Positions 1 to 64,000 of a stretch of 64,000 nt of DNA are shown piece after piece. The notes under the pieces are model-generated. The model saw only the letters and a program-made list of their open reading frames with translations, did not search any database and was not told the origin of the DNA. The stretch's first letter is position 1, and every line of letters starts with the position of its first letter. A program made the position numbers and the translations under genes. The DNA comes from Lachnospiraceae bacterium (lineage in GTDB: Bacteria; Bacillota; Clostridia; Lachnospirales; Lachnospiraceae): positions 1 through 64,000 of the forward strand of contig JAFQQI010000047.1 in assembly GCA_017411305.1 (NCBI GenBank), read 5' to 3'.

Positions 1-2
1 AT

Positions 3-314
3 GAAGAAGCCTATGAAATGGTAGTTAATTATGTGGGAGAAGAAGAGATGTTTCGGTTTAGGATGAAGAATAAGTACAGAAAGGACGGGAAAGTAAATAT
101 GTGTCAGGGATTACGGGAATGGATGGAAGATGAGAGAAATGTAGGAAGAGAAGAAGGACGAGAAGAAGGAAGAGAAGAAGGAAAAGAATTAGGTGAGTCG
201 CGTGTTAACCGTTTGAATCAATTGCTAATAGAAGCAGGGCGAATAGATGATATCATCAAAGCAGCATCTGACCCCATATATCAAAAGAAACTTTTTAACG
301 AATTTGATATTTAG
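3..314 (+). CDS. PD-(D/E)XK nuclease-family (Rpn/transposase-like) protein, C-terminal fragment
   Basis: The reading frame is open from the left window edge, so only the last ~103 residues are present and the true start lies outside. The visible part has a charged stretch with a GREE unit repeated three times, followed by a short helical tail that includes RVNRLNQLLIEAG. This tail layout is typical of the Rpn/PD-(D/E)XK nuclease-family putative transposases that are abundant in Lachnospiraceae. The catalytic core would be upstream, so activity cannot be judged. A second member of the broader family, complete, lies at 40888-41967. Family assignment rests on the tail only. Confidence 0.55.
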   Translation, partial: EEAYEMVVNYVGEEEMFRFRMKNKYRKDGKVNMCQGLREWMEDERNVGREEGREEGREEGKELGESRVNRLNQLLIEAGRIDDIIKAASDPIYQKKLFNEFDI

Positions 315-317
315 CTA

Positions 318-346
318 TTGCTATCTCCGAATTAATGTGTTAGAAT
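318..346 (+). promoter_or_regulatory. Putative sigma-A promoter for the ACT/hom/apgM-like/lysC unit
   Basis: A TTGCTA -35 box (318-323), a 17-base spacer and a TAGAAT -10 box (341-346) lie just after the preceding gene and about 120 bases before the ACT-domain gene. It is read by eye only; the -35 box is imperfect. Confidence 0.4.
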
Positions 347-465
347 ATCCCTCGGTGGCGAACAAGTGTATTTGATAGAAAGACAACCAAAAACATTTGT
401 CCGCGCACGGGGGATTTTTGTTTGAGTTTACATATAACGGTATATTTGTTATTATGGGGTAGCTT

Positions 466-903
466 ATGGGAAAACGATATTATGTAGTAAAGGAACAGGC
501 CGTTCCGGAGGTACTGCTTAAAGTAGTGGAAGCCAAAAAGCTTCTGGATTCCGGGAAAGTACAGACCATTAACGAAGCGGCAGATAAGGTTGGAATCAGC
601 CGCAGTTCCTTTTATAAGTACAAAGAAGACATTTTTGAATTTCATGAACATTCACAGGGAACAACCATAACTCTGACCTTTCAGATGGAGGATGAGCCGG
701 GACTGTTATCCGATGTTCTTCGGATTATTGCAGAATTCGGTGCTAACATTCTGACCATTCATCAGAGTATTCCGATTAGTGGGGTAGCTTCATTAAGTTT
801 AAGCGTGCAGGTGCTTCCCACTACAGGGAATGTTTCGGAGATGTTAGAAGCACTGGAAGGACATCACGGTGTTCGAAAAGTAAAAATATTGGCCAAGGAA
901 TAA
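466..903 (+). CDS. ACT domain-containing protein (PheB/UPF0735 family)
   Basis: This 145-residue protein has an N-terminal helical segment resembling a helix-turn-helix (about residues 30-52, with INEAADKVGISRSSFYKYK). A C-terminal ACT domain follows (about 68-145, beginning TITLTFQMEDEPGLLSDVL). ACT domains bind amino acids and regulate biosynthetic enzymes. The length and layout match the PheB/UPF0735 family, whose members often sit beside homoserine dehydrogenase or prephenate dehydratase genes. Homoserine dehydrogenase starts 50 bases downstream on the same strand, so an amino-acid-sensing regulatory role in the aspartate pathway is a reasonable inference. A direct DNA-binding role is not shown. 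Confidence 0.85.
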   Translation: MGKRYYVVKEQAVPEVLLKVVEAKKLLDSGKVQTINEAADKVGISRSSFYKYKEDIFEFHEHSQGTTITLTFQMEDEPGLLSDVLRIIAEFGANILTIHQSIPISGVASLSLSVQVLPTTGNVSEMLEALEGHHGVRKVKILAKE

Positions 904-953
904 GATGAAAAGTTTTAAGGCTATAATAGATAGGCAATTAGGAGGAATGAAAA

Positions 954-2156
954 ATGATTCAGGTAGCAGTTTTAGGATACGGCACAGTAGGAAGCGGTGT
1001 TGTAGAGGTAATTGAAAGAAATAAGACAGAGATTAACAAGAAATCAGGGGAAGAACTGAATGTGAAATACATTCTTGACCTTAGAGATTTCCCCGGTGAC
1101 CCTTATGAAGATAAAGTAGTACATGATGTGGATGTGATTTTAAACGATTCTGAGGTAAAAATCATTTGCGAAACCATGGGTGGACTGAAGCCTGCTTATG
1201 ATTTTACAAAAAGAGCTCTTCTTGCAGGAAAGAGTGTATGTACCTCTAATAAGGAACTGGTGGCAGCACACGGTCCGGAGCTGATTCGGATTGCCCATGA
1301 AAATCAGTGTAACTACTTATTTGAAGCAAGTGTAGGCGGCGGTATTCCGATTATCCGTCCTTTAAATTATTCTCTGACTGCAGAGAAAATTGATGCCATT
1401 ACCGGTATTTTAAACGGTACCACCAATTACATCTTATCTAAAATGGAAAGAGAGGGAGCTGACTTTGACAGTGTTTTAAAGGAAGCACAGGAAAAGGGAT
1501 ATGCAGAGAGAAATCCTGAGGCGGATGTGGAAGGCTATGATGCCTGCCGTAAGATTGCCATTCTTTCTTCCCTGATGACAGGCAAAAATGTAAATTACGA
1601 AGATATTTATACAGAAGGAATTACCAAGATTACCGCAACAGATTTTCTGTATGCAAAAGCTATGAACAAGACAGTGAAGCTTCTTGCCCAGAGCAAGGAA
1701 GTAGACGGTAAATACTATGCCATGGTATCTCCGTTCTTAATAGGAAAGGACCATCCCCTTGCGATGGTAAATGACGTATTTAATGCAGTGTTTGTACATG
1801 GCAATATGCTTGGTGACTCTATGTATTACGGAAAAGGTGCAGGAAAGCTGCCTACGGCAAGTGCGGTAGTTTCCGACGTAGTGGATTGTGCAAGACACAT
1901 CGGTAAGACCATTATGTGCTTCTGGGATGATGAAAGGGTAACCCTTACCGGTATCGAAGAAGCAAGCAGAAAATTCTTTGTAAGAGTGGCAGCTGATAAG
2001 GAAAAAGAAGCAATTGCAGCATTTGAGAGCATGGCAGTTGTAGAAGCCGATGTTCCCAGCGAATTTGCTTTTATCACAGATGTAATGACAGAAAAGGAAT
2101 TTAATGAAAAGGCGGAGAAGGTAGGAATCATTAGCCGCATCAGGGTGGAAGCATAA
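954..2156 (+). CDS. hom: Homoserine dehydrogenase
   Basis: It reduces aspartate semialdehyde to homoserine with NAD(P)H, at the branch to threonine and methionine. The N-terminus has the nucleotide-binding motif VLGYGTVGSG (about residues 6-15), and the catalytic region shows TSNKELVA and GILNGTTNYIL as in the family. At 400 residues it is near family length. The last ~65 residues resemble a short ACT-like regulatory domain, which would allow threonine feedback. A GGAGGA site precedes the ATG. It lies between an ACT-domain gene and an ApgM-like gene and is probably co-transcribed with lysC further on. Confidence 0.95.
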   Translation: MIQVAVLGYGTVGSGVVEVIERNKTEINKKSGEELNVKYILDLRDFPGDPYEDKVVHDVDVILNDSEVKIICETMGGLKPAYDFTKRALLAGKSVCTSNKELVAAHGPELIRIAHENQCNYLFEASVGGGIPIIRPLNYSLTAEKIDAITGILNGTTNYILSKMEREGADFDSVLKEAQEKGYAERNPEADVEGYDACRKIAILSSLMTGKNVNYEDIYTEGITKITATDFLYAKAMNKTVKLLAQSKEVDGKYYAMVSPFLIGKDHPLAMVNDVFNAVFVHGNMLGDSMYYGKGAGKLPTASAVVSDVVDCARHIGKTIMCFWDDERVTLTGIEEASRKFFVRVAADKEKEAIAAFESMAVVEADVPSEFAFITDVMTEKEFNEKAEKVGIISRIRVEA

Positions 2157-2194
2157 AATGATACAGTACCTTCTGCTTGAAAGGAAGTAACAGC

Positions 2195-3409
2195 ATGAGT
2201 GATAAGAAATATATCGTAGTATTAGGTGACGGAATGGCAGATGAGCCCATTGAAGCATTAGGAGGAAAAACCCCTCTTGAATATGCCGATACGCCAACTT
2301 TGGATAAATTAAGCAAACTTTCCGAAATCGGAATGGTACATACCATCCCGGAAGGAATGAGCCCGGGCTCTGATACGGCCAATCTTTCCGTTCTGGGATA
2401 TAATCCTAAAGTATATTATTCGGGACGTTCCCCCTTAGAAGCGCTGAGCATCGGTGTACCCATGAAAGACTCCGATATTGCTCTTCGCTGCAATATCGTT
2501 ACGATTTCAGAGGAAGAGGTTCCCTTTGAAGAACAGACCATTATTGATCACAGCTCCGGAGAAATCAGTACCGAGGACTGTGCGGTTCTTTTGGAAGCGG
2601 TAAAAAAGGAACTGCAGGATGAAACCTATCAGTTTTATGTAGGAACCAGCTATCGTCATTGTCTGATTTGGGATAAGGGCGAAGTAATCAAGCTGGTACA
2701 GCCTCATGATGTACTGGGCCAGGTCATCGGACAGCATCTTCCTACAGATGAGCATTTGCTTTTTATGATGAAAAAGAGCTATGAGATTTTGAAAAATCAT
2801 CCTTTGAACATAGAACGGAAGAAGCAGGGACTTAATCCTGCTAACTGCTGTTGGTTCTGGGGCGCAGGAACCAAACCTGCACTTTCTTCCTTTGAAGAAA
2901 AGAACGGCAAAAAAGGAATGATGGTTTCTGCAGTTGATTTGCTTAAGGGCATCGCGGTAGGTGCCGGTATGGGCGTTGCGAAAGTAGAAGGTGCCAACGG
3001 CGGCTTACATACCAATTATGAAGGTAAGGTTCAGGCTGCGCTTGATGCTCTTCAGAGTGACTACGATTTTGCTTACATTCACGTGGAAGCGCCTGATGAG
3101 ATGGGACACCAGGGTAGTGTGGAGAAGAAGGTAAAAGCAATTGAATACCTGGATTCCAGAGTAATTGCTCCCTTGACAAAAGCACTGGACGAAGCTAATA
3201 TCGAATACAGACTGCTTGTGATGCCTGACCATCCTACGCCGATTCGGATCAGAACCCATACGGCCGACAGCATTCCTTACTTATTGTATGACAGTACGGA
3301 TTTGAAAGCAGAAACATATAATTATAATGAAAAGGAAGCTGCAAAAACAGGAACATTGGTAGAGCAAGGATATACCCTGATTGACAAGCTGTTCGAAAAG
3401 AATGTATAA
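2195..3409 (+). CDS. ApgM-family phosphotransferase, proposed homoserine kinase
   Basis: The protein belongs to the alkaline-phosphatase-superfamily cofactor-independent phosphoglycerate mutase group (archaeal ApgM type). Visible family motifs are the metal-binding GDGMADEP near the N-terminus, the SDTANLSVLGY segment with the candidate nucleophilic serine, HVEAPDEMGHQG and MPDHPTP for the second metal set. A branch of this family has been proposed, from gene context, to act as a homoserine kinase where ThrB is absent. Here it lies exactly between hom and lysC, and no thrB is present in the window, which favours that role over glycolysis. The ATG at 2195 is preferred because AAGGAAG precedes it; an in-frame TTG lies at 2177. 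The kinase function is inference. Confidence 0.85.
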   Translation: MSDKKYIVVLGDGMADEPIEALGGKTPLEYADTPTLDKLSKLSEIGMVHTIPEGMSPGSDTANLSVLGYNPKVYYSGRSPLEALSIGVPMKDSDIALRCNIVTISEEEVPFEEQTIIDHSSGEISTEDCAVLLEAVKKELQDETYQFYVGTSYRHCLIWDKGEVIKLVQPHDVLGQVIGQHLPTDEHLLFMMKKSYEILKNHPLNIERKKQGLNPANCCWFWGAGTKPALSSFEEKNGKKGMMVSAVDLLKGIAVGAGMGVAKVEGANGGLHTNYEGKVQAALDALQSDYDFAYIHVEAPDEMGHQGSVEKKVKAIEYLDSRVIAPLTKALDEANIEYRLLVMPDHPTPIRIRTHTADSIPYLLYDSTDLKAETYNYNEKEAAKTGTLVEQGYTLIDKLFEKNV

Positions 3410-3472
3410 AATATCGGTGATGAGCCGGCTTAGATAAAACAGTAACAGGAATTATGAGGAGATTAATAAGTT

Positions 3473-4792
3473 ATGAAAAAGGTAGTAAAGTTCGGTGGAA
3501 GCTCCCTTGCAAGTGCAGAGCAGTTTAAAAAGGTAGCGGACATCATTCATGCAGATAAGGAAAGACGTTTTGTAGTACCTTCTGCACCGGGCAAAAGATT
3601 TTCTGATGACATTAAGGTAACAGACATGCTTTACGGCTGCTATCGTCTTGCAGAAGCGGGAAAGGATTTCAAAAAGGAACTGGCTGCGATTGAAGATCGT
3701 TATCAGGAGATTATTGATGGACTGGGTCTTTCCCTTTCCTTAAAAGATGAGTTTAAGCTGGTAGAGAAGAACTTTAAGGAAAAGGCCGGTGAAAACTATG
3801 CTGCTTCCAGAGGAGAATATTTAAACGGTATTATCATGGCTGCATACTTGGGCTTTGAGTTTGTGGATGCTGCAAAGGTAATCCGCTTTAAAGAAAACGG
3901 TGAGTTCGATTCCGAAATTACCAATGAGATTTTAAGTCAGTATCTGGCAGATAAAAAGAATGCAGTTATTCCCGGATTTTACGGTGCTTATGAGAACGGC
4001 GTGGTAAAGACCTTCTCAAGAGGCGGTTCCGATATTACCGGTTCTATTGTTGCAAGAGCCATTAAGGCAGATGTGTACGAAAACTGGACCGATGTTTCCG
4101 GTATTTTGGTAGCAGACCCCAGAATCATTGAAAATCCGGAGCCTATCGATACCGTAACCTACAGGGAACTCAGAGAGCTTTCCTACATGGGCTTTAGCGT
4201 ACTTCATGAAGATGCTATTTTCCCTGTAAGAAGAGAAGGTATTCCGATTAATATCCGTAATACCAACAGACCGGCGGATAACGGTACATGGATTGTAGAA
4301 AGTACCTGTCAGAAGTCCAAGTATGTAATTACCGGTATTGCAGGAAAGAAGGGCTTTTGCTCGGTAAATATTGAAAAAGAGCAGATGAACACCGAAATCG
4401 GTTTTGGCAGAAAGGTACTTCAGGCCTTTGAAGATTACGGAATTTCTTTTGAGCATGTCCCCTCCGGTATTGATACTATGACGGTATTTGTGCATCAGGA
4501 TGAATTCATGCACAAGGAGCAGAAGGTGGTATCTGCCATTCACAGATTAGCAGATCCGGATGCCATTGATATTGAAGCAGACCTTGCCCTGATTGCAGTA
4601 GTGGGACGCGGTATGAAGTCTACAAGAGGTACAGCGGGACGTATTTTCTCCGCACTTGCTCATGCCAATGTCAATGTAAAGATGATTGACCAGGGTTCCA
4701 GTGAGCTTAATATTATTATCGGTGTGACCAACGATGATTTTGAAGCAGCCATCAAAGCAATTTATGATATCTTTGTAGTTGCGAGACTGTAA
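3473..4792 (+). CDS. lysC: Aspartate kinase
   Basis: It phosphorylates aspartate in the first step of the lysine, threonine and methionine pathways. The N-terminus carries the kinase motif VKFGGSSLA (residues 4-12), with RGEYLNG and FSRGGSDITGS further on as in aspartokinases. The C-terminal third contains tandem ACT domains, ending with GRGMKSTRGTAGRIF and NVKMIDQGSSELN, which form the effector-binding interface. At 439 residues it is a monofunctional enzyme, not a fusion with hom. It is the last gene of the hom/apgM-like/lysC unit and is followed by a terminator hairpin. Confidence 0.95.
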   Translation: MKKVVKFGGSSLASAEQFKKVADIIHADKERRFVVPSAPGKRFSDDIKVTDMLYGCYRLAEAGKDFKKELAAIEDRYQEIIDGLGLSLSLKDEFKLVEKNFKEKAGENYAASRGEYLNGIIMAAYLGFEFVDAAKVIRFKENGEFDSEITNEILSQYLADKKNAVIPGFYGAYENGVVKTFSRGGSDITGSIVARAIKADVYENWTDVSGILVADPRIIENPEPIDTVTYRELRELSYMGFSVLHEDAIFPVRREGIPINIRNTNRPADNGTWIVESTCQKSKYVITGIAGKKGFCSVNIEKEQMNTEIGFGRKVLQAFEDYGISFEHVPSGIDTMTVFVHQDEFMHKEQKVVSAIHRLADPDAIDIEADLALIAVVGRGMKSTRGTAGRIFSALAHANVNVKMIDQGSSELNIIIGVTNDDFEAAIKAIYDIFVVARL

Positions 4793-4850
4793 GAGATTGC
4801 AGTTTTAAAACAGTCAGAAAGATAAAAGCAAATAAGAAACAAACATGATA

Positions 4851-4887
4851 AACGGCAACTCCTGACATAAGGAGCTGCCGTTTCTTT
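4851..4887. terminator. Bidirectional intrinsic terminator between lysC and a convergent gene
   Basis: A hairpin pairs AACGGCAACTCC (4851-4862) with GGAGCTGCCGTT (4871-4882) across a short loop, with one internal mismatch. The right arm runs into a T-rich tract. The left side is A-rich, so it can also serve the leftward gene ending at 4887. Confidence 0.8.
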
Positions 4888-5741
4888 TAATACACAGTAA
4901 CTAAATTTTCAAAGGGCACTGTTTCATCCCATACAAATTCCAGATATTTTTTTGCGGTTTCTACTCTCTGGCTTGTGGCCGGGAAGGTGAAAATAGGAAC
5001 CAGTTCTGAATAGGCATAGGTTTTGGTTACTAAAGGAGAATCTGCAATAAAGATACCGATAGGAACAGGTTCTTTCATACTGCTTGGATCCCTGTGAAGC
5101 TCCGCTTCCTGTGCCGCTTCTTCGGCAGTGGCATTGTTCCGCTCATCGTACTGTGCCTGGACGGCAGGATCTGTGTCATCAGCGGCTTCCAGTGCTTTCA
5201 CTTCTGCATAATCAATATAGTAAATGTTGCCTTCATAGGCAGATAATTCTTCTTCTGTAAGGATAGTACGTAAATCGCTCATCATGCCGTTGGTGGCGAA
5301 GTTATAACAAATCTGGCTGTCCAATACCAGTACATCCAAATCCTTGGTCTGTACCTGCGCAACCAGCTTATAAAAGGTGGAATAATCATAATCCGTTGAA
5401 CCACTATAGGAAAGAGTGGATAAGGTATCAATGAAGCAATCGTAATTCTCCGTATCTAATGCTGCATATTCCGCAAAAGCCGCTTCCATAGGTTCCTGAT
5501 CCAGATACGAGGAATTCAGCATAATGCCATTGAAAATATAATCTTTGGCTGTAACCATATCATGAACCAGATTGCCGCCGAATACCAGCACGGCAATAAT
5601 GGCGATTACATGAAATTTGTAATAGTACCAAAAGTATTTCCATTTTTCCTTGAAGGTCATGTCCTTCATTTTCTGATGCTGCTCTTTGATTTCGTCTACC
5701 AGACCGCGGTAGGGTCTTGGTTCTTTTTCCGTCTTTTTCAT
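4887..5741 (-). CDS. Membrane-anchored protein of unknown function
   Basis: No family was recognised. The 284-residue protein begins with a charged cytoplasmic segment (about 1-40). One hydrophobic helix follows (about 43-60, containing FHVIAIIAVLVFGG), then an acidic extracytoplasmic domain of about 220 residues. The domain contains an alanine/glutamate-rich stretch (about 185-215) and ends with ordinary mixed composition. The overall shape is a type II membrane protein facing the cell exterior. It is convergent with lysC and divergent from the DUF6106 gene, so it probably has its own promoter in the AT-rich region 5742-6017. Confidence 0.75.
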   Translation of the reverse strand: MKKTEKEPRPYRGLVDEIKEQHQKMKDMTFKEKWKYFWYYYKFHVIAIIAVLVFGGNLVHDMVTAKDYIFNGIMLNSSYLDQEPMEAAFAEYAALDTENYDCFIDTLSTLSYSGSTDYDYSTFYKLVAQVQTKDLDVLVLDSQICYNFATNGMMSDLRTILTEEELSAYEGNIYYIDYAEVKALEAADDTDPAVQAQYDERNNATAEEAAQEAELHRDPSSMKEPVPIGIFIADSPLVTKTYAYSELVPIFTFPATSQRVETAKKYLEFVWDETVPFENLVTVY

Positions 5742-5928
5742 ATGAAATGTTTTCCTTAAAATTTACTGAAATTATGTCTTGCTAAATTAGTCCGAGTGTA
5801 TTACAATACTCACAATATTAATCATAACGATTCTAAAAAAGACTGTCAATGAGACAAAAAGAATAATCTCTAAAAAAATGATGAAATATTTCTAAAATAT
5901 GAAATACGAAATTATACGAAACATGCTC

Positions 5929-5957
5929 TTGAAAGTTTTTTGAAAATATACTATCAT
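5929..5957 (+). promoter_or_regulatory. Putative promoter for the DUF6106 gene and possibly guaB
   Basis: A TTGAAA box (5929-5934), a 17-base spacer and TATCAT (5952-5957) lie about 60 bases before the gene. A second overlapping TTGAAA at 5940 could pair with ATTATA at 5963. The region is very AT-rich, so chance matches are likely. Confidence 0.35.
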
Positions 5958-6017
5958 AATATATTATACACTTTTGAGGGTGGGATAGAAATATCTGATA
6001 GAAAGGTGAGGAAAAAC

Positions 6018-6512
6018 ATGAACGAAACTTATGTAGAAGTAATGGTAAAAAGAAAAACACCCGCTTATATGATGCTACTAAAATTTGTAAGCATTATGTT
6101 GACAATCTGTTTTATTTTTGTAGGAATGATTTTTTTGCCGGCATTGATTATTGGAATAGTAATCGGAATTGCCGCTTATTTTATTTATATGAATGCTGAT
6201 TTAGAGTATGAGTATTTATATGTAGATAAAGAACTGGTAGTGGACAAGGTTATGGCGAAAAGCAAGAGAAAACGTGTGGCAACCTTTGACATGGGTAAGC
6301 TGGAAATTATGGCTCCCATTAAGTCCTACCATTTAGATAATTATAAGAACAGAACAGACAAGGTAGTGGATTACAGCTGCGGTGAGGAAAGAAAGCCGGA
6401 CCTTCGTTATGTTTTCTTTTACGATGGCAAGCAGAAGGTGATTTTTGAACCCAACCAGGAAATGGTAAAGGCAATTCAGACCATAGCGCCCCGCAAGGTG
6501 TTCAGAGACTAG
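6018..6512 (+). CDS. DUF6106 family membrane protein
   Basis: This 164-residue protein has a short N-terminus, two closely spaced hydrophobic helices (about 15-60, including IMLTICFIFVGMIFLP), and a cytoplasmic domain. That domain contains DLEYEYLYVDKELVVDKVMA and SKRKRVATFDMGKLEI, characteristic of the DUF6106 family seen in Lachnospiraceae. The family function is unknown; the fold after the membrane segments resembles PH-like domains of small membrane proteins, which is only a guess. The ATG at 6018 follows AGGTGAGG and is better placed than an upstream in-frame start at 5940. It lies 43 bases before guaB, in the same direction. Confidence 0.8.
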   Translation: MNETYVEVMVKRKTPAYMMLLKFVSIMLTICFIFVGMIFLPALIIGIVIGIAAYFIYMNADLEYEYLYVDKELVVDKVMAKSKRKRVATFDMGKLEIMAPIKSYHLDNYKNRTDKVVDYSCGEERKPDLRYVFFYDGKQKVIFEPNQEMVKAIQTIAPRKVFRD

Positions 6513-6555
6513 GTAACAATTAAATTAATCATAAATTCATACAGGAGGAGAGAAA

Positions 6556-8010
6556 ATGGGTCAGATTATTGGTGAAGGAATTACATTTGATGATGTGCTT
6601 TTGCAGCCTTCTTACTCAAACGTGATTCCGAACGCGGTGGATTTAACAACATGGTTAACACCCAAAATCAAGTTGAACATTCCTATGATGAGTGCAGGAA
6701 TGGATACGGTAACAGAACATAGGATGGCAATTGCCATGGCAAGGCAGGGTGGTATCGGTATCATCCACAAGAATATGTCCATCGAAGCACAGGCAGAAGA
6801 GGTAGACAAGGTAAAGCGTTCTGAAAACGGTGTCATTACGGATCCTTTTTCATTATCTCCCGAACATACCCTTGCAGACGCAGATGCGCTTATGGGTAAG
6901 TTCAGAATTTCAGGTGTTCCCATTACAGAGGGACGTAAGTTAGTCGGCATTATTACAAACAGAGACCTTAAGTTTGAAACAGACTTTACCAAGAAGATTA
7001 AAGAATGTATGACTTCTGAAGGCTTAATTACAGCCAAAGAAGGTATTACATTAGAAGAAGCAAAACAGATTTTAGGCAAAGCAAGAAAAGAAAAATTACC
7101 GATTGTAGATGATGACTACAATTTAGTTGGTTTAATCACCATTAAGGATATTGAAAAGACAATAAAGTATCCTTTAGCAGCAAAAGATGCACAGGGAAGA
7201 CTGCTTTGTGGTGCAGGTGTTGGTATCACTGCAAACGTTCTTGACAGAGTGGCAGCGCTTGTGGCTGCTAAAGTAGATGTTATTGTACTTGACAGTGCAC
7301 ACGGACATTCCCAGAATGTATTAAACTGTGTAAAGATGGTAAAAGAAAAATATCCTGACCTTCAGGTAATCGCAGGTAATGTGGCTACAGGAGAAGGAAC
7401 CAGAGCGTTAATCGAAGCAGGCGCAGATGCAGTTAAGGTTGGAATCGGCCCCGGTTCCATTTGTACCACACGTGTGGTTGCAGGTATTGGTGTTCCTCAG
7501 GTTTCTGCTATTATGGAAGCTTATTCCGTGGCAAAGGAATACGGAATCCCGATTATTGCAGACGGTGGTATTAAGTATTCCGGTGATATCACAAAGGCAA
7601 TTGCAGCAGGCGGTAACGTTTGTATGATGGGTAGCATTTTTGCAGGTTGTGACGAAAGCCCCGGAACCTTTGAATTATATCAGGGACGTAAATATAAGGT
7701 ATACCGCGGTATGGGCTCCATTGCAGCCATGGAAAACGGCAGTAAAGACCGTTACTTCCAGGAAAATGCAAAGAAGCTTGTTCCGGAAGGCGTAGAAGGA
7801 AGAGTTGCATACAAGGGCACTGTAGAAGATACTGTATTCCAGTTGCTGGGTGGTCTTCGCTCCGGTATGGGTTACTGCGGCACACAGAATATTGAAGAAT
7901 TAAAGCAGAATGGCAAGTTTATTAAGATTTCTGCAGCTTCCTTAAAGGAAAGTCATCCTCATGACATCCATATTACGAAGGAAGCTCCGAACTATAGTGT
8001 AGATGAATAA
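6556..8010 (+). CDS. guaB: IMP dehydrogenase
   Basis: It oxidises IMP to XMP with NAD+, the committed step of GMP synthesis. The 484-residue protein has the usual layout: a TIM barrel interrupted by two CBS domains (about residues 95-205). The catalytic loop GPGSICTTR has the nucleophilic cysteine near residue 303. The DGGI phosphate-binding segment and the mobile-flap region RGMGSIAAM are also present. A strong CAGGAGGAG site precedes the ATG. A perfect hairpin lies immediately downstream (8026-8055). Confidence 0.97.
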
Positions 8011-8025
8011 TTAAGGGGATTAAAG

Positions 8026-8055
8026 GAAGTTCTAAGGCATTTGCCTTAGAACTTC
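8026..8055 (+). terminator. Perfect 13-bp hairpin after guaB, no clear U-tract
   Basis: GAAGTTCTAAGGC (8026-8038) pairs perfectly with GCCTTAGAACTTC (8043-8055) around an ATTT loop. The position between two genes suggests transcription termination or transcript-end protection. The following bases (TAAACTACG) are not a U-tract, so it may not terminate efficiently. Confidence 0.5.
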
Positions 8056-8091
8056 TAAACTACGTTTATTGGGGAAACAAAAGGAGGGTCT

Positions 8092-10821
8092 ATGCTGACA
8101 GCCAAGGGGAGTAAAGGGATTCAGGTGGAGCCGGCAACCGTTGTACAGGGGCTTATTGATGACAAGAACCTGGAAAGATGGCAGCGTTGCTTTTGTCAGG
8201 TTACGAAGGTATTTACCTGTTGCGTGAACCATGAAGGAGTTCCGCTTACATCATTCGGAGGAGACCCGGATGAAGCCGAAAGAATTAAGAAGCTGATTGA
8301 TAAAGATGCGCTGCGTGATATGCTGTTTCGTGTATCTGAAAGCACATTAGAGGATCAGGCAATAGAAGAGACTGCATATCCCAACTTGAGACAGGCAGTT
8401 GTTTCCATAAAATCAGGAGGTAAGCCAATTTTCAGTTGGCTTGTTTTTGCTGTTCTTTCTGATGCAGTAAAAACGGAGGATTACGAAAACGCTCCTTTAG
8501 AAGATTTTTCTTCCACAATGACTGAAAAAGAATTTGCAACAATTGTGGATGTGCTCCGGGCAGTATCCGAGGAATTGATTCAATATAAAATTTCCGTGTA
8601 TGATGCACAGGCTGAAAGCAGAAGAAGCCGATTTTCAGAAAAAGAAATGAAGATGACGCTTCGAAGAACGGAAACGCTTACCGAGGTGGTCCAGCTACTG
8701 GAGAGCGATGATGCAGTAGAAGAAATCATGCAGAAACTGTTAAAAGCAGTTAGTGAATTTCTGGATATCAGTTCAGCAAAAATCTGTCGTATCAAAACAG
8801 GCGGACAGACTATGGATATTCTTGCGGATTGGAATAAGGAAGGTATTGCGAGAAACTTTGAAGGAACCGTAAATCAGCAGGTGCCGTTTTTCCTTCATAC
8901 CAAAAAGGCATTTGTGCTTTCGGGGAAAGCTTCTTTAAGTGCAGAAGAACGGGAAGACATGGAAGAGAGGAATATCAAATCCATCATTGTACTTCCTATA
9001 GTAATAAATGATAAAATTAATATGTATGCATGCTTTTGCGAGGAAGAAAATGAACGTATCTGGCAAGTGGAAGAAATCACTTTTTTAAACGATGCTGTTA
9101 AAATTTTACAGAGTATTTTAACCAAACGTATTCAGAAAAATTCTTTGGCAAGTTCATATGCATCATTGGAAACTATTTTAGACAACGTTGGCGGTGCTGT
9201 TTATGTACAGGATTTAACAACAGGTTCTATATTGTTTTTAAACAGAAGCATGCATCATACTTTTGAGCGTGAGCTGAAAGAAGGAACCATTCAGGATTTA
9301 ATTGAAAGTGAAATCCGTGCAGATAACGGTATGGGTGAAATAAACCTTCCCGGCAGAGAACGGTGGTATGAGCTTTATTATACCCGCATGAACTGGGTAG
9401 ACGGAAGTCCCGTACGGCTTTGCGCATTATATGATGTAACCGAAAAGAAAATTTATCAAAAGAAAATAGAGCAGCAGGCATATACAGACTTTTTGACCGG
9501 ATTATATAACCGAATGTGTTGTGAAAGAGATTTAGCAAAGTATGTGGATGAAGCCCAGAGATACCATAAGAAGGGAGCACTTTTGTATCTGGATTTGGAT
9601 GACTTCAAGCATATTAATGACGGACTCGGACATCAGTACGGTGATGTGCTCTTAAAATCCATTTCCCATAGTCTGCAGCGGGTAGAAGGAATCAGAAGCA
9701 CCTGCTATCGAATGGGCGGAGATGAATTCGTCATTATTATTCCCCCCGGTGATTATGAGAAATTTGAAGGTATCATCGAAGGAATTAAAGATATATTCAT
9801 GAAGCCATGGTATCTGAAGGATGCCGATTATTACTGTACCATGAGTATGGGTATTGTAGAATTTCCGGAAAGCGGTTGCATGGTACATGATTTGATTAAA
9901 AAGGCTGATATTGCCATGTATGAAGCAAAGAAGCATGGTAAAAACCGTGTTGCCAGATATTCGGACAGTATTGAATCCAAGTCCGGTAAACGTCTTGATA
10001 TGGAAAAGAACATGCGTGATGCGGCAACAGACGGATATCAGGAGTTTGAAGTATATTTCCAGCCGATTATTGATATTCAGAAAGAGGGACAGCCTTGTAC
10101 CGGTGCAGAAGCACTGATTCGTTGGAACAGTACGGAGCTTGGCTTTATTCCGCCATCAGAATTTATTCCTCTAGCGGAATATCTGGGACTGATTAATCCT
10201 ATCGGAAACTATGTGCTTCGTGAGGCTTGTAAATACTGTAAATATTGGAATGACAACGGCTATCCGAATTACCGGGTAAATGTTAATCTTTCCGTGATCC
10301 AGCTTTTGCAGACGGATATTGTGGAGATTGTAGAGCAGACCGTGAAGGAATCGGGAATCAATCCCCGTAACCTGACGCTTGAGGTTACCGAGAGTCTGGC
10401 AATCAATGATATGGAGAGAATGAAGGAAATTCTCGGCAGTATCAAGCAATTGGGAGTAAGAATTGCACTGGATGATTTTGGAACGGGCTATTCTTCCCTG
10501 AATCATATCAGGGAGATTCCTTTTGATGTCATTAAGGTAGATCAAACCTTTATCAGAGATTTGGAAAAGGATGCCTATGCCAAGTCCTTTATTAAGATGG
10601 TAGCTGATTTGGCAGAAGCAATCGGAGTTAATCTCTGCGTGGAAGGTGTGGAAACCAAAGTCCAATATGAAATCCTTTCAGAAATGCGTGTGGGATTGCT
10701 TCAAGGCTTTTATTTTGACAGACCTATGCAAAGGAGCGCTTTTGAAAAGAAATATGCTCCAAACCTATATAGTACAGCTGAAAACACAGAAAAAGCTACA
10801 ACTGAAAAAGGATTGGAATAA
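8092..10821 (+). CDS. Cyclic-di-GMP signalling protein (PocR-like/GAF/PAS/GGDEF/EAL)
   Basis: This 909-residue soluble protein carries both cyclic-di-GMP synthesis and hydrolysis domains. The N-terminus (about 20-120) resembles a PocR-type ligand-binding domain. A GAF-like region (about 200-345) and a PAS region (about 355-460) follow. The GGDEF domain keeps MGGDEF (G542 onward), and the EAL domain keeps EAL at 673-675 and DDFGTGYSS. Both catalytic signatures are intact, so either activity is possible. The RxxD inhibitory site normally five residues before GGDEF is absent. No membrane helices are visible, so the signal is probably cytoplasmic. It is preceded by GGAGGGTCT and the guaB hairpin. 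Confidence 0.9.
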   Translation: MLTAKGSKGIQVEPATVVQGLIDDKNLERWQRCFCQVTKVFTCCVNHEGVPLTSFGGDPDEAERIKKLIDKDALRDMLFRVSESTLEDQAIEETAYPNLRQAVVSIKSGGKPIFSWLVFAVLSDAVKTEDYENAPLEDFSSTMTEKEFATIVDVLRAVSEELIQYKISVYDAQAESRRSRFSEKEMKMTLRRTETLTEVVQLLESDDAVEEIMQKLLKAVSEFLDISSAKICRIKTGGQTMDILADWNKEGIARNFEGTVNQQVPFFLHTKKAFVLSGKASLSAEEREDMEERNIKSIIVLPIVINDKINMYACFCEEENERIWQVEEITFLNDAVKILQSILTKRIQKNSLASSYASLETILDNVGGAVYVQDLTTGSILFLNRSMHHTFERELKEGTIQDLIESEIRADNGMGEINLPGRERWYELYYTRMNWVDGSPVRLCALYDVTEKKIYQKKIEQQAYTDFLTGLYNRMCCERDLAKYVDEAQRYHKKGALLYLDLDDFKHINDGLGHQYGDVLLKSISHSLQRVEGIRSTCYRMGGDEFVIIIPPGDYEKFEGIIEGIKDIFMKPWYLKDADYYCTMSMGIVEFPESGCMVHDLIKKADIAMYEAKKHGKNRVARYSDSIESKSGKRLDMEKNMRDAATDGYQEFEVYFQPIIDIQKEGQPCTGAEALIRWNSTELGFIPPSEFIPLAEYLGLINPIGNYVLREACKYCKYWNDNGYPNYRVNVNLSVIQLLQTDIVEIVEQTVKESGINPRNLTLEVTESLAINDMERMKEILGSIKQLGVRIALDDFGTGYSSLNHIREIPFDVIKVDQTFIRDLEKDAYAKSFIKMVADLAEAIGVNLCVEGVETKVQYEILSEMRVGLLQGFYFDRPMQRSAFEKKYAPNLYSTAENTEKATTEKGLE

Positions 10822-10862
10822 TGTGCTAATCTGTGCTATCATGAGATACAGAGCAACAATGA

Positions 10863-10904
10863 GGAGGTAAAGCCGGAAGTTATGCCGGCAACTGACAGGT
10901 TATG
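10863..10904 (+). promoter_or_regulatory. glnS leader: distant ribosome site plus small hairpin
   Basis: The only strong Shine-Dalgarno sequence, GGAGG at 10863-10867, is about 35 bases before the glnS ATG, which is unusually far. Between them GCCGG (10872-10876) can pair with CCGGC (10885-10889), which would shorten the distance. An in-frame stop at 10893 rules out an upstream start. Confidence 0.4.
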
Positions 10905-12611
10905 AGTGAAAAAGAAATGAATGTGAGTGAAATTGCGGAATCAGAAGAAAAAGAAGTTGTTTCCAGAAATTTTATTGAACAGATTATTGATAAGGATTTA
11001 GCGGAAGGTGTTTATGATTGTGTACACACCCGTTTTCCGCCGGAGCCTAACGGTTATCTGCATATCGGACATGCTAAGTCAATTCTTGTAAATTACGGAC
11101 TTGCACAGCAGTACGGCGGTAAATTTAATATGCGTTTCGACGATACTAACCCTACCAAGGAGGATATTGAGTTCGTAGAATCCATTAAAGCAGACGTACA
11201 GTGGCTGGGAGCAGATTATGAGGACAGACTGTTTTTTGCATCCGACTATTTTGAAGAAATGTACGAAGGTGCCGTGAAGCTGATTAAGAAAGGCAAAGCC
11301 TATGTATCCGATTTGTCAGCAGAGCAGATAAAGGAATACAGAGGCGGTTTTACGGAGCCGGGGAAGGAAGATCCGTACAGCAACCGTTCGATAGAAGAGA
11401 ATTTAAAATTGTTTGAAGAAATGAGAGCCGGTAAATATGCCGACGGTGAAAAAGTACTTCGTGCAAGAATTGATATGAAGTCATCCAACATCAACATGCG
11501 TGATCCGGTTATTTACCGCGTGGCTCATATGAACCATCACAATACGGGGGATAAGTGGTGCATTTATCCGATGTATGATTTTGCACATCCTATTGAGGAT
11601 GCGATTGAAGGAATTACCCACTCTATTTGTACGCTGGAATTTGAAGACCACAGACCTTTATATGACTGGGTTGTAAGGGAATTAGAGTACCCGAATCCTC
11701 CCAAGCAGATTGAACAGGCTAAGATGTATCTGAAAAATGTAGTAACCGGTAAGCGTTATATTAAGAAGCTTGTACAGGATGGTATTGTAGACGGATGGGA
11801 TGATCCCAGACTGGTATCCATTGCAGCATTGAGAAGGCGTGGCTTTACTCCTGAGTCTATCAAGATGTTTGTGGAAATGTGCGGTGTTTCTAAAGCAAAT
11901 TCCATTGCAGATTATGCGGCACTGGAATACTGCATCCGTGAGGATTTAAAATTAAAACGTCCCAGAATGATGGCGGTACTTGATCCCATCAAACTGATAA
12001 TTGATAATTATCCGGAAGGTCAAAGCGAAATGCTTGAGGTTGCAAATAACCTTGAGAATGAGGAAATGGGAAGCCGTCAGGTTCCTTTTGGAAGAGAACT
12101 TTATATTGACAGAGATGACTTTATGGAAGAGCCTCCCAAGAAATATTTCCGTCTCTTCCCCGGCAATGAGGTACGATTGATGAACGCGTATTTTGTAACC
12201 TGTACCGGCTTTGAAAAAGATGAAAACGGTAAGGTAACAGTGGTACACTGTACCTATGATCCGGAAACCAAGTGCGGAACCGGATTTACCGGACGTAAGG
12301 TAAAGGGAACCATTCACTGGGTACCTGCCAAGGAAGCAGTGAAAGCAGAAGTCAGATTATATGAAAATATTATTGATGAAGAAAAGGGAGTATATAATGA
12401 AGACGGAAGTCTGAATTTAAATCCCAATTCACTTACGGTACTGAAGGAATGCTATGTAGAACCTGCGCTGAAAGATGCGAAGCCCTACGACAGCTTCCAG
12501 TTTGTAAGACAAGGATATTTCTGTGTGGATGCTAAGGATTCCAAAGAAGGAGAGCCTGTATTTAACAGAATTGTGTCATTGAAGAGCTCTTATGTATTAC
12601 CGAAGGCATAA
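10902..12611 (+). CDS. glnS: Glutamine--tRNA ligase
   Basis: It charges tRNA-Gln directly with glutamine. The class I signature is [15 protein letters not shown] near residues 46-60, followed by [10 protein letters not shown]. The equivalent of the KMSKS loop reads [13 protein letters not shown] instead of the MSKR form found in E. coli; the next segment, [17 protein letters not shown], is well conserved. A C-terminal beta-barrel anticodon-binding region follows. The 569-residue length is normal for the family. Many Firmicutes use the amidotransferase route instead, so this gene is an informative trait. The ATG lacks a close ribosome site. Confidence 0.95.
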
Positions 12612-12648
12612 CTTAATTATTATTTACTGAGATGTAGGAGGAAGTAGC

Positions 12649-13506
12649 ATGGCCGGATTGTTATCTGGATTGGATAAATTGGGATTAGGTAAGTTAGAAG
12701 GCATGGATTTGTTCGAAGAACAAACAGAACAGGTAACAGCAACGCCGGAAAAAAAGCCTGTAAAGCCTCAGTTTAATGAAGAAGAGGTTTTATTTGACAA
12801 GACCTATGAATGTCCGGTTTGTTACGGCACAATTAAAGAACGAACCTTGAGAACCGGTAAGGTAAAGCTGCTTCATACAGACATGGATTTGCGCCCTGTG
12901 TATGAGAACATGGAGCCTCTTAAATATGATGTTATTACCTGTCCCCATTGCGGTTATGCAGTATTGTCCAGATATTTTCAGGGACTGACTTCCGGTCAGA
13001 TTAAGGAAGTAAAGGAGAAAATTTCAAAGTCCTTTAAAAGTTCCGATGAGAAGAAGTCAACCTATACCTATGAAGAAGCTATTGAACGTTATAAGCTGTG
13101 TTTGGTCAATACCATTGTAAAGCATGGTAAGGCAAGTGAAAAGGCGTATATTTGTCTGAAAGCCGGATGGTTGGTCCGCAGTATGATGGAGAATATGGAT
13201 CCGGATGATGCAGATTATGATAAGAAGCGTCAAAGTGCCAGAGAGCAGGAAAAGGAATTCCTTCGTAATGCGTTGGAAGGTTTCATTGCTGCAAGACAGT
13301 CTGAGAGTTATCCCATGTGCGGTATGGATGAGATTACAGTAGAATATCTGATTGCGGTACTTGCAATGGAATTTGAAAAGTATGATGTGGCAGCTAAGCT
13401 GATTACACAGATTATTGTATCGCCGTCAGCCAACAGCAGAGTGAAGGACAAGGCAAGGGAAGTAAAAGAGATATTGCGCGTGAAAATGCGGGAGAAAAGC
13501 ATTTAA
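12649..13506 (+). CDS. DUF2225 family zinc-ribbon protein
   Basis: The 285-residue protein has CPVC (about residue 56) and CPHCGYAV (about residue 100), a paired-cysteine arrangement expected to bind zinc. A helical, TPR-like region with ERYKLCLVNTIVKHGKASEKA follows. These features fit the DUF2225 family found in Firmicutes. The biochemical role is unknown. Its start codon follows GTAGGAGGAAG. It ends 5 bases before a MocR regulator in the same direction, so the two are likely co-transcribed. Confidence 0.85.
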   Translation: MAGLLSGLDKLGLGKLEGMDLFEEQTEQVTATPEKKPVKPQFNEEEVLFDKTYECPVCYGTIKERTLRTGKVKLLHTDMDLRPVYENMEPLKYDVITCPHCGYAVLSRYFQGLTSGQIKEVKEKISKSFKSSDEKKSTYTYEEAIERYKLCLVNTIVKHGKASEKAYICLKAGWLVRSMMENMDPDDADYDKKRQSAREQEKEFLRNALEGFIAARQSESYPMCGMDEITVEYLIAVLAMEFEKYDVAAKLITQIIVSPSANSRVKDKAREVKEILRVKMREKSI

Positions 13507-13511
13507 GAATT

Positions 13512-14948
13512 ATGAATGAGCTTGCAATCACTTTAAAAGCAGGTACAGGAGAGTATCTGTATTTGCAAATCTATGAATATATTAAAAAGGAAATCAGAAC
13601 AGGGAAGCTTCGAAGAAATGAGAGGCTTCCCTCTACGCGTTCTTTGGCAGAATATTTACAGGTAGCACGCAGTACGGTAGATTTGGCTTATAGTCAGCTT
13701 TTGGCAGAAGGATATATTGAGTCAAAACCATATAAAGGCTATTTTGTATGCAATATGGAGGAATTGTTTGATTTAGAAAAGCAAGCTGTAATGCATGCAG
13801 TGAAAAAAACGGAAAGAGTAAGTGCAGTGCAAACATCTGTGGAAAAAACCACAACGAAATTTGATTTTTCCCCTCATGCTATCAGTATGAAGGAGTTTCC
13901 GTTTGCTACATGGAAGAAGATTACAAAAGAAATTCTTATAGATGCAAACAGCGAAATGTTTGCGCTGGGAGATGCCCGGGGGGACTATGAGCTTCGGGAA
14001 ACAATTGGCAGATATTTACATGCGGCAAGAGGTGTGAACTGTGACCCGGAGCAAATCATTATTGGAGCGGGAAATGACTATTTACTTATGCTGCTGGAGA
14101 AAATCTTAGGTGCAGATGTATGCGTTGCAATGGAAAATCCAACCTACCGCAGAGCATACCAGGTATTTAAATCCTTTGGATATCGGATAGATTTACTACC
14201 TATGGACGAGAATGGAATTCAGATGGAAGCACTATACCAATCAGGAGCAAAGGTGGCATATGTAATGCCTTCCCATCAGTATCCGACAGGTGTAGTAATG
14301 CCTATCAGAAGGCGTATGGAGCTTTTAAAGTGGGCAGAAGCAGAAGAAGGGCGTTATCTGATAGAGGATGATTATGACAGTGAATTCCGTTATAAAGGGA
14401 AGCCGGTGCCGGCATTGCAGGCATCGGACCAAAGCGGAAAGGTGATTTATTTGGGAACTTTTTCCAAATCCATTGCACCGGCAATCCGAGTGGGATATCT
14501 GGTGCTTCCTAAGATGTTACTTGAAAAATATCGGGAGAATTGCGGTTTTTATGCATCTACAGTGTCCAGAATTGATCAGAGAATTTTAAATGAATTTATT
14601 AAGGATGGATACTTTGAGAGATATTTAAATAAGATGCGCAAAGCATATAAGGAGAAGCATGATTACTTATTAGAACAGCTTACCTGTTTTGAGCGTACGT
14701 TTGATTTTTCAGGTGAGAATGCAGGCTTGCATATACTTCTGACTGCAAAAAAAGAAATTCCGGCTAAGGAGTTGATTACGGCGGCAGAAGAAGAAGGAAT
14801 TAAGATATATGGGGTATCGGACTCACTACTGGGAAATGTAAATGAAAAGTATTTACATACGGTTATGCTGGGATACGGTGCATTGGAGAAAGATGAAATC
14901 AAAGAAGGAATTGATAAGCTGAAATTGGCATGGAAGAACTACATATAA
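13512..14948 (+). CDS. MocR/PdxR-type transcriptional regulator with aminotransferase domain
   Basis: The N-terminus (about residues 10-78) is a GntR-type winged helix with LPSTRSLAEYLQVARSTVDLAY. The rest is a fold-type I aminotransferase-like domain. The PLP-binding lysine is visible in GTFSKSIAPAIRVGY (K319), and the aspartate and asparagine signatures IEDDYDSEFRY and GAGNDYL are present. Proteins of this group usually sense PLP or amino-acid adducts; the best-known member, PdxR, activates pyridoxal phosphate synthesis. No pdxST genes lie nearby, so the target is unknown. It is 478 residues long, normal for the family. Confidence 0.9.
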   Translation: MNELAITLKAGTGEYLYLQIYEYIKKEIRTGKLRRNERLPSTRSLAEYLQVARSTVDLAYSQLLAEGYIESKPYKGYFVCNMEELFDLEKQAVMHAVKKTERVSAVQTSVEKTTTKFDFSPHAISMKEFPFATWKKITKEILIDANSEMFALGDARGDYELRETIGRYLHAARGVNCDPEQIIIGAGNDYLLMLLEKILGADVCVAMENPTYRRAYQVFKSFGYRIDLLPMDENGIQMEALYQSGAKVAYVMPSHQYPTGVVMPIRRRMELLKWAEAEEGRYLIEDDYDSEFRYKGKPVPALQASDQSGKVIYLGTFSKSIAPAIRVGYLVLPKMLLEKYRENCGFYASTVSRIDQRILNEFIKDGYFERYLNKMRKAYKEKHDYLLEQLTCFERTFDFSGENAGLHILLTAKKEIPAKELITAAEEEGIKIYGVSDSLLGNVNEKYLHTVMLGYGALEKDEIKEGIDKLKLAWKNYI

Positions 14949-14974
14949 AAGATGAAACAGCATTGACAAAATGA

Positions 14975-14996
14975 AAGGGGAGCTTTTGCTCCCCTT
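14975..14996. terminator. Bidirectional terminator hairpin after the MocR gene
   Basis: AAGGGGAGC (14975-14983) pairs perfectly with GCTCCCCTT (14988-14996) around a TTTT loop. It separates two convergent genes. The flanking U-tracts are short on both strands. Confidence 0.7.
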
Positions 14997-15014
14997 AGTC
15001 ATTTCCTACAAAAA

Positions 15015-15563
15015 TCAGGCTTCATCATCGTCGAAAAACTCTTCAACGGTTTCTTTCATTTCTTCTGTCTTTTCAGCAACTGCTTCAGCAGCAGATTCTA
15101 CATTATCGGCAACTGCTTCGGCAACATCCTTGATTTCTTCTGAAGTATCCTTAGCAGCATCTTCGGTTACATCAACCGCATCAACAACAGCTTCTTCAGC
15201 GGCATCTTTAGCACCGGAGGTAATATCCGTAAAGTTTGTATGATATCCTTGGGAATCAGCAACGGATTTAACAGTTTCTTTTACCTGCTGTACGGAATCG
15301 GAAATAACTTCCTTTGCCTTCTGGAAAGCTTCTGTTGCAAATGCTTCAGCCTTTTCGAAGTTAAGAGGCACATAAGAACGCTCCTTGGCAGTAGGAATAT
15401 CTTCATCTAAATCTTCTGCAAAATCATCAAAATCATCATCGAAATCTTCATCTATAGGCTCTGTATTTGCTTTATCTTTCTTTTGAAGATAAGCATAAGT
15501 ACCGTAAGCGGCTGCACCGGCTACTGCGGTAAGAAGTAATAATTTTCCAATTTTCTTAGACAT
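15015..15563 (-). CDS. Acidic YtxH-like membrane-associated protein
   Basis: A short N-terminal hydrophobic helix (about residues 6-24, KLLLLTAVAGAAAYGTY) is followed by an aspartate-rich linker (about 38-55). A long charged helical region comes next, built from irregular 11-residue-type repeats rich in A, E, D, K and V (for example AKDAAEEAVVDAVD). This resembles YtxH-family and LEA-like amphipathic helices, which are linked to envelope or stress roles, but no specific function can be given. The ribosome site AAGGAG precedes the start. It is convergent with the MocR gene. Confidence 0.75.
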   Translation of the reverse strand: MSKKIGKLLLLTAVAGAAAYGTYAYLQKKDKANTEPIDEDFDDDFDDFAEDLDEDIPTAKERSYVPLNFEKAEAFATEAFQKAKEVISDSVQQVKETVKSVADSQGYHTNFTDITSGAKDAAEEAVVDAVDVTEDAAKDTSEEIKDVAEAVADNVESAAEAVAEKTEEMKETVEEFFDDDEA

Positions 15564-15691
15564 ATGAGTGCTCCTTTCGGGGATAACAAAATAATGAGTT
15601 TTACTATCTTATATCTTAATACTATTTTGCAAAAAAGAAAAGAGAATATGTATAAAAATATATGAAAAATGAGTAAAAATATGAAAGTGAA

Positions 15692-15740
15692 TTGCAGACA
15701 TCAAAAAATTATGTTATATTAAAATTCGACTAATAAAGTC
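15692..15740 (+). promoter_or_regulatory. Promoter and possible operator of the TetR gene
   Basis: TTGCAG (15692-15697) and TATATT (15715-15720) are separated by 17 bases. Just after the -10 box, GACT (15728-15731) and AGTC (15737-15740) form a short inverted repeat around five bases, a plausible autoregulatory TetR site. The operator part is weak evidence. Confidence 0.5.
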
Positions 15741-15769
15741 AATAGTAAGAAATTATATGGGGTGATGGG

Positions 15770-16378
15770 ATGAATGATAAGTTTTTTGATTTAAAGAAGG
15801 AAAAACAGGACAGGATGATTAATGCAGCCCTGAAGGTGTTTGCCTTAAACGGTTACAAGCATGCAAGCACCGATGATATTGTAAAGGAAGCAAGTATCAG
15901 TAAGGGCTTATTGTTTCACTATTTTATCAGTAAAGTAGGATTATATGAATTTGTATATGATTACAGTGTCAGATATATGATGCTGGAATTGTCTACAGGA
16001 GTCAGCAAGGGGGAAACTGATTACTTTGAATTGATTTGGCAGATTTGGCAGGCACAGCTGCAGGTGATGCACACCTATCCTTATATGCTGCTGTTTTTAA
16101 ACGAAAGTAAGAAAGAGGATGTCAGTGAAGCACTGATGGTAACGGAGGATAAGAGAGGAGTATTGCCGCATCAGCTGAATCAGATTATGAGAAGGGCTGA
16201 CTTTACGAAGTTTAAGAAGGATATCGATGTGGATAAATTGACCGGAATGATTGGTTTTACCTTAAACGGTCTGATGACAGAACAGTTTTATGCAGGTGCA
16301 TTCCAGCCGGAGCTGTTTGGGGAAGAGATTAAGTCTTATCTTGCCATGACAAAGAAAATGGCCTATAAGGAAGACTAA
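15770..16378 (+). CDS. TetR/AcrR family transcriptional regulator
   Basis: The N-terminal helix-turn-helix spans about residues 10-60, with ALKVFALNGYKHASTDDI and SISKGLLFHYF, the usual TetR recognition-helix pattern. The remaining ~140 residues form a helical ligand domain that does not match a known specificity. The protein is 202 residues, normal for the family. It starts after GGGGTGATGGG. The DUF6062 gene follows after 17 bases and may be its partner in an operon. The regulated target is unknown. Confidence 0.9.
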   Translation: MNDKFFDLKKEKQDRMINAALKVFALNGYKHASTDDIVKEASISKGLLFHYFISKVGLYEFVYDYSVRYMMLELSTGVSKGETDYFELIWQIWQAQLQVMHTYPYMLLFLNESKKEDVSEALMVTEDKRGVLPHQLNQIMRRADFTKFKKDIDVDKLTGMIGFTLNGLMTEQFYAGAFQPELFGEEIKSYLAMTKKMAYKED

Positions 16379-16395
16379 AGAAGGAGGAAAAGAAC

Positions 16396-17157
16396 ATGAA
16401 AGAAACCTTATATACAATTCCCTTAAATGATGCGGTGAATGCCAATGATGAATGTCCTTTTTGCTTCATTGAGAGAGAAGTAGAGCAGGATTTGCTTGAT
16501 TTTGTGTTGGGAAGCGGTTCCTCCTATATGGAGAGTGACGTCCGTGATATAACAGACAGAACGGGTTTTTGCAGGAATCACTTTAAAAAGATGTTTGATT
16601 ACGGAAATACCCTTGGAAATGCATGGATTCTTAAAACCCACTATGCCCGCATGAACCGGGAAATGGCAGAGCAGTTCAAGAGCTTTGCACCAAATAAGTC
16701 AACACTAATGGGCAAGTTTAAAAAGGCTGCATCCAGACAGAATCCTATCGGTATCTGGGCAGAAGAAAAGGAAAAATCCTGTTATATCTGTAACCGCTTT
16801 GCAGATACCTATGAAAGATACATGGATACCTTTTTCTTTATGTATAAAAAAGACGAAGACTTCCGACAAAGGATTAAAAACAGTAAAGGCTTTTGCTTAC
16901 ATCATTTCGGGGATTTGTGTGAAGCTTCCGAAAATAGGTTAAGTGATAAAGAAAAGAAAGAGTTTTATCCGGAAATGTTTGAGCTCATGCAGAAGAATAT
17001 GGAGAGGCTGCAGGAGGATGTTTCCTGGCTGGTAGAAAAGTTTGACTACCGGAATAAGGATGCTGACTGGAAAAATTCCAAGGATGCCATCCAGAGAGGT
17101 ATGCAGAAATTGAAGGGCGGTTATCCGGCAGACCCGGTGTATAAGATGAATAAGTAA
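16396..17157 (+). CDS. DUF6062 family protein
   Basis: The 253-residue protein carries CPFCFIEREVEQD near residue 20, FCRNHFKK near 56, CYICNRF near 133 and FCLHHFGDLC near 170. This gives two CxxC...CxxH sets that look metal-binding. The pattern matches DUF6062, a family of unknown function common in Lachnospiraceae. Its AAGGAGG ribosome site is strong. It follows the TetR gene closely and ends 2 bases before the convergent spoVAC. Confidence 0.8.
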   Translation: MKETLYTIPLNDAVNANDECPFCFIEREVEQDLLDFVLGSGSSYMESDVRDITDRTGFCRNHFKKMFDYGNTLGNAWILKTHYARMNREMAEQFKSFAPNKSTLMGKFKKAASRQNPIGIWAEEKEKSCYICNRFADTYERYMDTFFFMYKKDEDFRQRIKNSKGFCLHHFGDLCEASENRLSDKEKKEFYPEMFELMQKNMERLQEDVSWLVEKFDYRNKDADWKNSKDAIQRGMQKLKGGYPADPVYKMNK

Positions 17158-17159
17158 GA

Positions 17160-17636
17160 TCAAATGGCAATACTTTTTAGTATCCAATATATAATACCAA
17201 ATGCCCAACTGGTGAAAATTCCGTATAAAATAACGGGACCGGCAATGGTAAATATTTTACAGCCGATACCGAAAACCTGTCCTTCTTTTTTGTATTCAAT
17301 GGCAGGAGATGCTACGGAATTAGCAAATCCCGTAATGGGAACCAACGCGCCGGCGCCGCCGAATTTGACAATCGGGGCGTATAATCCAAAGCCGGTTAGC
17401 AGAACGCTTATGAAGACAAGAATCAGGGAACAGAAGCTTCCTGCGGTCTGCTTGTCCATGCCCAATGTATTTAAAGCATAATTGGTCAGAAACTGACCCA
17501 GCATGCAGATAATTCCGCCAACGACAAATGCCTTAACCATTTGCAGGGGAAGAGAATGAGTAGGTGTAATTTGTTTTACATATCTCTCATAATCTTTGGC
17601 AAGTTGTTCTTTGACGGGATTTTTTGATTCATTCAT
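17160..17636 (-). CDS. spoVAC: Stage V sporulation protein AC
   Basis: It is a membrane component of the SpoVA channel, which moves dipicolinic acid across the inner forespore membrane during sporulation and germination; SpoVAC of Bacillus subtilis behaves as a mechanosensitive channel. The 158-residue protein shows the family pattern: a short charged N-terminus, several hydrophobic helices and the conserved segment GGAGALVPITGFANSV. spoVAC is usually followed directly by spoVAD and spoVAE; here spoVAD lies 2.8 kb away on the opposite strand and no spoVAE was found in the window. Upstream on this strand there is a possible sigma-G-like pair (GTATA ... CAAACTA), a weak inference. Confidence 0.95.
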   Translation of the reverse strand: MNESKNPVKEQLAKDYERYVKQITPTHSLPLQMVKAFVVGGIICMLGQFLTNYALNTLGMDKQTAGSFCSLILVFISVLLTGFGLYAPIVKFGGAGALVPITGFANSVASPAIEYKKEGQVFGIGCKIFTIAGPVILYGIFTSWAFGIIYWILKSIAI

Positions 17637-17724
17637 AATTTGATAACCCTTTCCGTTTGCTGCAATTCTTTCTTTACCGGTTGTCCGGCAATTGTTTTTA
17701 GTTTGTGAAATATTACAATTTTTA

Positions 17725-17738
17725 TACCGGGTCCGGTA
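17725..17738. repeat. Short GC-rich palindrome between spoVAC and the MBOAT gene
   Basis: TACCGG (17725-17730) and CCGGTA (17733-17738) form a palindrome inside an otherwise AT-rich divergent spacer. A longer alternative pairing joins AATATTAC (17709-17716) with GTAATATT (17736-17743). It could be an operator for either gene or the core of a hairpin; nothing in the sequence decides this. Confidence 0.4.
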
Positions 17739-17771
17739 ATATTTTTTTAAGAATTTTCCTGAATATGTTTC

Positions 17772-17800
17772 TTGTGGATTGCAAGGCAGAGTGATAGAAT
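17772..17800 (+). promoter_or_regulatory. Putative promoter of the MBOAT gene
   Basis: TTGTGG (17772-17777), a 17-base spacer and TAGAAT (17795-17800) lie about 40 bases upstream of the predicted ATG. Confidence 0.45.
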
Positions 17801-17838
17801 AAAATTATAAATAACAAATGAGAAATCAGGAACTTGAA

Positions 17839-19215
17839 ATGGTTAATTTTGCAGGATTGGAATTTATATTTCGGTTTTTACCGATTTTTTTAATATTATA
17901 TTATGTAGCGGCTCCCAAATACAGAAATACGATTCTGCTTTTGGGAAGTCTGTTTTTTTATGCCGTAGGAGAACCGGTATTTTTTTTGCTGCTTATTGTG
18001 CTTACCTGCCTGAACTATTTGTTGGGTAAGAGAGCGGGACAGTTTAGAAATGCTTACAAAGTCCACAAATGGCAGGAAAAAGAAATGCAAAAGTGGATGC
18101 GCGGGGCCGTGGTGCTGGATGTGTCTGTATTAATTCTTTTTAAAGTGCTTGCAACCTTTGCAGACAGTAGCCTTTTGCCTCTTGGTATCAGTTTTTACAT
18201 CTTCAAGATGATTTCCTATCAGGCAGATTTAAGTCGGGGAACTATCAGAGGAGAAGTTTCATTTCAATCTACCATGTTGTATTTTACCCTTTTCCCACAG
18301 GTGATTTCCGGTCCTGTCATGAGATATGAAGAGGGCTTTTTTTCAGAAGAACGGGAATATAGTTTAGAGCAATTGGAAGAGGGACTTAGCTATTTTGTTA
18401 TGGGACTTGGAATGAAGGTGCTTTTGGCAGACCGTCTTTCCATTTTGTGGAATGATTTGCAAATGATAGGCTTCCAAAGTATTTCCACACCCCTTGCATG
18501 GTTTGGCATGGCAGGCTATTCCCTGCAATTATATTTCGACTTTTGGGGCTATTCCCTGATGGCATCCGGAATTATGGTGATGCTGGGGTTTGATTTCATT
18601 GAAAACTTCAGACATCCATATGCCGCAAAGAGCATCGGAGAGTTTTACAGGAAATGGCATATGACGTTAGGAAGTTTCTTTAGGGATTATGTATATATCC
18701 CTATGGGAGGCAGCCGTTGCCCCAAGAAAAAGCTGATACTTAATCTGGCTGTAGTATGGCTGCTGACCGGCTTCTGGCACGGGAATGGATTGAATTTTAT
18801 CATTTGGGGTATTGTTTTGGGCATTTTCATAATTATGGAAAAGCTCTTTTTCGGACAATATCTGAATAAGGTTCCTTTTTTGGGACATTTCTATGTACTG
18901 TTTTTGATTCCTCTTACCTGGGTGGTATTTGCGATTACGGATTTAGAACAGCTGGGTATTTATTTTGGCAGACTGTTTCCTTTTATCGGCGGCGAAGGAA
19001 TTGCTGTTAATACTGCGGATATAGTACGATATGGTGAAAGCTATGGTATCCTGATGCTGGCAGGTGTGATTTTGTGTATTCCTAAGGTATTTGATACCAT
19101 TCAAAAACATAGAAAGAATATTGTGGTGGTGCTTCTTCTTACGGCAGTATTCTGGTATTCTGTGTATTTTATGGCAAGCAGTACGGGAAATCCGTTTATG
19201 TATTTGAATTTTTAA
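17839..19215 (+). CDS. MBOAT family membrane-bound O-acyltransferase
   Basis: This polytopic membrane protein (about 458 residues) shows the MBOAT signatures seen in alginate O-acetyltransferase AlgI and DltB: RKWHMTLGSFFRDYVYIPMGG and the TGFWHG segment with the putative catalytic histidine. Such enzymes pass acyl groups across the membrane to an extracytoplasmic acceptor such as a cell-wall or capsule polymer. A secreted SGNH-type protein follows 35 bases downstream, a usual partner for the final transfer. The ATG at 17839 is preferred because AGGAAC precedes it; an upstream ATG at 17818 lacks a site. The acceptor is unknown. Confidence 0.9.
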   Translation: MVNFAGLEFIFRFLPIFLILYYVAAPKYRNTILLLGSLFFYAVGEPVFFLLLIVLTCLNYLLGKRAGQFRNAYKVHKWQEKEMQKWMRGAVVLDVSVLILFKVLATFADSSLLPLGISFYIFKMISYQADLSRGTIRGEVSFQSTMLYFTLFPQVISGPVMRYEEGFFSEEREYSLEQLEEGLSYFVMGLGMKVLLADRLSILWNDLQMIGFQSISTPLAWFGMAGYSLQLYFDFWGYSLMASGIMVMLGFDFIENFRHPYAAKSIGEFYRKWHMTLGSFFRDYVYIPMGGSRCPKKKLILNLAVVWLLTGFWHGNGLNFIIWGIVLGIFIIMEKLFFGQYLNKVPFLGHFYVLFLIPLTWVVFAITDLEQLGIYFGRLFPFIGGEGIAVNTADIVRYGESYGILMLAGVILCIPKVFDTIQKHRKNIVVVLLLTAVFWYSVYFMASSTGNPFMYLNF

Positions 19216-19250
19216 CGATGAGAAAGTGAGAAATCACTTTGGGAGATAGC

Positions 19251-20342
19251 ATGAAGAATATAAAAAAGTGTCCTTTATTTATTATATTGTTCAGTAGCGG
19301 ATTGCTGTTTACACTTTTGGCGGCAGGCGGGCTTAGAACCATCTATCAGACGCAGCAGTTTGAATGGCAAAAAGAACCACTACTGGCAGTTGTGTTTCGG
19401 GGACTGAATGAAGAAATTTATCCATGGCAGTTGATGACAGAGGGAAATGACAACTTAAGCAGTAGCAGTGGAGCCGGAGGAAAAAGCGGCGGAGAAGATA
19501 TGCCGGGAGATGCTACGGAACCGGATGCGACGCCTACGCCGACCCCTACTGTAACGGAGGCGCCCAAGGCAACCAATGCGCCGCAGGCTACTACGCCGGT
19601 ACAGTCACCGTCACCTACGCCGTCACCTTCACCATCCCCTACGCCGTATGTGCGCCCCACTCCAATGAGAGAATCTACCTATGAGGAATATACAAGCCAT
19701 ATATCGGCAGATATTTACGGTGACGCAGGAGTGCTCCATGCGGCAGAATATGAATTTGTCAAAGTAGATGAGAGTTATTTTGATGATGCTCTTTTTATCG
19801 GAGATTCCCGAACCGTGGGACTTCGGGATTATTCGGATTTGTCACAACATGCGGATTTCCTTTGTGAAACTTCGTTGACGGTTCATAAGGTTTTTAAACA
19901 TGATTTCAAAGGAAAAGGAACATTAGAAGAAGTACTGCAGGCGAAGGAATATGGTAAGATTTACCTGATGGTGGGGATTAATGAACTGGGAACCGGCACA
20001 ACGGAAGACTTTATGGCGAAGTACACGGAAGTGGTAGAAAAGCTAAAAGAGTTAGAGCCGGAGGCCAAAATCATTATTCAGGCAAATATGCATGTAGCTG
20101 CAGAGAGAAATGAAAGCGATGCCATATTCAATAATGGTAATATTTCCGCAAGAAATCATGCTATTGCCACATTAGCGGATAATCAGCAGATTTTCTACAT
20201 TGATGTAAATGAAGCAGTATGTGACGAAAACGGTTGCCTATCGGAAGAATATACCTATGACCAAATTCATTTATTGGGCAAGTATAACGACTTATGGAAA
20301 CAGTTTTTACTCAGTCACGGAATTCAGGAAGAAACAGAATAA
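19251..20342 (+). CDS. Membrane-anchored SGNH/GDSL-like protein with Pro/Thr-rich linker
   Basis: An N-terminal hydrophobic anchor (about residues 8-30) is followed by a spacer and a long linker rich in Thr, Pro and Ser (about 85-140). An SGNH-like domain follows. Visible blocks are FIGDSRTVGLRD (nucleophile Ser), MVGINELGTG in the third block, and YDQIHLLGK with the Asp/His pair near the C-terminus. These residues fit an esterase or O-acetyltransferase acting outside the cell. With the MBOAT gene directly upstream, the pair probably O-acylates a surface polymer. The ATG at 19251 follows GGGAGA; an in-frame TTG lies at 19239. Confidence 0.8.
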   Translation: MKNIKKCPLFIILFSSGLLFTLLAAGGLRTIYQTQQFEWQKEPLLAVVFRGLNEEIYPWQLMTEGNDNLSSSSGAGGKSGGEDMPGDATEPDATPTPTPTVTEAPKATNAPQATTPVQSPSPTPSPSPSPTPYVRPTPMRESTYEEYTSHISADIYGDAGVLHAAEYEFVKVDESYFDDALFIGDSRTVGLRDYSDLSQHADFLCETSLTVHKVFKHDFKGKGTLEEVLQAKEYGKIYLMVGINELGTGTTEDFMAKYTEVVEKLKELEPEAKIIIQANMHVAAERNESDAIFNNGNISARNHAIATLADNQQIFYIDVNEAVCDENGCLSEEYTYDQIHLLGKYNDLWKQFLLSHGIQEETE

Positions 20343-20350
20343 AATGAATA

Positions 20351-20404
20351 AAAACCTTCGGATGGGAAAACCTAACAAAAAGTTTTTTCATTCGGAGGTT
20401 TTTT
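20351..20404 (+). promoter_or_regulatory. Terminator-like hairpin that contains the spoVAD ribosome site
   Basis: The left arm at 20351-20364 can pair along 14 bases with 20389-20402 (two G-U pairs). It is followed by a run of six T at 20399-20404, immediately before the spoVAD ATG. The right arm contains GGAGG (20395-20399), the Shine-Dalgarno sequence of spoVAD. The 24-base loop is large. It looks like an intrinsic terminator for the upstream pair and would also mask spoVAD translation in read-through transcripts. Confidence 0.6.
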
Positions 20405-21445
20405 ATGGAAGGAAGTAGCGGCGCAATTTTTGCACAGGGAAAACAAAGTATTAAGATACCGGTTCCGGTTTATATAAGAGCAAGTGCATCCGTAGTGGGG
20501 ACCAAGGAAGGAGAAGGACCCTTAGGAGATTTGTTTGATGTGGTTGGTGTGGATGATAAATTCGGATGTGATACCTGGGAAGAAGCAGAGAGTACCTTGC
20601 AAAAAGAAGCATTGCAGATGGCAATCGGTAAGGCAGGGTTAAGCAGGGAAGATATCCGTTTTTTGTTTGCCGGTGACCTTCTTGGTCAATGTATTGCCAG
20701 CAGCTTTGGACTTGGCGGGTTCGGAATTCCGCTTGTGGGAATGTATGGCGCCTGTTCCACCTGTGGGCTTTCCCTATCCATGGCAACCATAATGATTGCG
20801 GGAGGAATGGCGCAGTATACGGCTTGTGTAACCTCCAGTCACTTTGCCAGCGCGGAAAAAGAGTTCCGATTTCCTCTTGCTTACGGGAATCAGAGACCGC
20901 TTTCTGCTTCATGGACGGTGACAGGCAGCGGAGCCTTTGTGGTAAGCAGTAGCAAAAGCGATAGTGACAGAGCCCTGATTACAGGAATTACCATAGGAAA
21001 AATTATGGACTTCGGATTAAAGGATTCCATGAACATGGGAGCTTGTATGGCCCCGGCGGCTGCTGATACCATACTTACCCATTTGCGTGATTTCAGGACA
21101 AAACCGGAGGACTATGACAAAATTATTACCGGAGATTTAGGATATGTAGGGCAAAAGGCGCTTTGGGATATGCTGAGAGATCAGAATATGGATATTTCCC
21201 ATGTGCATATGGATTGCGGTATCGAGATTTATGACAGAAGCCAGGATGCCCATGCAGGAGGCTCCGGTTGCGGCTGCAGTGCAGTTACACTGTCAGCCTA
21301 TATTTTGAAACAGCTGGAGGAGGGCGTATGGAAAAGAGTACTGTTTGTGCCAACGGGAGCACTTCTGAGTAAAACCAGCTACAATGAAGGGCAAAGCGTA
21401 CCCGGAATTGCCCATGCCGTGGAGCTGGTGAGCTGTGTGGCCTGA
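20405..21445 (+). CDS. spoVAD: Stage V sporulation protein AD
   Basis: SpoVAD is the thiolase-fold, dipicolinic-acid-binding component of the SpoVA complex in spores. The 346-residue protein matches the family from ASASVVGTKEGEGPLGDLFD onward. It includes YGACSTCGLSLSMA around the pseudo-active-site cysteine, HFASAEKEFRFPL, and GDLGYVG near residue 245. The first ~15 residues differ from the usual start. The gene is separated from spoVAC and lies downstream of an unrelated MBOAT/SGNH pair, with its ribosome site inside a terminator-like hairpin. It ends 3 bases from the convergent exosortase gene. Confidence 0.95.
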   Translation: MEGSSGAIFAQGKQSIKIPVPVYIRASASVVGTKEGEGPLGDLFDVVGVDDKFGCDTWEEAESTLQKEALQMAIGKAGLSREDIRFLFAGDLLGQCIASSFGLGGFGIPLVGMYGACSTCGLSLSMATIMIAGGMAQYTACVTSSHFASAEKEFRFPLAYGNQRPLSASWTVTGSGAFVVSSSKSDSDRALITGITIGKIMDFGLKDSMNMGACMAPAAADTILTHLRDFRTKPEDYDKIITGDLGYVGQKALWDMLRDQNMDISHVHMDCGIEIYDRSQDAHAGGSGCGCSAVTLSAYILKQLEEGVWKRVLFVPTGALLSKTSYNEGQSVPGIAHAVELVSCVA

Positions 21446-21448
21446 TAT

Positions 21449-22234
21449 TTAGCGGGGGTGCTTTCTTACAGGCATGGCAGAAATAAGTTTTCTTAATAGA
21501 TAAATCACGAAACAGCTTCCCAAAACAAGTAGTGTATAACTGCCAAAGCCGGAAAAGTTCCTTTGTAGGATGCGGGAAAAAAGCGGCAGTCCCAAGACAA
21601 TGCCGACATACCAGAAAAGCGGCAATAGCGTGCTACGACAAAGAAGCGAGTGAGTAGCTTCGGCAGTGCAGTATTTACACGAAGAAGGGAGAATTCGTTT
21701 ATTTATGACTTTATCTGTCAAGGAATAGAAAAATAATAAAGAAGAGAAATACACCACCGTGCCTATTAGGGTATGCAGTGTATCAGGGGAAAGCAGGGCA
21801 GGTAAAAGACCCTGCTTTTTTAAATAAAGAGGCAAGTAAATAGCAATTAATATTCTGACTGCATTGGTCAAAATTGTGTAACAATAAGCAAGAATCAGAC
21901 TGACAGGGAGCCACAGGGACTGTAATACCTTGTGAACCGATATGCGGTGCAGAAAGGAGAAAAACAGCATCCCTACTGCAATCATCATAAAATTGATACC
22001 ACTGCAGGAGGCTGCTATCAGAAACCGCAAATCATGGCTGACGTAGCCTGCATGAGGCTCCCAGAGGAAAGGAGCCCCGCAGATAAGGCTTACAAGACCG
22101 GAAACCGGTGCAAGAAGAAAACGAAGTGTATCGGCATCGGTACTCTCGGCAAAAAGCTTCATGACAATCAGAAAGACTGCTCCGATCAAGTAATAGTAAT
22201 AATATTGTTTTAAAAGTGTTTTTAGCGGTGTCAT
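21449..22234 (-). CDS. Exosortase-family transpeptidase (possibly XrtK type)
   Basis: This is a multi-helix membrane protein of 261 residues. It has the catalytic triad arrangement of the exosortase/archaeosortase superfamily: Cys77 in AASCSGINF, Arg127 in LTNAVRI and His154 in TLHTLIG, each within or next to a hydrophobic helix. Family members cleave C-terminal sorting tails and attach the protein to an envelope component. Exosortases are best known from Gram-negative bacteria; a Firmicute version (exosortase K) has been named, and this resembles it by organism and size, from memory only. Its ATG overlaps the stop of the upstream VIT-VWA gene (ATGA), so the two are translationally coupled; that protein carries a matching tail. 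Confidence 0.85.
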   Translation of the reverse strand: MTPLKTLLKQYYYYYLIGAVFLIVMKLFAESTDADTLRFLLAPVSGLVSLICGAPFLWEPHAGYVSHDLRFLIAASCSGINFMMIAVGMLFFSFLHRISVHKVLQSLWLPVSLILAYCYTILTNAVRILIAIYLPLYLKKQGLLPALLSPDTLHTLIGTVVYFSSLLFFYSLTDKVINKRILPSSCKYCTAEATHSLLCRSTLLPLFWYVGIVLGLPLFSRILQRNFSGFGSYTLLVLGSCFVIYLLRKLISAMPVRKHPR

Positions 22235-24270
22235 AAAGAAGTCCTCTGTGTAATTTTACGTTTCTTTTTAAAGCTTATTATGGAGAAGCATCCGGCAAGT
22301 ACTGTAAACAGAAGCGTTCCCGGCTCAGAGCCTACGGAATATCCGCAACCGATGGCAAGGTTAGAAACATGAAGGGGTAAAGGGTTAGGCTGATCCACAT
22401 CCGTACTTTCGCCTTCCGGATTTCGTATGGTTTCTAACACTGCCACAAAGGAGGTATAGGAGGTTGCCATACTGTAAGTCAAACCAATGCGGGTTACCTC
22501 TTCCTTGATAGCTGCGTTGTCTTTGAAAGTGCCGAAATCTGACAAGCGTTCCACACGCTTTCTTGCCCACAGATAGGGAAGCGCACAGTTGCTGTTGTCT
22601 ATATTTTTTTCGCTAATCGGGATATCCGCTACATAATCTTCAGCACCGCACTTGCCTGTGACGTGAATTGTGCCTGCAGGCTCGCCCTTCCACTTGCCAA
22701 AGAGAGTAATGGGCTTCATGGCATAAAGGGTAGAAGGAGTAACCGGCTCCACGTGATAGGCATCAAAACCTTCATAGGTTACCTGAATATCCGTAAGCAG
22801 AGGCGCTTCCATATAGGTGCGGAAGTATTTCGCGGTTTCGTCGGCATCTGCTTTATCTGTTACGATAAAAGACTCGCCCTGACCTGCATTTGCAATTCCT
22901 TCAATCAAATGGCGGTTAACACTTGTGCCAATTCCGAAGGGGAAGAAGGTTGCCTCATCTAAGTTTTCACAGATAATGTCAAAGGTTTCGGTTTCGCCGG
23001 AAATATAGCCGTCAGTAATAATAACAATACTGCGGGCAGTATTCTCCTGCTTTGGCAAATCAAGGGCAGCTTGTACAGCGTTGTTTAATTCCGTACCGCC
23101 GTAGCCGTGCTGTCGGTCAATAAGCTTAAGTGCCCGATCAATGTTTTTAGGCGAAGCGGATACTGATTTGGGAGACAGTAGTTCATTATCATTGCAAAAC
23201 AATATTAAGTTAAAGCTATCTTCTTTTCGCAGGTCAGATACTAAATTGCGAATCAGTTCTTTGGCAGTATCTAAAGGATAACCGTCCATGGAACCGGACA
23301 CATCCAGTACAAAAACATATTCTCTCGGAACGATTTCTTCCGGTTCATAATGTGCCGGCGGTTGGATGTTCAGCATAAAAAAGTTTTCAGATTCTCCGGT
23401 GCTTAAGGTAATGCCGGAGCTGATGTTTTCACCGGATAACTTGTAATCTAAGATAAAGTCACGGTTTCCGGCATAATCAGCAGGGTCTGCCAGAGAAATA
23501 TGAGCAATACTGTTATCATCCCAGTCAATGTTGATTTTGTGGGATTTGCTGGTTAGTCCGGTAATGGGAACGCCGGTGGAGAGATTGACCCGGATATTGT
23601 ACTCAGCATCCGGTGTATTCCCATCAGGAAGGTAGGGACTGCTCAGCCACTCGGTATCTGTCAGGGCGGGCAGGGTACCTTCTTCCTTTGCTTTTTCTAC
23701 ATTGACATAGCGGGGACCGACTACCGTAGGAAAGGCAAATTGGTAAGTACCTTCTGTAGGGGTTATTAATTCTGTATAATGCAACTCAATGGTGATGGTG
23801 TCACCGGGCATGATATTTGCCACATCCATAGTAAAGACATTGGGTGTTTCCTGAGTTAACAGGGAAGCACTTTTTCCTTCGCTTTTGGCCGTTTCAAAGG
23901 TCTCTTCTGCTTCTTCTTTTTCCTGAATTTGTGCTCGTACCATCTGATTGCCTACGGTCATGGTCATGCCGTGAACGGCTGCCTTGGTAGAACAAGGAAA
24001 GACATATTTGGCATTAATGGGATTAGCACCTTCATTGGTATATACCTGAGTGACATAGGTTTCCGCAATGGAACCGTTAATGTTGACGGTAACATCGGTT
24101 TTCTTTAAAGGAAAACTTTCTGTTTCCGGATGCTCACTTTCCACAAAAAAGTAGGGAGCGTAGGTTTTGTCTTCATCTTTTTGGGGTTCTGCGGCATAGA
24201 CCGTAGGGGTCAGTGTGGTAAAAAGCAGAGCCATGCAGATAAGACTTAAGAGAATTCGTTTGGTTTTCAT
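22231..24270 (-). CDS. Secreted VIT and VWA domain protein with exosortase-type sorting tail
   Basis: The 679-residue protein begins with a signal peptide (about 1-27, ending near VYAAEP). A VIT domain follows (about 50-180, with VTQVYTNEGANPINAKYVFP). The VWA domain starts near residue 325 with VFVLDVSGSMDG, a complete MIDAS metal site, and continues with GGTELNNAV and IITDGYISG. The layout resembles inter-alpha-trypsin-inhibitor heavy chains. The C-terminus has GSEPGTLL, a hydrophobic stretch and KKKRK, the three-part form of PEP-CTERM-like signals. The exosortase gene directly follows with a 4-base overlap, so this is its probable substrate. The ATG at 24270 follows GAGG; a GTG lies at 24279. 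Confidence 0.88.
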   Translation of the reverse strand: MKTKRILLSLICMALLFTTLTPTVYAAEPQKDEDKTYAPYFFVESEHPETESFPLKKTDVTVNINGSIAETYVTQVYTNEGANPINAKYVFPCSTKAAVHGMTMTVGNQMVRAQIQEKEEAEETFETAKSEGKSASLLTQETPNVFTMDVANIMPGDTITIELHYTELITPTEGTYQFAFPTVVGPRYVNVEKAKEEGTLPALTDTEWLSSPYLPDGNTPDAEYNIRVNLSTGVPITGLTSKSHKINIDWDDNSIAHISLADPADYAGNRDFILDYKLSGENISSGITLSTGESENFFMLNIQPPAHYEPEEIVPREYVFVLDVSGSMDGYPLDTAKELIRNLVSDLRKEDSFNLILFCNDNELLSPKSVSASPKNIDRALKLIDRQHGYGGTELNNAVQAALDLPKQENTARSIVIITDGYISGETETFDIICENLDEATFFPFGIGTSVNRHLIEGIANAGQGESFIVTDKADADETAKYFRTYMEAPLLTDIQVTYEGFDAYHVEPVTPSTLYAMKPITLFGKWKGEPAGTIHVTGKCGAEDYVADIPISEKNIDNSNCALPYLWARKRVERLSDFGTFKDNAAIKEEVTRIGLTYSMATSYTSFVAVLETIRNPEGESTDVDQPNPLPLHVSNLAIGCGYSVGSEPGTLLFTVLAGCFSIISFKKKRKITQRTSL

Positions 24271-24302
24271 TTGATACACCTCGTTAGCTTTTGTATTGTT
24301 TC

Positions 24303-24332
24303 TAAATACAGCTTACAGGGCAGGGGCATCAA
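24303..24332 (-). promoter_or_regulatory. Putative promoter of the VIT-VWA/exosortase operon
   Basis: On the minus strand TTGATG (24332-24327), an 18-base spacer and TATTTA (24308-24303) precede the gene. The -35 box overlaps the first unit of the phased GCATC array, which would suit activator control. Confidence 0.4.
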
Positions 24333-24391
24333 AGTTGCATCGGATTTGCATCAATTTGGCATAATTTTTGCATCAAAGTTGCATCATTTTG
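24326..24391. repeat. Six tandem 11-bp GCATC units, probable response-regulator operator
   Basis: GCATC (once GCATA) starts at 24326, 24337, 24348, 24359, 24370 and 24381, exactly 11 bases apart. Units 1-2 and 5-6 share the identical 16-mer GCATCAAAGTTGCATC. An 11-base period places every copy on one DNA face, as in PhoB/OmpR-type boxes. The array lies between the divergent VIT-VWA and MFS genes, 56 bases from the former's ATG. Confidence 0.8.
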
Positions 24392-24423
24392 GGAGATTGT
24401 GGATAGCATTCGGAAAGAAATAA

Positions 24424-24432
24424 TGCTATACT
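24424..24432 (+). promoter_or_regulatory. Extended -10 promoter for the MFS gene
   Basis: TGCTATACT is a perfect TGn-extended -10 element. There is no good -35 box 17 bases upstream (TAGCAT at 24404), and the 11-bp array ends just before that position, so activator dependence is possible. Confidence 0.45.
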
Positions 24433-24498
24433 AGGCGCAGAAGAAAAACAAGCGACGCGAAGCGGCATTGTTTTGATGACAACAGGAGAAAACGACAT

Positions 24499-25686
24499 AT
24501 GAAAAATGGCTACAACAAAACAATCATTTCCTGCTTTGTAGGATACATTGTACAGGCAATTATTAACAATTTTATTCCTCTTTTGTTCCTAACCTTTCAG
24601 AACAGCTACGGAATTTCTTTAGGTAAGATTACACTTTTAGTAACCTTTAATTTCGGAGCTCAGCTGGTGGTGGATATCCTTGCCATCGGTTTTGTGGACA
24701 AAATCGGCTATCGGGCATCCATGATTATTGCTCATGTATTTGCGGCAGCAGGACTTGTATCGCTTACGGTATTGCCGGAGCTGTTTGCAGATCCTTTTGT
24801 GGGACTTTTGTTATCGGTAATGATTTATGCAGTGGGAGGCGGACTTCTGGAGGTGCTGGTAAGTCCTGTAGTAGAAGCCTGTCCTACTGATAATAAAGAA
24901 AAAGCAATGAGTCTTTTGCATTCCTTTTATTGTTGGGGACATGTAGGAGTGGTATTATTGTCTACCCTATTCTTCCAATTGTGCGGAATCGGAAACTGGA
25001 AGATTCTGGCTATTTTGTGGGCAATTGTTCCATTACTGAATGCGGTGGCATTTACCAAGGTTCCTATGGCACAGCTTTTGGAGGAAGGAGATACAGGTCT
25101 TTCCATGAAGGAGCTGGCATCTATGAAAATGTTCTGGGTGTTAATGCTGATGATGCTTTGTGCAGGAGCCAGTGAACAGGCTGTCAGTCAGTGGGCCTCT
25201 GCTTTAGCAGAAAAAGGATTTGGTATCAGTAAGACGTTAGGAGATTTAATCGGACCTATGGCATTTGCAATATTAATGGGGTCTTCCCGTGCCTATTACG
25301 GAAAATTCGGAGATAAAATTAATTTGGAAAAGTTTATGATAGGAAGCAGTATCCTTTGTATTATTTCCTATTTGATGATTTCCCTGATTCCTATACCGGC
25401 ACTTGGATTCTTAGGATGTGCGTTGTGCGGACTTTCAGTAGGAATCATGTGGCCCGGAACCTTTAGTGTGGCATCTGCATCTATGCCAAGAGGAGGTACT
25501 GCCATGTTTGCACTGTTGGCGCTGGCAGGAGATATGGGATGTTCTTCCGGTCCAACTTTTGTAGGTTTTGTGTCAGGAGCTTTTGGGGATAACTTGAAAC
25601 TGGGCGTGTTAGCAGCAATTATTTTCCCGACACTTCTGATTCTAGGCGTACAGAATATCAAAAAGCTGCGGAAAATAAGTGGCTGA
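24499..25686 (+). CDS. Major facilitator superfamily transporter
   Basis: The 395-residue protein has about twelve hydrophobic segments and the MFS-type loop between helices 2 and 3 (FVDKIGYRAS). The sequence pattern, with EVLVSPVVEACPTDNKEKAMSLLHSFYCWGH, is that of the sugar-transporter-like MFS group related to FucP. A GH3 glycosidase gene and a sugar-catabolism island follow, so sugar or oligosaccharide uptake is likely. It is divergent from the VIT-VWA/exosortase operon and shares the intergenic region with the phased GCATC array. The substrate cannot be read from the sequence. Confidence 0.85.
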   Translation: MKNGYNKTIISCFVGYIVQAIINNFIPLLFLTFQNSYGISLGKITLLVTFNFGAQLVVDILAIGFVDKIGYRASMIIAHVFAAAGLVSLTVLPELFADPFVGLLLSVMIYAVGGGLLEVLVSPVVEACPTDNKEKAMSLLHSFYCWGHVGVVLLSTLFFQLCGIGNWKILAILWAIVPLLNAVAFTKVPMAQLLEEGDTGLSMKELASMKMFWVLMLMMLCAGASEQAVSQWASALAEKGFGISKTLGDLIGPMAFAILMGSSRAYYGKFGDKINLEKFMIGSSILCIISYLMISLIPIPALGFLGCALCGLSVGIMWPGTFSVASASMPRGGTAMFALLALAGDMGCSSGPTFVGFVSGAFGDNLKLGVLAAIIFPTLLILGVQNIKKLRKISG

Positions 25687-25725
25687 AGATAGCAGAATAG
25701 GTTAGTAAATTTGTAGAATCGGTTA

Positions 25726-25754
25726 TTGTGACAGGTACCATGGATTCGTATACT
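25726..25754 (+). promoter_or_regulatory. Putative promoter of the GH3 gene
   Basis: TTGTGA (25726-25731), a 17-base spacer and TATACT (25749-25754) lie 65 bases before the ATG, so the GH3 gene need not depend on the MFS promoter. Confidence 0.45.
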
Positions 25755-25818
25755 GAAATTAAGAAGAAAAGCTACTGCGGTTTTGGGGTGCAGGCAGCAG
25801 AAAGAGAAAGGTGTTTTT

Positions 25819-27981
25819 ATGGAGCAGAAAATAGAGCAGTTACTTAGTCAGTTAACACTGGAAGAAAAATTAGATATGATTCACGGTGCGGGACTGTTTC
25901 GCACGGAAGGTGTAGAGAGACTTGACATTCCCGCCTTTTACTTTTCTGACGGACCGCACGGAGTACGTGCCGAGTTCCAAAACAGCAAGTGGATTTCAGC
26001 AGGAAATGATGATGATTATGTAAGTTATCTGCCTTGTAACAGTGCCTTGGCATCTACATGGAACAGGGAGCTTGCTTATGCTTCCGGCAGTGTACTTGGT
26101 GAGGAAGCAAGGGGAAGAGGTAAGGATATGATTTTAGCCCCCGGCATCAACATCAAGAGAAGTCCCCTTTGCGGCAGAAATTTTGAATATCTGACAGAGG
26201 ACCCTTATCTGGCAGGAGAGATGGCGATTCAAATAATTAAAGGCATCCAGCAGCATGATGTGTCTGCCTGCGTGAAGCATTTTGCAGTGAATTCCCAGGA
26301 GACAGACCGGTTAATGGTAGATACTCTTGTAGATGAGCGCACCTTAAGAGAAATCTATCTGCCTGCATTTAAAAAAGCTGTGCAGGAGGGTGGCAGCTAC
26401 TCCATTATGGGAGCTTATAATAAATTAAATGGTGAGCACTGTTGTGAAAATCCTGTGCTTTTGGATGAGATTCTTCGTAAGGAATGGGGATTTGACGGAA
26501 CGGTAGTCAGTGACTGGGCAGCTGTTCACCGCACCAAGGAAGCGGCAGAGGTTTCTTTGGATGTGGAAATGTCCGTAACCGATGATTTTGATAATTATTA
26601 TTTGGCCAATCCCTTGAAAGAGCTGATTCAAAAGGGAGAAATAGAAGAAAAGCTTGTAGATAATAAGGTACGTAATATTTTACGGATGATGTACCGTCTG
26701 AAGATGCTGGGAGAAGAGAAAACCCTAAGAAGCAGCGGCGCATACAACACACCCGAGAACAGGAAGGCAATGCTTGCAGTGGCAAGGGAATCTGTGATTC
26801 TATTAAAGAATGAAAACAAAAAACTGCCTTTAGAGCCAAAGAATATGAAGAAAATTGCAATGATTGGTCAGAATGCACGCATGTTGCATGCAAATGGTGG
26901 CGGCAGCTCGGAAATCAAGGCATTGTATGAAATTAATCCGTTGATGGGTATGAAAATGTTACTTGGCGGCAATACCAAGGTGTGTTATGCACCCGGCTAT
27001 ATGATTCCTACCAAGGAGCAGGAGTCAGAAGTCAACTGGCAGCAGGACAGCGTAAATCTTGAGACTATGGCAGCCGTGCAGGTGCCTGTAGAACTACGTG
27101 ATTTTACAGATACAGAAGAGGGAAAACGTCTGCTTGAAGAAGCAGTAGCATTGGCAAAAGAATGCGACGAAGTGATTTTTGTAGGTGGTCTGAATCACGA
27201 TTATGATACAGAAGGAAATGACAGGGGCACCATGAAACTGCCTTACGGCCAGGACAAGGTAATTGAAGCCCTGTTGCAGGTAAAGCCGGATATGACCATT
27301 GTAATCGTGGCAGGTTCTCCTGTAGAAATGCCCTGGAAGAATCAGGCAAAAGCCATTGTATGGAGCTATTATGCGGGGATGGAAACAGGAACCGCACTTG
27401 CAGAGGTATTGCTTGGCAAAGTGAATCCTTCCGGTAAGCTTGCAGAAACCTTCCCTTATACCTATGAGGATACGCCTACAGGTAAAAACGGTGAGTTCGG
27501 AAAGCCGGGTAAGGTAGAGCATAAGGAAGGTGTGTTTGTAGGATACCGTTATTATGAGTCCAAGGAGGTAGAAACTTCCTACTGCTTCGGCTACGGATTG
27601 TCTTATACTGAGTTTGTACTGGAGGATTTGGCAGTCAGTGCAGATGGTGGTAGCGTGAGTAAAGATGCTACCGGAGATATTTGTGTCAGCCTAACGGTTC
27701 GCAACATTGGAAGCAGAGAGGGTGCTGAGGTGATTCAGCTTTATACAGGACCTGCGGAGAAGAGCGATGAGCATCCTGTGAAGGAGCTTAAGAACTTTGT
27801 AAAGATTTCTCTGGAAGCAGGAGAAAGCAAGAAGGTAGAAATGAAGCTGACAGCAGAAGATTTTGCCCATTATGACATAGAGAAAAAAGCTTTTGTGACA
27901 AAGCCCGGTGTGTATAAAATCATGATGTGTACTTCCGTGCAGGACATTGGCCTGGTAGGTGAATGGAACTATCAGAATTAA
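25819..27981 (+). CDS. Glycoside hydrolase family 3 beta-glycosidase
   Basis: The 720-residue cytoplasmic enzyme (no signal peptide) begins with the (beta/alpha)8 domain. It shows SDGPHGVR, PGINIKRSPLCGRNFEYLTE and ACVKHFAVN, and the nucleophile aspartate in GTVVSDWAAVH (near residue 235). The second sandwich domain has SVILLKNENKKLPL and GGGSSEI. A fibronectin III-like domain ends the protein. This is the arrangement of bacterial beta-glucosidases/xylosidases. Lack of secretion fits hydrolysis of imported oligosaccharides brought in by the MFS protein encoded just upstream. The ATG at 25819 follows AGAAAGG. It ends 4 bases inside the convergent AraC gene. Confidence 0.93.
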   Translation: MEQKIEQLLSQLTLEEKLDMIHGAGLFRTEGVERLDIPAFYFSDGPHGVRAEFQNSKWISAGNDDDYVSYLPCNSALASTWNRELAYASGSVLGEEARGRGKDMILAPGINIKRSPLCGRNFEYLTEDPYLAGEMAIQIIKGIQQHDVSACVKHFAVNSQETDRLMVDTLVDERTLREIYLPAFKKAVQEGGSYSIMGAYNKLNGEHCCENPVLLDEILRKEWGFDGTVVSDWAAVHRTKEAAEVSLDVEMSVTDDFDNYYLANPLKELIQKGEIEEKLVDNKVRNILRMMYRLKMLGEEKTLRSSGAYNTPENRKAMLAVARESVILLKNENKKLPLEPKNMKKIAMIGQNARMLHANGGGSSEIKALYEINPLMGMKMLLGGNTKVCYAPGYMIPTKEQESEVNWQQDSVNLETMAAVQVPVELRDFTDTEEGKRLLEEAVALAKECDEVIFVGGLNHDYDTEGNDRGTMKLPYGQDKVIEALLQVKPDMTIVIVAGSPVEMPWKNQAKAIVWSYYAGMETGTALAEVLLGKVNPSGKLAETFPYTYEDTPTGKNGEFGKPGKVEHKEGVFVGYRYYESKEVETSYCFGYGLSYTEFVLEDLAVSADGGSVSKDATGDICVSLTVRNIGSREGAEVIQLYTGPAEKSDEHPVKELKNFVKISLEAGESKKVEMKLTAEDFAHYDIEKKAFVTKPGVYKIMMCTSVQDIGLVGEWNYQN

Positions 27982-28832
27982 TAAATGGATGATTTCCGGA
28001 ACTGACCGGGGCTGATGCCCACACGGCTGGTAAAGGCGTTGATAAAGCTGGCAGATGAGCTGTAGCCCAAGGAATCTGCAATATCTGCAATAGTTCTGGT
28101 GGTGGAGCGCAGAATGGTTTTGGCATAGTTGATTTTTAATCCGGCAAGATACTCAATGGGAGAGCAGCCGGTTTGTGTGCGGAATTGATGAGATAAATAG
28201 CTTGGGCTGATATTGACATGTGCAGCAATGATATCCAGGGACAGTGGTTCCTGGATATTTTTTTTCATATATTCGATGACCTCAGCAATGGTATCGGAAA
28301 CAGAGGAAGGCGCACCGGTAGTAACATAATTAAAGGATTGCATTTGACACAGAATCTGATAGCTTGTGCAGGACAACGTAATATCAGAAGGATATTCTCC
28401 CTGTTCCAAAGTAGTAAGCACGGAAAATAAAGCATCGGAAAGCTGTGTGTGGTTAGAGAGGCGGAAAACGGGAGCGTTATTCTGTGCAATGAGATGATTG
28501 GTAACGGTAACCATAGTGGGGCCATCATAGTGGAAAAAAATAAATTCACAAGAAGAATTACAGTAATAAGCATGAGGCTGATTACAGTTTAGCAGAATGA
28601 TTTCGCCGTCTGATGCCGTATAATGCTGAGACTGATAATTTACATGAAGTTCTCCGGAAATCATATAGATAAATAGCGGAGAAGCATTCCCTTCTCTTAC
28701 AATGCGATAGTTTTCATTACAGTAAAAATGTCCGCACAGCAGCATGTGGCAGTAATATTCCCGAAACATTTCTGATGGCGAAAAGAAGTAGTATGCAGAT
28801 TCGCCGACGGTTCCTTTTTCATTACATTTCAT
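27978..28832 (-). CDS. AraC family transcriptional regulator
   Basis: The 284-residue protein has a cupin-like N-terminal sugar-sensing domain (about 1-160) and a C-terminal pair of helix-turn-helix motifs (about 185-284). These include HVNISPSYLSHQFRTQTGCSPIEY and TIADIADSLGYSSSASFINAF, the standard AraC signature. It is divergent from the ROK/NanE/glycyl-radical operon, whose start lies 195 bases away, and it is the likely regulator of that operon and perhaps of the GH3 gene. The intergenic region 28833-29027 is AT-rich and shows no convincing promoter, as expected for an activator-dependent one. Confidence 0.9.
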   Translation of the reverse strand: MKCNEKGTVGESAYYFFSPSEMFREYYCHMLLCGHFYCNENYRIVREGNASPLFIYMISGELHVNYQSQHYTASDGEIILLNCNQPHAYYCNSSCEFIFFHYDGPTMVTVTNHLIAQNNAPVFRLSNHTQLSDALFSVLTTLEQGEYPSDITLSCTSYQILCQMQSFNYVTTGAPSSVSDTIAEVIEYMKKNIQEPLSLDIIAAHVNISPSYLSHQFRTQTGCSPIEYLAGLKINYAKTILRSTTRTIADIADSLGYSSSASFINAFTSRVGISPGQFRKSSIY

Positions 28833-29027
28833 AAAATCAAATTCCTCTTACCAATAAATGATATACGTTTTTTTTGTTTAAAACACTTCTCATTTTCAGC
28901 ATAGAAAAGAAAAAAAGGTTTGTCAACTAAAAAAGCAATTTGAATAAACTTTTGAACAGCCCTAAGTAGTGATTCCACGGTACTTACATGATAAATTGGA
29001 TATAGAAAGAAAAAGGGGTATGAATGT

Positions 29028-29972
29028 ATGAATTATTACTTGGGACTGGATGTGGGCGGTACAAATCTGGTAGCAGGTGTGGTGGATGAGGAATATCGTA
29101 TTATTTCAAAAGTGAGCATACCTGCAGGCGCGCACCGAACTATAGAAGAAATCACAGATGACATGGTGGCGGTTTCGCTACAGGCAATCAGCAAAAGCGG
29201 ATTGTCGGAAGGAGATATCAGCAAATGGGGGATTGGGATGCCGAGTTATGTAAACCCCAAGACGAAGCTTCTGGTACATGCCAATTGTTTTGGCTGGAAG
29301 AATGTTCCTATTTATGATTATTTGGAAAGGAAGCTTTCTTTACCGGTTCAAATTGAAAATGATGCCAACTGTGCAGCCCTGGGAGAAGCCCTTGCAGGTG
29401 CGGCCAAAGGAGTTGAAAATGTTGTTATGTTAACCATAGGAACCGGACTTGGCGGCGGAATCATTATGAACGGGAAGATTTATTGCGGAGCGGACAGAAT
29501 GGGCGCGGAGCTTGGTCATGTGAAGCTGGTGTATGACGGAATTCCGTGTACCTGCGGTCAAAAGGGATGTGCGGAGGCATATTGCAGCGCAACAGCTCTA
29601 ATCAGACAGGCCAAAGAGGCAGTGCGCCAAAACAGAAATTCCTTGCTTTGGGATTTGTGCGGTGGCGACATAAATGCAATAGAAGGGAAAACCATATTTA
29701 AGGGAATTGAAATGGGGGATGAAACTGCGAGACAAATATTGGAGCAGTATACAGAGTATTTGACTTGTGCAATGTCCACCTATATTACATTATTCAGACC
29801 GGAAAAAATCATTCTGGGCGGCGGAATTGCCCAGGCGGGAGAATTATTGTTAGCACCTATCAGAGAAAGACTGATTCCAAATACCTTTGCAGGAACCGAA
29901 ATCGGTGTTCCCACGGTGGAAACAGCAAAATTAGGGAATGATGCGGGCATTATCGGTGCCGCGTTTTTATAA
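29028..29972 (+). CDS. ROK family sugar kinase
   Basis: The 314-residue protein starts with the ATP-binding motif GLDVGGTNLVAGV and continues with the sugar-binding VQIENDANCAALGEA. The ROK signature contains GTGLGGGII, GAELGHV and the zinc-binding CTCGQKGCAEAY. No DNA-binding domain is present, so it is a kinase and not a ROK repressor. The next gene is a NanE-type epimerase 16 bases downstream, which suggests N-acetylmannosamine or another hexose as substrate. The AraC gene is divergent. Confidence 0.9.
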   Translation: MNYYLGLDVGGTNLVAGVVDEEYRIISKVSIPAGAHRTIEEITDDMVAVSLQAISKSGLSEGDISKWGIGMPSYVNPKTKLLVHANCFGWKNVPIYDYLERKLSLPVQIENDANCAALGEALAGAAKGVENVVMLTIGTGLGGGIIMNGKIYCGADRMGAELGHVKLVYDGIPCTCGQKGCAEAYCSATALIRQAKEAVRQNRNSLLWDLCGGDINAIEGKTIFKGIEMGDETARQILEQYTEYLTCAMSTYITLFRPEKIILGGGIAQAGELLLAPIRERLIPNTFAGTEIGVPTVETAKLGNDAGIIGAAFL

Positions 29973-29988
29973 AAGGAGGAAAAGAAAA

Positions 29989-30726
29989 ATGAGAGATAAG
30001 AAAGCATTATTAGATTCTATGAAGGGCGGTTTAGTGGTATCCTGTCAGGTACAGCATGATGATCCTACTTATTCCATGGATTTTGTGGTAAAAATGGCAG
30101 TAGCGGCCAAATGGGGAGGCGCAGTGGGAATCCGCGCCAATTCACCGGACCAGATTAAAGCAATCCGTGAGCAGGTGGATTTGCCGATTATCGGATTATA
30201 TAAAATCTGGCATGATGATACGGATGTATTTATTACCCCTACCCTAGAGGCTGCAAAGCAGGTATGGGAAGCAGGGGCTGAGATTATTGCTCTTGACTGC
30301 ACAAGTCAAATTACACATGAGGGAAGACCTGCCTACGAGTTACTTCCCATTGTAAAGAAGGAAATTCCGGAGGCAATTATTTTTGCGGATGTATCAAACT
30401 ACGAGGAAGCAAAAAGAGCAGTGGAGCTGGGTGCGGATATTGTAGGTCCTACCTTATATGGTTATACCGAAGAGACCAAGCATATCGAAAGCCCCGACCT
30501 TCGTGAGTTTGCCAGAATGTGCAGAGATTTCGGAGATAAAGTATGTATGATGATGGAAGGTCACGTATATACGCCGGAGGATGCAATGAAATGTATTTAT
30601 CTAGGCGCCCATTCCGTAGTAGTAGGCAGTGCTATTACAAGACCCCACCTAATTACAAAGAGATTTGTGGATTTATTGTCAGGTTATCAGAACAATTGGC
30701 GTGAAGCAGAAAGAAGTAAGCACTAA
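29989..30726 (+). CDS. nanE: NanE-type N-acylmannosamine-6-phosphate 2-epimerase
   Basis: The 245-residue TIM-barrel protein shows GGLVVSCQVQHDDPTYS, GGAVGIRANSPDQIKAI, DLPIIGLYK and FITPTLEAAKQVWEAGAEII. This is the arrangement of NanE, which converts ManNAc-6-phosphate to GlcNAc-6-phosphate in sialic-acid catabolism. A ribosome site AGGAGG precedes the ATG at 29989. No sialate lyase, deacetylase or deaminase gene is present nearby, and the following gene, overlapping by one base, is a glycyl radical enzyme. The protein may therefore act on another 2-epimeric sugar phosphate; the family name is firm, the substrate is not. Confidence 0.85.
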   Translation: MRDKKALLDSMKGGLVVSCQVQHDDPTYSMDFVVKMAVAAKWGGAVGIRANSPDQIKAIREQVDLPIIGLYKIWHDDTDVFITPTLEAAKQVWEAGAEIIALDCTSQITHEGRPAYELLPIVKKEIPEAIIFADVSNYEEAKRAVELGADIVGPTLYGYTEETKHIESPDLREFARMCRDFGDKVCMMMEGHVYTPEDAMKCIYLGAHSVVVGSAITRPHLITKRFVDLLSGYQNNWREAERSKH

Positions 30727-33029
30727 TGGTTAAATTTGATGTAAACGGTATTCAGAATGTGGAAGTAAGCAAAAAAATTCCCTGCGAAAAGCCTCTGCTT
30801 TGGCAGCTTGAGCTGATGGAGCGTTATACCGAAACCCACCGGAAGTTTTCGAGCTGTTCTAAGGAACGGAGAGAAGCAGAATGCTTAAAGGTATTATTTC
30901 CGGCACTGCTTAGGGAAATTGAAGAAACGGATTTGTTTGCGGGAAGACTTGATTTTCTTCCTATCGGATTTGGCGCAGTAACCTCCGTGGGCGGCGTGGG
31001 ACATTATTGTGTTTTTGCCAAGCTGCGGGCTTTTGAGAAAGAAATTGGGGAAGCTTATCATGACCGTGTTGAGGCGTTGTATCAATATTGGCTTTCCCAT
31101 GATTTGAAGACCCGGTATTGTAAAGAAGTATTAACTGAAACTACAATCGGAAGATTTATTGATGTGGAATATCCCTTGATTGCAACAGCCAGATTGTCAG
31201 GAATGATGCTGGATTACCGGAAGCTTCTTGATTTGGGAATCGCCGGTCTTCGTGCGTTACTTCAGGAGCAGAGCAGTCAGGAGCCTGATAATGAATTTAT
31301 CCGGTCCTGCTTTATGTGTCTTGATATTTACAAAGAAAGTGCCTGCTACCTTGCCGAAATGGCATATAGGCAAAGAAATCAGCTTGATGTCACAAATACA
31401 AAGAGATACCAAGAACTTACAGATATGGCAGAGGCACTTGAGAAAATCAGCAGCAACAAACCGGAAACCTTTTTGGAAGCGTTACAGGCGTTGTGGTTAT
31501 ATGCACTGCTTGCAGGCTGCATCAATTACGGACGTTTGGATGAGTTGCTTGGTTCTTATCTGGCAAGGGATTTGGACAGTGGACGTATGACCGAAGAACA
31601 GGCTTATGCGTATGTGAAATCCCTTTGGACCATGGTAGAAAACCGCAGAACCACGGTGAACGGCAGGATTATTGTAGGCGGAAAAGGAAGAAAAAATCCC
31701 GAGGATGCGGATCGATTCCTTCATATCGCCATGAAGGTGGCAAAGGACTGCCGCTATGTAGAGCCCCAGTTTACCTTGCGCGTGGATGAAAATACTTCTG
31801 AGGAAATCTGGGATGAGGCGTTGGAAGCTCTTGGAGCGGGTGCTACTTACCCAACAATCTACAATGATGAGGTAAATGTGCCGGCAGTAGCCTACGGAAT
31901 GCGGGTGGATGAAGAAACAGCAAGCAGATATGTACCTTTTGGCTGTACGGAGTTTGTACTGTGGGGACAAAGCACCGGGACGCCTAACGTGTGCATCAAT
32001 CTGCTAAAGCTCCTCACGATTTACATGAACCGGGGCGTTGACCCTATGGATGGACAGTACAAGTTAGGACCCATTCAGCCAAAGCAGTTTGAAGAGATGA
32101 CTTCTTTTGAAGAATTCTATGATGGCTATCGGGAGCTTTTGGATTACTATATGGATTTGTCCATTGATGCGCAGTATCGCTCCTATGAGATTATGGACCA
32201 ACATGTAGGCTTCCTTTTTAACAGTATTTTGATGGATGACTGTATTGCAAGAAGAAAGCCGCTTTTGGACGGAGGCGTGCGTTATTTAGGCGGTACCTGT
32301 GAAACCTACGGAAATATCAATACATCAGATTCCTTATATGTAATTAAGAAATTGGTGTTTGAGGAAAAGAGCGTTTCCCTGCCTGAACTGATTAAGGCAA
32401 CCATAAGCAATTTTGAGGGCTATGAGCTGCTTCGAAAGAAATGCATTGCCCTTGAGAAATACGGCAATGATTGTAAGCCGGTGGACGATATGGCAAATGA
32501 TTTGTACGAATTTGTTGCCAAAGGAATCCGGGAGCGTGGCATTTTAAAAGGAATGCAGTATTATTTAATTGTTATCAGTAACAATTCCCTGAATTCGGAG
32601 TGGGGGATGCGGACAGGGGCATCTCCCGATGGAAGACTTGCGGGAATGTTTATGAACCCTGCCAATAATCCCCAAGGCGGTGCTGACAGAAGCGGTCCTA
32701 CGGCAATGCTGAATTCATTAAGCAGATTTGATGCAAAATACCATGGTGGCTCGGTGCAGAATATCAAGTTTTCTACGAGCATGTTCCGTGACAATAAGCT
32801 GTTGATGAAAACGCTGTTCAAGACCTATTTTAAAAAGGGCGGTTGTCATTTGATGGTAACAGTAGTTGACAGCGGTGCACTGGAGGATGCTATGGAGCAT
32901 CCCGAAAACTATCCTAACTTAATTGTACGTGTGGCCGGATATTCGGCAGTATTTGTGGATTTGGCGGATTGTGTGAAGCAGGAGCTCTTAAGCAGAACAC
33001 TTTACGATGAAGGAAAATGCAGGGTGTAA
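30726..33029 (+). CDS. Glycyl radical enzyme, pyruvate formate-lyase-like, function unknown
   Basis: The 767-residue protein has the PFL-like fold. The catalytic cysteine is Cys407 in VPFGCTEFV, and the glycyl-radical site is Gly738 in VRVAGYSAVF, 30 residues from the end as usual. The cysteine is followed by Thr-Glu. This is the Cys-x-Glu pattern of eliminating members (dehydratases and lyases) and not the Cys-Cys pair of true pyruvate formate-lyase. Its start overlaps the stop of the epimerase gene and its activase follows, so it acts in the sugar pathway. A C-O or C-C cleaving reaction on a sugar-derived substrate is inferred. It is oxygen-sensitive by family. Confidence 0.9.
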   Translation: MVKFDVNGIQNVEVSKKIPCEKPLLWQLELMERYTETHRKFSSCSKERREAECLKVLFPALLREIEETDLFAGRLDFLPIGFGAVTSVGGVGHYCVFAKLRAFEKEIGEAYHDRVEALYQYWLSHDLKTRYCKEVLTETTIGRFIDVEYPLIATARLSGMMLDYRKLLDLGIAGLRALLQEQSSQEPDNEFIRSCFMCLDIYKESACYLAEMAYRQRNQLDVTNTKRYQELTDMAEALEKISSNKPETFLEALQALWLYALLAGCINYGRLDELLGSYLARDLDSGRMTEEQAYAYVKSLWTMVENRRTTVNGRIIVGGKGRKNPEDADRFLHIAMKVAKDCRYVEPQFTLRVDENTSEEIWDEALEALGAGATYPTIYNDEVNVPAVAYGMRVDEETASRYVPFGCTEFVLWGQSTGTPNVCINLLKLLTIYMNRGVDPMDGQYKLGPIQPKQFEEMTSFEEFYDGYRELLDYYMDLSIDAQYRSYEIMDQHVGFLFNSILMDDCIARRKPLLDGGVRYLGGTCETYGNINTSDSLYVIKKLVFEEKSVSLPELIKATISNFEGYELLRKKCIALEKYGNDCKPVDDMANDLYEFVAKGIRERGILKGMQYYLIVISNNSLNSEWGMRTGASPDGRLAGMFMNPANNPQGGADRSGPTAMLNSLSRFDAKYHGGSVQNIKFSTSMFRDNKLLMKTLFKTYFKKGGCHLMVTVVDSGALEDAMEHPENYPNLIVRVAGYSAVFVDLADCVKQELLSRTLYDEGKCRV

Positions 33030-33034
33030 ATCAT

Positions 33035-33934
33035 ATGAACGCAACAATTTTTAATATTGAGCGGTTTGCCATTCATGACGGACCGGGCATACGGACCACT
33101 GTGTTTTTTAAAGGATGTCCCCTAAGGTGTCCCTGGTGTGCAAATCCGGAATCACAAAAAGCTGCAAGGCAGCTACAACATCAGTCAAACAAATGTAGTA
33201 CCTGCCAAAGCTGTGTAAGGAACTGCCCGAATGGTGCGATTCTTTGTAAAGAAGGCAGGATTGCCATAAACCGTGAAGCATGTAAGAAGTGTGAAGTCTG
33301 TGTGAAAGTATGTCCTAACGGGGCATTGTCCATTGTCGGGCAAGAACAAAGCATAGAAGAGATTTATGAGGTGCTTATACGGGATAAGGACTACTATGAA
33401 GCCAGCGGAGGCGGCATTACTTTATCCGGCGGGGAAGTCATGCTACAATGGAAAGTGGCAAAAGAGCTTTTAAGAAAAGTAAAGGCAGAGGGAATCCATA
33501 CGGCAGTCGAAACCTGCGGGGATGTACCGATAGAGGCTTTTGAAGAACTGACCGGATATGTAGACTTGTTTTTGTTTGATATCAAGCACATGGATGCAGA
33601 AAAATTAAGGAATGTGACAGGGGGAAGCTTGGAGCGGATTCTTCAAAATTTGTCCTATCTGACAAAGCAAAAAGAACATCAAATGATTATCAGGGTGCCG
33701 GTGATACCGGAATTTAATGATGATGCTGCGGTTATGACACAAATTTTTGAGCTGGCACAGCGGTTTGGAATTCCTGAAGTGCATCTGTTGCCTTATCATA
33801 CCTTGGGGATTCACAAATACGAACAGCTTGGCATGACCTATCAAATGAAAGAGCAGGGAATGACAAAGGAAGAACTGCAGCCCTATGTAAGAATGGGAGA
33901 GCAGATGGGTCTTAGTGTAGGTATCGGTGGTTAA
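33035..33934 (+). CDS. Glycyl-radical enzyme activating protein (radical SAM)
   Basis: The protein (about 299 residues) carries the radical SAM cluster motif CPLRCPWC (Cys28, Cys32, Cys35) after DGPGIRTTVFFKG. It has two ferredoxin-type clusters, CSTCQSCVRNC and CKKCEVCVKVC. This is the layout of activases that generate the glycyl radical on the partner enzyme using S-adenosylmethionine. It sits directly behind the glycyl radical enzyme gene. The ATG at 33035 is preferred, as AGGGTG precedes it at a good distance; an upstream in-frame ATG at 33017 would overlap the enzyme's end. Confidence 0.93.
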   Translation: MNATIFNIERFAIHDGPGIRTTVFFKGCPLRCPWCANPESQKAARQLQHQSNKCSTCQSCVRNCPNGAILCKEGRIAINREACKKCEVCVKVCPNGALSIVGQEQSIEEIYEVLIRDKDYYEASGGGITLSGGEVMLQWKVAKELLRKVKAEGIHTAVETCGDVPIEAFEELTGYVDLFLFDIKHMDAEKLRNVTGGSLERILQNLSYLTKQKEHQMIIRVPVIPEFNDDAAVMTQIFELAQRFGIPEVHLLPYHTLGIHKYEQLGMTYQMKEQGMTKEELQPYVRMGEQMGLSVGIGG

Positions 33935-33952
33935 AGGAGAAGGAGAACAACA

Positions 33953-36184
33953 ATGGAACAGAACAAAGAAAAAACAATCGGGTTTTGGAAAAAGGATGCA
34001 ATGGGGTTACCTTGTTTTCAGTATACAGGAACACTTCCTTATGAGGAATATTTAGAAAACGGACAGAAGGTAAAGCTGCCGGAGGACCCCTGGTTTTTGC
34101 TTGGTAATTATCAGCTTACGGTATTTACCCATGTAAGTGGTGAATATGAGTTGATTACAGGACAGCGTTCCTGGGGAAGAGTGAATCAGGGAAAACATAA
34201 GAACAGTGGGATAAACAGAGCAGAGCTTACAATAAATGGAAAAACGTATCGTCTTGCCGGAATGGATTCTTTATCCATTGACCCGTTAAAGTGTGTAAGA
34301 AGCTTTGGCTGCGGTTTTGCAGATTATGCCTATGAGATTGATGGAGTGAAGGTAAGCAGACGCTTGTCAGTTAAACCATCAACCAATCCCTATGACGGCG
34401 CATCCGCGATGCTCTGTGAAGTTATGTTAACCAATACATCTGATAAAGAGGCAGCTATCCGTTATGAGGAAGGTGTGACTGCCAATTACAAAGAAATACA
34501 ATACCAGCAGGCACCGGAAGGAACAGGCAAGGTACAGTATACCTATGAAGCGTATGAAGAAGCTGAGAAAAATACTGTGGGCGTACAAATCAAGGCTCAT
34601 TATACAGACCCCATGCTTTGTGCAAAGAGAGAAGATATTTCTTTATTTGAAGGCTTTCCTCCCTGTTTGTTTATAGCCGGGATTTCTAATGCCAAAGTTG
34701 CTGTAAACAGTGAAAGGGAATTAGTAGGTACATATGCCGGTAAATTGATGCAGGAGGAAAGCATTTGTTTACAGATGATAATAGGCTATTCCTTTGAATA
34801 CGGGGTATCAAATCTGATTGATATCAGAAGAGATTTATCCACCTATGTATCGGGAAAGCAGGAAAAGATTCAGTCAGCGTATGCAAATGAGTGGCTAAAT
34901 GCGTTACCTGCCTTTGAGAATGAGAAGGATGAAGCGTTAAGAAATGAACTACGTTGGCATGCCTACAGCTTAGAGGCAATGGCAACCTACAGTGAGTTTT
35001 ATCAGGAAACTAAGATTCCCCAGGGAACCTGTTATGATTACTCCTGGGGTGTTCACGCAAGTGCCAGAGATAATTTCCAGCATGCATTGCCTCTTGTGTA
35101 CTATAATCCGGCACTGGCAAAAAGCGTAATCCGGTATATACTGAAAAGAACCACTCCCTTTGGTGAAATCAGATTGATTGAAAAAGGCAATGCTTATGCC
35201 GATAATGAACGGTATTTTACCAGCGACCAGCAGCTCTATTGCTTATTACTTATTACAGAATATCTGCGGGTGACGAAGGATTATGAGCTGTTGCATGAAA
35301 AGGTAGCTCCCTACCCGGTAACCGGTCAGAGGGAAATGACAATCTTAGAGTTTGTACAAAAGATTTATCTTTTCCTAAGGGATACGGTAAACGTGGGACC
35401 ACACGGACTTGTCAGACTTTTGAACTCTGATTGGAACGATACGGTGTATTATGTACTGAAGGTTCCCTATAATACAGTGGTGCTTGATGGGGAATCCCAC
35501 ATGAATTCTGCCATGGCCATCAGTATTTTGCAGGCATTGACACCGGTTTTAAGAGAAATCAGTGGTAAAGAAAGCTTTGCCGGTGAACAGGCAGTAATTG
35601 GTACGCTTTGCAACAGTATGGAGGTATATCGTAAGGATATTCTGGATGCATTTTTAAAGGATATGGGAGAGCGGGCTTTCCCCCGCAGAATGTATTTTGC
35701 AGGCAAACCCTACGGGGAAGAGAATATGTTCTTAGAGCCCCAGGGATTTACCCTGCAGATTAGAGAGCTGTCCTTAGAGCAGAAGCAGACTCTTTACAGC
35801 GAAATGCAAAAAAGGGTGTACGACGGTGAAAAGCTTGGTGCCAGAGAGCAGCAGACCCCCGAATTTGAGGACGACCACTACGAAAAAGGCTCCCGTGAAA
35901 ACGGCGGATTCTGGTGGGCATTGAACGGACCCGTTATTGTAGCCGTGAATGAGTTCAATCATGAGGAAGCAGTAAGGCTTTTGCAGAATATGTCATTCGG
36001 CAATTATGCAAAGCAGTTTCCAAAGTATTGGTCCTCTTATTGGTCGGCAGCCGATAATGTGGAATCCTCGCTGATTATTGAGGAAGGTCTTCCGGACCAG
36101 TCGGAAGATTATAGTTGTATTCCGATTTATTGTGCACATCCCCATGCATGGATGGTATACTGTTATTACAAAATAAACGAGTAA
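33953..36184 (+). CDS. GH94-like glycoside phosphorylase
   Basis: The 743-residue protein has an N-terminal beta-sandwich region and an (alpha/alpha)6-type catalytic part. NSDWNDTVYY holds the putative acid aspartate (D493, W494, N495, D496), and the later segments ENMFLEPQGFTLQI and SRENGGFWWALNG match cellobiose-phosphorylase-type enzymes of GH94 and relatives. Such enzymes split a glycosidic bond with phosphate to give a sugar 1-phosphate. No signal peptide is present. Its sequence is far enough from cellobiose phosphorylase that the bond type and substrate are open. It follows the activase by 18 bases. Confidence 0.8.
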   Translation: MEQNKEKTIGFWKKDAMGLPCFQYTGTLPYEEYLENGQKVKLPEDPWFLLGNYQLTVFTHVSGEYELITGQRSWGRVNQGKHKNSGINRAELTINGKTYRLAGMDSLSIDPLKCVRSFGCGFADYAYEIDGVKVSRRLSVKPSTNPYDGASAMLCEVMLTNTSDKEAAIRYEEGVTANYKEIQYQQAPEGTGKVQYTYEAYEEAEKNTVGVQIKAHYTDPMLCAKREDISLFEGFPPCLFIAGISNAKVAVNSERELVGTYAGKLMQEESICLQMIIGYSFEYGVSNLIDIRRDLSTYVSGKQEKIQSAYANEWLNALPAFENEKDEALRNELRWHAYSLEAMATYSEFYQETKIPQGTCYDYSWGVHASARDNFQHALPLVYYNPALAKSVIRYILKRTTPFGEIRLIEKGNAYADNERYFTSDQQLYCLLLITEYLRVTKDYELLHEKVAPYPVTGQREMTILEFVQKIYLFLRDTVNVGPHGLVRLLNSDWNDTVYYVLKVPYNTVVLDGESHMNSAMAISILQALTPVLREISGKESFAGEQAVIGTLCNSMEVYRKDILDAFLKDMGERAFPRRMYFAGKPYGEENMFLEPQGFTLQIRELSLEQKQTLYSEMQKRVYDGEKLGAREQQTPEFEDDHYEKGSRENGGFWWALNGPVIVAVNEFNHEEAVRLLQNMSFGNYAKQFPKYWSSYWSAADNVESSLIIEEGLPDQSEDYSCIPIYCAHPHAWMVYCYYKINE

Positions 36185-36201
36185 CATTTCCGGGGGTACC
36201 T

Positions 36202-37185
36202 ATGAAAAAAGTCAGATTTGGAATTATCGGAAGTAATTTTATTGTAGACCGCTTTATGGAAGCAGCAAAACAGTGTGCAAATGCTGAAATAACAGCCATC
36301 TACTCAAGAAATAAAGATAAGGCACAAAGGCTGGCAGATGAGAAAGGGATTCCGTTGTCATTTGACAATTTGGAATCTTTTTCCGACTGTCGGGAAATGG
36401 ATGCGGTATATATTGCAACACCTAACAGCTGCCACATGAAGCAGACGTTGATGATGCTCAGGAAAGGGAAGCATGTGCTTTGTGAAAAGCCGCTGGCGTC
36501 CAATTTTAGGGAAGCAGGTATTATGTTTCAATGTGCTAAGGATAATGGTTTATTTTTGATGGAAGCCATGCGTCCTGTATTTCATCCTGCTTATCAAGTG
36601 ATAAAAGAGAAGCTGAAAGAAATTGGTCCTATCAGACAGGTGACTTTATCTTATTGTCAATATTCATCAAGGTACGATAAATTTAAACAGGGAATTGTGG
36701 AGAATGCTTTTAATCCGGCATTATCAAACGGAAGCATTATGGATATCGGATGCTACCCGATTCACGTAATGGTGATGCTGTTCGGAATACCGGAGAAAAT
36801 GATGTCTATGGGGATTAAGCTGCCGGAAAGCATTGACGGAAACGGCAATATTCTTGCTCATTACGGTGAATTCCTTGTAAATATCGGTTATTCCAAGATT
36901 ACAAACTCCTATTTGGCAAATGAAATCCAAGGAGAAAAGGGAAGCATCAGATTTCACAATGTATCAAGTCCTGAATCTATTATTTGTAAAATAGGTAATA
37001 AAGAAGAGCGTATTGTAATGTCAGTTCATAAGCAGGATATGATATATGAGCTGGAGCAGTTTGTGAGTGCGGTTCAAAGCGGAGTATATACTGATGTATA
37101 TCAAAGTTATTCTCTTGAAACAATGAAGATAATGGACGATGCAAGAAAACAGATGGGAATTGTATTCCCGGCAGACAGATTATAA
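36202..37185 (+). CDS. Gfo/Idh/MocA family oxidoreductase
   Basis: The 327-residue protein starts with the nucleotide-binding FGIIGSNFIVDRF and has the GKHVLCEKPLASN motif of this family, with a C-terminal substrate domain. Members oxidise or reduce sugars, inositols and anhydro-sugars with NAD(P). As the last gene of the radical-enzyme unit, 17 bases after the phosphorylase, it probably acts on the same sugar. A GGGGG site precedes the ATG at 36202. The substrate is unknown; 1,5-anhydrofructose reductases belong to this family, which is one possible reading. Confidence 0.88.
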   Translation: MKKVRFGIIGSNFIVDRFMEAAKQCANAEITAIYSRNKDKAQRLADEKGIPLSFDNLESFSDCREMDAVYIATPNSCHMKQTLMMLRKGKHVLCEKPLASNFREAGIMFQCAKDNGLFLMEAMRPVFHPAYQVIKEKLKEIGPIRQVTLSYCQYSSRYDKFKQGIVENAFNPALSNGSIMDIGCYPIHVMVMLFGIPEKMMSMGIKLPESIDGNGNILAHYGEFLVNIGYSKITNSYLANEIQGEKGSIRFHNVSSPESIICKIGNKEERIVMSVHKQDMIYELEQFVSAVQSGVYTDVYQSYSLETMKIMDDARKQMGIVFPADRL

Positions 37186-37202
37186 AAATTTTAGAATCAT
37201 AA

Positions 37203-37245
37203 TTAGCACTCACCTCTTGACAGTGCTAACAACTGGTGCTATATT
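37203..37245 (+). promoter_or_regulatory. CIRCE operator and sigma-A promoter of clpB
   Basis: TTAGCACTC (37203-37211), nine bases and CAGTGCTAA (37221-37229) match the CIRCE heat-shock operator with one mismatch in the right arm. It overlaps a clear promoter: TTGACA (37217-37222), 17 bases, TATATT (37240-37245). HrcA repression of clpB at normal temperature is expected from the family. Confidence 0.92.
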
Positions 37246-37326
37246 TGCTGTAGAACAAACGTAAACATAGTCATGAGGAAAGGCGGGTATACTGATAATC
37301 AGTAATGCCGGCGGAGAGGAGTGCTT

Positions 37327-39909
37327 ATGAATATTAATAAATTTACACAAAAATCATTACAGGCAGTAGAAGGTTGTCAGAAGCTTGCGTATGAGTACGG
37401 CAATCAGGAAATTGAGCAGGAGCACCTTTTGTACAGTCTGCTGACCATGGAGGACAGTCTGATTCCCAAGCTGATTGAGAAGATGGAAATTCAGCTGCAG
37501 TATTTTATCAATCAGGCAGAAGATTTGCTTGCGAAGAGAACTAAGGTACAGGGCGGACAGCCTTATGTGGGCCAGTATTTAAATAAGGTACTGATTTCTG
37601 CGGAGGATGAGCTTAAAGTATTCGGGGATGAATATGTGTCTGTGGAGCATTTGTTCCTTGCCATGATTCAGCATCCTAACAAAGAAATCAAAGGATTGTT
37701 TAAGGAATTCGGTATTACCAGAGAGCGTTTTTTGCAGGCTCTTGCATCCGTCAGGGGAAACCAGCGTGTGACCAGCGACAATCCGGAAGCAACCTATGAT
37801 ACCCTTGCCAAGTACGGTCAGGATTTGGTAGAGCGTGCCAGAGAGCAGAAGCTGGATCCGGTCATCGGCAGAGATAATGAAATCCGTAATGTAATTCGTA
37901 TTTTGTCCCGTAAAACTAAGAATAATCCGGTGCTTATCGGAGAACCCGGCGTAGGTAAAACTGCAGTGGTCGAAGGGCTGGCACAGAGAATCGTTAAAGG
38001 CGATGTACCGTTGGGGCTTAAGGATAAAAAGATTTTTGCACTGGATATGGGGGCATTGGTAGCAGGTGCTAAGTATCGTGGTGAATTTGAGGAACGTTTA
38101 AAGGCAGTTCTTGAAGATGTAAAGAACAGTGACGGACAGATTATTTTGTTTATTGACGAACTTCATACCATTGTAGGAGCCGGCAAGACTGATGGTGCTT
38201 TGGATGCCGGAAATATGTTAAAGCCCATGCTTGCAAGGGGTGAGCTTCATTGTATCGGCGCCACCACGTTGGATGAATACAGACAATATATTGAAAAGGA
38301 TGCAGCCCTTGAGAGAAGATTTCAGCCGGTATTAGTGGAGGAGCCTACAGTAGAGGATACCATTTCCATATTAAGAGGATTAAAGGACCGTTATGAAGTA
38401 TATCATGGTGTGAAGATTATGGATAATGCACTAGTCAGTGCAGCAACTCTTTCCCATCGGTATATTTCCGACCGTTTCTTGCCGGATAAGGCTATCGATT
38501 TGGTGGATGAAGCCTGCGCACTGATCAAAACAGAGCTGGATTCCATGCCTACCGAGTTGGATGAAATGAGACGGAAGGTAATGCAGCTGGAAATCGAGGA
38601 ATCTGCCTTGAAAAAAGAGGATGACCGATTAAGTAGGGAGAGACTGGATGTTTTACGAAAAGAGCTTGCGGAGTTAAAGGATGACTTTAACAATCGTATG
38701 GCACAGTGGGAGAACGAAAAGGCTTCCGTAGAGAAGCTGTCCAAACTGCGTGAGGAAATTGAAGATATTAATAACCAGATTCAAATTGCCCAAAGAGAAG
38801 GCGACTATGAAAAAGCGGCAGAATTAAGCTACGGAAAGCTGCCTGCTTTGCAGAAACAATTGGAAATTGAGGAAGAGCAGGTGAATCAAAAAGAGTTATC
38901 GTTGGTTCATGAAAGTGTATCTGATGAGGAAATTGCACGGATTATTTCCAGATGGACCGGTATTCCGGTTGCCAAGCTGACAGAAAGCGAGCGGAACAAA
39001 ACTTTACACCTGGATGAAGAACTGCATAAACGAGTGGTTGGTCAGGAAGAAGGCGTGACCAAAGTAACGGAAGCGATTATCCGTTCCAAGGCAGGAATCA
39101 AAGACCCTACGAAGCCAATCGGCTCCTTCCTGTTCTTAGGACCTACCGGTGTGGGTAAAACCGAGCTTGCCAAATCACTGGCAGCAGCCTTATTTGACGA
39201 TGAGGGCAATATGGTGCGTATTGATATGAGCGAGTATATGGAGAAATATTCCGTATCCCGTTTAATCGGAGCGCCTCCCGGATATGTGGGTTATGAAGAG
39301 GGAGGACAGCTGACCGAAGCAGTCAGAAGAAAGCCTTACTCTGTGGTTTTGTTTGATGAAATCGAGAAGGCCCATCCGGATGTGTTTAATGTGCTTCTTC
39401 AGGTACTGGATGACGGACGTATTACCGATTCTCAAGGACGGACGGTAGACTTTAAGAATACCATTCTGATTATGACCTCTAATATCGGTGCGTCCTATCT
39501 TCTGGAAGGAATTGACTCTGATGGTCATATTGAAGAATCTGCCGAAAAAATGGTAATGGAAGAACTGCGTGCGCACTTCAGACCGGAGTTTTTGAACCGT
39601 TTGGACGAAACGATTCTCTTTAAGCCTTTGACCAAGGGAAATATCGGCGGTATCATTAAGTTGATTGTTGCCGACCTGAACAGAAGACTGGAGGATAAGG
39701 AACTTAAAGTAGAACTTTCACCGGAAGCAGAGCAGCTCATTGTGGAAGATGCTTATGACCCTGTATACGGCGCAAGACCTTTGAAACGATATATTCAGAA
39801 GTATGTGGAGACCCTTTCCGCAAAACTGATTTTAGCGGATAAGGTAGCGCAGGGAGATACCATTTATATCAATGTTAAGGATGGGGAACTGGTAGCGGAA
39901 GTGAAGTAA
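37327..39909 (+). CDS. clpB: ATP-dependent chaperone ClpB
   Basis: The 860-residue disaggregase has the full ClpB layout: an N-terminal repeat domain (about 1-145), a first AAA+ domain with GEPGVGKT near residue 206, a long coiled-coil middle domain (about 400-530), and a second AAA+ domain with GPTGVGKT near 606. The coiled coil separates it from ClpC. With DnaK it resolves protein aggregates after heat stress. A GAGGA site precedes the ATG at 37327; a GTG lies six bases upstream. A CIRCE element overlaps its promoter. Confidence 0.97.
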
Positions 39910-39941
39910 CTTTTGCATGAAATATGAATTGTGATTGAATT

Positions 39942-39975
39942 AAGGGGTAAATCTTCGGATTTGCTCCTTTTCACT
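39942..39975 (+). terminator. Intrinsic terminator after clpB
   Basis: A 12-base stem (39942-39953 with 39958-39969, two G-U pairs) closes on the stable TTCG tetraloop and is followed by a T-rich stretch. Confidence 0.8.
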
Positions 39976-39978
39976 TGA

Positions 39979-40007
39979 TTGACGCAGATGTGCGGTGGCT
40001 GTATACT
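39979..40007 (+). promoter_or_regulatory. Promoter of the histidine phosphatase gene
   Basis: TTGACG (39979-39984), a 17-base spacer and TATACT (40002-40007) start just after the clpB terminator. Confidence 0.7.
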
Positions 40008-40042
40008 GTAGAGGGTAATAAATTAGAATTATGGAGGTATTT

Positions 40043-40648
40043 ATGAAAACTATTATTACGATACAGCATACACAATCGGTTCATCATACAAATGGAATGG
40101 TGGGTTCCTGGACGGATTGGGAGTTGTCGGAATTAGGGGTAAATCAAGCAAAAAATATAGGAGAAAAGTTGAAAACTGAATTGGATGGAAGAAAATTTGT
40201 AATGTATTCTTCAGATTTGTTACGAGCAAAACAAACCGCAGAAAATGTTGGAAGCTATTTAGGAATAACGCCTATATTAAGAAGCGAACTTAGAGAAAGA
40301 AATCTTGGAAAGTGTTGTGGAAAATCCGTTCAATGGTTGCGTGAAAATATAGAACAGCAAGAAAAGACTATTGATGATAGATTATTTTCGGATGCTGAAA
40401 GCCGTAGAGATGAATGGAATAGGTTAAAACCTTTCTTTGATGAAATAATGACGAATGATGAAGAAAATATTATTATTGTATCACATGGAGATTTGCTAAG
40501 TGTATTCAATACTATGTTTTTGGGATTAGATGTTGAAACAATTAATGATTGTGAAATGTTTGGATTAGCAGGTGGTGTTTCTTATATGTTTGAGAATAAT
40601 GAAGGGAAGAGATTTATCAAACGAATTAGTGATATGTCATATATTTAA
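40043..40648 (+). CDS. Histidine phosphatase-like protein with altered RHG motif
   Basis: The 201-residue protein has the phosphoglycerate-mutase-like fold markers: GSWTDWELSELGVNQAKNIG, YSSDLLRAKQTAENV and the second catalytic histidine in VSHGDLLS. The N-terminal signature, normally RHG, reads QHT (His9), so the first phosphate-binding arginine is replaced. The protein may still be active or may have a changed substrate. It is flanked by its own promoter and terminator. A GGAGG site precedes the ATG at 40043. Confidence 0.85.
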   Translation: MKTIITIQHTQSVHHTNGMVGSWTDWELSELGVNQAKNIGEKLKTELDGRKFVMYSSDLLRAKQTAENVGSYLGITPILRSELRERNLGKCCGKSVQWLRENIEQQEKTIDDRLFSDAESRRDEWNRLKPFFDEIMTNDEENIIIVSHGDLLSVFNTMFLGLDVETINDCEMFGLAGGVSYMFENNEGKRFIKRISDMSYI

Positions 40649-40678
40649 TCAAATCCTAATTTGATAAGTTGCCGTTTC

Positions 40679-40723
40679 AAAAAGCATCCATTCACTTTGG
40701 GTTAAGTGGATAGGTGCTTTTTT
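40679..40723 (+). terminator. Strong intrinsic terminator after the histidine phosphatase gene
   Basis: A stem of about 19 pairs joins AAAAAGCATCC... (40679-40697) with ...GGTGCTTTTTT (40703-40723), with one mismatch and a few G-U pairs, ending in a T run. Confidence 0.85.
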
Positions 40724-40735
40724 GAATCTGCCTGC

Positions 40736-40764
40736 TTGAAAAAGAGGCAGTTATCTGATATAAT
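40736..40764 (+). promoter_or_regulatory. Promoter of the PD-(D/E)XK nuclease-family gene
   Basis: TTGAAA (40736-40741), a 17-base spacer and TATAAT (40759-40764) form a near-consensus promoter. The leader to the ATG is about 115 bases, AT-rich and without obvious structure. Confidence 0.7.
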
Positions 40765-40887
40765 CGATTTTACAGCAAATATTTTATACTTTTTCAAAGG
40801 TTCTTGATTGATTCTTTTATCTAAAAATTCTTAGTAATTCAAATCATTTCCCTTGAAAAACAAAATCATATCTAAAGGAGGATTTCT

Positions 40888-41967
40888 ATGACTCAAAATG
40901 TATGTATTCCTTCAGGCAGTTCTGCTGCCTGCACATTACCGTTCCCTTCTTTTACATCAAAAGAGGCGGTAGAAACCTATTTCAAAGGCATTCCATGTGC
41001 ATGGGACAGTTTTCTGTTGCTCCCCATAGAGATGCAGCAGGAGCTTGTAAATTTTTGCCTTGGTAAACAGGGATTGAAAATTACCTATGATTCCGTATTT
41101 CGAAAAATGTTTCATCCGCAAAGTAAAAAGGGATTGCTTCGTCTGGAAGCACTGTTGTCCGCTATTTTAGAGCGCAGGGTAAAGATTGTGAAAATTATTC
41201 CTCGCGAGGGGACTCAAATGAGCGAAAACGGGAGTTTTGTGGTGATGGATATTTTGGTACAACTGGATGACGGCTCTTACGCCAATGTAGAAATGCAGAA
41301 AATCGGTTACAATTTTCCGCTGGCAAGGGCCGACTGCTACATTTCTGATATTATTATGAGGCAATATGTGGATACAAAAGCCATTCTAGGTAATAAATTT
41401 ACTTTTCATGCCATGAATAAGGTATATAGCATTATCTTAATGGAAAAAAGTCCAAAAGAATTTCACACAGAAGACGGTAGCTTTATTCACAGACGCAAAG
41501 CGACCTTTGATACAGGCATTTACAAGCAGGAATGCGGACTTCATGAGGAACTCTTTTTATGCCTTGACAGTTTTCGTTCTGTTGTACATAATATAACTAA
41601 AAACAGTAATGAGTTAGAAGCGTGGATGACTTTTCTAAGTGAAACAAGACCGGATAAAATTCATATGCTGATAGAAGCCTTTCCTGAGTTTGCACCTGCT
41701 TATCAGGAAATCACTGATTTTGTCAAGAATCCAAAGGAGTTGATTGCGATGCTGTCAGAGGAACTTTATATTATGGATAAGAATTTAGAACGACTTATGG
41801 TAGAGGAAGCACAGGAAGAAGCAGCCAAGGCGAAATCAGAATTGAGTGCAACCAAAGCAGAACGCAACATTTTTAAATTAAAATGCAAAAACAAAACGCC
41901 GGAAGAGATTGCGGAAGAATTGCAGCTCCCTATAGAATATGTGAACCGTGTATTAGAAGCTGAATAA
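40888..41967 (+). CDS. PD-(D/E)XK nuclease-family protein (Rpn/putative transposase)
   Basis: The 359-residue protein matches the group annotated as PD-(D/E)XK nuclease family transposase or Rpn family. It has KITYDSVFRKMFHP, then VVMDILVQLDDGSYANVEMQK with the core D...ExQ nuclease pattern, and RADCYISDIIMRQYV. A C-terminal coiled-coil region (about 285-340) rich in E, A and K ends the protein. Relatives of Rpn promote recombination through nuclease activity; others have unknown roles. It is a single gene with its own promoter and AAGGAGG site, and no inverted repeats mark it as an active mobile element. Confidence 0.85.
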   Translation: MTQNVCIPSGSSAACTLPFPSFTSKEAVETYFKGIPCAWDSFLLLPIEMQQELVNFCLGKQGLKITYDSVFRKMFHPQSKKGLLRLEALLSAILERRVKIVKIIPREGTQMSENGSFVVMDILVQLDDGSYANVEMQKIGYNFPLARADCYISDIIMRQYVDTKAILGNKFTFHAMNKVYSIILMEKSPKEFHTEDGSFIHRRKATFDTGIYKQECGLHEELFLCLDSFRSVVHNITKNSNELEAWMTFLSETRPDKIHMLIEAFPEFAPAYQEITDFVKNPKELIAMLSEELYIMDKNLERLMVEEAQEEAAKAKSELSATKAERNIFKLKCKNKTPEEIAEELQLPIEYVNRVLEAE

Positions 41968-42048
41968 GCCCAAGATGTACCGGCGCCTAAAATTAAGGTA
42001 TGGTAAATATTTCCGCGAATCATTACAAAGCGAATAGATGTTTTGGAA

Positions 42049-42077
42049 TTGAACAGACTATTATTTTAGGATATACT
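42049..42077 (+). promoter_or_regulatory. Promoter of the D,D-carboxypeptidase gene
   Basis: TTGAAC (42049-42054), a 17-base spacer and TATACT (42072-42077) precede the gene by 69 bases. Confidence 0.65.
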
Positions 42078-42146
42078 GTTACTGTACGTTTTTTGCTACG
42101 AAGGATAAAGAATCAGAAGGAAGATAGCAAAAAAGGAGAGTAAAGG

Positions 42147-43370
42147 GTGACAGAAGAATTTTACAACGAAGCAGATTATGATAGACGGCGCAGGGAACGG
42201 CTGGCGCAGATGAAGCGTCTGAAAGAAAAGCAAATGCAGCAGCGCAGACGTTTGAAAGTATTAGTACCTGCCGTACTGGTTGCGGCATTGGTGGTTGGAA
42301 TCGGTGTGAATGCCTTATCGGGGAAATCCCAAGAGAAGAAGGCAAACACAAATGCTGCAAACACTGCTGACAAAGGAGAAGATGCTGCAAGCACCGCTAT
42401 GAGTAACACGGCTGAGAATAACACTGCCAAGAATAATACTGCCAAGAATAATACAGCTATGGGGAATGCTGCTACCACAGTTGCGGATGCAGGTACTGCA
42501 GCAATAGACGATGTTACCGGCCATACCTATTATGCCAAGGAAACTGATGCCACTAAAGCAATGAACGGCGATGTTTACAGTAATTACGGTATTTTTATTG
42601 ACAGAGACAGTAATACGGTGTTGGCAGAGCGAAACAGCACCACTAGAATGAACCCGGCATCCATGACCAAAATACTGACTTTGTTAGTAGCGGTAGAAGA
42701 GTTGGAAAAATCCGGAAAAATCAAACAACTGGATGATACGTTTACCATGACATTGGAAATTACGGATTACGGATTTGTCAATGACTGTAGTAATGTAGGT
42801 TTTTTGGACGGGGAAAAGGTGACAGTAAAGGATTTACTTTACGGAACCATTCTTCCTTCAGGAGCCGATGCAGCTGTGGGGCTTGCTACTTATTCAGCAG
42901 GAAGCCACGAAGCCTTTGTGGAACTGATGAATGCAAAGGTTGAGGAGTTGGGATTATCAGAAACGACCCATATTACAAATTGTGTCGGAATTTATGATGA
43001 AGAGCACTACAGTACCGCTTATGATGTGGCCATGATTATGGAAGCAGCCATGGATAATGAACTTTGCCGGGAGATTATGGGGGCAAGAACTTACACCACA
43101 TCCATGACAGAGCAACACACGGAGGGGATTACCGTTTCCAACTGGTTTATCCGCAGAATAGAAGACAAGGATACCGGTGGGAAAGTGCTTTGTGCCAAAA
43201 CAGGCTATGTGGTACAATCCGGAAGCTGTGCCGCAAGCTATGGCAAAGACCATAACGGCAAAGAATTTATTTGTGTAACAGCTGATGCTCACAGTAGCTG
43301 GCGGTGTATTTATGATCATGTGGCACTGTACAGTCAGTTTTCAACAGCAAAGGAGGAAATTGTACAATGA
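42147..43370 (+). CDS. D-alanyl-D-alanine carboxypeptidase family protein
   Basis: It trims peptidoglycan stem peptides outside the membrane. A cytoplasmic, Arg-rich segment precedes a single membrane helix (about residues 37-54). A low-complexity linker rich in Asn, Thr and Ala follows (about 60-115). The penicillin-binding domain shows SMTK (Ser172, Lys175), SGAD in place of the usual SxN (Ser238) and KTG (Lys351). It starts with GTG at 42147 after AAAGGAGAG. The signal-anchor and linker suggest a membrane-tethered low-molecular-weight PBP. The small DUF4250 gene overlaps its stop codon. Confidence 0.92.
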   Translation: MTEEFYNEADYDRRRRERLAQMKRLKEKQMQQRRRLKVLVPAVLVAALVVGIGVNALSGKSQEKKANTNAANTADKGEDAASTAMSNTAENNTAKNNTAKNNTAMGNAATTVADAGTAAIDDVTGHTYYAKETDATKAMNGDVYSNYGIFIDRDSNTVLAERNSTTRMNPASMTKILTLLVAVEELEKSGKIKQLDDTFTMTLEITDYGFVNDCSNVGFLDGEKVTVKDLLYGTILPSGADAAVGLATYSAGSHEAFVELMNAKVEELGLSETTHITNCVGIYDEEHYSTAYDVAMIMEAAMDNELCREIMGARTYTTSMTEQHTEGITVSNWFIRRIEDKDTGGKVLCAKTGYVVQSGSCAASYGKDHNGKEFICVTADAHSSWRCIYDHVALYSQFSTAKEEIVQ

Positions 43371-43540
43371 TACCGAAAGACCCGGTAATGCTTTTAAGCT
43401 TTTTAAATCTGAAACTGAGAGACTATTATCCTACGTTTGAGGCACTTTGTGAGGACTTAGATATCAGCGCTGCAGAGACAGAAGAAAAATTGAAAGCCAT
43501 TGGTTATGAGTATGATAAAAGCAGAAACCAATTTGTATAA
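43367..43540 (+). CDS. DUF4250 family small protein
   Basis: The 57-residue protein starts MIPKDPVMLLSFLNLKLRD and ends YEYDKSRNQFV, matching the DUF4250 family of small Firmicute proteins of unknown function. Its ATG overlaps the TGA of the carboxypeptidase gene (ATGA), and GGAGGAAAT precedes it, so translation is coupled. Confidence 0.88.
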   Translation: MIPKDPVMLLSFLNLKLRDYYPTFEALCEDLDISAAETEEKLKAIGYEYDKSRNQFV

Positions 43541-43547
43541 TAATAGA

Positions 43548-43578
43548 GGAAGAGTTCGCATGCAGACTCTTCCTTTTG
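43548..43578 (+). terminator. Intrinsic terminator after the DUF4250 gene
   Basis: GGAAGAGT (43548-43555) pairs with ACTCTTCC (43566-43573), followed by TTTTG. Confidence 0.75.
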
Positions 43579-43615
43579 CATATAGATAAGATTAAGAAAC
43601 CCAAAACGGTGAACA

Positions 43616-44293
43616 ATGAACAGCTTAAGAAAAAGAATTGCAGCTTGCCTGCTTGTTTTGTTTTTTTTGATAATGATTTACATAATTGGCTGTTTTGAAC
43701 AGGGAGTAGTACCTGTAATGGGACAGATAAATGAAGGACAAAAAAAGATTGCCCTGACTTTTGACGATGGCCCCCACCCTTACTATACCGAACAACTGCT
43801 TGACGGACTCAAAGAGCGTGAGGTAAGAGTTACTTTTTTTGTAACAGGAGAGCATGCAAGTCTGCATCCTGATGTTATTGCACGTATGAAAGAGGACGGG
43901 CATGTTATAGGTAATCATACTTACAGTCACATGCAGCTAAATAGCGGAAACAGAGAAAAGTTTAAAGATGAGTTGGTGAAAACAAATAAGGTAATAGAGG
44001 CTATTACCGGAGAAGAGGTGATTTATGTCAGGCCTCCTTACGGAAGTTGGGACAAGAAGTTAGAGGAAGAACTGAATATGTTCCCGGTATTGTGGACGAT
44101 TGATCCGTTGGATTGGTGCTCTGACAATGTAGACGGCATTACAAGAAAGGTGGTTTCCAAGGCAAAAGAAAATGATATCATTTTGATGCATGATTACTAT
44201 CCGACAACGATTACGGCAGCATTCCGGATTATTGATAATTTGAAGGAACAGGGATATGAGTTCGTAACTGTGGAGGAAATACTATTTGACTAA
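43616..44293 (+). CDS. Polysaccharide deacetylase family protein
   Basis: The 225-residue protein has an N-terminal signal anchor (about 8-28) and a NodB homology domain. The motifs are ALTFDDGPHP (metal-binding Asp pair), GNHTYSHMQ (His pair) and RPPYGSWD, with the later LMHD. It probably deacetylates peptidoglycan or another surface glycan outside the membrane. The start at 43616 has only a weak ribosome site (CGGTGA). It lies alone between a terminator and an unrelated gene. Confidence 0.9.
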   Translation: MNSLRKRIAACLLVLFFLIMIYIIGCFEQGVVPVMGQINEGQKKIALTFDDGPHPYYTEQLLDGLKEREVRVTFFVTGEHASLHPDVIARMKEDGHVIGNHTYSHMQLNSGNREKFKDELVKTNKVIEAITGEEVIYVRPPYGSWDKKLEEELNMFPVLWTIDPLDWCSDNVDGITRKVVSKAKENDIILMHDYYPTTITAAFRIIDNLKEQGYEFVTVEEILFD

Positions 44294-44450
44294 GAATTGA
44301 GAATAAGAATTGTGAATAGTGCATAATTCATCTTTAGAATCGCATGTAAATCTTGACACGGTGATAACGAAGTAGGAAAATATAATATATAATCGGTAAA
44401 GAAAGGTGGGCTCTGCTTATATAAGCTGGTGCCGTAAGGGTATGGATAAA

Positions 44451-45236
44451 ATGAAAATTAGTGATTTTATGGATTTGGGTATGCTACAGAAGATACAGGA
44501 TCAGTTTTCCGATGCGACCGGTCTTGCTGCTATTGCAACGGATGCAGAAGGAAATTACATTACGAAAGGAAGTAACTTTACAGACTTTTGTATGAAATAT
44601 ACCAGAGCCAGCGCAGAAGGAGCCAAGCGTTGTGTAAAGTGTGACACAGAGTGTACCGGTACATATTTTTGCCATGCGGGACTTATGGATTTCGGAACAG
44701 ATATTGTGGTAGAGGGTGAAAAGGTTGGTTCCATTATCGGCGGACAGGTTCTTCCGGTAGAGCCCGATGAAGAAAAGTTCAGAGCGATAGCAAAAGAGCT
44801 TTCCATTAATCCGGACGAGTATATTAGTGCACTGAAAAAGGTGCCCATCCGTTCTGAAAAATCCATTCGTGCAGCAGCAGGTATGCTGGGAGATGTGATT
44901 AACAAGATGGTAAATCTTGAATATATGAAATACTGTAACAGCAAACGTTTGGAAATCTTTGATGAAGAGCTGGAAACAGCTACCCAAACGGTTGATGTAA
45001 TAAACAAGAAAACCAAGGAACTTGAAAGCATTGCTTCCAAACAGAACATTTTGGCACTGAATGCATCCATCGAATCTGCAAGAGCCGGTGTGGCAGGTGC
45101 AGGTTTTGCAGTTGTTGCTAAACAGATGGGAGAACTTGCAGGCATTTCGGCAGGTATCCATAAGGAAATCAGTGATGCGGCAAAACAGATTAAGGATTCT
45201 GTAGAGAAGATGAACCAGAAGAACAATCAGGAATAA
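44451..45236 (+). CDS. Soluble PocR-domain protein with a chemoreceptor signalling tip
   Basis: The 261-residue protein starts with a PocR-type ligand-binding domain (about 8-160), recognised by DQFSDATGLAAIATDAEGN, the cysteine set RCVKCDTECTG and the later VGSIIGGQVLP. A helical linker is followed by KQNILALNASIESARAG and GFAVVAKQMGELA, the tip of a methyl-accepting chemotaxis protein. It has no transmembrane helix and only the hairpin tip, without the long methylation helices. It may feed a soluble signal into a CheA/CheW array. The ATG at 44451 is preferred; an in-frame ATG lies at 44442. Confidence 0.85.
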   Translation: MKISDFMDLGMLQKIQDQFSDATGLAAIATDAEGNYITKGSNFTDFCMKYTRASAEGAKRCVKCDTECTGTYFCHAGLMDFGTDIVVEGEKVGSIIGGQVLPVEPDEEKFRAIAKELSINPDEYISALKKVPIRSEKSIRAAAGMLGDVINKMVNLEYMKYCNSKRLEIFDEELETATQTVDVINKKTKELESIASKQNILALNASIESARAGVAGAGFAVVAKQMGELAGISAGIHKEISDAAKQIKDSVEKMNQKNNQE

Positions 45237-45239
45237 AGT

Positions 45240-45282
45240 AAACTGCCATACCCGTATTCATGCGAAGGTATGGCAGTTTTTT
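45240..45282 (+). terminator. Intrinsic terminator after the PocR-chemoreceptor gene
   Basis: AAACTGCCATACC (45240-45252) pairs perfectly with GGTATGGCAGTTT (45267-45279), followed by a T run. Confidence 0.9.
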
Positions 45283-45328
45283 GCATGACAGTAAGATTCT
45301 GCCATGCTTATTTTTTGTTAAATATTCC

Positions 45329-45357
45329 TTGTTGACTACCTATAAATACGTTATAAT
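45329..45357 (+). promoter_or_regulatory. Promoter of rarA
   Basis: TTGTTG (45329-45334), a 17-base spacer and the consensus TATAAT (45352-45357) lie about 95 bases before the ATG. Confidence 0.6.
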
Positions 45358-45451
45358 AGAAAATGCGTGAGTCTGCGATGTGAGCTTGTAATCTATAAAG
45401 AAGCGATAATTGCCGGACTTTACAATGTTAGAAACGACGGGATGAGGAAAA

Positions 45452-46798
45452 ATGGATTTATTTGAATATATGCGTTCCTCCAATATGGAAAAAGAATCTC
45501 CGCTGGCAGCAAGAATCCGTCCCACAACCTTAGAGGAAGTGGTAGGACAACAGCATATTATCGGTAAGGACAAGCTGCTTTATCGGGCTATTAAAGCGGA
45601 CAAGCTTAGCTCCATTATTTTTTATGGTCCTCCCGGCACAGGGAAAACAACGCTGGCAAAGGTAATTGCCAATACAACAAGTGCTGAGTTTACCCAGATT
45701 AATGCTACCGTAGCCGGTAAGAAGGATATGGAGGAAGTAGTAAATAACGCCAAAAATACCCAAGGAATGTATGGGAAAAAGACCATATTGTTTATAGATG
45801 AAATCCATCGCTTTAATAAAGGGCAACAGGATTATCTGCTTCCCTTTGTAGAGGACGGTACCGTTATATTAATCGGAGCTACTACAGAAAACCCCTATTT
45901 TGAAGTAAACAGTGCGTTGATTTCGCGTTCCATTATTTTTGAATTAAAGCCTCTTTCCGGGGATGATATTAAAGCATTAATTAACAGGGCTGTTTATGAT
46001 AAGGACAAGGGAATGGGAGCATATGATGCCGTAATTGAGGAGGATGCTTTGGAATTTTTGGCAGACTTATCCGGCGGTGATGCCAGACATGCCCTGAATG
46101 CCATTGAGCTCGGTGTGATGACCACAAACCGTTCTGATGACGGCAAGATACACATTACTCTTGAGGTTGCCCAGGAATGTATTCAGAAAAGAGCAGTCCG
46201 CTATGATAAAACCGGTGACAATCATTATGACACGATTTCTGCCTTTATTAAGAGTATGCGAGGTTCAGATCCGGATGCGGCAGTGTACTATCTGGCCAGA
46301 ATGCTTTATGCAGGGGAAAGTGTGACCTTTATTGCAAGAAGAATTATGATTTGTGCGGCGGAAGATGTAGGAATTGCAGATCCTCAGGCATTACAGATAG
46401 CGGTAAATGCGTCTCTTGCAGTGGAAAGAGTAGGAATGCCGGAAGCACAGATTATTTTATCGGAAGCAGCCATGTATGTGGCATGTGCTCCAAAGAGTAA
46501 TGCTTGTGTGAAGGCCATAGGAGAAGCAATGAGCACTGTAGAGCAGACAGGAAATTTGCCGATACCATCTCATTTACAGGATGCCCATTATAAAGGGGCA
46601 GCAAAGCTGGGACATGGGACAGGCTATTTGTATGCCCATGATTATCCGAATAATTTTGTAAACCAACAATACCTGCCTTATGAGTTAAACGGTAAGGAAT
46701 TTTACAGACCTTCCGGTAACGGCTATGAAGTGAAGGTAAAAGAGCATATGCAAAGAATCAAGAAAGAAGCTAAAGGAAAAAGTCCCAATGAATCATGA
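45452..46798 (+). CDS. rarA: Replication-associated recombination protein A (AAA+ ATPase)
   Basis: RarA/MgsA acts at stalled replication forks. The 448-residue protein starts with PLAARIRPTTLEEVVGQQHI and has the Walker A GPPGTGKTTLA near residue 57. FIDEIHRFNKGQQD gives the Walker B and sensor region, and SGGDARHALNAIE marks the AAA+ lid. A C-terminal tetramerisation domain (YDKTGDNHYDTISAFIKSMR) follows. The stop overlaps the next gene by 11 bases. Confidence 0.95.
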   Translation: MDLFEYMRSSNMEKESPLAARIRPTTLEEVVGQQHIIGKDKLLYRAIKADKLSSIIFYGPPGTGKTTLAKVIANTTSAEFTQINATVAGKKDMEEVVNNAKNTQGMYGKKTILFIDEIHRFNKGQQDYLLPFVEDGTVILIGATTENPYFEVNSALISRSIIFELKPLSGDDIKALINRAVYDKDKGMGAYDAVIEEDALEFLADLSGGDARHALNAIELGVMTTNRSDDGKIHITLEVAQECIQKRAVRYDKTGDNHYDTISAFIKSMRGSDPDAAVYYLARMLYAGESVTFIARRIMICAAEDVGIADPQALQIAVNASLAVERVGMPEAQIILSEAAMYVACAPKSNACVKAIGEAMSTVEQTGNLPIPSHLQDAHYKGAAKLGHGTGYLYAHDYPNNFVNQQYLPYELNGKEFYRPSGNGYEVKVKEHMQRIKKEAKGKSPNES

Positions 46799-48665
46799 GA
46801 CAAAAAAGAAGAGAAGAAGAGTAAAAAATAAAAGGGTAAGAAATAAAAACGTAAGAGAACCCAAAATGCGAAGCAGAGTTACCATTATTAAAGTGCTTGG
46901 TCTAATCGCAATTATTGCAGCCATTGCAGCAGGGCTTATTTATTATTTTTTCTTTAGTGACAAAGCAGCGTCACAGGAGGAAGTACCGGTATCCCTTACG
47001 GATATGCAACAGGAGCAGACAAAACCTATGGAGGAAGAGCTCCCCGAAAGCGAAATCGGCTCCGGGGTATTGTCCCATATTGTGACAGCAGGAAATGCAG
47101 TAGATGAAGCTTACAAAAGCAGACCAACCAGCTATGAGCTGGATGCAAATGCAGCAAACTTTGCAACAATTTCTTCCTGTTTAATCGGAGAAGGCAGTAA
47201 AGTTGAGGTCACCGTTACAGGAGACGGAATTCCTGTCAGTGATGACAAATACTATTATTTGTTTTCAATTGATACCTTTGATACAGGGATTTCCGAATCA
47301 GATGAATATATTGATAAGGTGTACAAGGATACAGAAGTATCGTTGAAAGCATCCCTGCATTATAACAGTCCTAACAGCAGATTATTTGATAAGTTTGTTG
47401 TTGCAGTGAAAAAGGACGATACCTTTGTACAGGTTAGTCAGCCAAAATACATTACCAATCCGGAAGCTATTGCCAAATACAGCAATGTGTTCCAAACACC
47501 CTCATCTAAGAAGGGAATTTTGGTGGATCCCAATAAACTTAGAGGAAATGAACTGAATGACTTAGGCGTAAAGCAGGCAGCTTATAATATTCCGGTTGCC
47601 AGATTGCTTGGCCCCAGTACCAGCAGTGCATATCCCACCGTCTATTATACGTATAACGGTAAGACTTACACTTTGAATGGTCAGGTGATTGCAGAGTATG
47701 ACTTGGTATTTAGTACTCTTACAGCAAAAGGAATCAGTACCACAGCGATTATTTTGAACAATTATTCCGGTGCATACCCGCAGCTGATTCACCCCAAGGC
47801 AAGGGGCGGCGGCTCAGCCCCCTATTACATGTTTAACGGTGCAGAAGAATCCGGTGTGGAATATATGGCAGCTATTGCCACTTTCTTAGCAGAACGTTAT
47901 TCGGATAATAAGCATGGAAGGATTTCCAGCTGGGTTATTGCCAACGAGATTAATGCCCGGAAGGAATGGAACTATATGGAGTATACGGATATTGAAACTT
48001 ACGTGGAGGAATATGCCAAGGCGTTCCGTGTATTCTATACAGCTATTAAGAGTGTCAGCAGCAGTGCAAAGGTTTATATGCCCATTGACCAGCAGTGGGA
48101 CAGAAATATCAAAGGAAATACCAATTATGACGGTAGGGATATTTTAGATGAGTTTAACAGAAATATTTCTTCCAAGGGTAATATAGATTGGGGACTTTCC
48201 CAGCATCCGTATAATGTTCCTCTTACGGAACCCCGTATCTGGAAGTCAACCAAATATGTAAAGCATAGTGTAAATACGTCTATGCTGACCATGGATAATA
48301 TTGAAATTCTGACGGATTACATGCAACAGGAACAGTTCCTGAATGAGGACGGGGAAGTCAGAAGTATTATCTTAAGTGAACAGGGATATACTGCAGCTTC
48401 AGGGGAAGCCATTCAGGCAGCGGCATTTGCCTATGCATATTACAAGACAGAAGCAAATCCTCATATTGACAGCTTCCTTTTAAACAGACAGACGGATGCT
48501 CCGGAAGAAGTAGCCCAAGGATTGTCCTTTGGACTTAACACTTCGGGCGGACACCACAGACAGCTATATAATGTGTTTAAGTATATTGATACTCCACAGC
48601 ATGCAGAGTATACAGACTTTGCGAAGAGTATTATCGGAATCTCAAGCTGGAGCGAAATTTACTAA
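46788..48665 (+). CDS. DUF5722 protein, predicted membrane-anchored glycosidase-like enzyme
   Basis: A strongly basic N-terminus (about 1-35) precedes one membrane helix (about 36-58), so the remaining ~565 residues lie outside. A beta-rich region (about 110-230) leads into a TIM-barrel-like domain of the DUF5722 family. This domain has SWVIANEINAR (Glu387) and IILSEQGYTA (Glu531). The two glutamates fit the acid/base and nucleophile positions of clan GH-A glycosidases, but activity has not been shown for this protein. It overlaps rarA by 11 bases and is convergent with DUF4364, overlapping its stop by 4 bases. Confidence 0.82.
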   Translation: MNHETKKKRRRVKNKRVRNKNVREPKMRSRVTIIKVLGLIAIIAAIAAGLIYYFFFSDKAASQEEVPVSLTDMQQEQTKPMEEELPESEIGSGVLSHIVTAGNAVDEAYKSRPTSYELDANAANFATISSCLIGEGSKVEVTVTGDGIPVSDDKYYYLFSIDTFDTGISESDEYIDKVYKDTEVSLKASLHYNSPNSRLFDKFVVAVKKDDTFVQVSQPKYITNPEAIAKYSNVFQTPSSKKGILVDPNKLRGNELNDLGVKQAAYNIPVARLLGPSTSSAYPTVYYTYNGKTYTLNGQVIAEYDLVFSTLTAKGISTTAIILNNYSGAYPQLIHPKARGGGSAPYYMFNGAEESGVEYMAAIATFLAERYSDNKHGRISSWVIANEINARKEWNYMEYTDIETYVEEYAKAFRVFYTAIKSVSSSAKVYMPIDQQWDRNIKGNTNYDGRDILDEFNRNISSKGNIDWGLSQHPYNVPLTEPRIWKSTKYVKHSVNTSMLTMDNIEILTDYMQQEQFLNEDGEVRSIILSEQGYTAASGEAIQAAAFAYAYYKTEANPHIDSFLLNRQTDAPEEVAQGLSFGLNTSGGHHRQLYNVFKYIDTPQHAEYTDFAKSIIGISSWSEIY

Positions 48666-49174
48666 AATAATTGCCCGATAATATACTGGTAAATATCCTG
48701 GTTTTTCTTCTGCCAGTTGTCGCATATGGCAGCAGCAGTTTCTTCACCGGGAACAGAAATAGTAATATCGATTAAATTAATACCTTTGTCCTTTGCAACA
48801 AGATGGGCTTCATATTCGCCGGAAGTAGATTTATAATAATCCGACAGAATAGAAACCTCGTTGCGAAGGGCAATTTCATTTTCCTTGAAGTAGTCGTTTA
48901 TATCCTCTTTGATGGAGGGACTAATCTGATTTCCGAAAAAGGAGAGGGTTTCAGAGCCGTCTTTTGTCAGCAACAGGTGAGTACGGTTACGGATAGATTG
49001 CGCAGTAACAAGACCGGCATCAATTAACTCGCCGATGGCTTGCTGAAGTGTCAGGAAATTGGTATATTCCCGTTCTAAAATAAAGTCACCGATTTGTGCT
49101 TTTGTCAGCGGAAAATCAACACGGCTTAACATATAAAGAACAATTAATTTGTAGAGTGTTAAAGGTTCCTGCAT
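48662..49174 (-). CDS. DUF4364 family protein
   Basis: The 170-residue protein starts MQEPLTLYKLIVLYMLSRVD and continues with a winged-helix-like N-terminal part (TKAQIGDFILEREYTNFL), the typical DUF4364 pattern of Firmicutes. The C-terminal half is an alpha/beta domain. A transcriptional regulator role is plausible but not demonstrated. The start at 49174 follows AAGGAG; an upstream in-frame ATG exists at 49225. It is the last gene of the leftward argG-led unit. Confidence 0.85.
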   Translation of the reverse strand: MQEPLTLYKLIVLYMLSRVDFPLTKAQIGDFILEREYTNFLTLQQAIGELIDAGLVTAQSIRNRTHLLLTKDGSETLSFFGNQISPSIKEDINDYFKENEIALRNEVSILSDYYKSTSGEYEAHLVAKDKGINLIDITISVPGEETAAAICDNWQKKNQDIYQYIIGQLF

Positions 49175-49190
49175 GGTTTCTCCTTTTTTG

Positions 49191-50141
49191 TTAGTTTTCA
49201 TAATACATGCCCTGGTAAGCAGCAAGTTCCTTCATGGTATGATGCAGAGTGTTCAATACATCACGTTTATTACTACTCCAGGTAGGGGCAAGCAAAAGAT
49301 TACGGGGAGCATCTCCCGTAACTCTGTGAATCACGATATCAGGACGAAGATATCCGATACAAGCAATCAGGGCTTGAATATAATCTTCTTTCTTTGCAAA
49401 AGAGCAGGTGATGCCGGAACTTGTTTCATTTAAGCTGTTTTTGTAAAAATCAGCCAAATCCGTATGCTCTAATATGTGCAAAAGCTGCAATTTAATTCCC
49501 CATACGGGTAATGCATTCAGATGTTTAACAGAAGCCAGCATATCTTCCAAAGACTCACCGGGAAGTCCCAAAATTAAGTGCACAATGACAGGGATTTCCA
49601 GCTTATGCAAAGCTGATACAGCTTCATGAAAACAGGAAAGGGGATAGCCTCTCCGGATGAATGAGGCAGTCTTTTCATGGATTGTCTGTAGCCCAAGCTC
49701 CACCCAGATAAATTTATCCGGGAATTTGCTTTTCAGCGCTGCAAGCAAAGAAAGAACAGCATCCGGCAGGCAGTCCGGTCTGGTGGCGATGGAAATGCCG
49801 ACTATAAAATCCTCCCTAAGTGCGGCAGTATAAATTGCTTCCAAATAGGAGATTGGGCCGTAGGTATTGGTATATGCCTGAAAATATGCGATATACCTGG
49901 AACCTGTCTTTTTGCCGGAAAGACGATTCCGGCCATCAAGCAGAGCCTGTCTGATTTCATTAGGAGATGAAAGGGCAGAAGCAAAATCACCGCTTCCGCC
50001 TTGGCTGCAAAAGATACAGCCTCTTGTATCGAGGCTGCCGTCTCTGTTGGGACAGGTAAAGCCCGCATCCAGAGCTATTTTGTACAGCTTTTCTCCAAAG
50101 GTTTCTTTACAATAAGTGTCTAGTGAATAATAGGGCTTCAT
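49191..50141 (-). CDS. TIGR01212-family radical SAM protein (YhcC-like)
   Basis: The cluster motif is CPNRDGSLDTRGCIFCSQGG, with the radical SAM cysteines spaced further apart than the standard CX3CX2C as in the YhcC group. GLQTIHEKTASFIRRGY and HLILGLPGE are also typical. It is around 316 residues. The family is of unknown substrate, though related to Elp3-type tRNA-modifying enzymes. Two starts are possible: the ATG at 50141, or a TTG at 50153 with a better ribosome site (AAAGG) overlapping the malic enzyme stop. It follows that gene directly. Confidence 0.88.
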   Translation of the reverse strand: MKPYYSLDTYCKETFGEKLYKIALDAGFTCPNRDGSLDTRGCIFCSQGGSGDFASALSSPNEIRQALLDGRNRLSGKKTGSRYIAYFQAYTNTYGPISYLEAIYTAALREDFIVGISIATRPDCLPDAVLSLLAALKSKFPDKFIWVELGLQTIHEKTASFIRRGYPLSCFHEAVSALHKLEIPVIVHLILGLPGESLEDMLASVKHLNALPVWGIKLQLLHILEHTDLADFYKNSLNETSSGITCSFAKKEDYIQALIACIGYLRPDIVIHRVTGDAPRNLLLAPTWSSNKRDVLNTLHHTMKELAAYQGMYYEN

Positions 50142-50142
50142 A

Positions 50143-51297
50143 TTATCGAACAATATGAGCCTTTACCGCTTCGGCAACTACTTCGGCTACCTTAGGATTA
50201 AATGCCTCAGGCATAATATTATCTTCATTTAGTTCTTCTTCGGGAACAAGTGAAGCAATGGCAACAGCCGCTGCGAGCTTCATATCTTCTGTAATCTGGG
50301 GAGCACGTCCTTCCAAAGCTCCTTTGAAAATACCGGGAAAAGCTACTACATTATTTACCTGATTAGGGAAATCACTTCTGCCGGTTCCGATGATTCTGGC
50401 ACCTGCTGCCTTGGCAACATCAGGCATAATTTCCGGAACAGGGTTAGAAAGTGCAAATAAAATAGCATCCTTGTTCATGGAAGAAACCATTTCACTGCTT
50501 ACCACGCCGGGAGCGGATACACCGATGAAAATATCAGCACCCTTCATAGCATCGGCAAGAAGACCGGTTTCATTGTTCGGATTGGTTATTTCTGCCATTT
50601 TTTCCTTCATCCAGTTAAGTTTTTCCCTGTTTTTGGAAATAATACCTGTGGTATCGCACATCACAATATTAGTAAAACCGTAGGTTAATAAAAGTTTCGT
50701 AATGGCAACTCCTGCGCTACCGGCACCGTTTACTACAACCTTACAATCTTCTTTTTGTTTCCCTACCACTTTAAGACCATTGATAATACCTGCAAGTACT
50801 ACGATAGCGGTACCGTGCTGGTCATCATGAAATACGGGAATATCCAAAGTGGCTTTCAGACGCTCTTCAATTTCAAAGCATCTGGGAGCACTGATATCCT
50901 CTAAGTTGATACCTCCAAAGGTAGGAGCAAGATAAGTGACTGCCTTGATGATTTCTTCCGTATCCTGGGTATCCAAACAGATGGGAACTGCGTTAACACC
51001 ACCGAACTCTTTAAACAAAACGGCTTTCCCTTCCATAACGGGCATTGCTGCATGGGGACCGATATTACCAAGACCAAGAACAGCACTTCCGTCGGAAACA
51101 ACTGCTACCGTGTTGGCCTTCATGGTATAAGTATAAGCGGCTTCTTTATCCTCGGCAATGACCTTACAGGGCTCGGCAACACCGGGAGTATAGGCAAGAG
51201 ATAAATCTTCTCGATTTTTTACGGGTGATTTAGAAACGGTTTCGATTTTGCCGTTCCACTGCTCATGGAGCATTAATGCTTTTTCATTTGTTGTCAT
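50143..51297 (-). CDS. NAD(P)-dependent malic enzyme
   Basis: It decarboxylates malate to pyruvate, giving reduced nicotinamide cofactor. The 384-residue protein has [15 protein letters not shown], the catalytic region [15 protein letters not shown], the metal-site segment [11 protein letters not shown] and the nucleotide-binding [10 protein letters not shown]. This is the shorter bacterial form without the phosphotransacetylase-like domain. Its cofactor preference cannot be read safely. A GAGG site precedes the start. It lies in the argG-led leftward unit. Confidence 0.95.
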
Positions 51298-51351
51298 GAT
51301 AAATACCTCACTTTATATTTCTTTATATGTTTGTGATAAAGATAATTGTTT

Positions 51352-52071
51352 TCAGAAGTAATAAGTATTATTAAATTTGGTAGGCAGTCCTTCCCGATAT
51401 AAATGTGAATCATTGGAGAAACTAAGAATCACCGGTGCAGAGAGTCCGTCTTCTTCTTCCTTAAAATGAATCACAGTCATGTTGCTGTGCCCCATATCAA
51501 AGTGGGAGCAGACAGCAGGATAAGGAATGTCCAAAATACTGCTTAAAAAGGCAAGTCCGAAATTGTTGTGGGCAAATAATGCCACACGGTTTGGATTTGA
51601 TTTCGTAACCTTGTAAGTACCGCTGCCCGGGATATGTTCATATCCCAAAGAGGCAAGAAACTGATCGGATGCCTGCCTAATACGTTCCATACCACCTTTA
51701 AAATTACAAGCCGGAAGGGCAGGATGGGTATACCAGTTTTCCCCTAAAGTGCGCATTTCAGCAGAGGCCAAAAGCCGCCTTGTAGAAAGATCCTCTACCG
51801 CCCAAATCCGTCTGCCGTCCTCCTTTACAATGGAAAAATCCATATAGGCATGATGTTCATTGGCAAAATCCAAAAGTGTCATTTCTTTTTTGAGCAGTTC
51901 ACAGGTAGGCTGTGCTGTCTGTATGGCACGGTTAGAGGTGGACGCATAAATACTGTCAATACCGTAAAGGGCAAGGCGTTTGGCAACAGACTCTGCCTGA
52001 CGTTTTCCAAGGGGAGTCAGCTCGTCGGGATCATAGGTAGGGTCTCCGTGTCTGATGTAGAATAATAACAT
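51352..52071 (-). CDS. Histidine phosphatase family protein
   Basis: The 239-residue protein begins LLFYIRHGDPTYD with the intact RHG motif (His8) and shows YASTSNRAIQTAQPTCELL. The second catalytic histidine seems to be in LFAHNNFGLAF. The substrate is unknown; the central insertion (about 80-160) does not match phosphoglycerate mutases. It contrasts with the altered-motif paralogue at 40043. It lies between malic enzyme and the LytTR-type gene in the same direction. Confidence 0.85.
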   Translation of the reverse strand: MLLFYIRHGDPTYDPDELTPLGKRQAESVAKRLALYGIDSIYASTSNRAIQTAQPTCELLKKEMTLLDFANEHHAYMDFSIVKEDGRRIWAVEDLSTRRLLASAEMRTLGENWYTHPALPACNFKGGMERIRQASDQFLASLGYEHIPGSGTYKVTKSNPNRVALFAHNNFGLAFLSSILDIPYPAVCSHFDMGHSNMTVIHFKEEEDGLSAPVILSFSNDSHLYREGLPTKFNNTYYF

Positions 52072-52086
52072 GTTATTTTACCTCTT

Positions 52087-52809
52087 TTATTCGGCAAGAT
52101 ATCGTTTTTCTGCCCACTTAATGTCTTTTAACGCAAAAGGGGAGGATTTTAGTTTGGTTCCGTCCTTTAAATACACTTTGAAGGGGGTATATTTATCCAC
52201 ATAAACGATATTGCACATGGCATTTCCGGTTAACAATACCATGTGGGTAAACATGGCTACCTCATCATAAAAATTGTAGATATCGGAAATGATAGGAATT
52301 CTGGAACCGTTTTTCAGGTGAACATCAATGCAATTATCGTGGGATACTGCATATACAATATCGTCCTCCTGTACATAAAAAGTACCTGCTTCCGAACGAA
52401 GCTCGATGGTAGGAATCCTGTTTTGCTGTATGGTAACAGCCTGATTAAGTACTGCGGAAAGCTCAGCAGTTTTAATGGGCTTATCCAAAAATAAAAGATT
52501 GGATGGACATTCGGAAAGTGCAGATGCCGCCTCCTTGTAATTAACCGAAGAGGAGCAAAGGACAATGGGCGCACTGACACCGAATTTGCAAAGAGAAAGG
52601 GCGAAGGTGAGTCCATCCGCCTCGTCAGTAATCAAATCGATGAAAAATAAATCATAAGGCATGGGATTTTTGGCAAGAACTTCCGGTTGACCAAACGAGT
52701 CTGTATAAAAGACACCTGTGTCGTTTTTGCGTTTGTCGGATTCTCTGCCCAAAAGACGTTCCAGTTGCTTCCGGTCAGCTATGTTTTCATCGCAGATTGC
52801 TATATGCAT
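52087..52809 (-). CDS. LytTR-type response regulator
   Basis: The N-terminal receiver-like domain (about 1-125) has IAICDENIADRKQLE, the phospho-acceptor aspartate in LFFIDLITDEADG and the lysine in LFLDKPIK. The C-terminal ~100 residues resemble a LytTR DNA-binding domain (FYVQEDDIVYAVSHDNCIDVHL). No histidine kinase gene adjoins it, so it is an orphan regulator within an otherwise metabolic unit. The 240-residue length is normal for AgrA/LytR-type regulators. Its targets are unknown. Confidence 0.8.
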   Translation of the reverse strand: MHIAICDENIADRKQLERLLGRESDKRKNDTGVFYTDSFGQPEVLAKNPMPYDLFFIDLITDEADGLTFALSLCKFGVSAPIVLCSSSVNYKEAASALSECPSNLLFLDKPIKTAELSAVLNQAVTIQQNRIPTIELRSEAGTFYVQEDDIVYAVSHDNCIDVHLKNGSRIPIISDIYNFYDEVAMFTHMVLLTGNAMCNIVYVDKYTPFKVYLKDGTKLKSSPFALKDIKWAEKRYLAE

Positions 52810-52822
52810 TGCATGTCCTCCG

Positions 52823-53116
52823 TCAGAGTGTGGATATTGTAATGGGAGCGCTGAGAATTGCGATTACCAGAATAATCTGCAGAATCAGTATAGCAGGCAT
52901 TCCATATACAAAATACCAATGTCTCGTTTTATGACGAAAAGCATACATTCCAAATATGGAACCTATGCTTCCGCCAATAAGTGCAACGATAAAAAGGGTG
53001 GCTTCCGGAATCCGGAAGGCCCTTTTTTTCGCTTTATGTTTATCGATGCCCATCAGGGCAAAACCGATTATGTTTACTGATATAAAATAAATAATTAATA
53101 AAGTAATTACGTTCAT
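52823..53116 (-). CDS. DUF1294 family small membrane protein
   Basis: The 97-residue protein shows MGIDKHKAKKRAFRIPEATL and GGSIGSIFGMYAFRHKTRH, the DUF1294 signature, with hydrophobic helices on both sides. The function is unknown. The start at 53116 follows AAAGGA. It lies 40 bases after argG and 13 before the LytTR gene. Confidence 0.88.
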   Translation of the reverse strand: MNVITLLIIYFISVNIIGFALMGIDKHKAKKRAFRIPEATLFIVALIGGSIGSIFGMYAFRHKTRHWYFVYGMPAILILQIILVIAILSAPITISTL

Positions 53117-53156
53117 TGTAATCCTTTCTGCTACCGCGGACGGCGTGCTTTCTGAA

Positions 53157-54374
53157 TTACAGTTCGCCACGCTCCTGCATCTTCATGGCACGAACCTTGG
53201 TAGAAAGACCAAAGAGGTTGATGAAGCCTTCTGCGTCATGGTGGTCATATAAGTCACCTGTAGTAAAGGAAGCGATGCTTTCATTGTACAGGGAATAAGG
53301 AGAAGTAGTACCGGCCTTGATGATGTTGCCTTTATACAGCTTGAACTTAACTTCACCTGTTACATACTGCTGTGTAGATTCAATGAATGCCTGAACTGCT
53401 TCACGCAAGGGGGAGAACCACTTGCCTTCGTAAACAATCTGAGCCATCTTGTTGCCCATATCCATCTTAGCTGCATAAGTATCACGATCAAGAATTAATT
53501 CTTCTAACTGCTGATGTGCTTCGTAAAGAATGGTTCCGCCGGGAGTTTCATATACACCACGGGACTTCATGCCTACTACACGGTTTTCTACGATGTCAAC
53601 AATACCGATGCCATGCTTGCCGCCTAATTTGTTCAGTTCACGAATAATGTCGGAAACCTTCATCTGCTTGCCGTTTACGGATGTGGGAACACCCTTTTCA
53701 AAGGTCATGGTAACATATTCGCCTTCTTCGGGAGCCTTCTCGGGAGTAACGCCGAGTACTAACAGATGATCATAGTTGGGCTCGTTTGCAGGATCTTCCA
53801 GTTCCAAACCTTCATGGCTGATATGCCATAAGTTACGGTCACGGCTGTAGCTGGAATCTGCTGAGAAAGGAAGGTCGATTCCATGAGCCTTACAGTATTC
53901 GATTTCAGATTCACGGGAATCCATAGTCCACTTGTCATTTCTCCATGCAGCAATAATCTTAAGGTCGGGAGCAAGTGCCTTGATACCGAGCTCAAAACGA
54001 ATCTGGTCATTTCCCTTACCGGTAGCACCGTGGCAGATAGCAACAGCGCCTTCTTTGCGGGCAATTTCAACCAGTTTCTTTGCGATAAGAGGTCTTGCCA
54101 TGGATGTACCTAATAAATATTTGTTTTCATAAACTGCATGTGCCTGTACACAGGGAACCACGTATTCGTCACAGAATTCATCTGTTACATCTAAAATGTA
54201 TAATTTTTCAGCGCCGCAGAATTTGGCTCTTTCGTCAAGTCCGTCCAGCTCTTCTTCCTGTCCGCAGTCGATGCAGACACAAACTACTTCATAATCGAAG
54301 TTTTCCTTTAACCAGGGGATGATGGCTGTAGTGTCAAGACCGCCTGAGTACGCTAAAATTACTTTTTCTTTCAT
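53157..54374 (-). CDS. argG: Argininosuccinate synthase
   Basis: It joins citrulline and aspartate using ATP. The 405-residue protein starts MKEKVILAYSGGLDTTAII, the PP-loop motif, and shows ICHGATGKGNDQIRFE and VGMKSRGVYETPGG. The ATG at 54374 follows GGAGG; an in-frame ATG at 54389 overlaps that site and is less likely. It is the first gene of a leftward unit and is divergent from argC, with shared promoter and operator sequences between. argH is not in the window. Confidence 0.96.
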   Translation of the reverse strand: MKEKVILAYSGGLDTTAIIPWLKENFDYEVVCVCIDCGQEEELDGLDERAKFCGAEKLYILDVTDEFCDEYVVPCVQAHAVYENKYLLGTSMARPLIAKKLVEIARKEGAVAICHGATGKGNDQIRFELGIKALAPDLKIIAAWRNDKWTMDSRESEIEYCKAHGIDLPFSADSSYSRDRNLWHISHEGLELEDPANEPNYDHLLVLGVTPEKAPEEGEYVTMTFEKGVPTSVNGKQMKVSDIIRELNKLGGKHGIGIVDIVENRVVGMKSRGVYETPGGTILYEAHQQLEELILDRDTYAAKMDMGNKMAQIVYEGKWFSPLREAVQAFIESTQQYVTGEVKFKLYKGNIIKAGTTSPYSLYNESIASFTTGDLYDHHDAEGFINLFGLSTKVRAMKMQERGEL

Positions 54375-54411
54375 GATAAATGCCTCCATATGTAATATGT
54401 TATTTTTGAAG

Positions 54412-54447
54412 CCGCCTTTTCTGCTAGTTTTACCTATTAAAAGGCGG
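54412..54447 (-). promoter_or_regulatory. Hairpin in the argG leader
   Basis: On the transcribed strand CCGCCTTTT (54447-54439) pairs perfectly with AAAAGGCGG (54420-54412), loop 18 bases, followed by a weak A-rich, not U-rich, stretch. It lies 38 bases before the argG ATG and may influence read-through or translation. Confidence 0.5.
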
Positions 54448-54467
54448 ATATTCTATCGACAAGCCAT

Positions 54468-54496
54468 AATATACTACAATTTGAAGAGAAATGCAA
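54468..54496 (-). promoter_or_regulatory. argG promoter
   Basis: On the minus strand TTGCAT (54496-54491), a 17-base spacer and TATATT (54473-54468) form a good promoter with an 85-90 base leader. Confidence 0.7.
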
Positions 54497-54594
54497 TACC
54501 TATTTTGCATATTTAAAAAATAAAACTTCATATTTTTGCATAAAAATCAAAATAAGCTTGCATAATATGCATAAAAGGTGTATAGTTATGCATA
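54491..54594. promoter_or_regulatory. Cluster of TGCATA boxes, probable ArgR/AhrC operators for argG and argC
   Basis: TGCATA occurs at 54506, 54537, 54559, 54568 and 54589 within about 90 bases. 54559-54573 forms the inverted pair TGCATAATATGCATA, and the promoter -35 boxes of both argG and argC contain TTGCAT. ArgR-type regulators bind AT-rich imperfect palindromes upstream of arginine genes. The regulator itself is not in the window, and the consensus for this organism is inferred. Confidence 0.6.
54558..54586 (+). promoter_or_regulatory. argC promoter
   Basis: TTGCAT (54558-54563), a 17-base spacer and TATAGT (54581-54586). The -35 box lies in the inverted TGCATA pair. The leader of about 135 bases contains a small perfect hairpin, TTACAGA/TCTGTAA (54675-54692). 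Apart from these elements nothing else was seen in the 354-base spacer between argG and argC. Confidence 0.7.
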
Positions 54595-54728
54595 AATGAA
54601 AATGAGGTGAATATTCTTATTAAAATGGTTGAGATTTTTGGAAAGAAAGAGTATATTAATTTTGTGTGCGTTTATTACAGATTAGTCTGTAAAAGCATGT
54701 ATGATTCAAAAGAACGGAGAATGGAAAC

Positions 54729-55682
54729 ATGAGTACAAAAACAAAGATTTTTATTGACGGAAGTGAAGGAACTACCGGACTTAGAATATATGAAAGATTT
54801 GAAGGAAGAGATGATATTGAACTTTTAAAGATTTCTTCCGAGCTTAGAAAGGATCCTGCAGAAAGAAAACGTCTGATTAATGAATCAGACATTACTTTCC
54901 TGTGTCTGCCCGATGCAGCAGCCAAGGAATCTGTCTCTTTGGTGGAGAATGAAAACGTAATTATTATAGATACCTCTACAGCCCACAGAACGCAGGAGGG
55001 CTGGGCGTACGGCTTTCCGGAGCTGTCTGAGGGCCATAGAAGTGCCATTAAGAACGGTAAGAGAATTGCAGTTCCCGGCTGCTATGCAACAGGTTTTATT
55101 TCCTTAGTATATCCCATGGTGGCAGAAGGAATCATGCCTGCGAATTATCCGGTCAGCGCATTCGGACTTTCCGGATACAGCGGAGCCGGCAAAAAGGTAA
55201 TTGCGGCTTATGAAGCAGAGGAACGTCCTACAGATTTCGATGCACCCAGAGAGTATGCTCTTACCCAGCAGCACAAGCATTTAAAAGAAATGAAGAAAAT
55301 CTCCGGTCTTGAAAGAGAACCGCTGTTTTCTCCCATTATTTGTGATTACTACAGCGGCATGGTAATGACCGTACAGTTATACACCCATATGTTACAGGGA
55401 CAGCAGACAGTAGAGAGTGTACATAAAATGTTAAGTGACTTTTATGCAGGTCAGAAGTTTGTAAAAGTAATGCCTCTTGATGCACAGGCTGGAGAGGGCA
55501 ATATGCTTGCAGGAAATGCCTGCTCCGGTTGGGATGGACTTAAAATTTTTGCTACCGGTAATGACGAAAGAATTGTTCTTTCCTCTCAGTTTGATAATCT
55601 CGGTAAGGGAGCATCCGGTGCGGCAATCCAGTGTCTGAATATAGTGCTGGGATGTGAAGAGGATAGGGGATTGCAGTTATAA
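54729..55682 (+). CDS. argC: N-acetyl-gamma-glutamyl-phosphate reductase, type 2
   Basis: It reduces N-acetylglutamyl phosphate in arginine synthesis. The 317-residue protein is the short type 2 form: IFIDGSEGTTGLRIYERF near the N-terminus, LCLPDAAAKE in place of the longer nucleotide loop, and the catalytic cysteine in VPGCYATGF (about residue 118). LSGYSGAGKK follows. The ATG follows CGGAGAATGG. The gene is divergent from argG and is followed by a 53-bp tandem-repeat array that separates it from the next gene. Confidence 0.95.
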   Translation: MSTKTKIFIDGSEGTTGLRIYERFEGRDDIELLKISSELRKDPAERKRLINESDITFLCLPDAAAKESVSLVENENVIIIDTSTAHRTQEGWAYGFPELSEGHRSAIKNGKRIAVPGCYATGFISLVYPMVAEGIMPANYPVSAFGLSGYSGAGKKVIAAYEAEERPTDFDAPREYALTQQHKHLKEMKKISGLEREPLFSPIICDYYSGMVMTVQLYTHMLQGQQTVESVHKMLSDFYAGQKFVKVMPLDAQAGEGNMLAGNACSGWDGLKIFATGNDERIVLSSQFDNLGKGASGAAIQCLNIVLGCEEDRGLQL

Positions 55683-55693
55683 TATTTGTAATA

Positions 55694-56048
55694 CCGCCTA
55701 AATGAAGAGAAAGTAGATTTTGGCGGGCGAAAAGAACGAGCAAAAAAGTATGGCGTCCGCTTGAGATGAGAAAAAGTGAATTTAGGCGGAAAAAAAGCAG
55801 GAGCAGAATCCGCTTAGGATGAGAAAAAGTGGATTTAGGCGGAAAAAAAGCAGGAGCAGAATCCGCTTAAGATGAGAAAAAGTGGATTTAGGCGGAAAGG
55901 AAGCAGGAACAGAATCCGCTTAAGATGAGAAAAAGTGGATTTGGGCGGAAAGGAAGCAGAAACAGAATCCGCTTAGGATGAGAAAAAGTGGATTTAGGCG
56001 GAAAGGAAGCAGGAATAGAATCCGCCTAAATGAAGAGAAAGTGACAAT
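55694..56048 (+). repeat. 53-bp tandem repeat array with internal hairpins
   Basis: Units start with TCCGC at 55756, 55809, 55862, 55915 and 55968, exactly 53 bases apart, with a partial unit at 56021 and a longer degenerate one from 55694. The first and last units share CCGCCTAAATGAAGAG. Within each unit TCCGCTTA can pair with TTTAGGCGGA across GATGAGAAAAAGTGGA-like sequence, so the transcript could fold into a row of small hairpins. 53 is not a multiple of three and no long frame crosses the array, so it is non-coding. It fills the 414-base gap between argC and the next gene. Unit differences are single bases only, so these are not spacers. Confidence 0.9.
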
Positions 56049-56097
56049 GGTCTAAATAGCATGTTTGAGGTAAAACGTGTTAAAAGGAGAACACAAA

Positions 56098-56457
56098 ATG
56101 GGCTTATTTGATTTTTTAAAGAAAAAAGAAGAAGTGATTGTAAATTTTGAGGAAATTGATTCTAATGAAAAGGCAATAGAGCTTGCGAAGAAGGGTGCAC
56201 TTGCCCCTCTGTACTTAATGCCTCTTAGATTTAACGGACCTGAGTCCGTAGAAAACCGTTTATTTGTTCCGAAAGAAGTCGTTAAATTAAAGGACAGATA
56301 TGATGATATGGTTGAAGATTTGCTTAGACAGGGAAAGGTATCAGGATATTCCTGTACACCGGAGTATAAGGGCAAAAGCTTTATTCCCTGTAAGCTAACA
56401 ATTGAAGCATCAAAGGATAAAGAACCGGTATTTACAGAGACAATTAATATCTGGTAA
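56098..56457 (+). CDS. Small protein of unknown function
   Basis: The 119-residue protein starts MGLFDFLKKKEE after AAAGGAGAACAC. It has a short basic amphipathic N-terminus, an acidic region and a segment rich in charged residues. No known family is recognised. It lies between the repeat array and a YbaK-like gene, in the direction of the arginine genes. An upstream in-frame start at 56077 lacks a ribosome site. Confidence 0.7.
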   Translation: MGLFDFLKKKEEVIVNFEEIDSNEKAIELAKKGALAPLYLMPLRFNGPESVENRLFVPKEVVKLKDRYDDMVEDLLRQGKVSGYSCTPEYKGKSFIPCKLTIEASKDKEPVFTETINIW

Positions 56458-56472
56458 AGGACAGACAATTAC

Positions 56473-57036
56473 ATGAACGAACTGATACACGATGCAACGT
56501 TATATGAAGATATCCCGTCGCCCGAAGGTAGGGAAGAAAAAGAGATGGCGGTATACAGATTGCTGAAAGAGCTTGCAATTCCTTATAAAAGACTGGATCA
56601 TGAGGAAGCGGCAACCATTGAAGCCTGCCGAGGGATTGATGAATTGCTGGGAATACATATGTGTAAGAATTTATTTTTGTGCAATTCCCAGAAAACAGTG
56701 TTTTACTTGCTTTTGATGCCGGGAGAGAAGAAGTTCAAAACCAAGGAGCTTTCTAAGCAGATAGGCAGTGCCAGACTTTCTTTTGCATCGGCAGAGCATA
56801 TGGAGGAGCTTCTGAACATTACGCCCGGCTCGGTTAGTGTTATGGGGTTGATGAATGATAAGGAAAACAGGGTAAACCTTTTGATAGATGAGGATGTGCT
56901 GAAGGAAGAGGTGCTTGGTTGTCATCCTTGTGTAAATACTGCAAGCCTGAAGATGAATACAAAAGATGTGATTGAAAAATTCCTACCTTATGTAAACCAC
57001 TCATACAGAGTGGTACATCTTGTGGGAGAAGATTAA
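56473..57036 (+). CDS. Aminoacyl-tRNA deacylase-like protein (ProXp/PrdX, YbaK-like)
   Basis: The 187-residue protein has the YbaK/aminoacyl-tRNA editing fold. It shows IPYKRLDHEEAATIEACRGI, CKNLFLCNSQKTVFYLLLMPG with the conserved lysine, and LGCHPCVNTASLKM, the GxxPxxxT substrate motif. The group hydrolyses mischarged tRNA such as Ala-tRNAPro. It lies 15 bases after the preceding gene and 12 bases before the GNAT gene. The exact tRNA specificity is unknown. Confidence 0.85.
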   Translation: MNELIHDATLYEDIPSPEGREEKEMAVYRLLKELAIPYKRLDHEEAATIEACRGIDELLGIHMCKNLFLCNSQKTVFYLLLMPGEKKFKTKELSKQIGSARLSFASAEHMEELLNITPGSVSVMGLMNDKENRVNLLIDEDVLKEEVLGCHPCVNTASLKMNTKDVIEKFLPYVNHSYRVVHLVGED

Positions 57037-57048
57037 AAGAGGTACGTT

Positions 57049-57495
57049 ATGACAGTAAGAACAATGACCATAGAAGATTATCAGGGTGTATATGATTTAT
57101 GGATGACCATTAAGGGCTTTGCCATCAGAAGCATTGACGATTCCAAGGTTGGTGTAGAAAGATTCCTGAAAAGAAATCCAACAACCAGCGTGGTTGCTAT
57201 AGAAGACGATAAAATTGTAGGTAGTATTCTATGTGGTCATGATGGCAGAAGAGGTTGCCTTTATCATGTATGTGTACATGAGGATTATCGTATGCGCGGT
57301 ATCGGTAAAAGCATGGTAGTGCACTGCATGAAGGAACTGGAAAAGGAACAGATTAGTAAGGTTTCCCTGATTGCATTTACCCAGAATGACATTGGTAATG
57401 CATTTTGGAAGGAAATAGGCTGGACCAAGAGAGAAGACTTGAACTACTATGATTTCACGCTGAACAAAGAAAATATTATTAACTATAATAAATAG
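57049..57495 (+). CDS. GNAT family N-acetyltransferase
   Basis: The 148-residue protein has the acetyl-CoA motif region VHEDYRMRGIGKSMVVHCM and the C-terminal LIAFTQNDIGNAFWKEIGW, typical of GNAT enzymes. The substrate is unknown; the position among arginine genes does not prove a role there, since argJ can supply the acetyl group. GAGG precedes the ATG. Confidence 0.85.
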   Translation: MTVRTMTIEDYQGVYDLWMTIKGFAIRSIDDSKVGVERFLKRNPTTSVVAIEDDKIVGSILCGHDGRRGCLYHVCVHEDYRMRGIGKSMVVHCMKELEKEQISKVSLIAFTQNDIGNAFWKEIGWTKREDLNYYDFTLNKENIINYNK

Positions 57496-57539
57496 TGCAG
57501 AATAAAATATATTACATAAAAAGATAAGGAATGAAAGCA

Positions 57540-58469
57540 ATGATTTATAAGAATGTATTAGAAGCCATTGGTCATACTCCCATCATTGAATTACAAAAAA
57601 TGGTAGATGAAGATAGTGCCAGAGTACTTGTAAAATATGAAGGCCTTAATGTAGGTGGGTCTGTGAAGACCAGAACTGCGCTGAATATGATTCTGGCAGC
57701 AGAAGAGCAGGGTATTTTAAAACCGGACTCTATTATTGTGGAGCCGACCAGTGGAAATCAGGGAATCGGCTTAGCGCTTGTAGGTGCAGTAAAGGGATAC
57801 GAAGTAGTAATTATTATGCCCGATTCTGTCAGTGAAGAAAGACGCCTTTTGGTAGAGCATTACGGCGCAAAGGTAGTGCTGATTCATGACAAGGGGAATA
57901 TTGGCGACTGTATCGATGAGTGTGTAAAGACAGCTATCCGTATGAAAGAAGAAAATCCCAGAGTGTATGTGCCGCAGCAGTTTGAAAATCAGGCAAATCC
58001 CATGGTACATCGTCATCACACAGGCTTGGAGATTTTAGAGCAGGTGGCAGGTCCCATTGACGGATTTTGCTCCGGAATCGGAACAGGTGGCACCATTACT
58101 GGTATCGGCGAGACCTTAAAGGCGTTAAATCCTCAGATTACTATTTGGGCAGTGGAGCCGGAAAATGCGGCAATTCTTGCTGGTGGTACAGTAGGAAACC
58201 ATATTCAGATGGGTATCGGTGACGGCGTCATTCCCACAGTACTGAATCAGCAGATTTATGAAGATATTGCCATTATTTCTGATGAAGAGGCATTACAGAC
58301 AGCGAAAGACTTGGCAAGATATGAAGGTATTATGTGCGGCATTTCCAGCGGAACCAATGTAGCAGCAGCGCTTCGCCTTGCAAAGAAGCTGGGTAAGGGT
58401 AAGACAGTGGTTACTATTTTACCGGATACTGCTGAGAGATATTTTTCTACGCCGCTATTTCAGGATTAA
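57540..58469 (+). CDS. Cysteine synthase-like PLP-dependent enzyme
   Basis: The 309-residue protein has the fold-type II pattern of CysK/CysM. The PLP lysine lies in GGSVKTRTALN, with TSGNQGIGLA, GIGTGGTITGIGE and a C-terminal GISSGTNVAAAL. Two positions differ from the common forms: SVKTR where SVKDR is usual, and TSGNQG where TSGNTG is usual. It may therefore use a variant substrate. The ATG at 57540 follows AAGGA at a good spacing; an ATG at 57531 is too close. It is among the arginine genes. Confidence 0.85.
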   Translation: MIYKNVLEAIGHTPIIELQKMVDEDSARVLVKYEGLNVGGSVKTRTALNMILAAEEQGILKPDSIIVEPTSGNQGIGLALVGAVKGYEVVIIMPDSVSEERRLLVEHYGAKVVLIHDKGNIGDCIDECVKTAIRMKEENPRVYVPQQFENQANPMVHRHHTGLEILEQVAGPIDGFCSGIGTGGTITGIGETLKALNPQITIWAVEPENAAILAGGTVGNHIQMGIGDGVIPTVLNQQIYEDIAIISDEEALQTAKDLARYEGIMCGISSGTNVAAALRLAKKLGKGKTVVTILPDTAERYFSTPLFQD

Positions 58470-58540
58470 GAGAAACAAAAGATGCAGTAAACAATGAAAA
58501 GAATAGGTCATCAAGATACATACCATGAAAGGAATATCAT

Positions 58541-59467
58541 ATGAACAAACAGATAGTTATATTGACTGTTTTGGGACTACTGATGCTGGCCGGATGTAAA
58601 AATAATGACGATGATATAACTGCAAAAACAGAGATATCGGCTGAAATTGTAGAAGAAACAAGCGTGTCTGCAACAGAAGAGGCTGCAAAGACAGTAACCA
58701 AAGAAGCAGACACAGAAGAACAAAAAGCAGAAGAACCAAAAGAGACGGAAAAATCTGCAGATACAGAAGAAACCCAAGAGGCGGAAGCTGTAAATGCAGA
58801 AAAGTCTGAAGAAGTCGCAGATGCAGAGAAGCCCCGAGAAACAGTAGACGAAGAAGCAATTACATTTCAGTTCCCAAACGAAGCGGTCAAAGGATTTGTA
58901 GAGCAGACAGTGGTGCTTTCGGAAAATACCATGATGGAAGCCTATGAATGGGTAAAGGAATCCCAGGTTTTGCGTGTCCGCGTACAATACAAAGAGCAAC
59001 CGGAAGATAATTATCTCCACAAGGAAGACTATTTCTTCTTTTTTGCAAATGGAGAAATCGTGGAGACTTTGTATGTGGACTATCCTTCAAAGGATTTTGA
59101 GAATATGGATAAACCCAGATATGTGGCGGAGGCCTGCGATTTTGGAGCTCACATGGAGGATGTAACCTTTGATGGCAGAGAAGATTTGATTATCTCGCTT
59201 GGATATGGTGGCAGTGCCACATTTGCATGTGCCTATATTGCTACGGAGGACGGATTTAAGTACAACCAATCTTTTGAAGAGATTCCTTCCTATGAGGTTG
59301 ATGTACAAGAACAGGTCATTAGAGGAAGCAACACGCATAATGCGGTTTCTTATTCAGAGTATGAATACCGGTATGAAAATGAAAGCTTTGTATTGAAAAC
59401 AGAAAGAAATTTTGAATATAGCGAAGCAACCGAACAACATGAATTGGCAGAAGAAATAAAATATTGA
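58541..59467 (+). CDS. Putative lipoprotein of unknown function
   Basis: A signal peptide ends in the lipobox LMLAGC (Cys19), so the protein is anchored to the outer face of the membrane. A long low-complexity linker rich in Glu, Thr, Lys and Ala (about 25-105) leads to a C-terminal domain of about 200 residues with FDGREDLIISLGYGG near residue 210. The domain resembles small surface lipoproteins but no family was identified. It is transcribed in the same direction as argJ, 70 bases upstream of it. Confidence 0.8.
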   Translation: MNKQIVILTVLGLLMLAGCKNNDDDITAKTEISAEIVEETSVSATEEAAKTVTKEADTEEQKAEEPKETEKSADTEETQEAEAVNAEKSEEVADAEKPRETVDEEAITFQFPNEAVKGFVEQTVVLSENTMMEAYEWVKESQVLRVRVQYKEQPEDNYLHKEDYFFFFANGEIVETLYVDYPSKDFENMDKPRYVAEACDFGAHMEDVTFDGREDLIISLGYGGSATFACAYIATEDGFKYNQSFEEIPSYEVDVQEQVIRGSNTHNAVSYSEYEYRYENESFVLKTERNFEYSEATEQHELAEEIKY

Positions 59468-59537
59468 AGCCTAAAACGAAAACTGGTTTTACTGTAAGAA
59501 TAATAAATAAGTGTACAAACACAGAAAAGAGGACAGT

Positions 59538-60761
59538 ATGAAAGTAAGAACAGGCGGTGTGACCGCAGCAAAAGGTTTTGAAGCAGCAGGTGTAGAAGCA
59601 GGGATTAAGTACAAAAACAGAAAAGACATGGCTATGGTGTATAGTCAGAAGCCTTGTGTTTTGGCAGGAACCTTCACCACAAATGTAGTTAAGGCAGCCC
59701 CTGTTCTTTGGGATAAAAAGGTAGTAGAGGAATCTCCTTTCGGACAGGCAGTAGTTATCAATGCAGGAATTGCTAATGCTTGTACCGGCGAGGAAGGCTA
59801 TTCCTATTGTGATAAGACCGCCAAGGTGGCAGCAGCAGCCCTGAATATTCCGGCGGATTCCGTTCTGGTGGCATCTACAGGTGTCATCGGTATGCAGCTT
59901 CCCATTGACAGAATTGAAGCCGGCGTAGAGAAGCTTGCTAAAGCAAAAGCAGAAACTTTGGAAGCAGGCACTCTGGCAGCAGAAGCTATCATGACAACCG
60001 ATACCATTTCCAAGCAGGTTGCGGCAGAAATTGAAGTTGGCGGTGTGAAGGTAACCATTGGCGGTATGAGTAAGGGCTCCGGCATGATTCATCCCAATAT
60101 GTGTACCATGCTTGGATTTATTACTACAGATGCTGTGATTACAAAAGAAGCATTGACTAAGGCTCTTAAAGAAGATGTGGTGGATACCTTCAATATGATT
60201 TCCGTAGACGGAGATACATCTACCAATGACACCTTATTGATTATGGCAAACGGCATGGCAGAGAATCCTGAAATCAAGGTAGATACGCCTGAATATGAAG
60301 AGTTTAAGGCAGCCCTTCATTATGTCAATGAAACTCTTGCAAAGATGATGGCAGGAGACGGGGAAGGAGCAACCGCACTTTTAGAGGTTAAGGTGACAAA
60401 TGCTGACACCAAAGAAAACGCACGTATATTAAGCAAATCAGTAGTTTGCTCAAGTCTCGTAAAAGCAATGATTTATGGACATGATGCCAATGCAGGAAGA
60501 ATCTTATGTGCCCTTGGTTATTCCGGTGTACAGTTTAATCCTGAGAAAATTGACTTATATTTTGAGAGTGAAGCAGGAAAAATCAAGATTTATGAGGATG
60601 GTGTTTCTACAGGATATGATGAAGCTGTAGCAACGACAATCCTGTCAGAAGCAGAAGTGACTGTATTAGTCGATATGAAGATGGGAAATGAAACCGCTAC
60701 AGCATGGGGCTGCGATTTGACATATGATTATGTTAAAATAAACGCGGATTACAGAAGTTAA
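59538..60761 (+). CDS. argJ: Bifunctional glutamate N-acetyltransferase/ornithine acetyltransferase
   Basis: It recycles the acetyl group between ornithine and glutamate. The 407-residue proenzyme contains KGSGMIHPNMCTML, where self-cleavage before Thr190 makes the two chains. Further segments are VNAGIANACTG-like VINAGIANACTGEEG, SVDGDTSTNDTLL and AMIYGHDANAGRIL. The ATG at 59538 follows AGAGGACAGT; an in-frame ATG at 59511 lacks a site. It lies between a lipoprotein gene and a PBECR-like gene. Confidence 0.95.
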   Translation: MKVRTGGVTAAKGFEAAGVEAGIKYKNRKDMAMVYSQKPCVLAGTFTTNVVKAAPVLWDKKVVEESPFGQAVVINAGIANACTGEEGYSYCDKTAKVAAAALNIPADSVLVASTGVIGMQLPIDRIEAGVEKLAKAKAETLEAGTLAAEAIMTTDTISKQVAAEIEVGGVKVTIGGMSKGSGMIHPNMCTMLGFITTDAVITKEALTKALKEDVVDTFNMISVDGDTSTNDTLLIMANGMAENPEIKVDTPEYEEFKAALHYVNETLAKMMAGDGEGATALLEVKVTNADTKENARILSKSVVCSSLVKAMIYGHDANAGRILCALGYSGVQFNPEKIDLYFESEAGKIKIYEDGVSTGYDEAVATTILSEAEVTVLVDMKMGNETATAWGCDLTYDYVKINADYRS

Positions 60762-60893
60762 CGTTTTTGTGAAAAATGCGCATAGATTTCCTGCATGATT
60801 TGTGATACGTTTTTATTCAACTAACTATTCACTATTATTTTGAATTAACTCTTTTGAATTATCTTTTCGCAAATCAGGAGAACTCTATTACAT

Positions 60894-61265
60894 ATGTTTT
60901 GTCCATTAGGCAGGATTAATTTACCTATATTAAATGAATATTTTAATCTGACTACCGATGAAACGATTGTAACAGATGAACGTTTTTCCCATATTAAGCA
61001 AAATCATCCTCAAGATGTAGATTTGTTTAAATGTTATGGGAAGATATGCATTGAGCACCCGGACATAGTTGTACAAGACATAGTAAATCAAGGTACAGTT
61101 TTTATGATTAAAAAGTTGCCGGATACAAATTTGAATGTTGTTGTCCGTTTGGTGCTACAGGGTGAAGACGTAAACAGAAAAAATTCTGTGATGACTTTTT
61201 ACAGAATCCGTGAGAAGAATTTGGAAAAACTCATAAATAAAAACAAACTTCTTTACAGTAAATAA
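60894..61265 (+). CDS. PBECR2-like nuclease-fold protein
   Basis: The 123-residue protein contains DERFSHIKQNHPQDVDLF, IEHPDIVVQD, the repeated hydrophobic strand VFMIKKLPD, LNVVVRLVL and SVMTFYRIREKNLEKLI. These match the PBECR2 type of the phage-barnase/EndoU/colicin/RelE-like RNase fold. Members are usually toxins or phage-encoded nucleases. Codon use is AT-richer than that of the flanking arginine genes, which suggests later arrival. AGGAG lies about 12 bases before the ATG. No antitoxin gene is evident, and activity is inferred. Confidence 0.7.
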   Translation: MFCPLGRINLPILNEYFNLTTDETIVTDERFSHIKQNHPQDVDLFKCYGKICIEHPDIVVQDIVNQGTVFMIKKLPDTNLNVVVRLVLQGEDVNRKNSVMTFYRIREKNLEKLINKNKLLYSK

Positions 61266-61310
61266 GTTGCAAGCTATAATTAAATTGTAAATAACATATA
61301 ATCAATATAG

Positions 61311-61410
61311 CCAGGTATTTATTTGAAGTAGAGATTGTGCTGCTACGCACCCTTGTGGTCAAAAGAAATGCAGGAAGGGGCACACCTGCCAAATAAATAC
61401 TTGGTTTTTT
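61311..61410 (+). promoter_or_regulatory. Structured element with U-tract upstream of argB
   Basis: CCAGGTATTTATTTG (61311-61325) pairs with CAAATAAATACTTGG (61390-61404, one G-U pair), followed by TTTTTT. Inside lie hairpins GTGC/GCAC (61337-61350) and GCAGG/CCTGC (61370-61389). CCCTT at 61350-61354 can pair with AAGGG in the latter's loop, giving a pseudoknot. It could be a terminator for the PBECR-like gene or a cis-regulatory RNA for argB. No known riboswitch class was recognised. Confidence 0.55.
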
Positions 61411-61438
61411 GATGTATAAAAGAAAAGGAGATACTACC

Positions 61439-62332
61439 ATGGATATGGAAAAAATTATGAAAAAAGCGGAAGTACTGATTGAAGCCCTTCCTTACATACA
61501 GAAATTTAACCGTAAAATCATCGTTGTAAAGTATGGCGGCAGTGCTATGAGCAACGAAGAGTTACAAAAAAACGTCATTAAGGACGTAACCCTGCTTAAG
61601 CTGGTAGGTTTTAAGCCCATTATTGTACACGGCGGTGGTAAGGAAATCAGCCGGTGGGTAGAAAAGACAGGTAAGGAAGCAAAGTTTGTTAACGGGCTTC
61701 GTGTGACTGATGCAGAAACCATGGAAATTGCGGAAATGGTTTTAGGCAAGGTTAACAAGAGATTGGTAACCATGGTAGAAGAACTGGGTGTAAAAGCAGT
61801 AGGTATCAGTGGCAAGGACGGAAAGCTTCTTAAGGTAGATAAGAAGTATTCAAGCGGTGAGGATATCGGTTTTGTAGGTGATGTGAAAGAAGTAAATGCG
61901 AAGATTCTTTACGACCTTCTTGAGAACGATTACCTTCCTATAGTTGCACCTATCGGATTGGATGATAATTTCGATACCTACAATATTAATGCGGATGATG
62001 CAGCTTGTGCCATTGCAAAGGCAGTAGGTGCGGACAAACTGGTATTTTTGACAGATATTGAAGGCTTATATAAGGATATCAATGATAAGAGCTCCTTTAT
62101 TTCCAGAATTACTGCATCAGAAGCAGACGAGTTAATCTCTGACGGATTTATCGGCGGCGGCATGCTTCCTAAGCTGAATAACTGTACTTCTGCAATTAAG
62201 AATGGTGTAAACAGAGTGCATATTTTAGACGGACGAATCAGACATTGTCTGTTGCTTGAAATTTTTACCAATGAAGGGATAGGAACCGCCATTATTAAAG
62301 ATGAAGACAAAGCATCTATGAGCGGGGTATAG
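61439..62332 (+). CDS. argB: Acetylglutamate kinase
   Basis: It phosphorylates N-acetylglutamate, often the arginine-inhibited step. The 297-residue protein has [31 protein letters not shown]-type substrate residues in [12 protein letters not shown] and [11 protein letters not shown]. The N-terminal helix (about 1-22) is long enough to permit the hexameric, arginine-sensitive form. The ATG at 61439 follows AAAGGAG. argD follows 87 bases later. Confidence 0.96.
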
Positions 62333-62419
62333 GGATAGACAAGATAAAAGCAATAGTGAAAACGGTGGCGTAATCTGCAGATGTGTACAGAAAGCAGCCG
62401 GCAGAAAGGAATGAGCATT

Positions 62420-63616
62420 ATGGAGAATATGAAGCAATACATTGACGAAGCAGAAGCAGCGCTTTTACATACCTATAATCGTTATCAGGTAGTACTTGAT
62501 AAGGGAGACGGTGTGTATTTATATGACATCGAGGGCAAGAAATATCTTGATTTCTGCGCGGGAATTGCAGTATTCGCACTGGGCTATAACAATCAGAAAT
62601 ATAATGATGCCTTAAAGGCGCAGATTGATAAGCTGATTCATACATCCAATTATTACTATAATGTACCTGCTATCGAAGCAGCAAAGAAGCTGAAGAAGGT
62701 CTCAGGTATGGACAGAATTTTCTTCACCAATAGTGGTGCAGAAGCGGTGGAAGGTGCCATTAAAGCGGCAAGAAAGTATGGCTACCTGAAGGATGGCAGA
62801 ACTGATCATGAAATCATTGCCATGGAGCATTCCTTCCACGGCAGAACCATGGGTGCCCTTTCCGTAACAGGAAATCCCAAGTACCGTGATGCATTCCAAC
62901 CCATGATTGGTAATATCCGTTTCGCACAGATGAATGATTTTGACAGTGTTCTTGCCAATGTAAATGACAAGACCTGTGCGATTTTGTTTGAAACCGTACA
63001 GGGTGAAGGTGGTATTTATCCTGCAACAGAAGAATTTATGCAGAAGGTAAAAGCACTTTGTGAAGAAAAGGATATCCTTTTGATTTTGGATGAAATCCAG
63101 TGTGGTATGGGGCGTACCGGTTCCATGTTTGCATGGCAGAAGTATGGCATTAAGCCGGATATCATGACTACTGCAAAAGCACTTGGATGTGGTGTGCCTG
63201 TGGGTGCATTTATGATGACTGAAAAGGTAGGGCAAAGCTCGCTGGTTGCCGGAGACCATGGCACCACATACGGCGGAAACCCTCTTGCAACAGCAGCTAT
63301 CAATGTTGTGCTTGATTTATTTGAAGAGAACCATATAATAGATAATGTGAATTCAGTGGGTTCCTATTTAGAAAAGAAACTGGATGAACTTGTGGAGAAA
63401 TATGACTTTATCAAAACCAGAAGAGGTGTAGGTTTCATGCAAGGGCTTGTGTTTGATAAGCCTGTAGGACCTGTGATTTCAAAGGCTCTTGAAAAAGGTC
63501 TGATATTAATCAATGCAGGAACGGATATCATTCGTTTTGTTCCGCCTCTTGTGATTACTAAAGAGCATGTGGACGAAATGATTGCCATTTTAACGTCTTG
63601 CCTGAATGAAGGATAG
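62420..63616 (+). CDS. argD: Acetylornithine aminotransferase
   Basis: It transaminates N-acetylglutamate semialdehyde with glutamate. The 398-residue protein shows YDIEGKKYLDFCAGIAV, FFTNSGAEAVEGAIKAARKY, HSFHGRTMGALSVTG, LILDEIQCGMGRTG and the PLP-lysine in MTTAKALGCG. The ATG at 62420 has AAGGA at a good distance; two ATG codons upstream are less well placed. It closes the argJ-argB-argD run. Confidence 0.95.
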   Translation: MENMKQYIDEAEAALLHTYNRYQVVLDKGDGVYLYDIEGKKYLDFCAGIAVFALGYNNQKYNDALKAQIDKLIHTSNYYYNVPAIEAAKKLKKVSGMDRIFFTNSGAEAVEGAIKAARKYGYLKDGRTDHEIIAMEHSFHGRTMGALSVTGNPKYRDAFQPMIGNIRFAQMNDFDSVLANVNDKTCAILFETVQGEGGIYPATEEFMQKVKALCEEKDILLILDEIQCGMGRTGSMFAWQKYGIKPDIMTTAKALGCGVPVGAFMMTEKVGQSSLVAGDHGTTYGGNPLATAAINVVLDLFEENHIIDNVNSVGSYLEKKLDELVEKYDFIKTRRGVGFMQGLVFDKPVGPVISKALEKGLILINAGTDIIRFVPPLVITKEHVDEMIAILTSCLNEG

Positions 63617-63630
63617 AAACGGAGAAACAG

Positions 63631-64000
63631 ATGAGTCTTAAGAAACGACTGAAAGCAATTGTAATAATAGCCGCTTTGGCAGGACTTGTTTTTGGTGTTG
63701 CAAAATACGGAAATCAGAATGATACAGCATCTGAGCTTCCTATTTTCACGGAAAGCAAAGAAACAGTGTACTTGTGGTATACGGATGAAGTACTGACCTC
63801 TTATTTAAGCGGAGCGGCAGTTACTTATAACGAAACCCATGATGTGCGAATCGTACCGGTACTGACCTCCGGTTTGGAGTATTTGGAAAGCATTAATCAG
63901 GCATCGCTGACGGAAGAAGTTCCGGATATGTTTATTTTAACACATGATTCCTTGGAAAAAGCATATCTGGCTGGACTGGCAGAAGAAATTCAGCCCACCG
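63631..64000 (+). CDS. Extracellular solute-binding protein, N-terminal fragment
   Basis: The gene runs off the right edge; 123 residues are visible. An N-terminal hydrophobic helix (about 7-24) without a lipobox cysteine is followed by VYLWYTDEVLTSYL and VPDMFILTHDSLEKAYLAGL. This resembles the start of family 1 sugar ABC-transporter binding proteins. GGAGAAAC precedes the ATG. Any transporter genes would lie beyond the window. Confidence 0.7.
   Translation, partial: MSLKKRLKAIVIIAALAGLVFGVAKYGNQNDTASELPIFTESKETVYLWYTDEVLTSYLSGAAVTYNETHDVRIVPVLTSGLEYLESINQASLTEEVPDMFILTHDSLEKAYLAGLAEEIQPT

Follow-up and report, generated by a model that had tools for sequence, protein, structure and literature searches.

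Glycyl radical enzymes (GREs) carry out consequential anaerobic gut chemistry, such as the breakdown of choline, hydroxyproline and taurine, and the presence of one among sugar genes in a Lachnospiraceae bacterium (GCA_017411305.1, contig JAFQQI010000047.1) raises the question of which compound it would act on there. The window, i.e. the whole stretch of 64,000 nucleotides that was analysed, contains a six-gene cluster at 29,028-37,185, entirely on the + strand, in which genes for a ROK kinase, a NanE-type epimerase, a GRE, its activase, a GH94-like enzyme and a Gfo/Idh oxidoreductase follow each other. These families had been named in a sequence-only reading of the DNA and were confirmed by Pfam and NCBIfam searches. 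The cluster and its upstream neighbours are:

24499..25686, + strand: MFS transporter (Pfam)
25783..27981, + strand: GH3 glycosidase (Pfam/NCBIfam)
27978..28832, - strand: AraC-family regulator, divergent (Pfam/NCBIfam; a 70% orthologue is likewise placed in locus L042)
29028..29972, + strand: ROK-family sugar kinase, probable hexose 6-kinase (PF00480, 231 bits; TIGR00744 'glucokinase', 258.3 bits)
29989..30726, + strand: NanE-like C2 epimerase, distinct paralogue subfamily (Pfam/NCBIfam, alignment)
30726..33029, + strand: GRE, 767 aa, clade A (PFL-like and Gly_radical domains; Cys407-Thr-Glu409, Gly738)
33017..33934, + strand: radical-SAM GRE activase (TIGR02494; CxxxCxxC and ferredoxin-type cluster motifs)
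33953..36184, + strand: GH94-like enzyme, 743 aa (weak Glyco_hydro_94 match; catalytic Asp retained)
36202..37185, + strand: Gfo/Idh/MocA oxidoreductase (GFO_IDH_MocA, 95 bits)

The genes are tightly packed. The NanE-like gene probably starts with the ATG at 29,989, 16 bases past the ROK gene, a start favoured over the ORF opening at 29,938, and its stop is overlapped by the GRE start. The activase start lies at 33,017 or 33,035 and its end 18 bases before the GH94-like gene, while the Gfo/Idh start is probably 36,202, 17 bases past the GH94-like stop. The AraC-family protein is a probable local regulator. The GH3 gene, matched among related loci in L035 only (27% identical), possibly belongs to the same glycoside-using locus, and the MFS transporter, for which related loci contain no match, is a possible importer. 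The genome is 82.6% complete and yields one PF02901 match in a profile search; a query with the GRE protein counted a second, weaker match.

The GRE shows the traits of its superfamily (PFL-like 389 bits, Gly_radical 93 bits): Gly738 lies in an RVAGY motif, Cys407 is present and the next gene encodes the activase (TIGR02494, 358 bits against a cut-off of 174). Cys407-Thr-Glu and Gly738 occupy the positions first assigned to them, and Cys407, Glu409 and Gly738 do not vary across 74 aligned sequences, the window among them. The eliminase-type Cys-x-Glu is kept as C407-T/G-E409 in 27/27 rows of the enzyme's own clade (clade A) and as G-C-G-E in 6/6 rows of the sister clade B. The proposal that a sugar locus houses a GRE of the C-x-E (eliminase) type is supported; statements on pockets, here and below, rest on alignments.

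Sequence comparisons place the window GRE in a new deep and unnamed GRE subfamily, clade A. Its identity to 27 other GREs reaches at most 26.7% in global alignment, and the curated full-length GRE models of NCBIfam give 96-290 bits against cut-offs of 678-1150, with HypD as the best equivalog (250 versus 1100) and PFL2-3 as the best subfamily (290 versus 678). None of the HypD, CutC, HpfG/HpsG, IAD, HPAD and PFL equivalogs scores above its cut-off, and the enzyme falls into none of the characterised clusters tested. In the tree, which came from a short search with long branches flagged, a branch of length 0.96 (SH-aLRT 100) sets clades A and B apart from the rest, which includes YbiW and PflD; the references HPAD, IAD, IslA, BSS, HplG and glycerol/propanediol dehydratase are absent from it or named by context only. 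The best PDB match by sequence is the B12-independent glycerol dehydratase 1r8w (232 bits), which shares the fold family, but the alignment covers residues 106-758 only, the loop around 305-318 is shorter, the surrounding residues differ, and no diol-utilisation genes were noticed at the window locus. Clade B comprises six loci in five genomes, with GREs 35-38% identical to that of the window. A scan of 20 neighbouring proteins there (GH42-like, GH8, amylase, ABC, PfkB and others) showed no common partner, and of its hosts G006 alone carries a NanE match, which is of the canonical type (42%). On viral contigs, none of eight pattern matches was confirmed as a GRE relative.

Which of the neighbours belong to the GRE can be read from its relatives, which were collected with two peptide patterns, so that others may be missed; all counts out of 80 refer to 80 of the 130 confirmed GRE relatives, the other 50 being left out. 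Clade A relatives are 58-76% identical to the window GRE and occur in four phyla, with hosts such as Parabacteroides, Alistipes, Enterococcus, Listeria immobilis, Holdemanella and Anaerotruncus. Neighbours were counted by tblastn at E <= 1e-8, and a second count with an added 60-bit floor gave small differences. An activase match is found in 78/80 loci. The NanE-like gene lies beside the GRE in 65/80, i.e. in 63 at at least 55% identity and in L070 and L072, where an antisense ORF masks it in the tblastn count. Eight more genomes encode it elsewhere, bringing its presence to 73/80. Among 144 related genomes, of which the window's own is one, the NanE-like protein (at least 78%) occurs in 4/5 with this GRE and in 0/139 without it (Fisher p 2.9e-7), and no NanE-like gene without a clade A GRE was found in the samples searched. 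Since NanE and activase adjoin the GRE across four phyla, the association is not due to chance, and the conserved unit is GRE, activase and a distinct NanE paralogue. The GRE may nevertheless work without the NanE-like protein, because seven of the 80 genomes lack it, including the isolate Peptacetobacter hominis and Epulopiscium; others among the seven are metagenome bins and possibly incomplete.

The orthologues do adjoin sugar genes; this test and that of the characterised clusters, both named beforehand as able to refute the sequence-only reading, came out in its favour. The epimerase, originally suggested as a pathway partner, is near-constant beside the GRE. The exact gene set fares less well: its core is conserved, but the oxidoreductase (20-21/80) and the kinase (32-33/80) are not, and all six families occur together in only 2/80 loci (L043 and L046) besides the window, with the Gfo/Idh gene of L046 on the opposite strand and 34% identical. 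A GRE-NanE pair is not described in the titles and abstract openings returned by a literature search that covered few subscription papers. The core appears to be an undescribed GRE module, common to many gut and other oxygen-avoiding bacteria, and the near-constant presence of the epimerase points to a sugar 6-phosphate as its likely substrate.

The NanE-like protein (PF04131, 175 bits; PRK01130, 247 bits against a cut-off of 189) shares all six catalytic or binding residues with canonical NanE, from which it differs by an identity of only 33-47% to the canonical NanE of related genomes, fixed pocket changes and a conserved extra C-terminal tail. Gln11, Arg40, Lys63, Asp124 and Arg208 (S. aureus NanE numbering) are identical in 55/55 NanE-like and 22/22 canonical sequences, and Glu180 in 55/55 and 21/22, the remaining one being an X; the roles of these residues follow sections of PMC8482478, which also give the canonical signature motif as I-G-I-x-K-basic. 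The NanE-like proteins have I-G-L-[YW]-K-[IVQ] at this motif and retain Tyr149. At the position where a Tyr of C. perfringens NanE touches the acetamide carbonyl, 19/22 canonical sequences have Tyr and 55/55 NanE-like ones have Phe, although S. aureus NanE likewise has Phe. Changes next to the pocket are L13Q, D65W, Y66H, M122F, T144P and A179M.

The supply of sugar phosphate varies between loci, by ROK kinase, mannose-type PTS or monosaccharide ABC transporter. The ROK zinc motif, CxCGxxGCxE, is present in the window kinase as CTCGQKGCAE, and its TIGR00744 score lies just under the subfamily cut-off of 260.35. Mannose-family PTS genes occur in 4/80 loci; they adjoin the GRE in Listeria and two Enterococcus, and the L097 copy lies on the other strand and is 24-30% identical. 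The nearest NCBIfam model for the PTS IIC is AgaW (170 bits against a cut-off of 300). In L046, a monosaccharide ABC transporter, best matched by GguA/GguB just under their cut-offs, precedes the ROK gene. ManA is found in 7/80 loci, and a NagB-like gene (146 bits, cut-off 326) precedes the NanE-like gene in L145. DERA-type (deoC-type) aldolase genes occur in 10/80 loci, compared with about 0.46 expected for a single-copy gene in 3-Mb genomes. As the product aldolase, DERA is no more than a lead: it lies mostly outside the GRE operon (on the GRE strand within 6 kb in 2/10), several matches are at 33-37%, near relatives account for three of the ten, and no product from a C2-epimerisable aldose was found that would suit both GRE and DERA. 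Of the genes typical of 3-keto-glycoside pathways (BT_2158-type dehydrogenase, DUF1080 hydrolase, xylose-isomerase-like barrel), DUF1080 or xylose-isomerase-like ones adjoin the module in 18/80 loci, but they are absent from the window operon and from the PTS and minimal versions.

The description of the cluster as a sugar-phosphorylase operon is doubtful, because the GH94-like enzyme lacks the phosphate-binding His and occurs in 15/80 loci only, one of these (L114) a 24% match. The enzyme matches Glyco_hydro_94 weakly (49 bits, cut-off 27) and no NCBIfam model. In CgCBP, parts of PMC5501786 name Asp490 as the catalytic residue and His666, 7 residues past Glu659, as phosphate-binding, together with Thr731-Gly732 and Arg351. 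The catalytic Asp (D496, invariant in 13/13) and most sugar-binding residues are shared with GH94 cellobiose and cellodextrin phosphorylases, whereas the His position is Ala/Ser in 13/13 relatives, its distance to the E-N-G-G motif being unchanged; it was aligned by eye, the HMMER alignment stopping at profile position 608. The Thr-Gly pair is apparently replaced too, the corresponding stretch reading W-x-[VL]-Y in 13/13 when placed by eye on W-L-T-G, which we take to be the GH94 motif. The GH94-like enzyme is possibly a glycosidase.

The reading we prefer, and to which we give an even chance, is that the locus encodes a catabolic module, strictly anaerobic, acting on a 6-phosphorylated monosaccharide: the NanE-like protein would set C2 and the GRE would perform a radical elimination. 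A monosaccharide, imported or freed from a glycoside, would be phosphorylated, presumably at C6, a step assigned to the ROK kinase in the window and, in relatives, to a mannose-type PTS or other systems. Next, the NanE-like protein would invert C2 of the open-chain 6-phosphate by way of an enolate and with the Lys/Glu/Arg set typical of NanE. After installation of a radical on Gly738 by the activase, the Cys407 thiyl radical would abstract a hydrogen from one of the sugar phosphate's CHOH carbons, with Glu409 assisting the departure of a neighbouring oxygen substituent (less likely nitrogen). The resulting deoxy-keto or deoxy-aldo sugar phosphate would pass to ordinary aldolases and isomerases. 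Sequence and gene order establish the families, the catalytic residues, the conservation of the core and the variable phosphorylation systems; the C6 phosphate, the order of steps and the elimination chemistry are inferred. An elimination product with C2 as CH2 needs no epimerase, and therefore the scheme can only be right if the NanE-like protein acts ahead of the GRE. The module's probable role is to break, in a phosphorylated sugar, a bond on which ordinary enzymes do not act. More tentatively, and with somewhat less than an even chance, clade A may be the first GRE lineage to act on a free reducing sugar 6-phosphate, whether of an aldose or of a hexosamine, with C2 set by the co-evolved NanE paralogue, and to do so by an undescribed radical elimination. 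If true, anaerobes, many gut bacteria among them, would have a fermentative sugar route parallel to and independent of anhydroglycolysis.

The alternative that survives best, although unlikely, is a YbiW/PflD-like pathway, in which the GRE would ring-open 1,5-anhydroglucitol-6-phosphate or 1,5-anhydromannitol-6-phosphate to 1-deoxyfructose-6-phosphate, Gfo/Idh would reduce 1,5-anhydrofructose, the ROK kinase or a PTS would make the 6-phosphate, and the NanE-like barrel would process the ketose, e.g. as an aldolase via its active-site Lys. Portions of PMC12441222 describe anhydroglucitol breakdown by gut GREs, and anhydrohexitol chemistry with PTS entry in gut bacteria. The 'anhydroglycolysis' of E. 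coli YbiW/PflD has GRE, activase and C-x-E in common with the module, its sugar 6-phosphate coming from a PTS; a HAD phosphatase gene adjoins ybiW and is also found in some clade A loci. The nearest named PDB matches of Gfo/Idh are dimeric dihydrodiol dehydrogenase (85 bits), called 1,5-anhydrofructose reductase in the portions of PMC12441222 available, sugar 3-ketoreductase and a bacterial 1,5-anhydrofructose reductase (66 bits), but uncharacterised chains score higher (up to 128 bits). L110 has a true PflD, together with a fructose-6-phosphate aldolase, some 4 kb away from the module, and on the other side of PflD there is a canonical NanE (40%). A PTS gene 35% like FrwC precedes the GRE in L095, and FrwC-like genes also occur in L085 and L089.

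Against this reading, the window GRE is 24% identical to YbiW and PflD and groups with neither; kinship with 1,5-anhydroglucitol-6-phosphate enzymes is unsupported by the tree. The position of PflD His156 is His in 20/27 other GREs and Gly in 27/27 of clade A. E. coli YbiW/PflD is partnered by fructose-6-phosphate aldolase (FsaA/B) and clade A by the NanE-like protein; the aldolase was found in 1/82 loci searched, there beside the separate PflD. A 1,5-anhydrohexitol has no carbonyl to acidify the C2-H, which leaves the conserved NanE machinery unexplained. No NanE gene lies near ten PflD/YbiW-type loci of eight other genomes, L110 being the sole exception seen; NanE was accordingly rejected as a general partner of sugar-phosphate GREs. 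The anhydrohexitol-6-phosphate route is the nearest analogue, and as judged from sequence, pocket residues and partners, the module does not appear to be a member of it.

It is rather improbable that the NanE-like protein still acts on N-acetylhexosamine-6-phosphates, with the GRE, as an alternative to NagA/NagB, removing nitrogen or another substituent from a compound of the ManNAc-6-phosphate type, whose leaving group at C2 is axial. Retention of all NanE catalytic residues and Tyr149, the nearness of the PTS IIC to AgaW and the NagB-like gene of L145 are consistent with this route, and GREs such as CutC are able to cleave C-N bonds. The altered pocket neighbours and the uniform Phe at the acetamide contact argue against it, the latter tempered by the Phe of S. 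aureus NanE, and the GRE would seem superfluous where NagA/NagB are available. A similarly low probability attaches to the view that GRE and NanE-like protein act on different compounds and are merely co-regulated in a broader glycoside locus. It gains from the seven genomes with the GRE but no NanE-like gene and the eight that carry this gene elsewhere, but the pair is kept over four phyla despite differing neighbours and regulators, and the NanE-like gene never occurred without the GRE in those samples.

That the enzyme is a pyruvate formate-lyase (PFL) or another known non-sugar GRE is highly improbable: a Parabacteroides orthologue is publicly annotated as 'pyruvate formate lyase family protein', but the window GRE stays far below the cut-offs of the curated full-length families, has C-T-E instead of the Cys-Cys pair of the PFL active site, can be aligned to PFL structures no earlier than residue 577 or 578, and forms a separate clade in the tree.

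The glycyl radical enzyme (GRE) gene of the window lies in a six-gene same-strand run, as a sequence-only reading had claimed:

29,028-37,185, + strand: ROK kinase, NanE-type epimerase, GRE, GRE activase, GH94-like enzyme and Gfo/Idh oxidoreductase, in this order, head to tail

The GRE residues named in that reading are likewise correct (G406-C407-T408-E409; Gly738 within RVAGY). Upstream of the run lie genes for an MFS transporter, a GH3 glycosidase and, in divergent orientation, an AraC regulator; a ClpB gene comes after it. The source genome (2.89 Mb, 82.6% complete) contains one PF02901 match; a second, weaker match is counted when the window GRE protein serves as query.

By its sequence relationships, the window GRE is a member of a new GRE subfamily, clade A. 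It stays below the cut-offs of the NCBIfam models for broad PFL2-3 (290 bits, cut-off 678), HypD (250, 1100), PRK09983 (227, 1109; a model whose cut-off a PflD relative does pass) and CutC (217, 1050). Its top PDB matches are 1r8w, a glycerol dehydratase (232 bits), and 8id0 (226 bits); the structures of PflD and YbiW, the anhydrohexitol-6-phosphate GREs of Escherichia coli, reach ~192 bits each. Among 144 related genomes, clade A comprises the window GRE and those of G032, G022, G125 and G069 (58-76% identity); its sister group, clade B, is represented by six loci from five of the genomes (35-38% identity to the window GRE). Beyond both clades, none of the matches listed for these genomes exceeds 34% identity, apart from short C-terminal stretches with up to 40% over ~195 residues. 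In a quick IQ-TREE tree of 61 rows and 750 columns, with long branches flagged, a branch of length 0.96 (SH-aLRT 100) sets clades A and B together apart from all other rows, among them YbiW, PflD, CutC, HypD and the GRE of a pdu-type locus. Named HPAD, IAD, IslA, BSS and HplG references are absent from this tree, and the placement relative to these is therefore given by the NCBIfam and PDB scores. A separate global alignment puts the identity of the window GRE to 27 other GREs at 22.3-26.7%; none of its 27 clade A rows exceeds 27.8%. The clade B GREs (L036-L041), with a GCGE motif and an R-V/I-G-G-F glycyl loop, represent a second undescribed group; genes for glycoside hydrolases, ABC transporters and kinases lie nearby.

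The position of the PflD His is occupied by Gly in 27/27 clade A rows and by His in 20/27 other GREs. Arg314 is invariant in clades A and B (Asn in 20/27 other GREs), as is the N619-N620 pair, and clade A contains Met710 at the position of a Gln found in all 27 other GREs. The clade A loop 305-314 reads E-N-R-R-T-T-V-N-G-R and contains three Arg residues that may form a phosphate site; the corresponding loop is longer in YbiW, PflD and glycerol dehydratase.

A search with the clade A alignment in a collection of 84,980 species genomes yielded 130 confirmed relatives; the analysis retained the best 80. These belong to Bacillota (54), Bacteroidota (19), Actinomycetota (5) and Spirochaetota (2), with hosts such as Parabacteroides, Alistipes, Tannerella, Enterococcus, Listeria immobilis, Lacticaseibacillus, Holdemanella, Anaerotruncus, Clostridium and Treponema. 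ROK, NanE, GRE and activase genes are consecutive in a Parabacteroides distasonis record, which labels the GRE just 'pyruvate formate lyase family protein'. The module is sparse, since an even sample of the phylum (397 other genomes) contains neither a clade A GRE (0/397, E <= 1e-120) nor a NanE-like protein, the NanE paralogue partnering this GRE (0/397, E <= 1e-70). The P. distasonis 'plasmid 67' (L146, NZ_OY725812.1) carries dnaG, ftsH, lon, nusB and coaE and may be a chromosome piece filed as a plasmid.

GRE, activase and NanE paralogue constitute the core of the module. In the best 80 of 130 loci, tblastn detects the activase in 78/80 and a NanE-like protein with at least 55% identity in 63/80, or 65/80 when L070 and L072 are included, where an antisense ORF masks NanE. 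For eight of the remaining 15 loci, the NanE-like subfamily is encoded elsewhere in the genome (73/80 genomes); it is absent from seven (L067, L078, L088, L089, L093, L111 and L095, the last taken to be G125).

Other neighbours in the best 80 of 130 loci (tblastn; in paired values, the 60-bit floor comes first)
DeoR regulator: 35/80
AraC regulator: 25-29/80
ROK: 32-33/80
Window-type Gfo/Idh: 20-21/80
GH94-like: 15/80, one at 24%
Xylose-isomerase-like barrel: 10/80
DUF1080 hydrolase: 8/80
ManA: 7/80
Mannose-type PTS: 4/80

Among the 42 of these 80 loci that are flanked by 6 kb or more on both sides, NanE is found in 37 (38 including L070), activase in 42, ROK in 19, Gfo/Idh in 11 and GH94-like in 10. 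The full six-family set occurs in the window and in 2/80 loci, L043 and L046, the latter with Gfo/Idh on the opposite strand (34%); without the Gfo/Idh requirement, five families occur in 11/80, these two included. Genes for a deoC-type aldolase (DERA) are enriched, being present in 10/80 loci versus ~0.46 expected for a single-copy gene; they are mostly on the other strand or more distant.

The nearest known system is that of YbiW and PflD, which, according to a review (PMC12441222), cleave 1,5-anhydroglucitol-/1,5-anhydromannitol-6-phosphate to 1-deoxyfructose-6-phosphate after PTS uptake; the analogy in architecture is strong. For the core module, we give an even chance to a GRE that would act as radical eliminase on a 6-phosphorylated monosaccharide, the C2 of which would be set by the NanE paralogue. 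A route through anhydrohexitols, for which NanE would have been re-purposed, is rather unlikely. It is favoured by two loci with another GRE near the clade A GRE: in L110 this is PflD, accompanied by fructose-6-phosphate aldolase (FSA) and canonical NanE; in L095 it is an unclassified GRE, and a FrwC-like PTS gene is present as well. However, clade A falls outside the YbiW/PflD group by its tree position, the replaced His and the absent FSA partner (found in 1/82 loci searched, where it adjoins a separate PflD), and no NanE is found near ten PflD/YbiW-type loci of eight genomes.

The proposed eliminase and epimerase pairing is consistent with the distribution of the NanE paralogue. Across the 144 related genomes, matches to this paralogue are two-peaked, with 78-100% identity in exactly four genomes, all hosts of clade A GREs, and <=47% elsewhere; Epulopiscium (G125) has a clade A GRE without NanE-like. 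Co-occurrence is significant (Fisher p 2.9e-7, the window's own genome counted). Mere co-regulation of GRE and NanE-like is improbable. In a quick tree, the split between 55 NanE-like and 22 canonical proteins has an SH-aLRT of 100. All 55 NanE-like proteins retain the six active-site residues known from Staphylococcus aureus NanE (PMC8482478). Changes adjoin them: L13Q (54/55), D65W (53/55), Y66 mostly to H (42/55), R64 to I/V/Q, and M122F, T144P, A179M and N182H (each 55/55). The Tyr that contacts the acetamide carbonyl in Clostridium perfringens NanE (PMC8482478) is conserved in 19/22 canonical proteins and is Phe in 55/55 NanE-like proteins, as it also is in S. aureus NanE; the NanE signature published there, a basic residue after Lys, is broken. 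We read NanE-like as probably still an open-chain 6-phosphate C2 epimerase for a different sugar, perhaps a neutral one, and consider an amino-sugar route improbable. In Breznakia (L144, 9237-10669), a tandem of NanE-like and canonical NanE follows a DERA gene and shares a contig with a clade A GRE without adjoining it; this duplication may point to the origin of the paralogue.

A profile of 13 relatives of the GH94-like enzyme scores 57 bits against cellobiose phosphorylases. All of them share the catalytic Asp (D496), Arg372, Asp373 and Trp494, and most also keep Glu649 and Asn650. The phosphate-binding His666 of the cellobiose phosphorylase CgCBP is replaced by Ala or Ser in 13/13, at the spacing given in PMC5501786, and Thr731-Gly732 apparently corresponds to [VL]-Y when the stretch is aligned by eye to a W-L-T-G motif. 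The enzyme may be an inverting hydrolase and not a phosphorylase. HAD-like phosphatase genes, named from their sequences, adjoin the GH94-like genes in L044, L049 and L068, so that a phosphorylase role is conceivable.

Supply and disposal genes vary, and the core thus seems to take a monosaccharide 6-phosphate by any entry route. Genes for mannose-family PTS subunits come after the NanE-GRE pair in Listeria immobilis and in two Enterococcus genomes. The ROK gene of L046 is preceded by a monosaccharide ABC transporter, for which GguA and GguB are the best models (below cut-offs). A Fournierella/Oscillospiraceae group adds ROK, Gfo/Idh and xylose-isomerase-like barrel genes, often together with ManA; in eight Bacteroidota loci of the best 80 of 130, a DUF1080/Gfo/Idh set follows the module. 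Many Erysipelotrichaceae retain, among the genes looked for, GRE, activase, DeoR and NanE alone. In Alistipes-type loci (L054, L055, L063 and L071), NanE is followed by an unassigned 310-aa nucleotidyltransferase-like protein and a phosphoglucomutase.

In L110 (15366-20766), 2-4 kb separate the clade A module from the PflD relative with its FSA and activase; a DeoR regulator and the canonical NanE (40%) lie on the far side of this PflD. In Epulopiscium (L034/L095, 6330-13262), the second GRE adjoins the clade A GRE, has a GCND motif and passes no NCBIfam model; it is followed by genes that resemble, judged by eye, those of a Zn-alcohol dehydrogenase, an FGGY kinase and a GldA-like dehydrogenase, and by a DERA match. 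This set has the look of a radical route of its own that ends in deoxyribose-phosphate aldolase and perhaps serves a pentitol.
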